Below, piece by piece: positions 1 to 41,436 of a DNA stretch of 41,436 bases; position 1 is the first letter of the stretch; every line of letters starts with the position of its first letter. The notes below the pieces were generated by a model, which saw nothing but the letters and a program-made list of their open reading frames with translations, was not told the DNA's origin and made no database searches. The stretch comes from Candidatus Berkelbacteria bacterium CG10_big_fil_rev_8_21_14_0_10_43_13. GTDB taxonomy: Bacteria; Patescibacteriota; UBA1384; XYA2-FULL-43-10; 1-14-0-10-43-13. The stretch is taken from assembly GCA_002773985.1 (NCBI GenBank), contig PEZW01000018.1:98240-139675 (forward strand), in the 5' to 3' direction. A program made the position numbers and the translations under genes.

Positions 1-510
1 TGGGTTGGACCGAGTTGTGCTACCAGAACTACCGGTTTCGACTTGGTGGATAGCTTTCAAGACCTGCCAATCAACACCAAAGGCTTCCCCAGCACCACGA
101 TAAAGCACGTCAAAGTCAGTCGGATCACTAGTGGCCGAGATTCTGACACTTTGAGTTAGCTTTGCTTTTCTCGCCGCTTCAGCGACAGCTTTGGCGGCGG
201 CTTCGGCTGCCAATCTTGTCTCGCGACCGGAGACTGATTCACCGGGAATAATTTTTGGAGTAGTAGTCGAGATCAAAACGACCTTCGGACTGTCTGTTGC
301 CAGCACAAATGACGGCAACGTCACCGCTGTATCAGTTTTTGGTACATTAAGACTCATCACTTCCGGCAGAGTTGTCGTGATCGACAGCGGCGTCGTCACT
401 AAAAGTACGATTGGCACTGTCGCGAATAATTTTTTTGAATTATTTTTAAGATTTTCACCCACCCTCCTGGACAAAACACAAAGTCTCTCGAAAAAGAGAG
501 GCATGAGCAT
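1..510 (-). CDS. Secreted/anchored lytic transglycosylase-like (SLT) protein, N-terminal part, runs off left edge
   Basis: Manual - strand translation: ...NNSKKLFATVPIVLLVTTPLSITTTLPEV...LYRGAGEAFGVDWQVLKAIHQVETGSSGSTTRSNP; hydrophobic N-terminus plus SLT-like 'AIHQVETG'. Start ambiguous (ATG 510, ATG 504 or GTG 462, near AGGAGG). Not in the supplied ORF track. Confidence 0.65.
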   Translation of the reverse strand, partial: MLMPLFFERLCVLSRRVGENLKNNSKKLFATVPIVLLVTTPLSITTTLPEVMSLNVPKTDTAVTLPSFVLATDSPKVVLISTTTPKIIPGESVSGRETRLAAEAAAKAVAEAARKAKLTQSVRISATSDPTDFDVLYRGAGEAFGVDWQVLKAIHQVETGSSGSTTRSNP

Positions 511-823
511 GTTTCAGGATTTTCAGCCGATAATATTCAACCTTAGAAACAATTTTATCCTTTTCACTAACGATCGTTTTTCAGAAGGATAAAAATGAAT
601 GGCTTTATTCCCGACACCTTTTCTAATTAAAAAACTTGGGGATGTACTCCCTCAAGCCATAGGCAGACTAACACAAGGATCAGCGGCGTGTCAAGACCCG
701 AATTCTGGCGTGTTATTCCATACCTTTTGGAGGGAAAGTGGAATATGTTTATAGTTTATTCAATCATTTTGGCGTGAATTCGAGCCATGATTTAACAATT
801 AATATTCTGCTATAATCTAAAAC

Positions 824-1294
824 ATGCGTGACAATCACTGGCTTGAAGAAAAATTAAATAAAATCTGGCAGGAGTATTTTGCCGATATTGAGCGGTCAAA
901 TGAGATTGAAATCAAATTCGGCGCCAAGGCACGGCGGCGACTGGGTAGTATCCGGCAAATTGACCCCAAGGACAAGAATTCTAAGACGAGAATATTAATG
1001 TCCGGCTTTTTTTGCGATGAGCGCGTACCGGAACTGATGATCGATGCGACTATCGCTCACGAACTGGCTCATTATGCTCACGGCTTTTGCTCGCCACTAC
1101 CAAAATTATCCAGATACCCACATCAAGGGGGTAAAGTCGATAACGAGCTAAAGAAAAGGGGATTTGGCAAGATTTTAAAATTTCAGCAAAATTGGCTCAA
1201 GACTGAATGGCCCAAAATTATCGGTAAATCACCAGCTCGACGACGGCGCAAAACCACTTACCGCAAAAAGCTGATTCGTTTACTGGGATTCTAG
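824..1294 (+). CDS. SprT-like zinc metalloprotease domain protein
   Basis: HExxH motif in 'TIAHELAHYAHGF'; consensus -10 TATAAT at 811-816. Confidence 0.75.
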   Translation: MRDNHWLEEKLNKIWQEYFADIERSNEIEIKFGAKARRRLGSIRQIDPKDKNSKTRILMSGFFCDERVPELMIDATIAHELAHYAHGFCSPLPKLSRYPHQGGKVDNELKKRGFGKILKFQQNWLKTEWPKIIGKSPARRRRKTTYRKKLIRLLGF

Positions 1295-1310
1295 GAATTG
1301 AAAAATTATT

Positions 1311-1488
1311 GTAACTGCTCGCTCGTCTCTCTATCATCCTCGGGTTCAGCGGTGTAACTTGAGAGTGAAGCTCGGGGATCCAGCCTGCCGGCGAGGCAGG
1401 GAGATTTGGTCGTGATTGTGCTGCCTGGATTCCCGCCGGAGTTTATCCCGTACTCTGATACGGAGCGGGAATGACAGAGACGAGTTAT
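1311..1488. mobile_element. MITE-like repeat, same family as 19319-19524
   Basis: GTAACTGCTCGCTCGTCTCTCTATCATCCTCGGG ... CGGGAATGACAGAGACGAGTTATAA. Confidence 0.5.
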
Positions 1489-1569
1489 AATTTATCGGGT
1501 TGCTATTTCAGCCATTTTACAGTATAGTTAGCTTAATTCTTAAATCCGTTCGAAGGGTGGTGATAGTTC

Positions 1570-1764
1570 TTGATCGAAGTAAAGAAAAAAGGAAATGAAA
1601 GAATTGATGTTTTAGTTCGTCGTTTCAACCGCGAAGTTCAGCAAAGCGGTATTTTGACTGTGGCAAAAGATAATAGATTCTTTTCCAAGGAGCTCAATCG
1701 TGGCAGTCGTCGCAAAATTGCTGTTCGACGTACTGAGATAAACAAACTGAAGAGGGGATGGTAA
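1570..1764 (+). CDS. rpsU: 30S ribosomal protein S21
   Basis: 64 aa basic protein; 'VLVRRFNREVQQSGIL' and 'RRKIAVRRTEI' typical of S21. Confidence 0.85.
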   Translation: MIEVKKKGNERIDVLVRRFNREVQQSGILTVAKDNRFFSKELNRGSRRKIAVRRTEINKLKRGW

Positions 1765-1928
1765 TAATAGTGGACAGGAGATAGGGAATGGTTTGCAGGG
1801 CAAATAATTATCCTCTCAAACACCGTCATCAACTTTCACCTACAATCCAGCCACTATTTCGCTATTTGCTATAATCTACCAACTACAACCTATCGTCTAC
1901 AAACTATCCACTATCATCTATTAACATT

Positions 1929-2384
1929 ATGTCGCTAAAATCTCAAATCGAGTCAGATTTCTTGACCGCATACAAAAATCGGGACGACTTAAAAGTCTCG
2001 ATTTTGCGTATGATGAAGAGCGCAATCAAAAACGCAGAAATAAGTGCTAAGGCTGATCTCTCTGATGATGAAATCGTGAAAATATTACGACGTGAAGCCA
2101 AACAGCGAGAAGAAGCAATTGTCGAATTCGAAAAAGGCGGTCGGTCTGATCTTACAGAAGGCAACCGCAAAGAAATTGCAGTAATAGATGAATACCTGCC
2201 AGCTCAAATAGATTCTGACCAGATTCAAAAAGTTATTGACGAGACTGTCCTAGAAATAAATCCCTCCGGCCCAGCTGATTTTGGCCGAGTCATCGGCGCT
2301 GTGATGAAAAAACTTGCTGGTCAAGCCGACGGTAACACTGTTTCCACACTTGTCAAGAAAGCACTAGAACAAAAACAAAAATGA
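1929..2384 (+). CDS. GatB/YqeY domain-containing protein
   Basis: 151 aa; 'SILRMMKSAIKNAEI...REEAIVEFEKGGRSDL...EIAVIDEYLP' and 'GRVIGAVMKKLAGQADG' match the YqeY family. Confidence 0.9.
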   Translation: MSLKSQIESDFLTAYKNRDDLKVSILRMMKSAIKNAEISAKADLSDDEIVKILRREAKQREEAIVEFEKGGRSDLTEGNRKEIAVIDEYLPAQIDSDQIQKVIDETVLEINPSGPADFGRVIGAVMKKLAGQADGNTVSTLVKKALEQKQK

Positions 2385-2773
2385 ACCGGGTTGAAATTCA
2401 CAACCAAGAAAATTTTGATATTCAGGACAACCATATTATTGAAATAGTCGATGATTCTCTTTGCATTTTCGATCAGATAGACTGTTTTGTTGAGCTGAAT
2501 TTCGTTTCCAAATCAAAGATTGCTGAACTAAACCGAACTTTTCGTCAAATTGATAAACCGACTGATGTTCTCTCATTCCCTCAGGCTGAGGTGAAGAATG
2601 GTGGAATAAAGGTACTTGGCGACATCGTCATCTCACCCGAGATAGTTGCCGAAAAAGATGAAAAGATGGATGATGTGATAAAGCACGGTTTACTTCATCT
2701 GCTGGGATATGACCACGAGATCGACGAATCAGTCTGGCAAAAAGCAGCTGACAAGATTAGTTGCCAATATTAA
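2381..2773 (+). CDS. ybeY: Endoribonuclease YbeY / rRNA maturation factor
   Basis: 'KPTDVLSFP', 'LGDIVISPE', 'HGLLHLLGYDHE' metal-binding triad; 4-nt overlap with upstream gene. Confidence 0.92.
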   Translation: MNRVEIHNQENFDIQDNHIIEIVDDSLCIFDQIDCFVELNFVSKSKIAELNRTFRQIDKPTDVLSFPQAEVKNGGIKVLGDIVISPEIVAEKDEKMDDVIKHGLLHLLGYDHEIDESVWQKAADKISCQY

Positions 2774-2791
2774 TACTTGTGAAAGGGAAAA

Positions 2792-3229
2792 ATGACTGAA
2801 AAAAAACTTTCTACTGATGAATGTTCTCGAGTCTGTCCACCTGATCATAAGATTGAGTACAAGAAATATAGTTGGCCAAAACTGCGCGCAAGTTTCGATC
2901 ATGCGATTCGTGGTGTAATTTTTTTACTCAGATCAGAACAAAACGCGCGTGTTCACGCCATCATCACTATCATGGTCGGAGTAGGCGTTTATGTTTTTGG
3001 CGTGTCTCGCGTCGAAGCAGCGGTTCTTTTTATCGCCATCATTATGGTCTTCGCGATTGAAATTATAAACACTGCGATAGAAAAGGTGTTTGATGTTTGT
3101 CACCCAGAGGATCATGTCTTGATTCGCTCAGCCAAAGATGCTATGTCCGGCGCTGTTCTGATTTCCGCAATCATCGCCACTGTCGTTGCTTTTCTGATCT
3201 TCCTGCCGTATATCAAGGATATAGTCTAA
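2792..3229 (+). CDS. dgkA: Diacylglycerol/undecaprenol kinase family protein
   Basis: 'SFDHAIRGVIFLLRSEQNARVHAIIT...EIINTAIEKVFDV...AKDAMSGAVL' signature plus TM segments. Confidence 0.88.
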   Translation: MTEKKLSTDECSRVCPPDHKIEYKKYSWPKLRASFDHAIRGVIFLLRSEQNARVHAIITIMVGVGVYVFGVSRVEAAVLFIAIIMVFAIEIINTAIEKVFDVCHPEDHVLIRSAKDAMSGAVLISAIIATVVAFLIFLPYIKDIV

Positions 3230-3384
3230 AGCAAAATTAGTATTTTGCATTTCATTTTTGCGGCTTGCAAGATGACCTCGTTGTGGGGTAAAATACTGAA
3301 TATAACAACTTACTGGCTTACGAGCTTATCGGCTTACCAGCTTATAAGCTTACCAGCTTGCAGTTAACTAGAACTGGAGGGTTA

Positions 3385-4620
3385 GTGCGAGAAGCAAACA
3401 TATCAGTTGGAATTGATATCGGTGACACCAAGGTCGTCACCTGTGTTGGCAAACTTGACAACGGTGAGATCGATATCGTCGGCATTGGCAAACACCCAAA
3501 CAATGGCATCCGCAAGGGGATTATCGTTGATATTGAGGAGACAGTATCGTCTATTTCCGCTTCACTCGAGGAAGCCGAGCGAACTGCTGGTGTCCCTATA
3601 GAGTCGGCAGTGATAGGTATCACAGGTCCTTCGGTAGAATGTGAACAAAGCAAAGGTGTTATCGCCATTTCGCGACAAGACGGTGAAATTACAAGTGAAG
3701 ACCTGGTACGTGTCGTCGATGCTGCAAAGGCTATTCCAAGCCGGCCGAATCGCGAGATACTTCACGTTATTCCAATCAATTTTATAGTTGATGGCACCGA
3801 AGTCGTCAAGGATCCAGTCGGTATGACTGGTATCAGGCTTGAGGTGGTCGCTAATATTATTTCGACTTCATCAAGTTCGGTAAAATCACTAGCACGATCT
3901 GTCCAACAAGCTGGTGTTAATATCTCCGATGTTGTTTTTTCTCCATTGAGCACAGCCAAGGTTCTGCTTTCTGGTCGCCAGATGGATATTGGCGTAATTC
4001 TAGTCGATATTGGCGCCTCGACTACTTCTTACGCTGTCTTCGAAGAGGGCGAGCTGGTCACTTGTGGTGTCGTCCCCGTTGGCTCGACTCACATCACCAA
4101 CGACATCGCCATCGGCCTTCGCATCAATATTGATCTGGCTGAGACGATAAAACTTAAATATGGTTACGCTTTGCCAGATAAAATTGATGAAAAAGAGGAG
4201 CTTGATCTCGCAAAACTTGATAAATCAGAGGATGAAAAAGTCAATCTGCGCTATATTGCAGAGATTATCGAGGCAAGACTAAATGAAATATTTAATCTGA
4301 TTTCCGACAATCTTACACGTGTCAACTGTAACACTTCACTGCCTGGTGGCGTCATCATCACCGGTGGTGGAGCTAAGATTGAGGGCATTGTCGAATTGAC
4401 AAAGGAGGTCCTGCGTTTACCGGCCCAGGTCGGCAAACCGGTTCCAGAAATTAGCGGCCTTATTGACAAGCTCACAGATCCCATATATTCTACAACCATA
4501 GGTCTGATGATTTGGGGCAAAGACCGTCATCCTGGCGGTAACTCCATCAACCTTGATATTCCGGGACTAAACAGTGTGGTCTCGAGGTTTAAGTCTGTCT
4601 TCAAAAAGATACTACCCTGA
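3385..4620 (+). CDS. ftsA: Cell division protein FtsA
   Basis: 'SVGIDIGDTKVVTCVG', 'VGIGKHPNNGIRKGIIVDIEET', 'GGVIITGGGAKIEGI'. GTG at 3385 preceded by GGAGG (ORF track extends to 3358). Confidence 0.92.
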   Translation: MREANISVGIDIGDTKVVTCVGKLDNGEIDIVGIGKHPNNGIRKGIIVDIEETVSSISASLEEAERTAGVPIESAVIGITGPSVECEQSKGVIAISRQDGEITSEDLVRVVDAAKAIPSRPNREILHVIPINFIVDGTEVVKDPVGMTGIRLEVVANIISTSSSSVKSLARSVQQAGVNISDVVFSPLSTAKVLLSGRQMDIGVILVDIGASTTSYAVFEEGELVTCGVVPVGSTHITNDIAIGLRINIDLAETIKLKYGYALPDKIDEKEELDLAKLDKSEDEKVNLRYIAEIIEARLNEIFNLISDNLTRVNCNTSLPGGVIITGGGAKIEGIVELTKEVLRLPAQVGKPVPEISGLIDKLTDPIYSTTIGLMIWGKDRHPGGNSINLDIPGLNSVVSRFKSVFKKILP

Positions 4621-4754
4621 GTACATTTTCCATTTTACAATTTTTCATTAATTTATCATTTTAAATTTTTTAAATGATAAATGTATAATTAATGTGAAAT
4701 GATCAATGGTAAATGAAAAATTTTCATAATTATTCATACCAACGAGGACCAACC

Positions 4755-5915
4755 ATGATTGAAAAGAATTCAGATCTCGCCAACTTTGCCAACATCAAAG
4801 TTGTTGGTGTGGGCGGCTCTGGAGGGAGCGCTGTTACCCGCATGATAAATTCCAAGCTTCGCGGCATAGAATTTATCGCAGTCAACACAGACTCTCAGGC
4901 TTTGGCGTTCAACGAAGCACCGGTCAAGATTCAAATTGGTAAAGAGACAACCCGTGGACTTGGTTCAGGAGCTGATCCTGAAATTGGTCGAAAATCTATC
5001 GAAGAAAACAAAGAAGAGGTTTATGAGGCGCTAAAAGGTGCTGATATGGTCTTTGTTACCTGTGGCATGGGTGGCGGCACCGGCACTGGAGCGGCTCCCT
5101 TTGTAACAGATATTGCCAAAGAACTTGGCGCTCTGACAGTCGGAGTTGTGACCAAGCCTTTTTCATTTGAAGGAGTTAGGCGAAAGAAAATTGCCGAACA
5201 AGGCATCGCTGAGATGAAAGAGCGCGTTGACACTCTGATCACTATTCCAAACGACCGTTTGCTTCAAGTTATTGACAAGAAAACATCACTTTTTGACGCT
5301 TTTGGTATCGTCGACGACGTCTTGCGTCAAGGTGTCCAGGGTATCGCTGACCTGATTATCTATCACGGTCTGATCAATGTTGACTTTGCTGACGTCAAAG
5401 CGATCATGCTTGACGCCGGTAGCGCCCTGATGGGTATTGGTCATGGCACTGGCGACAATCGTGCAATCGAAGCTGCTAGAGCCGCGATCGATTCACCACT
5501 ACTTGAACTGTCAATCGATGGTGCTAAGGGTATCCTGTTCAATATTACTGGTGGCCCTGATCTCGGTATGTACGAAATTGATGAAGCGGCTAAGGCAATT
5601 ACTGAAGCAGCCGACCCTGATGCAAATATTATTTTTGGTGCAATTATTGATGAAGCGATGCAAGGTGAGGTCAAGATTACAGTCATAGCAACTGGCTTCG
5701 AATCAGAACAAGGCAAGACCCAGAAAAAGATCTTCGCTCCAAGTGAAGGCAGATCTTCAGAGATACCATCCTCTCAAATCTTGCGACGACAAGACCGTTC
5801 ATTCTTCTCACCAGAACCAGAGATTACTCGAGACGATCAAGCCGAAACACAAAAAAAAGATGATGAGGAAGACGAACTCGAAGTACCAGCCTTTATACGC
5901 CGCAAGTTAAAATAA
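4755..5915 (+). CDS. ftsZ: Cell division protein FtsZ
   Basis: '[16 protein letters not shown]', tubulin signature '[12 protein letters not shown]', C-terminal '[13 protein letters not shown]'. ATG 4755 downstream of GAGG. Confidence 0.97.
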
Positions 5916-5986
5916 CACCCGTAGGGTTATTTTATCCTGAGCGACAGCCGAAGGATCTATAACACCCGTAGGGTCATTTCATCCTG

Positions 5987-6031
5987 TCTTCGACTCTGAG
6001 GGATGAGCCCTCAGGCTCAGACTCGAATGAG
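5987..6031. repeat. 45-bp palindromic repeat B, copy 1
   Basis: TCTTCGACTCTGAGGGATGAGCCCTCAGGCTCAGACTCGAATGAG; sits inside a repeat whose uninterrupted copy lies at 5935-5960. Confidence 0.6.
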
Positions 6032-6230
6032 AGCGACAGTCGAAGGATCAATAATAATTTCTAATTGACCTAATTATTCTAATTAACCTAAACAAATTTC
6101 AAACAACAAGCCTAAAACTGGTTTTTAGAGTTGTTTGAAATTTTAAGTTTAGAATTTGGAATTTGGTTAGAAATTAAGTCAAAGACTCCCCTTTGGGAAA
6201 TTAGAAATTAGAAATTTGAACGTAGGTGGT

Positions 6231-6686
6231 ATGTTTTGTCCAGAATGCAAAAAATCTGACACTAGAGTGCTCGATTCCAGAGACGATACTCGCGTCATCC
6301 GTCGACGCCGCGAGTGTTTGCGCTGTCACTATCGCTTTACAACATATGAGAGAGTCGAATCACCACGTCTCAAGGTAATCAAGCGTAATGGGGAGTCTGA
6401 AGATTATTCACGAGACAAACTCTCAAAGGGTATTTTTCTTGCGATGGAAAAAAGACCTGTCAGCCAAGCACAGATTGAAGCTATTCTCGACAGTATTGAG
6501 CACGAAATCACTCGGCTGAAAACGAAATTTATCTCCAGCAAACAGATGGGGAATTTCGCAATCTCTAAGCTCAAAGAAGTTGACGAAGTCGCTTATCTTC
6601 GCTTTCTCTCTGTCTACAAGAGCTTTGGCTCGGCTTCTAAATTTCAAAAAGAAGCCGAAAAACTGACAAAAGATAAGCCGATTTAG
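6231..6686 (+). CDS. nrdR: Transcriptional repressor NrdR
   Basis: 'MFCPECKKSDTRVLDSRDDTRVIRRRRECLRCHYRFTTYERVE': zinc ribbon and ATP-cone start. Confidence 0.95.
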   Translation: MFCPECKKSDTRVLDSRDDTRVIRRRRECLRCHYRFTTYERVESPRLKVIKRNGESEDYSRDKLSKGIFLAMEKRPVSQAQIEAILDSIEHEITRLKTKFISSKQMGNFAISKLKEVDEVAYLRFLSVYKSFGSASKFQKEAEKLTKDKPI

Positions 6687-6698
6687 GCATTATCTTTT

Positions 6699-6803
6699 GT
6701 CATCCCGGCCTGTGGCTGGAGAGCCGGGATCCAGGCAGGTTGAGTTACACACTACTTAAGTGTTGCTTGTTTCGCCTAGATTCCCGCGTACGCGGGAATG
6801 ACA
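6699..6803. repeat. Intergenic REP-like 'GTCATCCCGG...CGCGGGAATGACA' repeat
   Basis: Intergenic homologue of the sequence inside tgt (38885-38975). Confidence 0.6.
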
Positions 6804-6855
6804 ATTCATTTTATATGATGCTATAATGAGAATTAATAATTAATGCAAGGAAAAT

Positions 6856-7197
6856 ATGTCCAAATTAAAACATCTCGAATCAGCAAATGAATTTGATGAG
6901 TTAATCAATGGCGACAAGCCGGTTCTCGTCGATTTTTTTGCCACCTGGTGCGGACCATGCCAGGTGATGGAGCCGATTTTAGAAGAGTTTGTTGGTAAAT
7001 TTCCTAAAATCAAAGAAGTAGAAATTGCCAAAGCCGATATCGATATCCTCGGAGAAGTCGCCGTCAAATACAATATTATGAGTGTCCCCACCTTTGTCAT
7101 TTTCAAAAAAGGCAAGATGGTTGAGAAGATGGTCGGCCTTCGCACAGAGGAGGAGCTGAACGTCAAATTAAAAGAATCTCTTGATAAAAAGAAATAG
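6856..7197 (+). CDS. trxA: Thioredoxin
   Basis: 'VLVDFFATWCGPCQVMEPILEE' active site and 'MSVPTFVIFKKG'. Confidence 0.93.
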   Translation: MSKLKHLESANEFDELINGDKPVLVDFFATWCGPCQVMEPILEEFVGKFPKIKEVEIAKADIDILGEVAVKYNIMSVPTFVIFKKGKMVEKMVGLRTEEELNVKLKESLDKKK

Positions 7198-7296
7198 GAT
7201 CCCCATAGACGATCTCAATTTTTAAGCCTTAAGAAGGTTGCTTTTGCAATGCCGTTTTGCTATTGTGATCTCGACCTGAAGGGAGGTCAGGACAAC

Positions 7297-7422
7297 ATGA
7301 ACGTCGTACTGAAACTGGTACTGTGGTGGGTCTGTGTCACACTCCACTGCTTTGCGGTCGTCGCGGTGATATTAGGAGCCGCGTATTTGGGGATCTTGAT
7401 CCTCCGCCGAGTCTTCCGCTAA
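7297..7422 (+). CDS. Putative 41-aa single-TM microprotein (unit A)
   Basis: MNVVLKLVLWWVCVTLHCFAVVAVILGAAYLGILILRRVFR*; SD in GACCTGAAGGGAGGTC; same upstream signal precedes 7616. Not in ORF track (too short). Confidence 0.5.
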   Translation: MNVVLKLVLWWVCVTLHCFAVVAVILGAAYLGILILRRVFR

Positions 7423-7462
7423 GCGCACTGGTGTCAGATAGCCGATCGTTGTGCTTGCCGCT

Positions 7463-7491
7463 GGCGAGCGGGGAACTACACCCCGTTCGCC
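7463..7491 (+). terminator. Hairpin 3' of unit A
   Basis: GGCGAGCGGGG-aactaca-CCCCGTTCGCC, 11-bp stem; no strong U-tract. Confidence 0.4.
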
Positions 7492-7615
7492 ATTACTTGA
7501 CAAAAAGAAATATGATCTAGATACAAACCAATCTCAATCTAAAAACCTCCAAAAGGTTGATTTTTCTGTGCTGTTTTGGTAACTTAGCTTAGACCTGAAG
7601 GGAGGTCAGACAACC

Positions 7616-8035
7616 ATGGATGTCTCTGTGGAGATGCTCTACTGTGGACTCGTCGAGCTGGCACTGTTAGCGCTGCTACTCGCAGCCATCTTTGTGCCGC
7701 TCTGGATCATCGGCTAGATCTACTGCTGGGCATACTGGCAGCTACTGCCTGCCCACAGGCTTCTTCGTCGTTACAACGAAGCCGGCTGGGAACTTCTGAG
7801 AATCGCCGCCGCCCTTCCCGACCCGATGGCCTCGTTCATGAATCCGAGGCAAAAGCTGGAGCGGCTCGTCTTCCTCGAGAAACGGTGGGTCAAGCGCGGT
7901 TTCATCGCGCTCGACTTCGCGGATTTCATCGATCCGACACGAGACGCGGCCGATCTGCTTCCTCTCTATCGGCTCCGGAAAGACGGCGAGCCCGCCGTCT
8001 ACCCGATCGCCAGCGTCGCTCAGGAAGCGGCGTGA
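7616..8035 (+). CDS. Putative TM microprotein (33 aa, to TAG 7715-7717) with in-frame downstream extension to 8035
   Basis: MDVSVEMLYCGLVELALLALLLAAIFVPLWIIG-TAG-IYCWAYWQLLPAHRLLRRYNEAGWELLRIAAALPDPMASFMNPRQKLERL...VAQEAA*. ORF 7826-8035 is in the same frame with no other stop back to the TAG. Confidence 0.45.
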
Positions 8036-8054
8036 ATGATGCATCACCTTGCCA

Positions 8055-8087
8055 CTGGCGAGCGGGGAACTACACCCCGCCCGCCAG
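8055..8087 (+). terminator. Hairpin 3' of unit B, homologous to 7463-7491
   Basis: CTGGCGAGCGGGG-aactaca-CCCCGCCCGCCAG; same 5' arm and loop. Confidence 0.4.
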
Positions 8088-8090
8088 TCA

Positions 8091-8119
8091 TTGACAAATA
8101 AGAACAATTATGCTATTAT
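8091..8119 (+). promoter_or_regulatory. Sigma-70-type promoter
   Basis: TTGACA (8091-8096), 17-bp spacer, TATTAT (8114-8119). Confidence 0.65.
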
Positions 8120-8125
8120 ATAAGT

Positions 8126-8254
8126 GTTGAATGTAGTTGATGGAAACATTAACCCTTCAAAGCTCTTTAACGCTCCAGCTCCTTCGCAAGAAGGAGCTGG
8201 ACGCTAGAGAGATGAAGTTCTCTCATGAAAAACCCGCGGCAACGCGGTTTTTTT
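8126..8254 (+). ncRNA. Candidate small RNA
   Basis: Good promoter, CCAGCTCCTT-cgcaag-AAGGAGCTGG hairpin (8175-8200), intrinsic terminator AACCCGCGgcaaCGCGGTTTTTTT (8231-8254); no convincing ORF inside. Confidence 0.5.
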
Positions 8255-8351
8255 GTTTTCGAGGTCAAGCAAACCCAAACAAAACCTAAGCCCATCGACA
8301 AACCAGCCTTTAGTATTGACCTGTTCGGGATGTGTTCGGTATAATAGAATT

Positions 8352-10070
8352 ATGAAGCAAATAGATGCATTAAAAATTTTGAAAACAGGCAGTAATGTTT
8401 TTCTGACCGGTGAGCCGGGCAGTGGCAAGACGTATGTCATCAATCAATATGTCAATTATTTACGTTCTCACAATATCTCACCATCGATCACAGCTTCGAC
8501 CGGCATCGCCGCTACTCACATCGGTGGCATGACTATTCACTCCTGGAGCGGTATCGGGATCAAAAACAATCTAAATAAAGCCGAACTCAAAAATATCGCC
8601 GGCAATGACAATGTCGACAAAAGAATCACTGACGCCAAGATTTTGATTATCGATGAAATATCTATGCTCCCGCCGGACACATTGCGAATGATCGAAATCA
8701 TCTGTCGACTGGTCAAAAACAACTCTTTACCTTTTGGCGGACTTCAAGTCATCCTCGTCGGGGACTTCTTTCAGTTGCCGCCGATCATCAAAAGACCGAC
8801 TGAAAATCAATTTCAAGACGATCTTTTCGATGAAAAATTAGCCCGCTTTGCTTATGATTCTCCAGTCTGGCAATCAGCTGAATTTGCAACCTGCTACCTC
8901 GACGAACAGTACCGCCAAGATGACACCGAATTGAGCCAAGTTTTGACCAAGATCCGCACCAACAACTTTGATGACAGCTCACTCGAAATCATTCGACAGA
9001 GAAAGTTTAATATTTCAGAAGTTCCGTCCTCGGCGCCAAAACTTTATTCGCACAACATCGACGTCGATAGAGTTAATGATGCGATGCTGGCCAAAATTTC
9101 CGCCAAAGCCAAACACTTTACGATGCTCTCAAGCGGCAAAAGAAATCTTGTCGAAACTCTAAAAAAGGGTTGCCTCTCTCCGGAAAATTTGTTTTTGAAG
9201 ATCAGTGCCGCTGTTATGTTTACCAAAAATAATACGAAGGAGGGTTTTGTCAACGGGACGCTCGGGAGTGTTGTCGGATTTGACGACGAGACCGAATTAC
9301 CGATTGTCAAGATCAAAAACGGTCGGAAAATTCACGTTTCCCCGGCCGACTGGACCGTTGAGGAGAATGGCACAGTCAGAGCCAGACTGACCCAAATTCC
9401 TCTCCGCTTAGCTTGGGCCATAACAGTTCATAAGAGCCAGGGCATCAGCCTTGACGAAGCTGTGATCGATTTGTCAAAAGTTTTTGAATTTGGACAAGGT
9501 TATGTTGCGATTTCACGGGTCAGACGCCTGACCGGCATCCATCTACTTGGTTGGAATGATCGATCTTTTCAGGTTGACCCTGACGTTATCGCCGAGGATA
9601 TCAAATTTCGGGATGATTCGACCAAAACCGAAAAAGCATTTAGTCATTTTTCCACTGATGCGTTGCAAAAAATATATGACGAATTCATAAAAAAATCAGG
9701 CGGCGAACTGAAACCGCAAAATGGTGATCGGAACACAAAAACGCCAAAACCATCCACGATCGACGAGACACTTTCTCTTTGGCGAGAGGGAAAGACTATT
9801 AGTCAAATTGCCAAAGATCGAAGCTTAAGCGAGGGCACCATAGTCAGCCATCTTGAAAAGTTAACTGCGACCAAATCTATCAATAAAACAGAATTGAGTC
9901 GAATTGTTTCGCCTCGTATCCTAACCGTCCTGCCAAAAATTCAGGCGGCTTTTGATAACCAAACGATGGACAAGCTGTCGCCGATTTTCAAACACTGTCA
10001 CGGCCAATATTCGTATGACGAATTAAGAATCGCGAGAATGGTTTTAAAATCACAACTTTTTAAGCTATAA
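8352..10070 (+). CDS. Pif1/RecD2-like SF1 helicase with C-terminal helix-turn-helix region
   Basis: Walker A 'FLTGEPGSGKTYVINQ', 'TASTGIAATHIGGMTIHSW', 'LIIDEISML', 'WAITVHKSQGISLDEAVIDL'; C-terminal 'LWREGKTISQIAKDRSLSEGTIVSHL'. ATG at 8352. Confidence 0.85.
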   Translation: MKQIDALKILKTGSNVFLTGEPGSGKTYVINQYVNYLRSHNISPSITASTGIAATHIGGMTIHSWSGIGIKNNLNKAELKNIAGNDNVDKRITDAKILIIDEISMLPPDTLRMIEIICRLVKNNSLPFGGLQVILVGDFFQLPPIIKRPTENQFQDDLFDEKLARFAYDSPVWQSAEFATCYLDEQYRQDDTELSQVLTKIRTNNFDDSSLEIIRQRKFNISEVPSSAPKLYSHNIDVDRVNDAMLAKISAKAKHFTMLSSGKRNLVETLKKGCLSPENLFLKISAAVMFTKNNTKEGFVNGTLGSVVGFDDETELPIVKIKNGRKIHVSPADWTVEENGTVRARLTQIPLRLAWAITVHKSQGISLDEAVIDLSKVFEFGQGYVAISRVRRLTGIHLLGWNDRSFQVDPDVIAEDIKFRDDSTKTEKAFSHFSTDALQKIYDEFIKKSGGELKPQNGDRNTKTPKPSTIDETLSLWREGKTISQIAKDRSLSEGTIVSHLEKLTATKSINKTELSRIVSPRILTVLPKIQAAFDNQTMDKLSPIFKHCHGQYSYDELRIARMVLKSQLFKL

Positions 10071-10080
10071 TTTACCGGCA

Positions 10081-12993
10081 ATGAATCAAGCAAAATTAAA
10101 ATTTGACACACAAAACCCAAGCATTTTAGACAACCTTAACTCAGCCCAAAAAGATGCCGTGACTTATCAAGGCGGACCGCTTTTGATCATTGCTGGTGCC
10201 GGCACCGGCAAGACGACCGTCGTCACTCGGCGGATTGCCTATATGATCGAGCAAAAGATCTCCAAGCCATCCGAAATATTGGCACTGACATTTACTGAAA
10301 AGGCCGCCGCCGAGATGGAGGAGCGCGTCGATCAACTCGTGCCTTATGGTTATACTGATATGTCGATCTTAACATTTCACGCTTTTGGCGATCAGTTTCT
10401 GCGTGATTTTGCCCTCGACCTTGGCTTGCCATCAAATTTCAAAGTTTTGACCGGCGTCGAGCAAGCAATCTTTATGCGGACAAACATCTATGCCTTTGAT
10501 CTCGACTATTTTCGCCCCGTCGCCAATCCGCTTTCACATATTCAGGCTCTTCTGTCACATTTTTCCAGACTGAAGGATGAGTTGATCACCCCAGCAGAAT
10601 ATCTAGATTTTGCTGAAAAACAAATTTCAAAGGCAACAAACGAAGATGAGACAGTTGAAGCGAACAAAACGCTTGAATTGGCCAAGGCTTTTGAGCGTTA
10701 TCAGGAGTTGATGATTCAGGCCGGAAACCTTGATTTCGGCGACCAACTTTTCTTCACCTACAAAGTATTGAAGGAAAACAAAAAAATCCTGGCTGAGTGT
10801 CAGAAAAGATATAAATATATCTTGGTAGATGAATTTCAGGACACGAACTACGCCCAAAATGAAATAGTAAAGCTCCTAGCAAATAAATTGCAAAGCATCA
10901 CCGTTGTAGGCGATGATGACCAATCTATTTATCGCTTCAGAGGCGCATCAATTTCAAACATATTAGACTTCAAAAAAACTTATCCGGAGACAAAACAGAT
11001 TGTTTTAAACGAAAATTATCGCTCGACCACTGAAATTCTTGATGCTTCATACAAACTCATACAATTCAACAATCCTGATCGACTCGAAATTCAGAACAAG
11101 ATTGACAAACGCCTGGTTTCAAAACGGCACGGTAGCCCGTCAGAACTGTTTTTTTGCAGCAATCTTTCCTGTGAAGCTGACCAAGTGGTCGAAAAAATCA
11201 AAGAAATTAAAGAAAAAGAAAATTACAAATACAATGATTTTGTCCTTCTGGTACGAGCAAATTCTCATGCAGAGCCGTTTTTGCAATCACTAAACGTTGC
11301 CGGCATTCCACACATTTTTACCGGCGCTTCCAGTTTATTTGATCAGCCAGAAATAAAAATGTTGGTCGCGTTTTTGCGCTGTCTCGTCTACACCGACGAC
11401 TCACTAGCTCTATATCAACTGGCAACCTCGGAACTCTACGGTGTCAGTCACGAGGATATTTCCAGTTTTTATACACTGGCCAGAAGGCAAAATCGGCCAT
11501 TGCTATCTTTTTTTAGCAACAAGACACTGGAACAATTTAGCAATGATTTGTCAGCACAAACATCATCACTTGATCAGATTTTCGAAGACATAACCAAATG
11601 CCGCAAACTAAAGAGTGACCCTGTCGGCGAAGTTCTATATGCTTACCTAAAAGAAAAGAATTTTCTCAAAAAATTAACAGAAGTTGATACTGCCGAAAAT
11701 GAATTAAAAATCTTCAATATTGCCAAATTTTTTGACCGAATCACTCAGTTCAATCACTCAAGCGATGAGAGGGGAGTCCTGGCTTTTCTAAACACTTTGG
11801 AACTGATTCTCGAGGTCGGGGACGAAACGATCTCCACTGATATCGATCGTGATATCGACGCAATTAATATTTCGACTGTTCACGCCGCCAAGGGACTTGA
11901 ATACGAGGTCGTTTTTATCGTCAACTGTGTCTCAGATCGCTTCCCTGGTCGCCGTCGACGAGATCCTCTGCCACTACCACCAGAGCTAATCAAAGAGAGT
12001 TTGCCCGAAGGCGATTTCCATCTACAGGAGGAGCGCCGACTTTTCTATGTTGCTGCCACCCGAGCAAAAAATTATTTATTTATGACTGCAGCCGAGGATT
12101 ATGGTGGCAAGCGAGCCAAAAAACTGTCTCAATTTGTCTTGGAACTACTGGATGAACCAAACCCGACTAAACTCAAACACAAATTGTCAAATTTGGAAAA
12201 AATCGAACGGTTCAAAAAAGTGGAAACTGAGCACAAGAAATTGCCAAACAAATTTGCCACCGAGACGATCAAACTCTCACGAGCAATGATTGACGATTAT
12301 TATACCTGCCCAAAGAAATTTTATTTTGCTCATGTCGTCAAGATACCACTCTTGAAAAATCATTATTTGATGTATGGTACGGCCGTCCATGCCGCTCTTG
12401 ATTATTATTTTTCGAAAAAGATACGAGGCGATACACCCTCACTCGAAGAGTTAATTACTCAATTTGATACTGCATTTAGAAATGTCGGTTTTATCACCAC
12501 AGAGCACGAAGATTTACGACACCGTCAGGGAATAAACACTTTGACCAGATTTTACACTGACGACCAGAAGCAGCCGACACTGCCATCAGAAGTTGAAACT
12601 CCGTTTGAGTTTGCCGAAAATAAAGTCAAGATAAATGGTCGCTATGACCTGATCACTGGTGCAAAAGAGAACGCTGAAATTGTCGACTTCAAAACATCAA
12701 ATGTGACCGAGCAAAAAGAAGCCGACCGTCGGATAAAGAGTTCGACTCAGATGATGATTTATGCCCTGGCTTGGTTTGAAAAATTCAAAGTTATCCCCAA
12801 AACCACCCTGGTGTTTATCGAATCAGGTCTGACCGGATCACGAATCTTCAATATGAAAGAGCTGGAGGAAACAAAGCAGATGATTTTTGATGTTGCTGCC
12901 AGAATCCGCAAAAACGATATGTCCGCCAAACCGGATGCATTTCAATGCAAACAATGTCCATATAGTGATATTTGTCCAGAAAGTAAAGCTTGA
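10081..12993 (+). CDS. UvrD/PcrA-like SF1 helicase with C-terminal PD-(D/E)XK (RecB/Cas4-type) nuclease domain
   Basis: 'LNSAQKDAVTYQGGPLLIIAGAGTGKTTVVTRR', 'DDDQSIYRFRGA', 'STVHAAKGLEYEVVFIV', 'EERRLFYVAATRAK'; C-terminal 'EIVDFKTS' and 'CKQCPYSDICP'. Confidence 0.9.
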   Translation: MNQAKLKFDTQNPSILDNLNSAQKDAVTYQGGPLLIIAGAGTGKTTVVTRRIAYMIEQKISKPSEILALTFTEKAAAEMEERVDQLVPYGYTDMSILTFHAFGDQFLRDFALDLGLPSNFKVLTGVEQAIFMRTNIYAFDLDYFRPVANPLSHIQALLSHFSRLKDELITPAEYLDFAEKQISKATNEDETVEANKTLELAKAFERYQELMIQAGNLDFGDQLFFTYKVLKENKKILAECQKRYKYILVDEFQDTNYAQNEIVKLLANKLQSITVVGDDDQSIYRFRGASISNILDFKKTYPETKQIVLNENYRSTTEILDASYKLIQFNNPDRLEIQNKIDKRLVSKRHGSPSELFFCSNLSCEADQVVEKIKEIKEKENYKYNDFVLLVRANSHAEPFLQSLNVAGIPHIFTGASSLFDQPEIKMLVAFLRCLVYTDDSLALYQLATSELYGVSHEDISSFYTLARRQNRPLLSFFSNKTLEQFSNDLSAQTSSLDQIFEDITKCRKLKSDPVGEVLYAYLKEKNFLKKLTEVDTAENELKIFNIAKFFDRITQFNHSSDERGVLAFLNTLELILEVGDETISTDIDRDIDAINISTVHAAKGLEYEVVFIVNCVSDRFPGRRRRDPLPLPPELIKESLPEGDFHLQEERRLFYVAATRAKNYLFMTAAEDYGGKRAKKLSQFVLELLDEPNPTKLKHKLSNLEKIERFKKVETEHKKLPNKFATETIKLSRAMIDDYYTCPKKFYFAHVVKIPLLKNHYLMYGTAVHAALDYYFSKKIRGDTPSLEELITQFDTAFRNVGFITTEHEDLRHRQGINTLTRFYTDDQKQPTLPSEVETPFEFAENKVKINGRYDLITGAKENAEIVDFKTSNVTEQKEADRRIKSSTQMMIYALAWFEKFKVIPKTTLVFIESGLTGSRIFNMKELEETKQMIFDVAARIRKNDMSAKPDAFQCKQCPYSDICPESKA

Positions 12994-13060
12994 TCAAAAT
13001 TTCGAATTAAATGTTTGTTTGGGGTTTGTTCGGATCAAAAATATTTGGTATAATAATAAC

Positions 13061-13191
13061 GGTACTCACGCACCGTAGAGCAAGCTTCAGCCTGTTTGGA
13101 GATAAATTGAAACAACCTGACTGCGGATTATCCCAGCACGCTGATCCGCCGGCTGGCGGAGTGGTCTACAAGACTTTTACGTAGGTCCTGT
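13061..13191. mobile_element. MITE-like element, copy 1, in rmuC upstream region
   Basis: GGTACTCACGCACCGTAGAGCAAGC...GGTCTACAAGACTTTTACGTAGGTCCT; homologous to 39429-39542. Confidence 0.5.
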
Positions 13192-13212
13192 TAAAAACAC
13201 AAATGGAGGAAC

Positions 13213-14277
13213 ATGGCAACTACGATCTTACTCATACTGGTTTTGATCGCGCTGATCTATCTTATTTTTATTGTCTTCAGAAATCAGAAACCAATCGAAT
13301 CTGGTGGCGAGAAATTAATGTTCGATTTACTCGAAAAAGTACGAGTCGATACCCAAAATAAACTTGATCGGATCGATGATCGGGTCAGCCAAAACCTGTC
13401 AAAATCGCACGAGGCTATCCAGACACAGTTTGCCCAAAGTTCGGCAATTATTAAGGATGTAACTAGAAAAATGACTGAGCTCGGCGAGACAAACAAGCAG
13501 ATCGTCAGCTTCGCAGATCAGATGAAAAGTCTAGAAAACATTTTGAAAAACCCGAAACAGCGGGGGATTCTCGGTGAATATTTTCTTGAATCACTGCTTT
13601 CAAACGTTTTTCAGCCATCTCAGTACAAAATGCAGTACAAATTTGCCAATGGCACGATCGTCGATGCCGCCATCTTTTTTAACGATAAAATAGTTCCGGT
13701 CGACGCCAAATTTTCGCTCGAAAAATACAACAAAATTATGGAAGAGAAGGAAGAAAGTCGACGCATAGTTTTAGAAAAAGAGTTCAAGCAAGATATCAAA
13801 AACAGAATCGATGAAACAGCCAAATACATTGATCCGAAACAGGACACGACTGACTTTGCCTTTATGTTTATCCCTGCCGAGGGTATTTACTACAATTTAC
13901 TAATTTATAAAGTTGGAACTATCGAGATCAATACCAATGATTTGATCGAGTACGCCTTCAAAAAACATGTTATTATCGTCTCCCCGACATCCTTTTATGC
14001 CTATCTCGAAACAGTTCTTCACGGCCTCAAAGCGCTAAAAATGGAAGAATCAGTCAAAGAGATTCTTGTTCGTGTCGGTGAACTTGGCAAACATCTAAAC
14101 GCCTTCGAAGCACATTATGACAAAATCGGTTCAAACCTGGGTGCGACCGTAAATGCCTACAACAATTCATCAAAAGAATTTAAAAAAATTGATAAAGACG
14201 TTTATAAATTGTCCGATGGCAAACAGGGTGGGGAAATGGAAATAGGCTTAATAGACAAACCGGAAGAAAACGAATAG
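13213..14277 (+). CDS. rmuC: DNA recombination protein RmuC homologue
   Basis: N-terminal TM, coiled coil, 'NPKQRGILGEYFLESLL', 'VDAKFSLEKY', 'FIPAEGIYYNLL', 'VIIVSPTSFYAYLETV'. Confidence 0.9.
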   Translation: MATTILLILVLIALIYLIFIVFRNQKPIESGGEKLMFDLLEKVRVDTQNKLDRIDDRVSQNLSKSHEAIQTQFAQSSAIIKDVTRKMTELGETNKQIVSFADQMKSLENILKNPKQRGILGEYFLESLLSNVFQPSQYKMQYKFANGTIVDAAIFFNDKIVPVDAKFSLEKYNKIMEEKEESRRIVLEKEFKQDIKNRIDETAKYIDPKQDTTDFAFMFIPAEGIYYNLLIYKVGTIEINTNDLIEYAFKKHVIIVSPTSFYAYLETVLHGLKALKMEESVKEILVRVGELGKHLNAFEAHYDKIGSNLGATVNAYNNSSKEFKKIDKDVYKLSDGKQGGEMEIGLIDKPEENE

Positions 14278-15251
14278 TGAAACTTAAAAAAATTAAAATA
14301 GAGGTAGAAGATACAGGCCTGCGCTTGGATCAATTTTTACTCCAAGAAAATCCTGATTATTCGCGATCATATTTTAGTGATCTGATCAAAAAAGGCTCCG
14401 TAGCTGTAAATAATGAAGAGAGGAAACCAAGCTACAGATTGAAGACAGGGGATACAGTCGAATACAAATTGACCGAAAAAACATCTCTGGGACCGATAAA
14501 ACCAGTAAATATTCCCCTCAATATTATTTTTGAGGATGAAAATGTCCTGGTCGTAAACAAACCAGCCGGACTCGTGGTCCATCCAGCTGTAGGTCATCAC
14601 AACGACACTCTAGTCAACGCTCTAACACATAGTTATCCACAGGTTAGCAAAGCTGTTTATGACGACGAAAATGAGCTTTCTGTTTCACGCCCCGGACTTG
14701 TCCACCGCCTCGACAAAGACACTTCAGGAGTACTAATTGTCGCAAAAAATACGAAATCAATGATTTTTCTGGCCAATCAAATTCAAGACAGAAAAGCAAA
14801 GAAAGTGTATCTCGCGCTTTGTGCCGGCTGGCCACCAATTTCATCCGGACGATTGTACAACAACCTCGGTAGAAATTTGAAAAACCGCAAAATATATACT
14901 GAAGTTGGATCAGAAAAGGGGAGAGAAGCCATTTCCAATTATCAAGTTAAGAAGAATCATCTGACGTCAAAAAACGAACGAGTGTCACTTATAGAATTTC
15001 AGATCGAAACAGGCCGCACTCACCAGATCAGGACCCAAGCAAAAATGGCTGGTTTTCCGATTATCGGCGATCAGGCGTACTCTACTAAAGAAAGTGAAGC
15101 TGTTTCAAACCATCTAGGGGTAAAGCGGCAAATGCTTCATGCCAGCTCTTTGACAATCCTGTTGCCTGGGGCGAAAATTGCTCAGAAATTTGAAGTTGCT
15201 GTTCCGTCAGACTTCGAACAAATTATTGAGAATCTGATTGCACAAAACTAG
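14277..15251 (+). CDS. RluA/RluD-family pseudouridine synthase
   Basis: S4-like N-terminus; 'VVNKPAGLVVHPAVGH', 'PGLVHRLDKDTSGVLIVAK', 'GRTHQIRTQ'. Confidence 0.93.
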   Translation: MKLKKIKIEVEDTGLRLDQFLLQENPDYSRSYFSDLIKKGSVAVNNEERKPSYRLKTGDTVEYKLTEKTSLGPIKPVNIPLNIIFEDENVLVVNKPAGLVVHPAVGHHNDTLVNALTHSYPQVSKAVYDDENELSVSRPGLVHRLDKDTSGVLIVAKNTKSMIFLANQIQDRKAKKVYLALCAGWPPISSGRLYNNLGRNLKNRKIYTEVGSEKGREAISNYQVKKNHLTSKNERVSLIEFQIETGRTHQIRTQAKMAGFPIIGDQAYSTKESEAVSNHLGVKRQMLHASSLTILLPGAKIAQKFEVAVPSDFEQIIENLIAQN

Positions 15252-15343
15252 TACTTCATACTTTGTAACAAAAAACCCACGACAAATTTGACGTAGGTTT
15301 TTTTGTTATGATAAAGTGTGAATAATATTAACGAGGAGATGGC

Positions 15344-15970
15344 ATGGAAAGAGAACGGGTCACAATTTCAATTAAGAAAATTATCCTAGACAAAATCGAC
15401 CGCACAATTGATGGGGCAAATGTTCGAAATCGATCCCATGCAATCGAATCCTTAATTCTAAAAGGTCTTGGCACCTCAGACACCCGAACCGCTGTCGTCT
15501 TGATGGGTGGTGACGATGCACTCAAATCTATCCCAAACGTTGAGCAAGCTTTGTCCGAACTAAAAGATCTCGGTTTTGAAACTGTTCATATCGCCACTGG
15601 CTTTCTCGGAGAAAAGGTCCAAGAAAAACTCGGCGACGGTTCAAAATATGGCCTCAAATTTGTTTACAATGATAAAGGGGAAGGTTCTGCCGGTGCCTTA
15701 GCTGTTTTGAAAAAGGAACTCAAGAACACATTTATTGTTATTAATCACCACCAATTTTCTGACTTCAAGATTGATGAACTCCTAAATTTTCACAAAAAAC
15801 ATCATTTCGTCGCCACTATAGCCACAAACAATCTCGATACATTGCAAGGAATTTACGTTTTTGAGCCTGAAATTTCCAACCGTCTAACCAAAGGGTTTTC
15901 GATGCTTGAAGATGACATTTTGCCCAAACTAATCAAAGATGGCAAAGCCGCAGTCTGCCCGATGATCTAA
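15344..15970 (+). CDS. Ribbon-helix-helix-like N-terminus fused to (degenerate?) nucleotidyltransferase domain
   Basis: 'RVTISIKKIILDKIDRTIDGANVRNRSHAIESLILKGL' then 'TAVVLMGGDDALKSIPNVEQALSELKDLGFETVHIATGFLGEKVQEKLGDG'. Confidence 0.7.
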   Translation: MERERVTISIKKIILDKIDRTIDGANVRNRSHAIESLILKGLGTSDTRTAVVLMGGDDALKSIPNVEQALSELKDLGFETVHIATGFLGEKVQEKLGDGSKYGLKFVYNDKGEGSAGALAVLKKELKNTFIVINHHQFSDFKIDELLNFHKKHHFVATIATNNLDTLQGIYVFEPEISNRLTKGFSMLEDDILPKLIKDGKAAVCPMI

Positions 15971-16031
15971 TTTTGACTATTAGTCGCAAATGTAATACGA
16001 TAATAGTATTATTCGCACGAGGAATTTTTCT

Positions 16032-17333
16032 ATGAGAACACGACTTTGGGTACTGTTTAGTTTTATTGCTTTTCTAATTGTCTTGGCAGTGCTTATCGAT
16101 ATTCCAACATCACCAAGTTGGCTTGGAGGAAGTAGCACCAAAGCTCAACTCGGGCTTGATTTGGTCGGCGGCACGGAGTTGGTATATCAAGCTGATCTAT
16201 CTGCTTCGACAGATAAGTTAAAGGACCTGAGCAACCTTGAGAGTGTCTTCAGTCAGAGAATCAATTCACTCGGAGTGTCGGAGCCAAATATTCAGACCTC
16301 TGGCGGTGACAAGATCATCATCGACCTACCGGGCATCAAAGACATCAACAGCGCTATCCAAAAAATCGGACAAACGTACGAGCTAAATTTCATGACCCAG
16401 GCGACTGATACTACTGACGGTGCCCAGCTTTATGATTATTATGACCAAGGTTATCTTTACCCCGGCTATTGGAAAAAATCAGTTCTGACTGGAAAAAATT
16501 TGACCAAGGCTGATGCAACTTTTCAGAATAGCAATGGATCGGTCACATCAGATCCGGTTGTTTCGATTCAATTTGACAGTACGGGTACAGCGAAGTTCCG
16601 AACCCTAACTCAGGACAATCTAAACAAGCAGATCGCTATCGTTCTGGATAACAAGATCGTGTCTGCTCCAAACGTTTCTGTTGCAATCACAAATGGCCAA
16701 GCAGTCATCACAGGGTCAAAAGACATCAAAGAAGCTCAGGATCTAGCCAAGAGGCTGAGTGAAGGTATACTGCCAGTCCCAACCAAGCTGATCGGTCAGC
16801 AAAATATCGGTGCAACACTCGGCAAAGATTCACTCAAGCTCAGTATCGTCGCAGGCTTGATCGGACTTATTCTTGTAGCTATTTTTATGGTTTCTTTTTA
16901 CAAGTTTCCTGGCCTCATCGCTGTTTTTGCCCTAACTATCTATTCCTTCTTTGCTCTTGCTGTTTACAAGGTTATTCCAGTAACCCTGACACTAGCTGGT
17001 ATCGCTGGGTTTATACTCTCGATTGGTATGGCAATAGACGCTAATGTTCTAATATTTGAACGACTTAAGGAAGAGTTGAAAGCCGGCAAAGAGCTAAATC
17101 TAGCTCTTCATGATGGCTTCAGACGCTCTTGGCCATCTATCCGCGATTCAAATATTTCTTCCATCATCACCTGTTTGATTTTGTATTATACTACCGGCTC
17201 TGGTCCTGTGCGCGGCTTCGCCCTAACCCTGATGATAGGTATAATAATTAGTCTATTTACTGCCGTGACCTTGACTCGCACCATTCTACTGCTTATTGAC
17301 GGTAGTCGTCTCAGGAGGTTAATCCATGTATAA
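16032..17333 (+). CDS. secD: Protein translocase subunit SecD
   Basis: 'LGLDLVGGTELVYQ', 'INSLGVSEPNIQ', 'GMAIDANVLIFERLKEEL'. Confidence 0.95.
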   Translation: MRTRLWVLFSFIAFLIVLAVLIDIPTSPSWLGGSSTKAQLGLDLVGGTELVYQADLSASTDKLKDLSNLESVFSQRINSLGVSEPNIQTSGGDKIIIDLPGIKDINSAIQKIGQTYELNFMTQATDTTDGAQLYDYYDQGYLYPGYWKKSVLTGKNLTKADATFQNSNGSVTSDPVVSIQFDSTGTAKFRTLTQDNLNKQIAIVLDNKIVSAPNVSVAITNGQAVITGSKDIKEAQDLAKRLSEGILPVPTKLIGQQNIGATLGKDSLKLSIVAGLIGLILVAIFMVSFYKFPGLIAVFALTIYSFFALAVYKVIPVTLTLAGIAGFILSIGMAIDANVLIFERLKEELKAGKELNLALHDGFRRSWPSIRDSNISSIITCLILYYTTGSGPVRGFALTLMIGIIISLFTAVTLTRTILLLIDGSRLRRLIHV

Positions 17334-18234
17334 AATTATCAAAAAAAGCTGGATATGGTTTACATTTTCTGGTGTCTTAATTGTTCTTTCGATTATTTTT
17401 CTGGCGACTTTTGGCTTGCGCATCGGTATCGATTTCAAAGGGGGGACTAATATCGAATTTCAATCCGCAAAGTCAGACAAGATAAGCCTCGCGACTGATG
17501 TCTTGGACACCGAAGGCTACACTGGCTATCAGATAAAGGAAAGTGGCACGAACAAAGCAATAATTCAAATTCAGACACTCACCAACGACGAACACGCAAA
17601 ATTAGCAGCTGATTTGCAATCGAAAATTTCCGACTATGACGAGACTAGTTACGACACTGTTGGGCCAACCATCGGCCACGACCTGACCATAAAATCGGTT
17701 TGGGCTGTGATTTTGGCGTCTCTTGGTATTATTGTTTTTGTTGCCTTTGCTTTCCGCAAAGTCCCAAAACCATTGTCATCCTGGAAGTTTGGTGTTTGTG
17801 CCGTCATCGCTCTGATTCATGACCTTTTGATAACGACCGGCTTTGTCGCCCTCGTTGGTCATTTCTTTATCTGGATGGAAGTAAACGCTTTATTTATCAC
17901 CGCTCTTCTTACTATTATGGGTTTTTCTGTCCACGACACAATTGTTGTCTATGACCGACTTCGAGAGAACTTCATCAAAAATCCAAAAGAAGACATCACA
18001 TTGTCCGCTGAGGAAAGTATCAACCAAACCATCGTCCGCTCGATCAATACTTCTATGACCACGATTATAGTATTGTTGGCACTGCTAATATTTGGTAGTG
18101 GTTCGATCAGAGAGTTTGTCCTGACTCTGACCTTTGGTATTCTCATCGGAACATACTCCTCAATCTTCAACGCCACACCGCTTCTGGTCTGGTGGCACAA
18201 GAAAGACGCCTCCCGCAAACTGAATTCAAAGTAG
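17326..18234 (+). CDS. secF: Protein translocase subunit SecF
   Basis: 'GIDFKGGTNIEF', 'FSVHDTIVVYDRLREN', 'SINTSMTTIIVLLAL'; overlaps secD. Confidence 0.95.
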   Translation: MYKIIKKSWIWFTFSGVLIVLSIIFLATFGLRIGIDFKGGTNIEFQSAKSDKISLATDVLDTEGYTGYQIKESGTNKAIIQIQTLTNDEHAKLAADLQSKISDYDETSYDTVGPTIGHDLTIKSVWAVILASLGIIVFVAFAFRKVPKPLSSWKFGVCAVIALIHDLLITTGFVALVGHFFIWMEVNALFITALLTIMGFSVHDTIVVYDRLRENFIKNPKEDITLSAEESINQTIVRSINTSMTTIIVLLALLIFGSGSIREFVLTLTFGILIGTYSSIFNATPLLVWWHKKDASRKLNSK

Positions 18235-18410
18235 GGGAGTGGGTCGATTCTATTTTCAGTTCTATTTTTGACCGAATATTTCGTGTGTTATCATATCCTT
18301 TATTCTCCTGCAACAAAAATACTTTACATAAATAAATTGCAAATAGATTGAAAAAAATTTTTGTTCTTCAAATCTATTTTTCTGTGCAAGTTGTATTAAA
18401 TATATTATTA

Positions 18411-18661
18411 CCAGTGTTGTATAATTGTCATCCTGTCATCGACTCTGAGGTCTAGCGACCTCGTCACTCAGACTCGAATGAGAACCGATGTTGTCCTGAA
18501 GGTGAAGGATCTGATAGACCTGTCCTGCCTGCCTGCCGTAGCCATTCGACTTGCGCTCATGGTCTGAGTGTAATTGAAGACTTTAACGAAGGCTGGAGCG
18601 AAGTCGAACGGATTATTCGTTACCTCAGAATGACACTTCGATTTGAATTATACAACAGTGG
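18411..18661. repeat. ~250-bp repeat block bounded by ~17-bp terminal inverted repeats
   Basis: Left CCAGTGTTGTATAATTG versus right end (reverse complement) CCACTGTTGTATAATTC; contains a nested copy of the 45-47 bp palindromic repeat. Confidence 0.5.
18436..18482. repeat. Palindromic repeat B, copy 2
   Basis: TCATCGACTCTGAGGTCTAGCGACCTCGTCACTCAGACTCGAATGAG. Confidence 0.6.
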
Positions 18662-18953
18662 TATAATTATTGTAATCTCGACCGAACCGCAGTACTCGGC
18701 GGTGAGTGGAGAGATCTTGATTAGAATCAGTTAAAACACTGTGGACATTCTAGAAAAAGATTTCTCGACTCCACTTTTGTAATCTAATAAAAAACAGGTA
18801 TTACACCGTCATACTTTATTACAAAGGTACAAACTATCATACATAGTATGAAAAGTGCTTTAGAATCGATTCTAGGGGGATCTATTTGAGCACGGTTTAC
18901 GACTAATACGTGGTGCAAGTACGCCAGAGTAGTTAGAGTAGATAATATTGGTT

Positions 18954-18981
18954 ATGTCGCATAATGATAGTTATGCGACAT
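18954..18981. other. Candidate dif/Xer recombination site
   Basis: ATGTCGCATAA-TGATAG-TTATGCGACAT: perfect 11-bp arms around 6 bp, 28 bp total, in the convergent gap at the strand switch. Confidence 0.5.
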
Positions 18982-19318
18982 TAATTATAATTCCATTCTG
19001 TAGACCTGTCCGACAAGCTTAATTTTAGTTTCGAGAATTGTTGAAGATATTTACAAATTTTCAGAAAATAATTTCCCTTTTATCGCCTATTATATTTTGT
19101 GTAAGACCTAATATAATATTGTTATTATTTTAGGAAAATATGGTAAAAAATAAAAGTGCATATTTCGACCACTCCCCCTGTTTCATCGATTTTTCGCTCC
19201 CCCGCTAGAAAATTCCATTTTCTAGCGTCCCTCGTAGCTCCGATAATTATCGGAGCGAAGTGGGATAAGTCATTTTTAAAGTTTCATAATAAAACTGAAA
19301 AAACCCGATAGTTTACAC

Positions 19319-19524
19319 GTAACTACTCACTCATATCTGTCATTCCCGCCCCGTATCAGAGTACGGGGTAAACCCCGGCGGGTCATCGACTCTGAGGGAT
19401 GAGCCCTCAGGCTCAGACTCGAATGAGAATCCAGGCAACACTAATTTTTTATAGATCCCCGGGCACCACTCTCGAGAACACCACTGGTCCCGAGGATGAC
19501 AATTATAGAGCGAGTGAGCAGTTA
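19319..19524. mobile_element. MITE-like repeat with GTAACT..CTCACTC..TGTCAT ends
   Basis: Left GTAACTACTCACTCATATCTGTCATTCCC, right GGATGACAATTATAGAGCGAGTGAGCAGTTA; same ends at 1311-1488, 25167-25365 and 41343-41436. Confidence 0.5.
19383..19427. repeat. Palindromic repeat B, copy 3
   Basis: TCATCGACTCTGAGGGATGAGCCCTCAGGCTCAGACTCGAATGAG, interrupting 'GGCGGG|AATCCAGGCA'. Confidence 0.6.
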
Positions 19525-19565
19525 TTTTTACAACGCTCAAACATTGGAAATCAGAACTATCAGCT

Positions 19566-22500
19566 TTATTCGTCGATCTTAATCACCTCACCTTCTGGGA
19601 GATGTTTTGCATCAGCAATTAATTCATGGTGCGCAGAGTTAAATTTTGAGCCCAGATGGGTTTGCTGTGGTGCTGGAGTAGAGTCAGGCACTTTCATCAC
19701 CTGACTTTCGACCAAAGTGGTCGGATACAGGGGTGCCGCAACAACTGGCAAAAGATCTTTCTCCGGTGTTGGCTCAGAAGGCTTCTCCTTAATTGCAACA
19801 GGGGTAGACTCTTCTGACTTAGAAAATGTCTCTTTACCATCGACTTCCTCTGACAAAACAGGTTTTTCAGGTTTTGGCGGTTCGAGCTCTTGAGAAGGTT
19901 GATGTGTTGGAAAATGTTCTTCTACCCTATTCTCCTCTACTGCTTTTGCAGTAGCTACATCGTCTTTATCCGCACTTCTTCGAGGTGTTCCTTTCTCGAT
20001 CTTCTTTTCATCATTATGATGTTGTTTCTTGGGTCGATTGTGGCTTTGGTGATCTTTTTTACGACCAGACTCCCCCACTGACATTAAATTATTTCCCGAC
20101 GAAACTTTTTTTGATAATTCTATTATTTTCTTGGCTGTGTCGTCGACACTAATCTTGCTCTTGGCTAATTTTTCCTCATCAATTTCCTCACCTAGATACC
20201 ACTTCACTCCTCCCCTAGCAGTCCGCTCCTTGTAAATCTTACCATCTATGATACTGTCATATTTAATCACTCGTGATTTCGACGGCTTTTTTTCCTCTAA
20301 CTCGTCCGATATCTTGGGATCATCGCTTATTTCTGACTTTTCCTCAGGTTTTACAGCAGTTTCAGTCGGCTGAATCTGCGGTTCTGGCTTAGGTTGATCA
20401 ACATTGGCTGTTTTTGGTATTACATTTTCTTCGCGCTTGGTATCCACATTGACCCATTTGACTGGGACAGGAACGTGCTCCTTTTCTTCGTCGTTCTCAC
20501 TCGAAATCTTTTTTTCTTTTGATTGTGATTGATTCGTACCACCTGGCTTCTTAATCAATAGCGCTTCGAGACCACCTTGGCGAAACGCTTCCGCCTCAGC
20601 TTTTAGCTCCTCTTCTTCCTGCCGACTTCTGTTCAGAATAGAATCCTGAACAGCAGCCCTGGTGTTAGAATATTTTTCTCTGGATTGTTTGATAACCGCA
20701 TCGATGTTGCCAGACAATTTTTGAACCGGTGGAAGTGTCCGCGCAGAAAAGGCCGGTGACGAAATACCATTGATCAGAAGCTTGATATAGATCTGATACT
20801 TATCAAGATTGACTAGATCGTTGGCTTCAAAAACTGGTGTAAACTCTCCAATCAATCCTTCAGCGTCTGTGCCACCGACTCTAAAAGTAATCAGTGTTCC
20901 AGCGTTACCAAAAACTGCGTCCTTGACTTCGTCTGGTAACTGAGCAACATACTGATGCGCCATCGTCAGATTTAAGTTATATTTACGTGCCTCAGATAAA
21001 ATAACCGCAAACGATTCGGTCGCAAAGTTTTGAAATTCGTCAACGTAGAGATAGCAGTCTGGTCGATGATCGATTGTTGTGTCGGCTCGACTCATCGCCG
21101 CTAGCTGAACCTTCGTCACCATCATCGCACCAAGCAAGGCCGAGTTATCCTCACCAATCTTGCCACGTGACAAGTTTACAATCATAATTTTTTGCTGGTC
21201 CATGATCTCACGGATATTGATACTCGACTCCGACTGACCAACAATGTTTCGAATCGTCGATGATGAAAGGAATTGACCAACCTTGTTCAAAATTGGTGAA
21301 ACTGCCTCAGTTCTAAATTTACTATCGAAAGAAGCAAATTCATTTAGCCAAAATTCCTTAATCACTGGGTCTTTGACCTTTTCCAAAACCTTGTCGCGGA
21401 AACGGCTATTCGTCAACATCCGCGGAATATCAAGCATAGTCGAGCTGGGATAGTCGAGCAAAGCAAAGACGGTATTTCGCATGATGTGCTCTAAGCGTGG
21501 TCCCCATGAATCACCAAAGATTTTTTTGAAGATTCCGACGAAACCTGAGGCCACGATGCTCTTGAAATCGTCGTCGACATTTTCGAGCAGGTTGAAGGCG
21601 ACAGGAAATTCTCTGTCTGATGGATCAAAAATGATAACATCATTGACTCGGTTATCTGGAATGCATGACAAAACCTTGTCAGCCAATTCACCATGCGGAT
21701 CGACAACAACCACTCCCCTGCCTGCCATCACATCATTGATCGCCATATTTTCAATCAGTGTCGATTTACCGGTACCAGACTTACCAACCATATAGATATG
21801 GCGTCGGCGATCGTCCCTCTTGATTCCGAATGTTCGATACATGTTGCGAAAATTTGTCTCCCCTATAATCGTCAGATCACCTTCGGGTGTGTTTTCTCGC
21901 AAAGGCAAATTCGCTGGCGGCTCACCTTTTTTCGACCCTGACCAGACTATGTTTGGAGTCGAAACTGAACTGTGTGGCAGATGAAACACCGAGGCCAACT
22001 CTGCAATATTGAAAATCTCACCGTAATTAGTAAAAGAACGAATGGAAAAATCCTTGCGTCGTTGCTGATCGTTTAGATGTATGTCCCCTACTCTGAAACC
22101 ATTTAAGTTCGTTGTGTTGTACTGTTTAAACGCTGCCGCAACACTTTGACATTTCATCCGAGCTGAAATGCTGTCTGAACTTATCGCCATAATTCTGATT
22201 TTGGTCTCGAAACCTAGTTTTGTAATCTTGGTTTCAATATTTTTCAATGCGTCTTCAACTGAGGCCGGAAGTTTAATCTCAGGCGCAGTTTTTTCAAAAT
22301 ATTCTCCCGGTCGAAAAGCCTGCAGTAGCAGCACTTTCAAACCATCAAGCAAGCCTTTACCTAGCTGACCAGCAAAACCTTTGTCACTGGCCTTCGCACC
22401 AGATCTGACCGACGAGACCATCGAGTGACCTCTCTCCTGCCAACTATCACCGACAGGACGAATGATCATCTGAAACCAAATTTCTTCTCCGCTGTTTAAT

Positions 22501-23009
22501 TTTGACATCACTGAGGTGATACCAGATATCGGATCAACTTCGAAATCAGTAAACTGTTTGATCGGATAAGCGTCTGGCTTATTCAGCCCAAGTTCACAGA
22601 TAGCAAAATTCTGTGAGGAGATATCTAGGTCTTGTGTATAATCCCCCACCTCATTTATTTCAACAGTCGGATATTGAGCATAGATCTGACCCTCGACAAA
22701 ATCCTTCAGATGAACTGGTAGATAAACATAGAATTGAATAAATTTCTCTTTTGAGACAATTTCGAAACTCAAGTGATTTTGGTACTTTGCACTCTCTGAA
22801 TAGATACCATGAATTGCCGCAAACATCTGTTCGGCAGCCAGTGGAGACTTGTCGTTATTTTTAGGAACATCAATCCGCAAAACCGTATATTCTTGGGCAT
22901 TTAACCAATCAACCTTTTTCAGATTGACATTGATCCTGGAGATAGCCCAGATCAAATAGATCGGCGCAATTATTAGGACAGTGTAAACAATGATTAAAAC
23001 AATACTCAT
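19566..23009 (-). CDS. VirD4/TraG-like (type IV secretion/conjugation-type) membrane ATPase, paralogue 1, long low-complexity C-terminus
   Basis: N-terminal TM; Walker A 'MVGKSGTGKSTLIENM'; 'VVVVDPHGELADKVL'; 'YLYVDEFQNFATESFAVILSEARKYNLNLTMAHQYVAQL'. Confidence 0.8.
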   Translation of the reverse strand: MSIVLIIVYTVLIIAPIYLIWAISRINVNLKKVDWLNAQEYTVLRIDVPKNNDKSPLAAEQMFAAIHGIYSESAKYQNHLSFEIVSKEKFIQFYVYLPVHLKDFVEGQIYAQYPTVEINEVGDYTQDLDISSQNFAICELGLNKPDAYPIKQFTDFEVDPISGITSVMSKLNSGEEIWFQMIIRPVGDSWQERGHSMVSSVRSGAKASDKGFAGQLGKGLLDGLKVLLLQAFRPGEYFEKTAPEIKLPASVEDALKNIETKITKLGFETKIRIMAISSDSISARMKCQSVAAAFKQYNTTNLNGFRVGDIHLNDQQRRKDFSIRSFTNYGEIFNIAELASVFHLPHSSVSTPNIVWSGSKKGEPPANLPLRENTPEGDLTIIGETNFRNMYRTFGIKRDDRRRHIYMVGKSGTGKSTLIENMAINDVMAGRGVVVVDPHGELADKVLSCIPDNRVNDVIIFDPSDREFPVAFNLLENVDDDFKSIVASGFVGIFKKIFGDSWGPRLEHIMRNTVFALLDYPSSTMLDIPRMLTNSRFRDKVLEKVKDPVIKEFWLNEFASFDSKFRTEAVSPILNKVGQFLSSSTIRNIVGQSESSINIREIMDQQKIMIVNLSRGKIGEDNSALLGAMMVTKVQLAAMSRADTTIDHRPDCYLYVDEFQNFATESFAVILSEARKYNLNLTMAHQYVAQLPDEVKDAVFGNAGTLITFRVGGTDAEGLIGEFTPVFEANDLVNLDKYQIYIKLLINGISSPAFSARTLPPVQKLSGNIDAVIKQSREKYSNTRAAVQDSILNRSRQEEEELKAEAEAFRQGGLEALLIKKPGGTNQSQSKEKKISSENDEEKEHVPVPVKWVNVDTKREENVIPKTANVDQPKPEPQIQPTETAVKPEEKSEISDDPKISDELEEKKPSKSRVIKYDSIIDGKIYKERTARGGVKWYLGEEIDEEKLAKSKISVDDTAKKIIELSKKVSSGNNLMSVGESGRKKDHQSHNRPKKQHHNDEKKIEKGTPRRSADKDDVATAKAVEENRVEEHFPTHQPSQELEPPKPEKPVLSEEVDGKETFSKSEESTPVAIKEKPSEPTPEKDLLPVVAAPLYPTTLVESQVMKVPDSTPAPQQTHLGSKFNSAHHELIADAKHLPEGEVIKIDE

Positions 23010-23120
23010 GACACCTTTTCAAAGAAAATAATGATCCTTTGAACGGAAAACTTGGCTAGAATACTAACCAAGATAATTATACAACAAGAGAACGGGAGAT
23101 ACTAGATGGTATCTCGTAAA

Positions 23121-23456
23121 TTATTTACGAAAGTCAAACAACTCACGGCGTGCTTCTTTCATATCTTTTTTAATATCTTTCGGGTCGCCGCTGCTTTCAA
23201 CCAAAATTCGATGCCAATAACGGTTTATTCTTCGATAAAAAATTAAACGAAGTGTGCTATACGCTGCGAAAAAAATAAAAAGCAGTTTAAGCCAGAAGCT
23301 TAATCGGTGCCATTCTACAGTAATGAGAAACGGAAAGATCAGCACAGCTATAATTGCACCGATGATATCATACTGCATGTCTACTTTGTGTGCATATTCA
23401 CGAGTAAATGATCTTTTAAAAAAGCTCTTTACTCTTATCCAGACTGTCTGTTTCAT
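23121..23456 (-). CDS. Small membrane protein of unknown function
   Basis: MKQTVWIRVKSFFKRSF...IIGAIIAVLIFPFLITVEWHRLSFWLKLLFIFFAAYSTLRLIFY...; two TM segments; probable start ATG 23456. Confidence 0.55.
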   Translation of the reverse strand: MKQTVWIRVKSFFKRSFTREYAHKVDMQYDIIGAIIAVLIFPFLITVEWHRLSFWLKLLFIFFAAYSTLRLIFYRRINRYWHRILVESSGDPKDIKKDMKEARRELFDFRK

Positions 23457-23466
23457 GACAGAATTC

Positions 23467-24495
23467 TTACTTAAGTGCGTAGCGATCTTTTGCCACTTTG
23501 GCAAAAGCCGGTTTTGTCTGAAGATTGATTACAACGGTATTTTTTTTGACCATTCTTTGTTTCAAGACTTTTTTGGTAATCTCTTCGACACTCAGACCTT
23601 CTTTGTGACCGTCGAGAACATTTTTGATAATATCGGCGACTGTGCCATCCTGATAACCCCACTCAGACAAAGCATAGATGCCGCGACCGATCAGGACAAA
23701 CCTTTGGTCAGCAATCAGTTCATTGTGGACAGTAGCGCGAACAATATTTTTGTTATTAAATTTTTGTACAGAAATTGCCTTGGCGATATCACCAAAATGC
23801 ATCGGCTTGCCGTTTTGTTTCAAAACAAAATAGATTTTGTCGCGAACATTCCGCGGGTTGATCTCCGGCCAGGCGGTCAGGCCGATTTCTCCGGAATCAG
23901 TTGTGATTAATTTTTTGCTGATCTCTGGAAGTTCCGACAAAAAGGTTACCTTGAACTTCTTGTGATCAGGGTGCGCGTCAATCAAAACATCGAGTGTCGC
24001 TGGTTTGTTTAGATTATCGAGATGTTTGGCCCAATCATTTATAACCTTGACAGCTTCGTCTTTTGACATACTCGCCAAAATCCAGCCGGCTTCAAGCTCA
24101 GTGGTTTTTTCGATTTTGATTATCTGAGGCATCAAAGAAAAGACAAGATGAAGAGAATTGAATTCATCTTTGCTCTCCCAATGGTTTTGTTCTAGAAACC
24201 TTTTAGCAATTTTAGAATGACTAGTGATACCACCGCTTTTTTCAAATTCGGCAATAATTTCAAGAACAACAGGGTTTTTCTTCTCGACGATTTCACGTGC
24301 CATTTTTCTTAGTCCCTCACGTTCGATTTGACGGATACGTTCGCGAGACAATTTGAGCTTGCGACCAATCGAGGAAAGTGTTTGGTGATCTGAACCAATG
24401 CCAAAACGACCGAGAACGACTGTAGCCTCGTTTGGCTTCAAATTCGCGACTGAATCTTTCACCAGTTTGTGCGGACTAAAATTCTTAATTGCCAT
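23467..24495 (-). CDS. Sigma-70 region-4-like HTH plus HARE-HTH-like regulator
   Basis: 'TLSSIGRKLKLSRERIRQIEREGLRKM' (sigma4-like); later 'GKPMHFGDIAKAI' and 'GLSVEEITKKVLKQRMVKKNTVVINLQ' (HARE-HTH/RpoE-delta-like). Confidence 0.7.
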   Translation of the reverse strand: MAIKNFSPHKLVKDSVANLKPNEATVVLGRFGIGSDHQTLSSIGRKLKLSRERIRQIEREGLRKMAREIVEKKNPVVLEIIAEFEKSGGITSHSKIAKRFLEQNHWESKDEFNSLHLVFSLMPQIIKIEKTTELEAGWILASMSKDEAVKVINDWAKHLDNLNKPATLDVLIDAHPDHKKFKVTFLSELPEISKKLITTDSGEIGLTAWPEINPRNVRDKIYFVLKQNGKPMHFGDIAKAISVQKFNNKNIVRATVHNELIADQRFVLIGRGIYALSEWGYQDGTVADIIKNVLDGHKEGLSVEEITKKVLKQRMVKKNTVVINLQTKPAFAKVAKDRYALK

Positions 24496-24515
24496 ACTGC
24501 CTCTTGTTTAAATAA

Positions 24516-25037
24516 TTATTTAGTAATATTTGTTTCTTCTAGACCGATAAGATTCTCAACTGCGGCCCACTCCGAGACTTCGTCTTCAGGCACCAAAATA
24601 GTAAGTTTGTCGCCTGTTTCCGCTTTGAAATAAGTGACCGAAGCCGGTAAGACGCGATATTCTGTCTCACCTACCTTGACTACATATTTTCCAGTCTCAA
24701 CTTCGATCAGATTGCCAATCAATTTTGCTCTTTTGACCGGACCAATCTGCTTATAGAGAAATGTCCCATCTTCAAGAATAGTTAGCTTCAAGATGTCACC
24801 GGAAACTAGTTTCGATTTCGAAGCATAGTTTGCCGGAATCTGATACGACTTGCCCTTTTCAGCAAGCATTGCTACGCCATCGAAAACACCTTCAACAATC
24901 TGTCCTTCTGCAGCTGCAAGATTTTTTGCTTTTGTAGCCAGATTTACTCCAAACAAAACACTCTTGGCCTCACGAATCTCAGCCTCTGCTTTGTCAAGTA
25001 ATTTCTTGACTTTTTCTAGGTCCAGTTCTTTTGTCAT
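24516..25037 (-). CDS. Conserved-looking protein of unknown function
   Basis: 173 aa intact ORF directly upstream of the regulator; no family recognised. Confidence 0.6.
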   Translation of the reverse strand: MTKELDLEKVKKLLDKAEAEIREAKSVLFGVNLATKAKNLAAAEGQIVEGVFDGVAMLAEKGKSYQIPANYASKSKLVSGDILKLTILEDGTFLYKQIGPVKRAKLIGNLIEVETGKYVVKVGETEYRVLPASVTYFKAETGDKLTILVPEDEVSEWAAVENLIGLEETNITK

Positions 25038-25166
25038 TTTATTTTTGATTAGTGACTGAGAGACTGAGAATCGAGTAAATCAATCTGACTCTCTGTAGCT
25101 CTGAAACTCTGGCACTCATTACAGTTACATTACCATAATAGTATTAATACGTCAACACTTTTTTGG

Positions 25167-25365
25167 GTAACTGATCACTGTCATCCCGCACTGTAAGCTT
25201 GAGAACCTGCCCTGAGCGAAGCCGAACGGGTGCGGGATCTTGTGCTAAAAAGAGAGAAAAGATCCCTGTCTTCGACTCTGAGGTCTAGCGACCTCATCGC
25301 TCAGACTCGAATGAGCTCTCCAGTCTCAGGCAGGGATGACAAACATAAAGTGAGTGAACAGTTAC
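25167..25365. mobile_element. MITE-like repeat, same family
   Basis: GTAACTGATCACTGTCATCCC ... GGGATGACAAACATAAAGTGAGTGAACAGTTAC. Confidence 0.5.
25269..25315. repeat. Palindromic repeat B, copy 4
   Basis: TCTTCGACTCTGAGGTCTAGCGACCTCATCGCTCAGACTCGAATGAG. Confidence 0.6.
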
Positions 25366-25479
25366 TTTTTTGACGTAATAAATTACCCGGGCTGTCATTT
25401 CGAATTCGTGAGCCAAAGGCTCCCCCTTGGGGCTCTTGCGGGTGGAGAAATCTTTTAATACTACGGTAATAATTAGCTC

Positions 25480-28038
25480 TTATTTTGCCTGGGGTACCGC
25501 CGCAGATTCCATCCCTGGCAAATCAATTTTATCAACTTGTGAGCGCTCGAGAATTTCTGCTTCAATCTGCTCCCTTGCCTTGCCGTATTTCATCCGTGAA
25601 AGCTCAGCGATCGCCTTGCCCAGTTTTGGATTTCCTTCGAAATCTTCCGGCCAGATACTGACGCCGTTGAACGGTTTGGTCGGTGCGCCATCGATCAGCA
25701 TCTTGATATAAAAATTATATTTATCGATCGTCGTCAGATCTTCAGCTTTTAGCGGTTCAAACTCCTTGACGAAAAATTCCGCATCGGCCGCACCCATTCG
25801 GAAAGAAACCAGTGTACCAGCGTTACCGATGACCGCCGCCCGAATTTTTTCGTCAAGCTGCTCGATGTACTGGTTGGTAATATTCAAGCTCAATTTGTAT
25901 TTGCGTGATTCAGACAGTATCGTCGCGAAAACATCAGTGACAAAGTTCTGAAACTCGTCGACATAAAGAAAGAAAGGAATACGTTCGCTCTCCGCTATGT
26001 CCTGACGAGAGAAGGCGCCCATGGCGATCTTGGAGACGATAATCATACCGAGCAAAAAGGCATTTATCTCACCAATCAAACCCTTGGACAGGTTGCAGAT
26101 CAATATCTTTTTGTTGTCCATAATGTCGCGGAAGTCAAAGGATGATTTCGTCTGACCAAGAATATTGCGCATCATATCATTGGTCATAAAGCGACCAAAT
26201 TTCGAAGTAAAATAGTTCAGCATCTCCGACTTGTGAAAATCAGCCGTCTTCGCCATCTGCTTCTCCCAAAAAGACTTGACGACGGGATCTGTCACATATT
26301 TGACTCTGCTTTTTTCATATTCAGGATCAGTAAACAAACGCGGAATATCAATGATGGTACCGCCTTCAGGATGAGACATCAGCGTCAGCGAAGCATTTCG
26401 CATCCAGTGCTCGAACTGCGGCCCGACCATTCCTGTCTGATTTGGATCAAACAGTTTGTAGAAAATCTGAATTGTCTCCTGAACCAAAAAGTCGCGCTGT
26501 TCCGGAGTTTTCCACTCCAACATATTCAGACCAAACGGCCGTTCTCTGTCAGATGGATTGAAATAAACAACATCCTCAGCTCGTTCCTTCGGGATATGAT
26601 TGAGAATCCACTCGGCCGCATCACCGTTTGGATCGAGATAGCAGACACCCTTGCCCTCTTCGATATCCTGACGAATCATATTTTGGAACATCACTGTCTT
26701 ACCCACACCGGTTTTACCAATCTGGTAAAGGTGACGCAGACGATCGGCTTCCTTGATGCGAATCATTTGTTCGGTGCCACGATAAATCGCTTTACCGATG
26801 ACAGTCCCCTCTTTTGGAATATTCGCTGGTGGCGCTTCTCTTTTTGCCAACAACCAGACGATATTTGGCGTATCAACAAAACGATTTGGCAAGTGATAGA
26901 TCGATGCCAGCTCTTCGGTGTTTAAGACAAAGCGCGGTCCCCTACCATAAATTCGATAAATATAGTTGGCAATTTCTTCCGATTGCCGTTGTGGTTCTTT
27001 GGTTGCAAAACCGTTGGAATCAGGCGAATTGAACTGAGTAAATGAGCCGGCGATGTGGTGTGACAGCTGTTTTGCCAGCTCTTTCGTCTCAGCGACACAC
27101 GCCACGCGGATCTGACATTCGAAACCGATCTTGGCCGCCTTCTCACCCAGGAGCTTAATCTGTGCTTCCTGCATCGGTGTAACCTTCATCGGATTTTTCG
27201 GATCGTAAAACTCAGTGTGTGATTCTTCACCTTTTCCCGTCGCTGTCTGACCGGCGCTACCGATAAAATTGTAAAACGACTCCCCGACTCGAACCAAGGG
27301 CGACGCTGAGTAAGAAATTCTTGACTTGCCGTGCTGAATGTCAAAGGCCGCCCGCTCGACCGGCAACCGCCACATCCCAGAGGTCGGACGAATCAAAATC
27401 TGGATCGCCGCTAATTGATCGACAGAAAGTTTCGACAGTGAATTGGAAATGGCGTTGAGTGGATCTTCTTCGAGATTCTTGTAGGTCTTGATCGGAAAAA
27501 GATGACGTTTGATCAGCTTGAGATTGACCATGTCGATCTGTAATGGTTTGTCAGGAAATATTGAAAAGTCGTGATCTTCCATAATCTCGGCGTGTGGATA
27601 CTGTGATTGAATCCCCTTCAGGACAACGCCGGATATCTTTTTCGAACAGCCGACGTAAAAGGAAATAGTCCCCTCTCGAGCAATAATCTCCAGTGAAATA
27701 TGGGGCTGTCGAGCCGTTGTCTTACTCGCAATCGAGTTGTCGTACAGAGCACTCAGATTGGCATAAAAGGGCTCGATGACGCCGAGCATTTCCTGAAAAT
27801 TCTTGCGAGAATCATCCTCCTCGGCATGTCGTTCCTTCGGCACGATAATCTTGTACATAACCCAATCTTCCGTCAACTGCATCTGGGTTTTCACAAGTAC
27901 ACGCACCCGAATCCATTGGAAAATATAGTAAATCGCAATGGCAATAGCAAAAATAATTAGTAACCAAAAATACCACGCCATCCCACTCGATGCCGTCGTC
28001 GCGCTGCTACCATAATATGTCGTCCCTCCGTCGTACAT
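25480..28038 (-). CDS. VirD4/TraG-like membrane ATPase, paralogue 2
   Basis: 'YQIGKTGVGKTVMFQNMIRQDI', 'VCYLDPNGDAAEWIL', 'FFLYVDEFQNFVTDVFATILSESRKYKLSLNITNQYIEQL'; same layout as 19566-23009. Confidence 0.8.
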   Translation of the reverse strand: MYDGGTTYYGSSATTASSGMAWYFWLLIIFAIAIAIYYIFQWIRVRVLVKTQMQLTEDWVMYKIIVPKERHAEEDDSRKNFQEMLGVIEPFYANLSALYDNSIASKTTARQPHISLEIIAREGTISFYVGCSKKISGVVLKGIQSQYPHAEIMEDHDFSIFPDKPLQIDMVNLKLIKRHLFPIKTYKNLEEDPLNAISNSLSKLSVDQLAAIQILIRPTSGMWRLPVERAAFDIQHGKSRISYSASPLVRVGESFYNFIGSAGQTATGKGEESHTEFYDPKNPMKVTPMQEAQIKLLGEKAAKIGFECQIRVACVAETKELAKQLSHHIAGSFTQFNSPDSNGFATKEPQRQSEEIANYIYRIYGRGPRFVLNTEELASIYHLPNRFVDTPNIVWLLAKREAPPANIPKEGTVIGKAIYRGTEQMIRIKEADRLRHLYQIGKTGVGKTVMFQNMIRQDIEEGKGVCYLDPNGDAAEWILNHIPKERAEDVVYFNPSDRERPFGLNMLEWKTPEQRDFLVQETIQIFYKLFDPNQTGMVGPQFEHWMRNASLTLMSHPEGGTIIDIPRLFTDPEYEKSRVKYVTDPVVKSFWEKQMAKTADFHKSEMLNYFTSKFGRFMTNDMMRNILGQTKSSFDFRDIMDNKKILICNLSKGLIGEINAFLLGMIIVSKIAMGAFSRQDIAESERIPFFLYVDEFQNFVTDVFATILSESRKYKLSLNITNQYIEQLDEKIRAAVIGNAGTLVSFRMGAADAEFFVKEFEPLKAEDLTTIDKYNFYIKMLIDGAPTKPFNGVSIWPEDFEGNPKLGKAIAELSRMKYGKAREQIEAEILERSQVDKIDLPGMESAAVPQAK

Positions 28039-28040
28039 GC

Positions 28041-29237
28041 TTATTTTCTGTCCTCTTGGCCCTGTGGCTCTACCGCTCCAGGACCTTTACCAGCAACTGA
28101 CGCTGCTGTGAGACCACCTTCTTTACCCGTATTAACCACCTCTAGCCAATTCAAAATCGGACTTTGATCTTTCTCCGGCTCTGGCTCCACCACTTTTTCA
28201 ATCATTGCTTGCGGGCTTATTTCTGGCTCCTGCTGCTTTGGTTCTATAACCGATTCGGTGGCTGGTACAGCTGTGGCCACTGGCTCAGAAGCTACAGGTG
28301 CTGGCTCTGTCACTTTTTCTGGGATCATTTCGACCAGTGAAGCTATTTCATCGACTGGTTTGGCTGGCTCAATACTCGCATTTGGCTCTTCTGCAAGAGG
28401 TGGATTTATCGTAAAATTGTCATCGTTTTCAACAATTGATTCTGTGTTACCCCGAGTGAGTTGGTTCTTGGCAAGCGTTTTTACTGGTTCAGAATAATCA
28501 GACTTTAATATCGGTAATTCTACTTCAATTTTTGTCTTGTTTTCTGACTTATTCACAGGCTCCTTGCGCACAAGAGGGTTTTGTTCAAGATGCTGAAGCA
28601 GATGTTGTTTGAATTTCGAATGCTCCCAGAAATCGATCATGTCCCGTGCAATTTCAGACGTGTTTGACTTGTCGCCTCCAGCATCTTTAATAACTGACTC
28701 AATCTCAAGATCATTTACACCGTCAGTTAAAGCCTGACGAAAAATAGCCAAAATCTGAATTCGTTTATCGACAAGCTTCACTCGATTTTCCTCGACAGAC
28801 CGCTTAGTCGCAACATCACCGGCTATTGAGGATGCATAATTTGTCTGGCCGATTAATTCGAGATAATCACGAACAATATTGCGTAGTTCAACGATATCAC
28901 TCTTCGTTTCAGAAGCTGCTTCGACAATTGGATTTTGTTCAACTGTAGAGTTATTCGCGATATTATCACTGTCTAGATCAGGTTTCTGCGCATCTGTTTT
29001 ATCTATTACCAATTCGTCCTCCAAATCAAAAGACTCTGGACTTGCATCTTCGATCGAAGTATCGGCTATTTTACCTCGCAACCAATCCTTTTGATCAGGG
29101 GGTAGTTTTTCAACAGCCAGCTTAAGTCTCAAAACCTCCTCTGGTGTCGGTATTTTATCTGGACCGATCGCGTTTGCAGCGGAATCAAATTTAATAAGAT
29201 TAGACTGCTGGCTGGTTGTCGTCACTTGGCTTGGCAT
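28041..29237 (-). CDS. Acidic, Pro/Glu-rich protein of unknown function
   Basis: 398 aa intact ORF between the ATPase and a 126-aa ORF that it overlaps. Confidence 0.6.
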   Translation of the reverse strand: MPSQVTTTSQQSNLIKFDSAANAIGPDKIPTPEEVLRLKLAVEKLPPDQKDWLRGKIADTSIEDASPESFDLEDELVIDKTDAQKPDLDSDNIANNSTVEQNPIVEAASETKSDIVELRNIVRDYLELIGQTNYASSIAGDVATKRSVEENRVKLVDKRIQILAIFRQALTDGVNDLEIESVIKDAGGDKSNTSEIARDMIDFWEHSKFKQHLLQHLEQNPLVRKEPVNKSENKTKIEVELPILKSDYSEPVKTLAKNQLTRGNTESIVENDDNFTINPPLAEEPNASIEPAKPVDEIASLVEMIPEKVTEPAPVASEPVATAVPATESVIEPKQQEPEISPQAMIEKVVEPEPEKDQSPILNWLEVVNTGKEGGLTAASVAGKGPGAVEPQGQEDRK

Positions 29238-29580
29238 GATTTCTCATCTTGGCAATTAATTCTTCACGTATCGCAAAAAACTCATCGAGAACTTTGTCGT
29301 TCCAACCCTCGACATTTTCCTCGAGAAATTTCTGTATCTCTTCTTCTTTACCCTCATCCCACATCTCGCTCAGCTCCTTGACCTTTTCCTGTGGCAAGTA
29401 GACAAGCATCAGGTTTTTGATCCGATTATCCACAAGTGTGTCAATCTTTTCCTCAAACTCCTTTTGTTGCTCCGGCGAAAGATCAACGAGTTGTAGATCT
29501 TCCATCAGCCGACGCCGAAGAATTTTCATATCCTCAGTCGAGTTGTCGTCTGTTGTTGTTTTTACCGCATCATCTGCCAT
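29200..29580 (-). CDS. Small acidic helical protein of unknown function
   Basis: 126 aa; 'MKILRRRLMEDLQLVDLSPEQQKEFEEKIDTLVDNRI'; SD-like AGGAGGG upstream. Confidence 0.6.
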   Translation of the reverse strand: MADDAVKTTTDDNSTEDMKILRRRLMEDLQLVDLSPEQQKEFEEKIDTLVDNRIKNLMLVYLPQEKVKELSEMWDEGKEEEIQKFLEENVEGWNDKVLDEFFAIREELIAKMRNHAKPSDDNQPAV

Positions 29581-29605
29581 CTTGCCCTCCTTATAATGTC
29601 AAATT

Positions 29606-32600
29606 TTATATATTATCTTGTTGAAGACGAACAAACGCATTAGTATCTAGCAATGATCGTTCAATTATATGGTCAGTACCAGACACGATAGCGCCATCAA
29701 GCTCAAACTCAGTAAAGTGATATTTCTCTGGAGTTGCCGTAGCCCCACCAGCAGCTGGTTCTGCGTATTCAAATCTCAAATAATGATTAGGATCTAGAAG
29801 ACGTGAATAGATCATCTGGGCATGAGCAATACCAGCGTTGACTCCCGTCGCTGTTGCAATGGTTCGCAGGGTATCAAGATAATTTGTTTTTGGATTAGTA
29901 CCTTTTGCAGGCGGTGCAGCTTCAAACTTTTGTTCCGGAACATAATTTACTTGAGTACCGGAATCATTGGCCGTGAAGAATACATCACCACTAAAGGTTG
30001 GATTGCCGCCGGTGATCTTTACCTCATTAAACCTAATTCTTAAGCCACGCAAATCTGAGGTTCCTGCCGGTAAATTGACAGTGCTGTCCAAAGGAAAATC
30101 AACTGAATTATTTAAAGCAGGCACAGGCGCCGCAACTCTAAAAAATTTTTTACCTCCAATATCCACAACTCTACCTTCTTGTTCTCTGCCCTTACCTGTT
30201 ATAAACTCCCCCTCGAGAACAGACCGGTCAGGACCTGCTGGCGCAGTTGGGGCTGCGGGCGCTGCCGGAGCCGTTGGGGCTGCAGGCGCACCAGGCACAC
30301 TCGGAGTGATAGTGGGTAGCGTGTTGACCGGTTGAATTCTATCAAAACGCAACCGATATTTGTCACCAGATGGTAGCGCTTGAACAATACTCTTCATTGT
30401 TATAATTGGGATTGCTGCAGCGCCAGTAGCACCAGTACGTGGAGCAAAATTGATCTGTCCGTCCAGACCGTCAGCAATATTCAGTATTTGAAATCGAGGA
30501 TTAACAACCCAAGCAGCTTTGTCAACGGGATCCCCTCTGACAGCGGAACTATTAATGAATCCATCAGTCAAGATGACTTCTTGGTTAGTCAATATTGTCC
30601 TAAGCTCAGCAAGACTCCCCTCTCTGGCTGCCTCTGCCGTCGTGGCCTCCGCCTCATCTTCTGCTTCTATAACTCTATCATTATCTACCTCAGGGGCACT
30701 CATTATGAATATGGCTCTGGCCGGATCTAGATCTGTTCGATCATCGTTAGTAATTTGGCGCAGATTTATAGAAGGATAAGGATTGACACGCCGAGCCCGC
30801 AGGTTTCTGTCCCAGTCAGTATTACGATTGACAAATATAATATTCCCGTCTCCATCAATATTAGCAATATCAAAAAGCTGATCTGGTCTCGGTGCAATTC
30901 CGGCGGTAGCGGCAGCGGCAAACATACCTGCCATAACAGTGGTGCTGTTTAATTCGACTCTTGCCCCGATCAAGCGAGTCTTCAGTGCTTCCTGCCGACG
31001 CTTGAGAATATCAGCATTAGTCTCAGTGACCTCCTTGTTGGCCTCTTTGCGTACATCGCTAATATATTTATTTTTATCTTGATATAATTCATCCTTGACA
31101 TTAAGTGATCGCGGCGTCATCCCCGCTGCTACGCCACCGAGTGCAGCAGACGGTGCTGCAGCTACTATAAATGGTGTCGCCATCGCAGCAGCCTCAAAAA
31201 GCTTAGTGACCAGAGCCGAAGCCGCGGCCGGAGTCCCGTGTTGAGCCAGTGCAAATAGATCTGGCGCTATAGATGGATGACTCAAAATAAATGATTGCAC
31301 GACATCAGGAAAGCCCAAAAAAGTGCTCTGGTTTGTCGCTAGAAATTCAGCAAACGGCTGACCATTGATTGAAAAAGTTGAGTCTATGTTGTGGTGCCAG
31401 AGAAAATCGGAAACTTGATGAAGGTTTGACATCCCACCATGAAGCACTGAGCCAAAACTTGCCAGGTCCCCACCATGGAGACCAGCCAGTGACCCATGCG
31501 TGCTAGCAGTATTAACAGCATTCTCTAGCCGAGCCAAGTGATCCATTATAGCCATGTCAGTCCCTGGAGGAAATGCCATTGTGTTACCATGCATTCCTGC
31601 CATATAATCGTTCATATTCGTTGCATGGGTCGCTGTTTCTTGAACAATATGATCAGTCCCTTGTAGGGCATGCATCTTGGCCATGGCTGCACTTTCACCA
31701 GCAACATGTGCTCCGGTGGCGGCTGCATGACTTCCGCCGGCAACTGCGTTTGCACTTTCAGAGCCAAGCGCTGTCCCCTGTCCCACAGTGCTAACCGCCG
31801 AATCCGGACCAGCAAACGCGGCATGAACCATTGGCGCCAGCGCACCAAAGACTGCACCAAAGGCACCTCTTTTCAGGGCATTCTTACGTATAAACGCTCG
31901 AACAATTGCATTTTTGTCTTCAACTAGCGTGTCGTATGCTTCTTTGTATGTTTCGCCAGCCATATCAGAAATTGCTTGCAGCTCGCCATTAGATTCCTGC
32001 AAAGCCTCATCGATGGCCCTGATCGCCGGATTCATATCCTCACCCTCAAGACCCTCTGCTCTGGCTTCTTCGCGACGAGTTGCTAGAATTTGTTTGATTT
32101 GACGATACTTTAGCACCATCTCCATGCGAGTAGCATCAGTACCACGTACTTTTCTATCCATTATTGCGTTACGCATCACTCCGAGCGCGACCAAAAGTTC
32201 CCCCTCGTTTGTTCTGCCGAGTTCTGCATGCGTGCTTCGCAAAATTTTGAGATCTGACATCCATGTTGCCGCATTCTCCTGTCTTGCTTTGCCAGCCATT
32301 TTTCCAGTAAATGCACCGATAGCCGCACCCACTGCACCACCTTCAACCGCGCCGGCAATCATAGCACCGGGAGCAACTAGCGCCAAACCGCCACCAGCGA
32401 CTGCACCAGCCACAAGACCAACTCCTGCTGCTGCTGCACCCCATTTCAGACAAGTTATGGCTCCACGCGTAATCCGACTATTCTTGAATCTATTCCAGAC
32501 ACCGCGAAGACCGCGACGATCAGCCAAGATCTGTTGCAATAGCACAGCATCAGCGTCAGTTTCATCAATAATCTCTGACGATAATTCGGGATTTCTCTCT

Positions 32601-32755
32601 TCCTCGGCCAGCGATCTCGCTGCTTCTCTGGTCGCCTGTCCTCTCTCCACACTAAAACCAGCCCCGGAATCATATCCGTCAGAGTTTGACGCACTTCTAA
32701 CTCCGATATCGACACCTCGCCCGAATGCCGCTAATGGACCTGGACCTACAGCCAT
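29606..32755 (-). CDS. Large (1049 aa) Ala/Gly-rich, probably membrane-associated orphan protein
   Basis: Single intact ORF; glycine-rich hydrophobic segments 'AAAAGVGLVAGAVAGGGLALVAPGAMIAGAVEGGAVGAAIGAF' and 'ATPFIVAAAPSAALGGVAAGM'. Confidence 0.65.
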   Translation of the reverse strand: MAVGPGPLAAFGRGVDIGVRSASNSDGYDSGAGFSVERGQATREAARSLAEEERNPELSSEIIDETDADAVLLQQILADRRGLRGVWNRFKNSRITRGAITCLKWGAAAAGVGLVAGAVAGGGLALVAPGAMIAGAVEGGAVGAAIGAFTGKMAGKARQENAATWMSDLKILRSTHAELGRTNEGELLVALGVMRNAIMDRKVRGTDATRMEMVLKYRQIKQILATRREEARAEGLEGEDMNPAIRAIDEALQESNGELQAISDMAGETYKEAYDTLVEDKNAIVRAFIRKNALKRGAFGAVFGALAPMVHAAFAGPDSAVSTVGQGTALGSESANAVAGGSHAAATGAHVAGESAAMAKMHALQGTDHIVQETATHATNMNDYMAGMHGNTMAFPPGTDMAIMDHLARLENAVNTASTHGSLAGLHGGDLASFGSVLHGGMSNLHQVSDFLWHHNIDSTFSINGQPFAEFLATNQSTFLGFPDVVQSFILSHPSIAPDLFALAQHGTPAAASALVTKLFEAAAMATPFIVAAAPSAALGGVAAGMTPRSLNVKDELYQDKNKYISDVRKEANKEVTETNADILKRRQEALKTRLIGARVELNSTTVMAGMFAAAATAGIAPRPDQLFDIANIDGDGNIIFVNRNTDWDRNLRARRVNPYPSINLRQITNDDRTDLDPARAIFIMSAPEVDNDRVIEAEDEAEATTAEAAREGSLAELRTILTNQEVILTDGFINSSAVRGDPVDKAAWVVNPRFQILNIADGLDGQINFAPRTGATGAAAIPIITMKSIVQALPSGDKYRLRFDRIQPVNTLPTITPSVPGAPAAPTAPAAPAAPTAPAGPDRSVLEGEFITGKGREQEGRVVDIGGKKFFRVAAPVPALNNSVDFPLDSTVNLPAGTSDLRGLRIRFNEVKITGGNPTFSGDVFFTANDSGTQVNYVPEQKFEAAPPAKGTNPKTNYLDTLRTIATATGVNAGIAHAQMIYSRLLDPNHYLRFEYAEPAAGGATATPEKYHFTEFELDGAIVSGTDHIIERSLLDTNAFVRLQQDNI

Positions 32756-33024
32756 ATTTCCCTCCGAGTTCTAAATCTTTTTCTTATTTTACATCAAAAA
32801 CAAAAGAAATAACACTACTTCAAACAATTAAATTCATTGTAACACAGTAATATTTTTCAGCGCAACCTGTCCCCTCTCCTTTCCAAAGAGAATAAATGGG
32901 GTCGTTCTATACAAAAAAAGACCATCATTAAAATGGTCAATAAAACTCGAACACCCCGCAGTAAACTGCGGGGTGTCGGCAATGCTCGCCCAACTTGGAA
33001 GGTTGGTGAGCGGGTTTCGAGCGG

Positions 33025-34092
33025 CTAGGTGCCGACTCGCTTGAGACGGTACGTCCGAGTTCGGACCCCTCCCCAGGGACCGCTCTCGTCCGTGTCCACA
33101 ATCTCCTCCGTCGACCCCTTCGTCAGGGGGATCGCCGGGGCGACCGCTCGGCGGAGCCGAGCGGTATAGCCGGGATTGCCCCGACTATCCCAGCTCCGCC
33201 AAACGATGACGGCCAAGGCGATCACGATGATCGCCAGGATCGTCCCCACAACCCAGGCGGTCGCCGCATCCATCGTCACATTGACGTTGGACGACTGACC
33301 GGCAGTCTGGGAAGGGGTCGGAGTCGGTGCCGTCGCGGATGCGACGGTCGCCGTTCCCGCCATCGGGACCGTGGCGCCAACTGGCGCGTTCTGGTCCTTG
33401 ATGATGGGGTCCAACGCCGCCGGAGCGGCGTTTGGATCAGCGATTAGCGGATCCAACCCAGCAGTTGCCGGAGTTGCCGGCACCGTCGTCGCGGGGGCAA
33501 CAGCAGCGGGCATCGTGCCCACCGCCAGCACACCCGCTTCGGCGCGAGAGTCGACCTGTGCCAACGCTTCCTTCGTAGCGAATTTCTCCGCCACGTCGCC
33601 GCCGGTTACAAACCCTGCACCACGCAAATCACGGTAGACCTGCGCGTGAGACGCCTGCGTACCGCCAAGCGGGTTATCGCGAAGATACTTGATATTGTTC
33701 TCCGCGATTCCCACTCGACCTTCAAGGTTCTTGACCCTGTTTTCCAGAGTGTTGATCCTGGAGCTGATGCTCCTGATCTCGCCCTGGATCCGCTTCACCC
33801 GCGGGTCGCGGGTGCCGTGGGTGGCGGCAACACGGACAGCCTCACGCTGCTTGATCCGCCGTGCAGTTTTGAGCTGCACGATCTGGGTTTTGACCTGAGC
33901 GACAGCAGCCGGCTGGGGAGCCGGCGCAGCGGCCGGAGCCGACTCGTGAGGTATGACTTGCACGCCGTCGTCGGTCGGCCCAATCTGAGCCAGCTCGAGA
34001 GCCGGCTCATCCAGGTCCTGCCCGAAAGCAGGAACGAACGTCGCCGCCACGATGGCGGCGAGAACGAACAAACCAATCTTCGAGGTTTTCAT
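33025..34092 (-). CDS. GC-rich orphan: signal peptide, coiled coil, Ala/Pro/Thr-rich linker, C-terminal TM
   Basis: MKTSKIGLFVLAAIVAATFVPAFGQ...ISSRINTLENRVKNLEGRVG...TAWVVGTILAIIVIALAVIVWRSW...; ATG 34092 preceded by hairpin and GGAAGGG. Confidence 0.65.
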   Translation of the reverse strand: MKTSKIGLFVLAAIVAATFVPAFGQDLDEPALELAQIGPTDDGVQVIPHESAPAAAPAPQPAAVAQVKTQIVQLKTARRIKQREAVRVAATHGTRDPRVKRIQGEIRSISSRINTLENRVKNLEGRVGIAENNIKYLRDNPLGGTQASHAQVYRDLRGAGFVTGGDVAEKFATKEALAQVDSRAEAGVLAVGTMPAAVAPATTVPATPATAGLDPLIADPNAAPAALDPIIKDQNAPVGATVPMAGTATVASATAPTPTPSQTAGQSSNVNVTMDAATAWVVGTILAIIVIALAVIVWRSWDSRGNPGYTARLRRAVAPAIPLTKGSTEEIVDTDESGPWGGVRTRTYRLKRVGT

Positions 34093-34338
34093 GTCCGTAT
34101 CCCTTCCGCGCCGTGGCGCGGCGCGTGACAGGCACTGTTCGTGGAACTCAGTCCACAAATGTCTCGGTGTGTCATTTCCGAGCAAGTAATAGCTAAGCGA
34201 TCGTAATATCTGGCTTCTGTTCCCCGTTCCACTATCTACAATCCACGATCTACTCTTAGCCGCTACTTGCTCGGAAAGACTTGGGTATTTCTCTATTTTA
34301 TTGTCAAGGTACTATTTTGCACCGCTTTACGAAAGAAA

Positions 34339-34426
34339 GCGACAACGTCCTGCATAGTCTCTACGGGTGGAGGGGGAACCCATAGTTCAATCTTACGATA
34401 GAAACGACTACGCAGGACACTATCGC
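34339..34426 (-). ncRNA. Structured leader motif, copy 1
   Basis: - strand GCGATAGTGTCCTGCGTAGTC...GACTATGCAGGACGTTGTCGC (21-bp stem with G-U) around CTATGGGT-tccccctcc-ACCCGTAG. Confidence 0.6.
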
Positions 34427-34543
34427 TTACTTATCCTCCAAGATACTGTCACCAATTCTGGCGCGAATAAACCCTCTCCGACTTCCCCTTTGTCAGAAAA
34501 ACCGATCTGTGGTGAGCTCGTCGAACCCACCGTGCATGGATGC

Positions 34544-34572
34544 ATTTTACAATATTTAACTTTATTTGTCAA
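34544..34572 (-). promoter_or_regulatory. Promoter upstream of 33025-34092 cassette
   Basis: TTGACA (34572-34567), 17 bp, TAAAAT (34549-34544) on -. Confidence 0.6.
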
Positions 34573-34692
34573 TACTGCACTACGGAAAAGATCAATATTT
34601 ACTATTGAACCCTTCCGAGTGCCGACTCCCCTTATGGGGGAGTCGGTTGAAACCCTCCGTCAGCGTCATGCTGAGGTAGGGACTCTAGTTGG

Positions 34693-35577
34693 CTACATCC
34701 TCTTCACAAACGGGATAGCAGCCACACAGGCGAACGCCGCGATTGCGGCGATCCGCCAGAGGACGCCCAGCACGTCTCCTCCTGTCCAGCTGCCGCCGGC
34801 CACCGCACCAACGATCTTGATGATCTGGGCAACAAACACCCAGACCAAGACCAACGGCAGCCAGAACATGAAGATCCATGAGATCGTCCTGGTCCAGTCA
34901 ATGTTGACCGTCGACTGATCCTTCTGACCCCGTGTGGTGACGCTGTCGTCACCAGTCCGATCAGCCTCAGTCGGCTTGTCCATCGACTGGGCGTCTTCGG
35001 CTTGGTCCGGTGTGGTGCCTTCGGCACTTTCTGCCGGATGGGCACCCTCTCCGGTCAACTCTTGCGAGCCATCCGTGGTAGCGGCCGCCGAAGCAGCGGC
35101 GGCTGGCGCACCGTTCTGACCATTGACCCCGTTTTGGCCGGGCTGGCCGGTGGTACCAGCACCCGGAACGACCACGACCTGCTGCTGCGGTGTGGTCGTA
35201 GTAGCGGTCGGGGTCACCCCAACACTCCCATCATCCTTATCGACGACAATCGTCGGATTGAACGTGAGCTGGGGGTTGAACTCGTACACTGGAGCGCCGG
35301 GCTGATAGGTGTAAATGGGCGCACCGTACGCCACACCTGCCGGCACCGCAGCAGCAGCAGTCTGCTGAGCACGCAGATCGGCGATTGCCGCCTGCATGCC
35401 CTCCACGTCAGCCTTGGTGAAAGCGTCGTGGTACGCCTTGTCCGCCTTCGCCCTCTCGGGCGTGACGGACTCGATCGTCACCTCCGGCTTCGCCGTCGGC
35501 GCGGGGCCGTCGGCGAAGGTGGCGGTGACGAGACTCAACGCCGCGAGGGCGCTGACGAACCAACAATTGGTCTTCAT
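34693..35577 (-). CDS. GC-rich orphan: signal peptide, low-complexity ectodomain, two C-terminal TMs
   Basis: MKTNCWFVSALAALSLVTATFADGPAP...ISWIFMFWLPLVLVWVFVAQII...VLWRIAAIAAFACVAAIPFVKRM; hairpin then AAGGAAG before ATG. Confidence 0.65.
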   Translation of the reverse strand: MKTNCWFVSALAALSLVTATFADGPAPTAKPEVTIESVTPERAKADKAYHDAFTKADVEGMQAAIADLRAQQTAAAAVPAGVAYGAPIYTYQPGAPVYEFNPQLTFNPTIVVDKDDGSVGVTPTATTTTPQQQVVVVPGAGTTGQPGQNGVNGQNGAPAAAASAAATTDGSQELTGEGAHPAESAEGTTPDQAEDAQSMDKPTEADRTGDDSVTTRGQKDQSTVNIDWTRTISWIFMFWLPLVLVWVFVAQIIKIVGAVAGGSWTGGDVLGVLWRIAAIAAFACVAAIPFVKRM

Positions 35578-35666
35578 CGAAGCTTCCTTGCGCCTACGCG
35601 GCGCAGGCGCTCACCGTCCGGAAAATCTTATGTTTCCGGAGTCAGTCGATCTGACTTTTACGGGCT

Positions 35667-35715
35667 CATCTCGAGCAAGTAGCTGTCAATATTTGACAGC
35701 TACTTGCTCGAGATG
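35667..35715. repeat. Perfect 23-bp inverted repeat with 3-nt spacer
   Basis: CATCTCGAGCAAGTAGCTGTCAA-tat-TTGACAGCTACTTGCTCGAGATG. Confidence 0.85.
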
Positions 35716-35767
35716 TTTACCTATTTATACATTTTTAAGGTTCTACTTTGTCCCTGTTTTAGAAACA

Positions 35768-35858
35768 GGCGACAACGTCCTGCATAACTCTACGGGTGGA
35801 GGGGGAACCCATAGTCTCGACCCGAAGGCCAAGAATGACTACACAGGACACTATCGCC
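35768..35858 (-). ncRNA. Structured leader motif, copy 2
   Basis: - strand GGCGATAGTGTCCTGTGTAGTC...AGTTATGCAGGACGTTGTCGCC around the identical CTATGGGTTCCCCCTCCACCCGTAG hairpin. Confidence 0.6.
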
Positions 35859-36131
35859 TGATATTTAGTTGGCGCCTTCTCTGGCGCAATTTATCCGTTT
35901 CTATCTGCGCCAAAGTTCTGGCGTTCGAAGGCGGAGGGGAGCCAACGAACACCAGAAACTAGCGCAGAATATAATAATAGACAAGAGTAGAAAAGTATGA
36001 ATCTATAGGTATTTATTAAAAATACTTCATAACTCTATACTGCATACTATTTTTCTTCTTTTGAATACGCCTCCTGAGACCGCCTCCTCACCCTCCGATG
36101 TGGTGAGTGAAGTCTAACCACAGAACTCCGC

Positions 36132-36160
36132 ATTGTAACACGATAAAAAAACTTTGTCAA
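36132..36160 (-). promoter_or_regulatory. Promoter upstream of 34693-35577 cassette
   Basis: TTGACA (36160-36155), 17 bp, TACAAT (36137-36132) on -; -35 lies in a terminator hairpin. Confidence 0.6.
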
Positions 36161-36182
36161 GACATCTCGACAAAGTTTTTTT
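36145..36182. terminator. Bidirectional intrinsic terminator
   Basis: AAAAAAACTTTGTC-n9-GACAAAGTTTTTTT. Confidence 0.75.
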
Positions 36183-36202
36183 GTTGTGCTTAAATTTGGT
36201 TT

Positions 36203-36496
36203 CTACGACCCTTGTATTCGCTTACGTATATCGTCTAAATCGACCTTCTCGTTTCCTTCCCGCTCAAGCTGGTCGACTAGTTTTAAGTCTGACAATGTAG
36301 CTTCCAGACTTTCCAAATAAGCCTGATTTATCTTGGTCTTGACCCTGGCGTAGATCATAGCAAAATTCAACATTATCTCACCTCGCTCTTGCGGTGTCAG
36401 ATCAGAGTCAAAAAAACTAACCAGCATGTCTGATGCAGCATCTTTGTTTCCGGCGACTATATCTTGTTCTAATTTATCAAAGTCAATTTGCTTCAT
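36203..36496 (-). CDS. Small helical protein of unknown function
   Basis: 97 aa intact ORF upstream of terminator. Confidence 0.6.
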   Translation of the reverse strand: MKQIDFDKLEQDIVAGNKDAASDMLVSFFDSDLTPQERGEIMLNFAMIYARVKTKINQAYLESLEATLSDLKLVDQLEREGNEKVDLDDIRKRIQGS

Positions 36497-36519
36497 TTTA
36501 TTCTCCTGATTAAATAGGT

Positions 36520-37914
36520 TTAAAGAGTGTGTTCACCGCCATCATTTGGATTTGGATCTGATGACCCTAATGATACTGGCTTCGGAGCCGAGCCTGGCGC
36601 CACAGGTGGTGTTGCCTTAGATTTAGCTGCTGCAGCCATTTGCTTTTGGTCATAACTTTCCAGTCTACTGCTGTCTTTAGCGTCAACAACAAGATTCTTT
36701 ATTTCAACTGGCGGATCCATCTTCCAACACGCTCGTTCGACCAGAAGCTTCTTAATACTATTGTTTCCTTTTGGATCGGCTGCCATTTTATCATAAATTA
36801 ACTTTAGGTTATTTAGGACAAAATCCCTAGCAGAATCAGGGTCCCGTTCATTTCCAACCCTCTCACGGCTGGTGTATTTCACCAGTAATTTTTCCATCCG
36901 ATCAAGCTGTTTGTTCCCAAGTGGAAATTGCTCAACTGCTTCACGCATCTCGACAACTAATTTCTCTTTCACAGCGTTATCCAACTGTTCTCTCATCTGT
37001 TCCCGTTCCGACCCCTGAGGAAGATAATTTATTTCGCTGTTCTCTCCTGCCTCCTCCAATGATTCAAATTGATCAAATTCTTGCTCTGCCTGGGACAAGG
37101 TTAGATTATCAGCATTGGCAATTGAATCTCTCATTCTCTTTGTGGCGATTTCCATAGCTCTAGCGATAATGCCTGTATCTGTTCCTAAATCTCTGAGAAG
37201 ATCGATTCGCATCTGCTTTGCCTCTTCTGCCAGCATTTCACGAGCCTCTTCTTTGTTTGCAATCGATTTTTCGCGGCCGATAGTGGCTGAATCAATTGCT
37301 TCTGTATTCATACGACCATTTAAAAAGCCGCTTTTGATGCCATTTGTGCGCGCTTGCCGCATCGTCGCTTTTTCCTCTGGGCTCGCAAACATTCGTCCAA
37401 TTCCTCTCTTGAATCCAGAAATTTTCGACACAGCATCAACTTCCCCCTGATATGATTCGAGATCTTTCGTTTTAGTCTTGATCTCACCCTCAATCACCCC
37501 AATTTGCTCTTTAGTTTTGTAATAGTTCGCGAGATTATCATGAATTTCCTGAAGCCGGATAGGAGCAGCTTCTAGATCTTTGACAGCTTCAGCAATAAGA
37601 AAATCCTCGATGACGTCGCCGTCTTCGCCTTGAAAAGCTTGGCTATCCAGAGTGATGCCATCAGCTTTTATTTCAGATATTAAGAAGCTTTTTACTTCTT
37701 TACCAGTCTGTTTGACATGTTGCTGTAAAAAAACCAATTGCTTATATTTCTCATTCTCTGAGTCAGCAGCACTTAGTTCTCCTCCTGGATGTTTTTCGTT
37801 ATATCTTAAAATAAATTTATTGATATCTCCGCCTGCGTTCAGAGCGGCGTCAATGTTTTCACCCTGTACCGGTTCTTCTATTATTTCTGGACCTGGTTTT
37901 TGGGTCTCAGCCAT
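36520..37914 (-). CDS. Coiled-coil-rich protein of unknown function
   Basis: 464 aa intact ORF; highly charged, helical. Confidence 0.6.
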   Translation of the reverse strand: MAETQKPGPEIIEEPVQGENIDAALNAGGDINKFILRYNEKHPGGELSAADSENEKYKQLVFLQQHVKQTGKEVKSFLISEIKADGITLDSQAFQGEDGDVIEDFLIAEAVKDLEAAPIRLQEIHDNLANYYKTKEQIGVIEGEIKTKTKDLESYQGEVDAVSKISGFKRGIGRMFASPEEKATMRQARTNGIKSGFLNGRMNTEAIDSATIGREKSIANKEEAREMLAEEAKQMRIDLLRDLGTDTGIIARAMEIATKRMRDSIANADNLTLSQAEQEFDQFESLEEAGENSEINYLPQGSEREQMREQLDNAVKEKLVVEMREAVEQFPLGNKQLDRMEKLLVKYTSRERVGNERDPDSARDFVLNNLKLIYDKMAADPKGNNSIKKLLVERACWKMDPPVEIKNLVVDAKDSSRLESYDQKQMAAAAKSKATPPVAPGSAPKPVSLGSSDPNPNDGGEHTL

Positions 37915-37996
37915 ATCCCTCCCATTCTAGATTAAATATTGACTCAATTATCTGTCACAACCACCATAAATGTCAAGAGAAAAAAGGGCGATTTTT

Positions 37997-39298
37997 TCAT
38001 TTTTCAGTCCTTAGTTCGCACATCAGATTCAGATATGTCCAGAGATTGTGTGTCGTCGTCAGTCTGTGACCGAGTATTTCGTTGCAGCGCAGGAGATGCG
38101 AGATATAAGCGCGACTAAAGCCACCTCCATCCGCCTTCGCATTAATCTTCGGCGAGATCTCGGAATTTCCCCTGCTCCAGAAATTTCCTCGACATGCTTC
38201 ACAACCACAATTTTCATCAATCGGCTTGTCATCTAGGCGATACTCACTTTTCAATAAATTTATAAGTTCGTATTCCGAATCATTTTTGGTTTTTTGTTTT
38301 TGGTTTTTGATATAAACAGATCCGTGCCGTGCTAGTCGTGTCGGCAGGACGCAGTCAAACATATCCATGCCTAGTCGTGTTGCTTTGATGATGTCGTCCG
38401 GTGTGCCAACACCCATCAGATAACGCTGTTTATCTTCCGGTAAGATCTCCCCCATCAATTTCACAATATTCCACATATCTCGCGTTTCGAAGTCAACTGC
38501 CAGTCCGCCGACAGAGTAGCCATCAAAATCAAGCTCTATCAATTCACTCGCCGACTTTCGTCGTAGATCTTCATACAAGCCACCCTGTATAATACCATGA
38601 AGCAATGGGCGTTTACTCGGTACTCGGTACTCGGTACTTGCTACTTTTTTGTCAAAATGCGCCTTCGCTCGCCTCGCCCACTCTGTTGTCAGTCGTACTG
38701 CCTCCTCAACCTCTTCTCGTGTTGCCTTTCCACTGGGACAAACATCGAGCGGCATCAGGATATCGACACCGAGATCGAGCTGAATGTCGATCACCTTTTC
38801 TGGGGTAAAGAAATGTTTACTGCCGTCGAGGTGCGAGCGAAATTCGACACCATCATCCGTGATTTTGACCATTGACTTCAATGTGTCATCCCGGCCTGTA
38901 GCTTGAGAGCCGGGATCCAGGAAGTTGTTTTGCTGTGTTTGGTTCGCCTGGATTCCCGCCTGCGCGGGAATGACAGTGTTTTTGCTGTAATTATTACCCC
39001 TTGCCAAGCTAAAAACCTGGTATCCGCCCGAATCAGTCAGGATCGGTCCATCCCAATTCATAAATTTATGCAGTCCGCCGAGACTCTTGATGTTTTTCTC
39101 GCCTGGACGCAGATAAAGGTGATAAGTGTTTGACAAGATAATTTCCGCTCCCATAGCGCGTAATTCTGCAGGCATCATCGCCTTGACACTGCCGACAGTG
39201 CCGACCGGCATGAAAAAAGGAGCACTGATCATTCCGTGAGGAGTGTACAGTTTGCCGACCCTAGTTCCATTCTTTAATTTTCGTTTTAGAACATACAT
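37997..39298 (-). CDS. tgt: Queuine/preQ1 tRNA-guanine transglycosylase with apparent in-frame insertions
   Basis: 'LSNTYHLYLRPGE', 'LTDSGGYQVFSLA', 'LMGVGTPDDI', 'FDCVLPTRLARHG', 'CGCEACRG'; 433 aa, larger than typical Tgt. Confidence 0.92.
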   Translation of the reverse strand: MYVLKRKLKNGTRVGKLYTPHGMISAPFFMPVGTVGSVKAMMPAELRAMGAEIILSNTYHLYLRPGEKNIKSLGGLHKFMNWDGPILTDSGGYQVFSLARGNNYSKNTVIPAQAGIQANQTQQNNFLDPGSQATGRDDTLKSMVKITDDGVEFRSHLDGSKHFFTPEKVIDIQLDLGVDILMPLDVCPSGKATREEVEEAVRLTTEWARRAKAHFDKKVASTEYRVPSKRPLLHGIIQGGLYEDLRRKSASELIELDFDGYSVGGLAVDFETRDMWNIVKLMGEILPEDKQRYLMGVGTPDDIIKATRLGMDMFDCVLPTRLARHGSVYIKNQKQKTKNDSEYELINLLKSEYRLDDKPIDENCGCEACRGNFWSRGNSEISPKINAKADGGGFSRAYISHLLRCNEILGHRLTTTHNLWTYLNLMCELRTEK

Positions 39299-39428
39299 TG
39301 GCTAATTTCTAAATAATGTTCAGATCCTTCGGCTACGCCTTTCGGCTTCGCTCAGGATGACAGACAGACTGTCAATTTCTAATTTCTAAGCAATATTCAA
39401 ATACCAAGCCTAAATTTTTGTATTTTAT

Positions 39429-39542
39429 AGGACTTATGCACCGTAGCGCAAGCATTAGCTTGTTGGAGCTGAATTAAACAATTTGGTTGTGTGTAATCAC
39501 AGCACGCTAAAGCGTGGTCTACGAGGCTTTTGCGTAAGTCCT
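39429..39542. mobile_element. MITE-like element, copy 2, with 8-bp target-site-duplication-like flanks
   Basis: TIR AGGACTTATGCA/TGCGTAAGTCCT; flanked by GTATTTTA at 39420-39427 and 39543-39550. Confidence 0.65.
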
Positions 39543-39797
39543 GTATTTTAGTATTATTTCGCGGTTTCGTGGTTATGATACCAAAAAGCCCCATATCCCA
39601 AAGGGAAGCCTTCGGCTCGGGGCAATTGGTATAAGTTTGTAAAGTTACTAAAGTTAGAAAGTTTATAAAGAATTTGTGAGCTCTAAGAGCCTTCTTTAAC
39701 TTTTGTTATCTTCACAAACTTTAAGAACTTTTCACTTAAGATGGGTTTATAGTCCCCACTTTATGAACTTTATGAACTTTCCACTTTATGAACTAAT

Positions 39798-40301
39798 TTA
39801 TTTCATTTCAACTGTTGCGCCGGCGGCTTCAAGCTTGGCTTTGGCAGATTCGGCATCTTCTTTCTTGGCGCCTTTGAGGATGTCTTTTGGCGCGGCGTCA
39901 ACGAGATCCTTGGCTTCTTTCAAGCCAAGGTCTGGCTTGATTTCGCGTACTGCCTTGATGACAGCAATTTTCTGAGCACCGGCAGAGGCAAGAACAACAT
40001 CAAATGCTGTCTTCTCTTCAGCTGGCTCAGCACCACCAGCCGGCTGAGCAGCGCCAACCATCGCTACAGGAGCGGCGGCGGAAACGCCGAATTTATCTTC
40101 CAAGATTTTGACCAGCTCGGCTAATTCGAGTACGGTCAATTTTTCGATAGTTTCAACTAAATCCTTGAATTTAGCAGGAACTTCTTTACCCGCCGTAGCC
40201 TTGTCGGAGGAGGGCTTGTCCTCTTTTTCCCCTACAACAACTTCGGTCTTTACTTCCGTAGCTGTTTCCTCAACAACTTCCTTTTTTTCTTCATCAACCA
40301 T
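39798..40301 (-). CDS. rplL: 50S ribosomal protein L7/L12 with acidic N-terminal extension
   Basis: '[24 protein letters not shown]', '[25 protein letters not shown]', '[13 protein letters not shown]'; SD AAGGAG before ATG 40301. Confidence 0.95.
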
Positions 40302-40346
40302 TTGTTCTCCTTAACTTATTTTGCTTATAATTACTTAAATTGAGTC

Positions 40347-40444
40347 GTCATTCCCGCCCCGTATCAGAGTACGGGGTAAACTCCGGCGGGAATCCATTCC
40401 TTAATGTCTGTATTGCCTAGATTCCCGCCTTCGCGGGAATGACA
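40347..40444. repeat. Intergenic REP-like 'GTCATTCCCGCCCCGTATCAGAGTACGGGG...GCGGGAATGACAG' repeat
   Basis: Shares CCCGTATCAGAGTACGGGGTAAA..CCGGCGGG with 19339-19382 and the reverse form at 1433-1475. Confidence 0.6.
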
Positions 40445-40493
40445 GACATGGTTACTACTTATTATTTACAACTTACTACTTACTACTTACTGC

Positions 40494-41012
40494 TTATTGC
40501 TTATCGCTTGCGGCTTTCAGCACATTGACCAATCCTCTCAAATTTCCGGCCATCACATTGACCATACCGGAAAGCGGTGAGGCGATAGAACCAACCATTT
40601 TGGCGAGCAACTCTTCTCGTGACGGTAGTGAGGCCAGACGTGACACCATCGCGGCATCAATCATCTTGTTTTCCAAGATACCACCGAGAATTTCAATCGC
40701 CTCATTCTTTTTGGCATAGAGAGCGATCTCCTTGGCAGCGGTGACTTCATCAGTATTGGCAAATGCAATTGCGATCGGTTTTTCGAAGATAGTTTTATCA
40801 AACTCGATACCTTGCTTGGTCAAAGCAATTTTTACCAATGTGTTTTTTGCCACATTGAAAGAAACGCCTTTTTCGCGCAAGATATTCCGTAACTCTTCAG
40901 TCTCGTTTACCTTCATCCCCTTGTAGCTGACCAAAACTGCAGCTTTGACCTCAGATAATTGAGTATCGAGCTTGGAAACTATCTCTTCTTTTTTTGTTCT
41001 TGTCTTGGCCAT
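40494..41012 (-). CDS. rplJ: 50S ribosomal protein L10
   Basis: 'KAAVLVSYKGMKVNETEELRNILREKGVSFNVAKNTLVKIAL'; adjacent to rplL. Confidence 0.93.
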   Translation of the reverse strand: MAKTRTKKEEIVSKLDTQLSEVKAAVLVSYKGMKVNETEELRNILREKGVSFNVAKNTLVKIALTKQGIEFDKTIFEKPIAIAFANTDEVTAAKEIALYAKKNEAIEILGGILENKMIDAAMVSRLASLPSREELLAKMVGSIASPLSGMVNVMAGNLRGLVNVLKAASDKQ

Positions 41013-41059
41013 GATGCTCCAGAATTAAGAATATAGAATTCAGAATTAAGCTGATTGAC

Positions 41060-41330
41060 CCGTCCTTCGCCCACGAGGGCTACGGAGGGTTTGTCCCGAG
41101 GGGACAAAAAAACTGCACTTTCGCGCAGGATTTTACAAGACAAGAGTAATTTAGTATTTAGTATTAAGTTACAAGTATATCTAGAATACTAATAACTCCA
41201 TACTTTATACTCTGTTCTTTTGTCTCTTGCGTGCTATCGCACGCATCCTGCACAAGACTTATTTGCTTCTCAACAACGCATGTGGTCTTTGGAACAGTCT
41301 TAATCTAGCAAAATTCAGTATGAATGTCAA
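41060..41330 (-). promoter_or_regulatory. Candidate rplJL leader/attenuator (L10-leader-like) with promoter
   Basis: - strand TTGACA (41330-41325), 17 bp, TAGATT (41307-41302); then CCAAAGACCAC...GTCTTGTGCAGGATGCG; CTGCGCGAAAGTGCAGTTTTTTT terminator-like hairpin before rplJ. Confidence 0.5.
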
Positions 41331-41391
41331 ACATTTTTTGTGTAACTACTCTCTCACTTCATGTTTGTCATCCCTGCCTGAGGCTGGAGAG

Positions 41392-41436
41392 CTCATTCGA
41401 GTCTGAGCGACGAGGTCGCTAGACCTCAGAGTCGAA
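41392..41436. repeat. Palindromic repeat B, copy 5 (inverted, cut by window end)
   Basis: CTCATTCGAGTCTGAGCGACGAGGTCGCTAGACCTCAGAGTCGAA. Confidence 0.6.

Follow-up and report, generated by a model that had tools for sequence, protein, structure and literature searches.

A family of long covarying hairpins with a nearly invariant C-rich loop in Berkelbacteria and related Patescibacteria

The window, a stretch of 41,436 nucleotides from a Candidatus Berkelbacteria genome (contig PEZW01000018.1, positions 98,240 to 139,675), contains copies of an uncatalogued RNA family, and we have hardly any doubt that this family is real. It is a long covarying hairpin of variable sequence, which takes the form of a three-way junction in two of the bacterial families that carry it (f1 and f2). 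Its existence, reading strand, structure, covariation, distribution and gene context are established by the comparisons given here.

Structure, covariation and reading strand

Two full copies lie on the minus strand of the window, copy 1 (34332..34434, loop at 34369-34377) upstream of gene A and copy 2 (35762..35865, loop at 35798-35806) upstream of gene B. Both fold as three-way junctions, with a long stem (P1) of about 21-23 bp that contains an internal mismatch, a variable first junction arm (P2), and an arm (P3) that bears the 9-nt loop UCCCCCUCC. The original prediction, made from the letters of the window, had described two copies at these positions that share a long-range stem of about 21 bp and an identical inner hairpin around diverged sequence. 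Each of these elements was recovered: the P3 hairpin CUAUGGGU-UCCCCCUCC-ACCCGUAG has the same letters in both copies, and P2 differs in sequence between them with its pairing kept in both. The folding energies of copies 1 and 2 on the minus strand are -50.7 and -52.7 kcal/mol, with z-scores against shuffles of -7.0 and -6.2, as compared with weaker values on the plus strand (-3.9 and -1.8). When the genome was searched by DNA similarity, the full-length element was found only twice, as these two copies. A third and simpler copy, H0 (35905..35967, minus strand), shares one leader with copy 2 and forms a long hairpin whose loop, UCCCCUCC, is closed by GGC/GCC. It matches the covariance model R3, which was not trained on it, with 39.8 bits (E 7.5e-8) and an agreeing fold, and a search with the same model located a fourth copy elsewhere in the source genome, on contig C7.

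The minus-strand consensus promoter that had been proposed upstream of each copy is likewise present, as TTGACA-17-TAAAAT (34572-34544) before copy 1 and as TTGACA-17-TACAAT (36160-36132) before H0 and copy 2, both of them promoter-like by consensus match only. Transcription of the element and its level of expression are what we infer. An imperfect palindrome (36132-36195) encloses the promoter-like site of gene B.

Outside the source genome, a DNA search gave one clear match, to two tandem copies in a genome of another genus of the same family (G002). A covariance model (R1) built from these four copies, two from the window and two from G002, then retrieved two tandem copies in G003 and one each in G004 and G007. 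Across the eight three-way-junction copies double-sided changes occur in 14 of 27 pairs and 95.3% of cells are paired, a level reached by none of 500 shuffles, and structures slid along the alignment pair at most 51%. At the locus near tgt, families f3 and f4 have the element as one long, unbranched hairpin that lacks P2; its loop is of the type found in the full form, and its internal mismatch occupies the corresponding position. Most of these simple forms escaped models R1 and R2, which were based on the three-way junction, whereas the core model R3 recovered them and placed the element in 10 of the 11 genomes of the order, with a similar copy in G001. Once P2 was removed, double-sided changes were present at 21 of 30 pairs among twelve copies from the order (Berkelbacteria), and 92.6% of cells were paired; none of 500 shuffles matched this, and slid controls stayed at or below 50.5%. 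Sense matches scored 77-102 bits as against 21-40 bits for antisense matches, which places the RNA on the strand of the genes. Each of the 27 elements folds more stably than its shuffles (z -3.8 to -11.3), and the internal mismatch keeps its position with variable sequence, leaving the apical loop as the strongly conserved unpaired part.

A covariance-model search of Rfam 15 gave no family above the gathering threshold for the hairpin, and sub-threshold matches only, to a microRNA, STnc400 and RsmY. The original prediction had proposed a structured RNA on the minus strand, not recognised as any known riboswitch class, and had named covariation in homologues and searches of Rfam and related genomes as the means to check it. 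The fold z-scores, the covarying pairs of the twelve copies, the excess of sense over antisense scores, the Rfam search without a match above threshold and the relatives found across the order and the class all agree with that proposal.

Gene context in the order and forms beyond it

Copies in the order sit after a sigma-70-like promoter and before a GC-rich gene for a signal-peptide or membrane protein, sometimes in tandem; a promoter-like site of at least 10/13 lies upstream of 24 of 27 elements, as counted in a scan without a matched background control. In the window, gene A (33025..34092, minus strand) encodes 355 aa with a signal-peptide-like segment, a coiled-coil-like region and one hydrophobic segment, and gene B (34693..35577, minus strand) encodes 294 aa with an N-terminal signal-peptide-like segment, an Ala/Pro-rich composition and C-terminal hydrophobic segments. 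Their GC3 (0.73 and 0.74 respectively) exceeds the range of 0.36-0.53 measured for six further genes in the window, and a Pfam search returned no match for gene B and none above the cut-off for gene A. A GC-rich gene occupies the same place in G006 and G009. The downstream proteins as a group have a signal-peptide-like N-terminus, Ala/Pro-rich or coiled-coil stretches and hydrophobic segments; by BLAST they are too diverged for homology to be recognized, with architecture alone in common, and since they cannot be aligned well, conservation is stronger in the RNA than in the protein. To one side of the locus lie tgt, rplL and rplJ; to the other lie the genes for a protein of about 700-1340 aa and for an ATPase that we take, from our own reading of its sequence, to be VirB4-like; the position near tgt is conserved in most genomes checked. 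The start codons of genes A and B and of their counterparts in G002 and G005-G009 usually lie in a hairpin with the first codons, the sequences of which differ between genomes. The -30 to +45 start regions fold at -18 to -36 kcal/mol as against -2 to -12 in 19 other genes of the window, a difference to which high GC contributes.

Several other repeats were observed in this region. Two of them, a perfect palindrome of 23 bp (35667-35715) and an inverted repeat with a spacer (34175-34277), have common arms, CGAGCAAGTAGC, and each lies between the RNA motif and a start codon; in several relatives, judged by eye, a long hairpin of different sequence occupies this place. The window also holds dispersed MITE-like repeats with GATTCCCGCC...GCGGGAATGACA and ACTCTGAGG...CAGACTCGAATGAG palindromes, located at 1405-1494, 6696-6803, 18432-18482, 19320-19428, 25265-25365, 38884-38975, 40347-40444 and 41342-41436.

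In other families of the class, R3 found matches in G023, G034, G019, G031 and G018 (E 1.7e-10 to 1.2e-4) and weaker ones in G044, G037, G039, G014, G020, G028 and G051 (E 4e-4 to 0.18), among which G037, G014, G028, G020 and G051 are members by E-values of 0.005-0.18 plus inspection only. Matches in two further genomes of the class (G024 and G048) were ascribed to chance. Four of these genomes (G018, G031, G039 and G044) have a promoter-like site followed by the hairpin, with no sense gene close downstream; the next gene in G044 is a convergent thioredoxin-like gene (by Pfam), and the same was seen by inspection in the other three. Poly-U follows the hairpin on its 3' side in the stand-alone forms of G018, G019, G031, G034 and G039, and in G014 and G028 (loci L114 and L116) the hairpin lies just upstream of groES-groEL (Cpn10). 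The exact 18-mer GGTTTTCCCCTCCTTGCC occurs in 6 of 380 genomes, all of them within the class. With up to two mismatches, it gave 18 matches outside the class compared with 19 for the control; none of those that were folded forms a long hairpin of this kind. Five genome matches outside Patescibacteria are without an extended hairpin. As far as sequence can tell, the element outside the order resembles either an independent small RNA or the leader of groES. The earlier description of the element as a leader holds for the window's order, in which it stands upstream of genes, and is too narrow for the class, as in other families it is apparently a free-standing small RNA.

The loop pattern was also found in viral contigs, often on long stems of unrelated sequence. 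A stem score of at least 8 was reached by 11 of 40 and by 15 of 30 viral matches, two sets that overlap and contain near-identical contigs, as compared with 1 of 15 for a reversed-loop control. Contig L234 has a promoter, the hairpin and a U-run, and in four sequence groups (L236, L243, L258 and L267/L269) the hairpin adjoins a major-head-protein gene. A search for annotated relatives of six viral stretches gave a match only for a T7-like capsid region. On viral contigs R3 scored well only for L236 (E 0.0011; L234 at 0.74), and common descent with the bacterial element is therefore not established; the viral hairpins may represent convergence on the same loop.

The C-rich loop and its possible function

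Over stems that differ in sequence the loop is nearly invariant, with the consensus GGU-(UU)YCCCC(C)UCC(UU)-RCC, and the loops of all elements read (U)UCCCC(C)UCC(UU) or CCCCCUUCC. The 16S gene of G018, a relative with the small-RNA form, ends GGATCACCTCCTTTCT, so that the loop letters CCUCCUU are identical to the anti-Shine-Dalgarno tail, and the anti-Shine-Dalgarno-like character first ascribed to the loop was thus matched at a 16S 3' end. The stand-alone loop is typically UUUUCCCCUCCUU, which includes these letters.

We favour, tentatively and with a probability of roughly 40%, a mechanism in which the loop base-pairs with ribosome-binding sites and would thereby tune translation. A strong sigma-70-like promoter close upstream would drive a hairpin-bearing transcript, the exposed loop with its 16S anti-Shine-Dalgarno letters would pair with purine-rich ribosome-binding sites, and the hairpin would act in cis where it belongs to a leader and in trans where it forms a small RNA of its own. 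A broader and rather unlikely version would make the bacterial and viral hairpins one widespread class, common to Patescibacteria and diverse phages, in which a mimic of the 16S 3' end acts on the translation of genes with high expression (for surface proteins, chaperonin and capsid), from leaders and free small RNAs alike.

A Shine-Dalgarno GGAGG precedes the downstream start in six of nine genes of the order (those of G003, G005, G006, G007, G008 and G009); the window's two genes and that of G002 lack it (GGAAGGGA, AAGGAAG and AAAGGAA). The spacing between loop and start codon varies widely, from some 60 nt in G009 up to several hundred. In seven genomes AGGAGGGGAAA was found 20 times besides the RNA genes, mostly at start codons, as against 3 times for the reversed control. 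For G034 (e.g. L152, L158 and L170) the corresponding counts were 10 beyond the RNA gene and 2, again mostly at starts. Extended complementarity to start regions showed no excess over permuted loops in the whole of G018 and 280 kb of G023, so the surplus of AGGAGGGGAAA may reflect just ordinary Shine-Dalgarno sites. Because the test for extended complementarity was negative, we rate pairing of the loop with ribosome-binding sites as plausible and no higher. The UUCCCC half of the loop is conserved as strongly as CCUCC, and this needs another reason, perhaps a protein. A hairpin in G018 that displays AGGAGGGGG is antisense to a lexA-like gene, which looks coincidental. A leader-peptide attenuator was rejected, as no consistent short ORF with a start, a ribosome-binding site and polyproline codons runs across the loop.

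The main rival to pairing is a protein that binds the loop, with the leaders as regulated mRNAs and the stand-alone copies as decoys or carriers in the manner of CsrA and its small RNAs. Near-invariance of the whole loop and of its closing GG/CC pairs goes beyond what a Shine-Dalgarno interaction needs, and the freely varying stems, the tandem copies and the lack of excess in extended mRNA complementarity all fit such a protein. We nevertheless consider it doubtful, as no candidate protein emerged and the identity of the loop with the 16S tail would have to be coincidence.

It is distinctly unlikely that the hairpin mainly stabilizes or terminates strongly transcribed units and that the loop is incidental, a folding aid or nuclease-resistant. 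Such a role would suit the very stable folds, the promoter-like sites, the poly-U after several copies and the hairpins adjoining phage major-head-protein genes, but would leave a nearly invariant loop over diverged stems unexplained, and several leader copies are without a U-run.

The original prediction also proposed a switch-like alternative hairpin in a riboswitch-like or translation-linked leader; in a riboswitch reading, P1 and the overlapping 3' hairpin would exchange upon binding of a ligand. The alternative pairings can be drawn as it described them, at 34317..34345 for copy 1 (minus strand; CGCUUU/AAAGCG, overlapping the 3' strand of P1) and at 35748..35775 for copy 2 (minus strand), but a fold constrained to contain them is less stable by 13.4 and 6.1 kcal/mol respectively. 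By inspection, a hairpin 3' of the stem overlaps it in four copies of f1 (two in G000, and G002b and G003b), is essentially separate from it in G004, G005 and G007, and does not show up in G006, G008 and G009 or among the stand-alone forms. A pair of conserved, mutually exclusive pairings was thus not found, in view of the energy cost and the lack of conservation across the family on inspection. A switch is not supported because of this cost and because the overlap with P1 is clear only in f1; the strongly conserved part, moreover, is a single apical loop and not a junction pocket, and we regard a ligand-dependent leader as very improbable. Scarcely credible is a mobile inverted-repeat element or DNA-level site, which two or more similar inverted repeats close together might bring to mind, but which we reject because of the covariation, with compensatory changes that include G-U pairs on one strand, and the conserved position near tgt, the full-length copies moreover occurring only twice in the genome.

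Significance and comparison with known systems

Regulatory RNA of the Candidate Phyla Radiation is little charted, and a search of open-licence papers found none on structured RNAs of Berkelbacteria. With strong covariation, a near-invariant loop and a clear gene context, the element is open to experiment. If the loop mimics the anti-Shine-Dalgarno sequence, it would offer a form of translational control by RNA only, at work both in leaders and in a separate small RNA, with look-alikes next to the capsid genes of phages; should a protein bind the loop, the loop would be a bait with which to find that protein.

Like intrinsic terminators, several copies consist of a strong hairpin followed by a U-run. 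Unlike in terminators, it is the loop that is conserved and not the U-run, which is present in some copies and absent or weak in others, and a gene follows many copies. LhrC and other Gram-positive RNAs with UCCC motifs reportedly have C-rich loops that pair with Shine-Dalgarno regions. The C-rich loops of the Gram-positive RNAIII are described as pairing with the Shine-Dalgarno regions of its targets (PMC3927594). The likeness to RNAIII and LhrC, compared by description only, lies in C-rich hairpin loops; a difference is that the element in the window belongs to the leader of an mRNA.

The closest resemblance is to alpha-proteobacterial small RNAs that carry CCUCCUCCC hairpin loops on diverged stems, namely the alpha-r14/SmelA075 family (NfeR1) and the CcsR 'cuckoo' RNAs, with their ultraconserved anti-Shine-Dalgarno loops and strongly diverged stems (PMC3927594, PMC10746234). 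An anti-Shine-Dalgarno loop on sequence-diverged covarying stems is common to these RNAs and to the present element. They have several hairpin modules per RNA (PMC3927594, PMC10746234), whereas the present element consists of one long hairpin, interrupted by an internal mismatch and in some copies enlarged to a three-way junction. Their CCUCCUCCC, which is absent from the hairpin loops of all our elements, contrasts with (UU)YCCCC(C)UCC(UU), and no DUF1127 gene was seen beside the element. Use in mRNA leaders and a host among Patescibacteria instead of Proteobacteria set it apart further. The element is therefore of a kind already known, anti-Shine-Dalgarno loops on diverged stems, and differs in loop sequence, architecture, use in leaders of surface-protein genes and host group.
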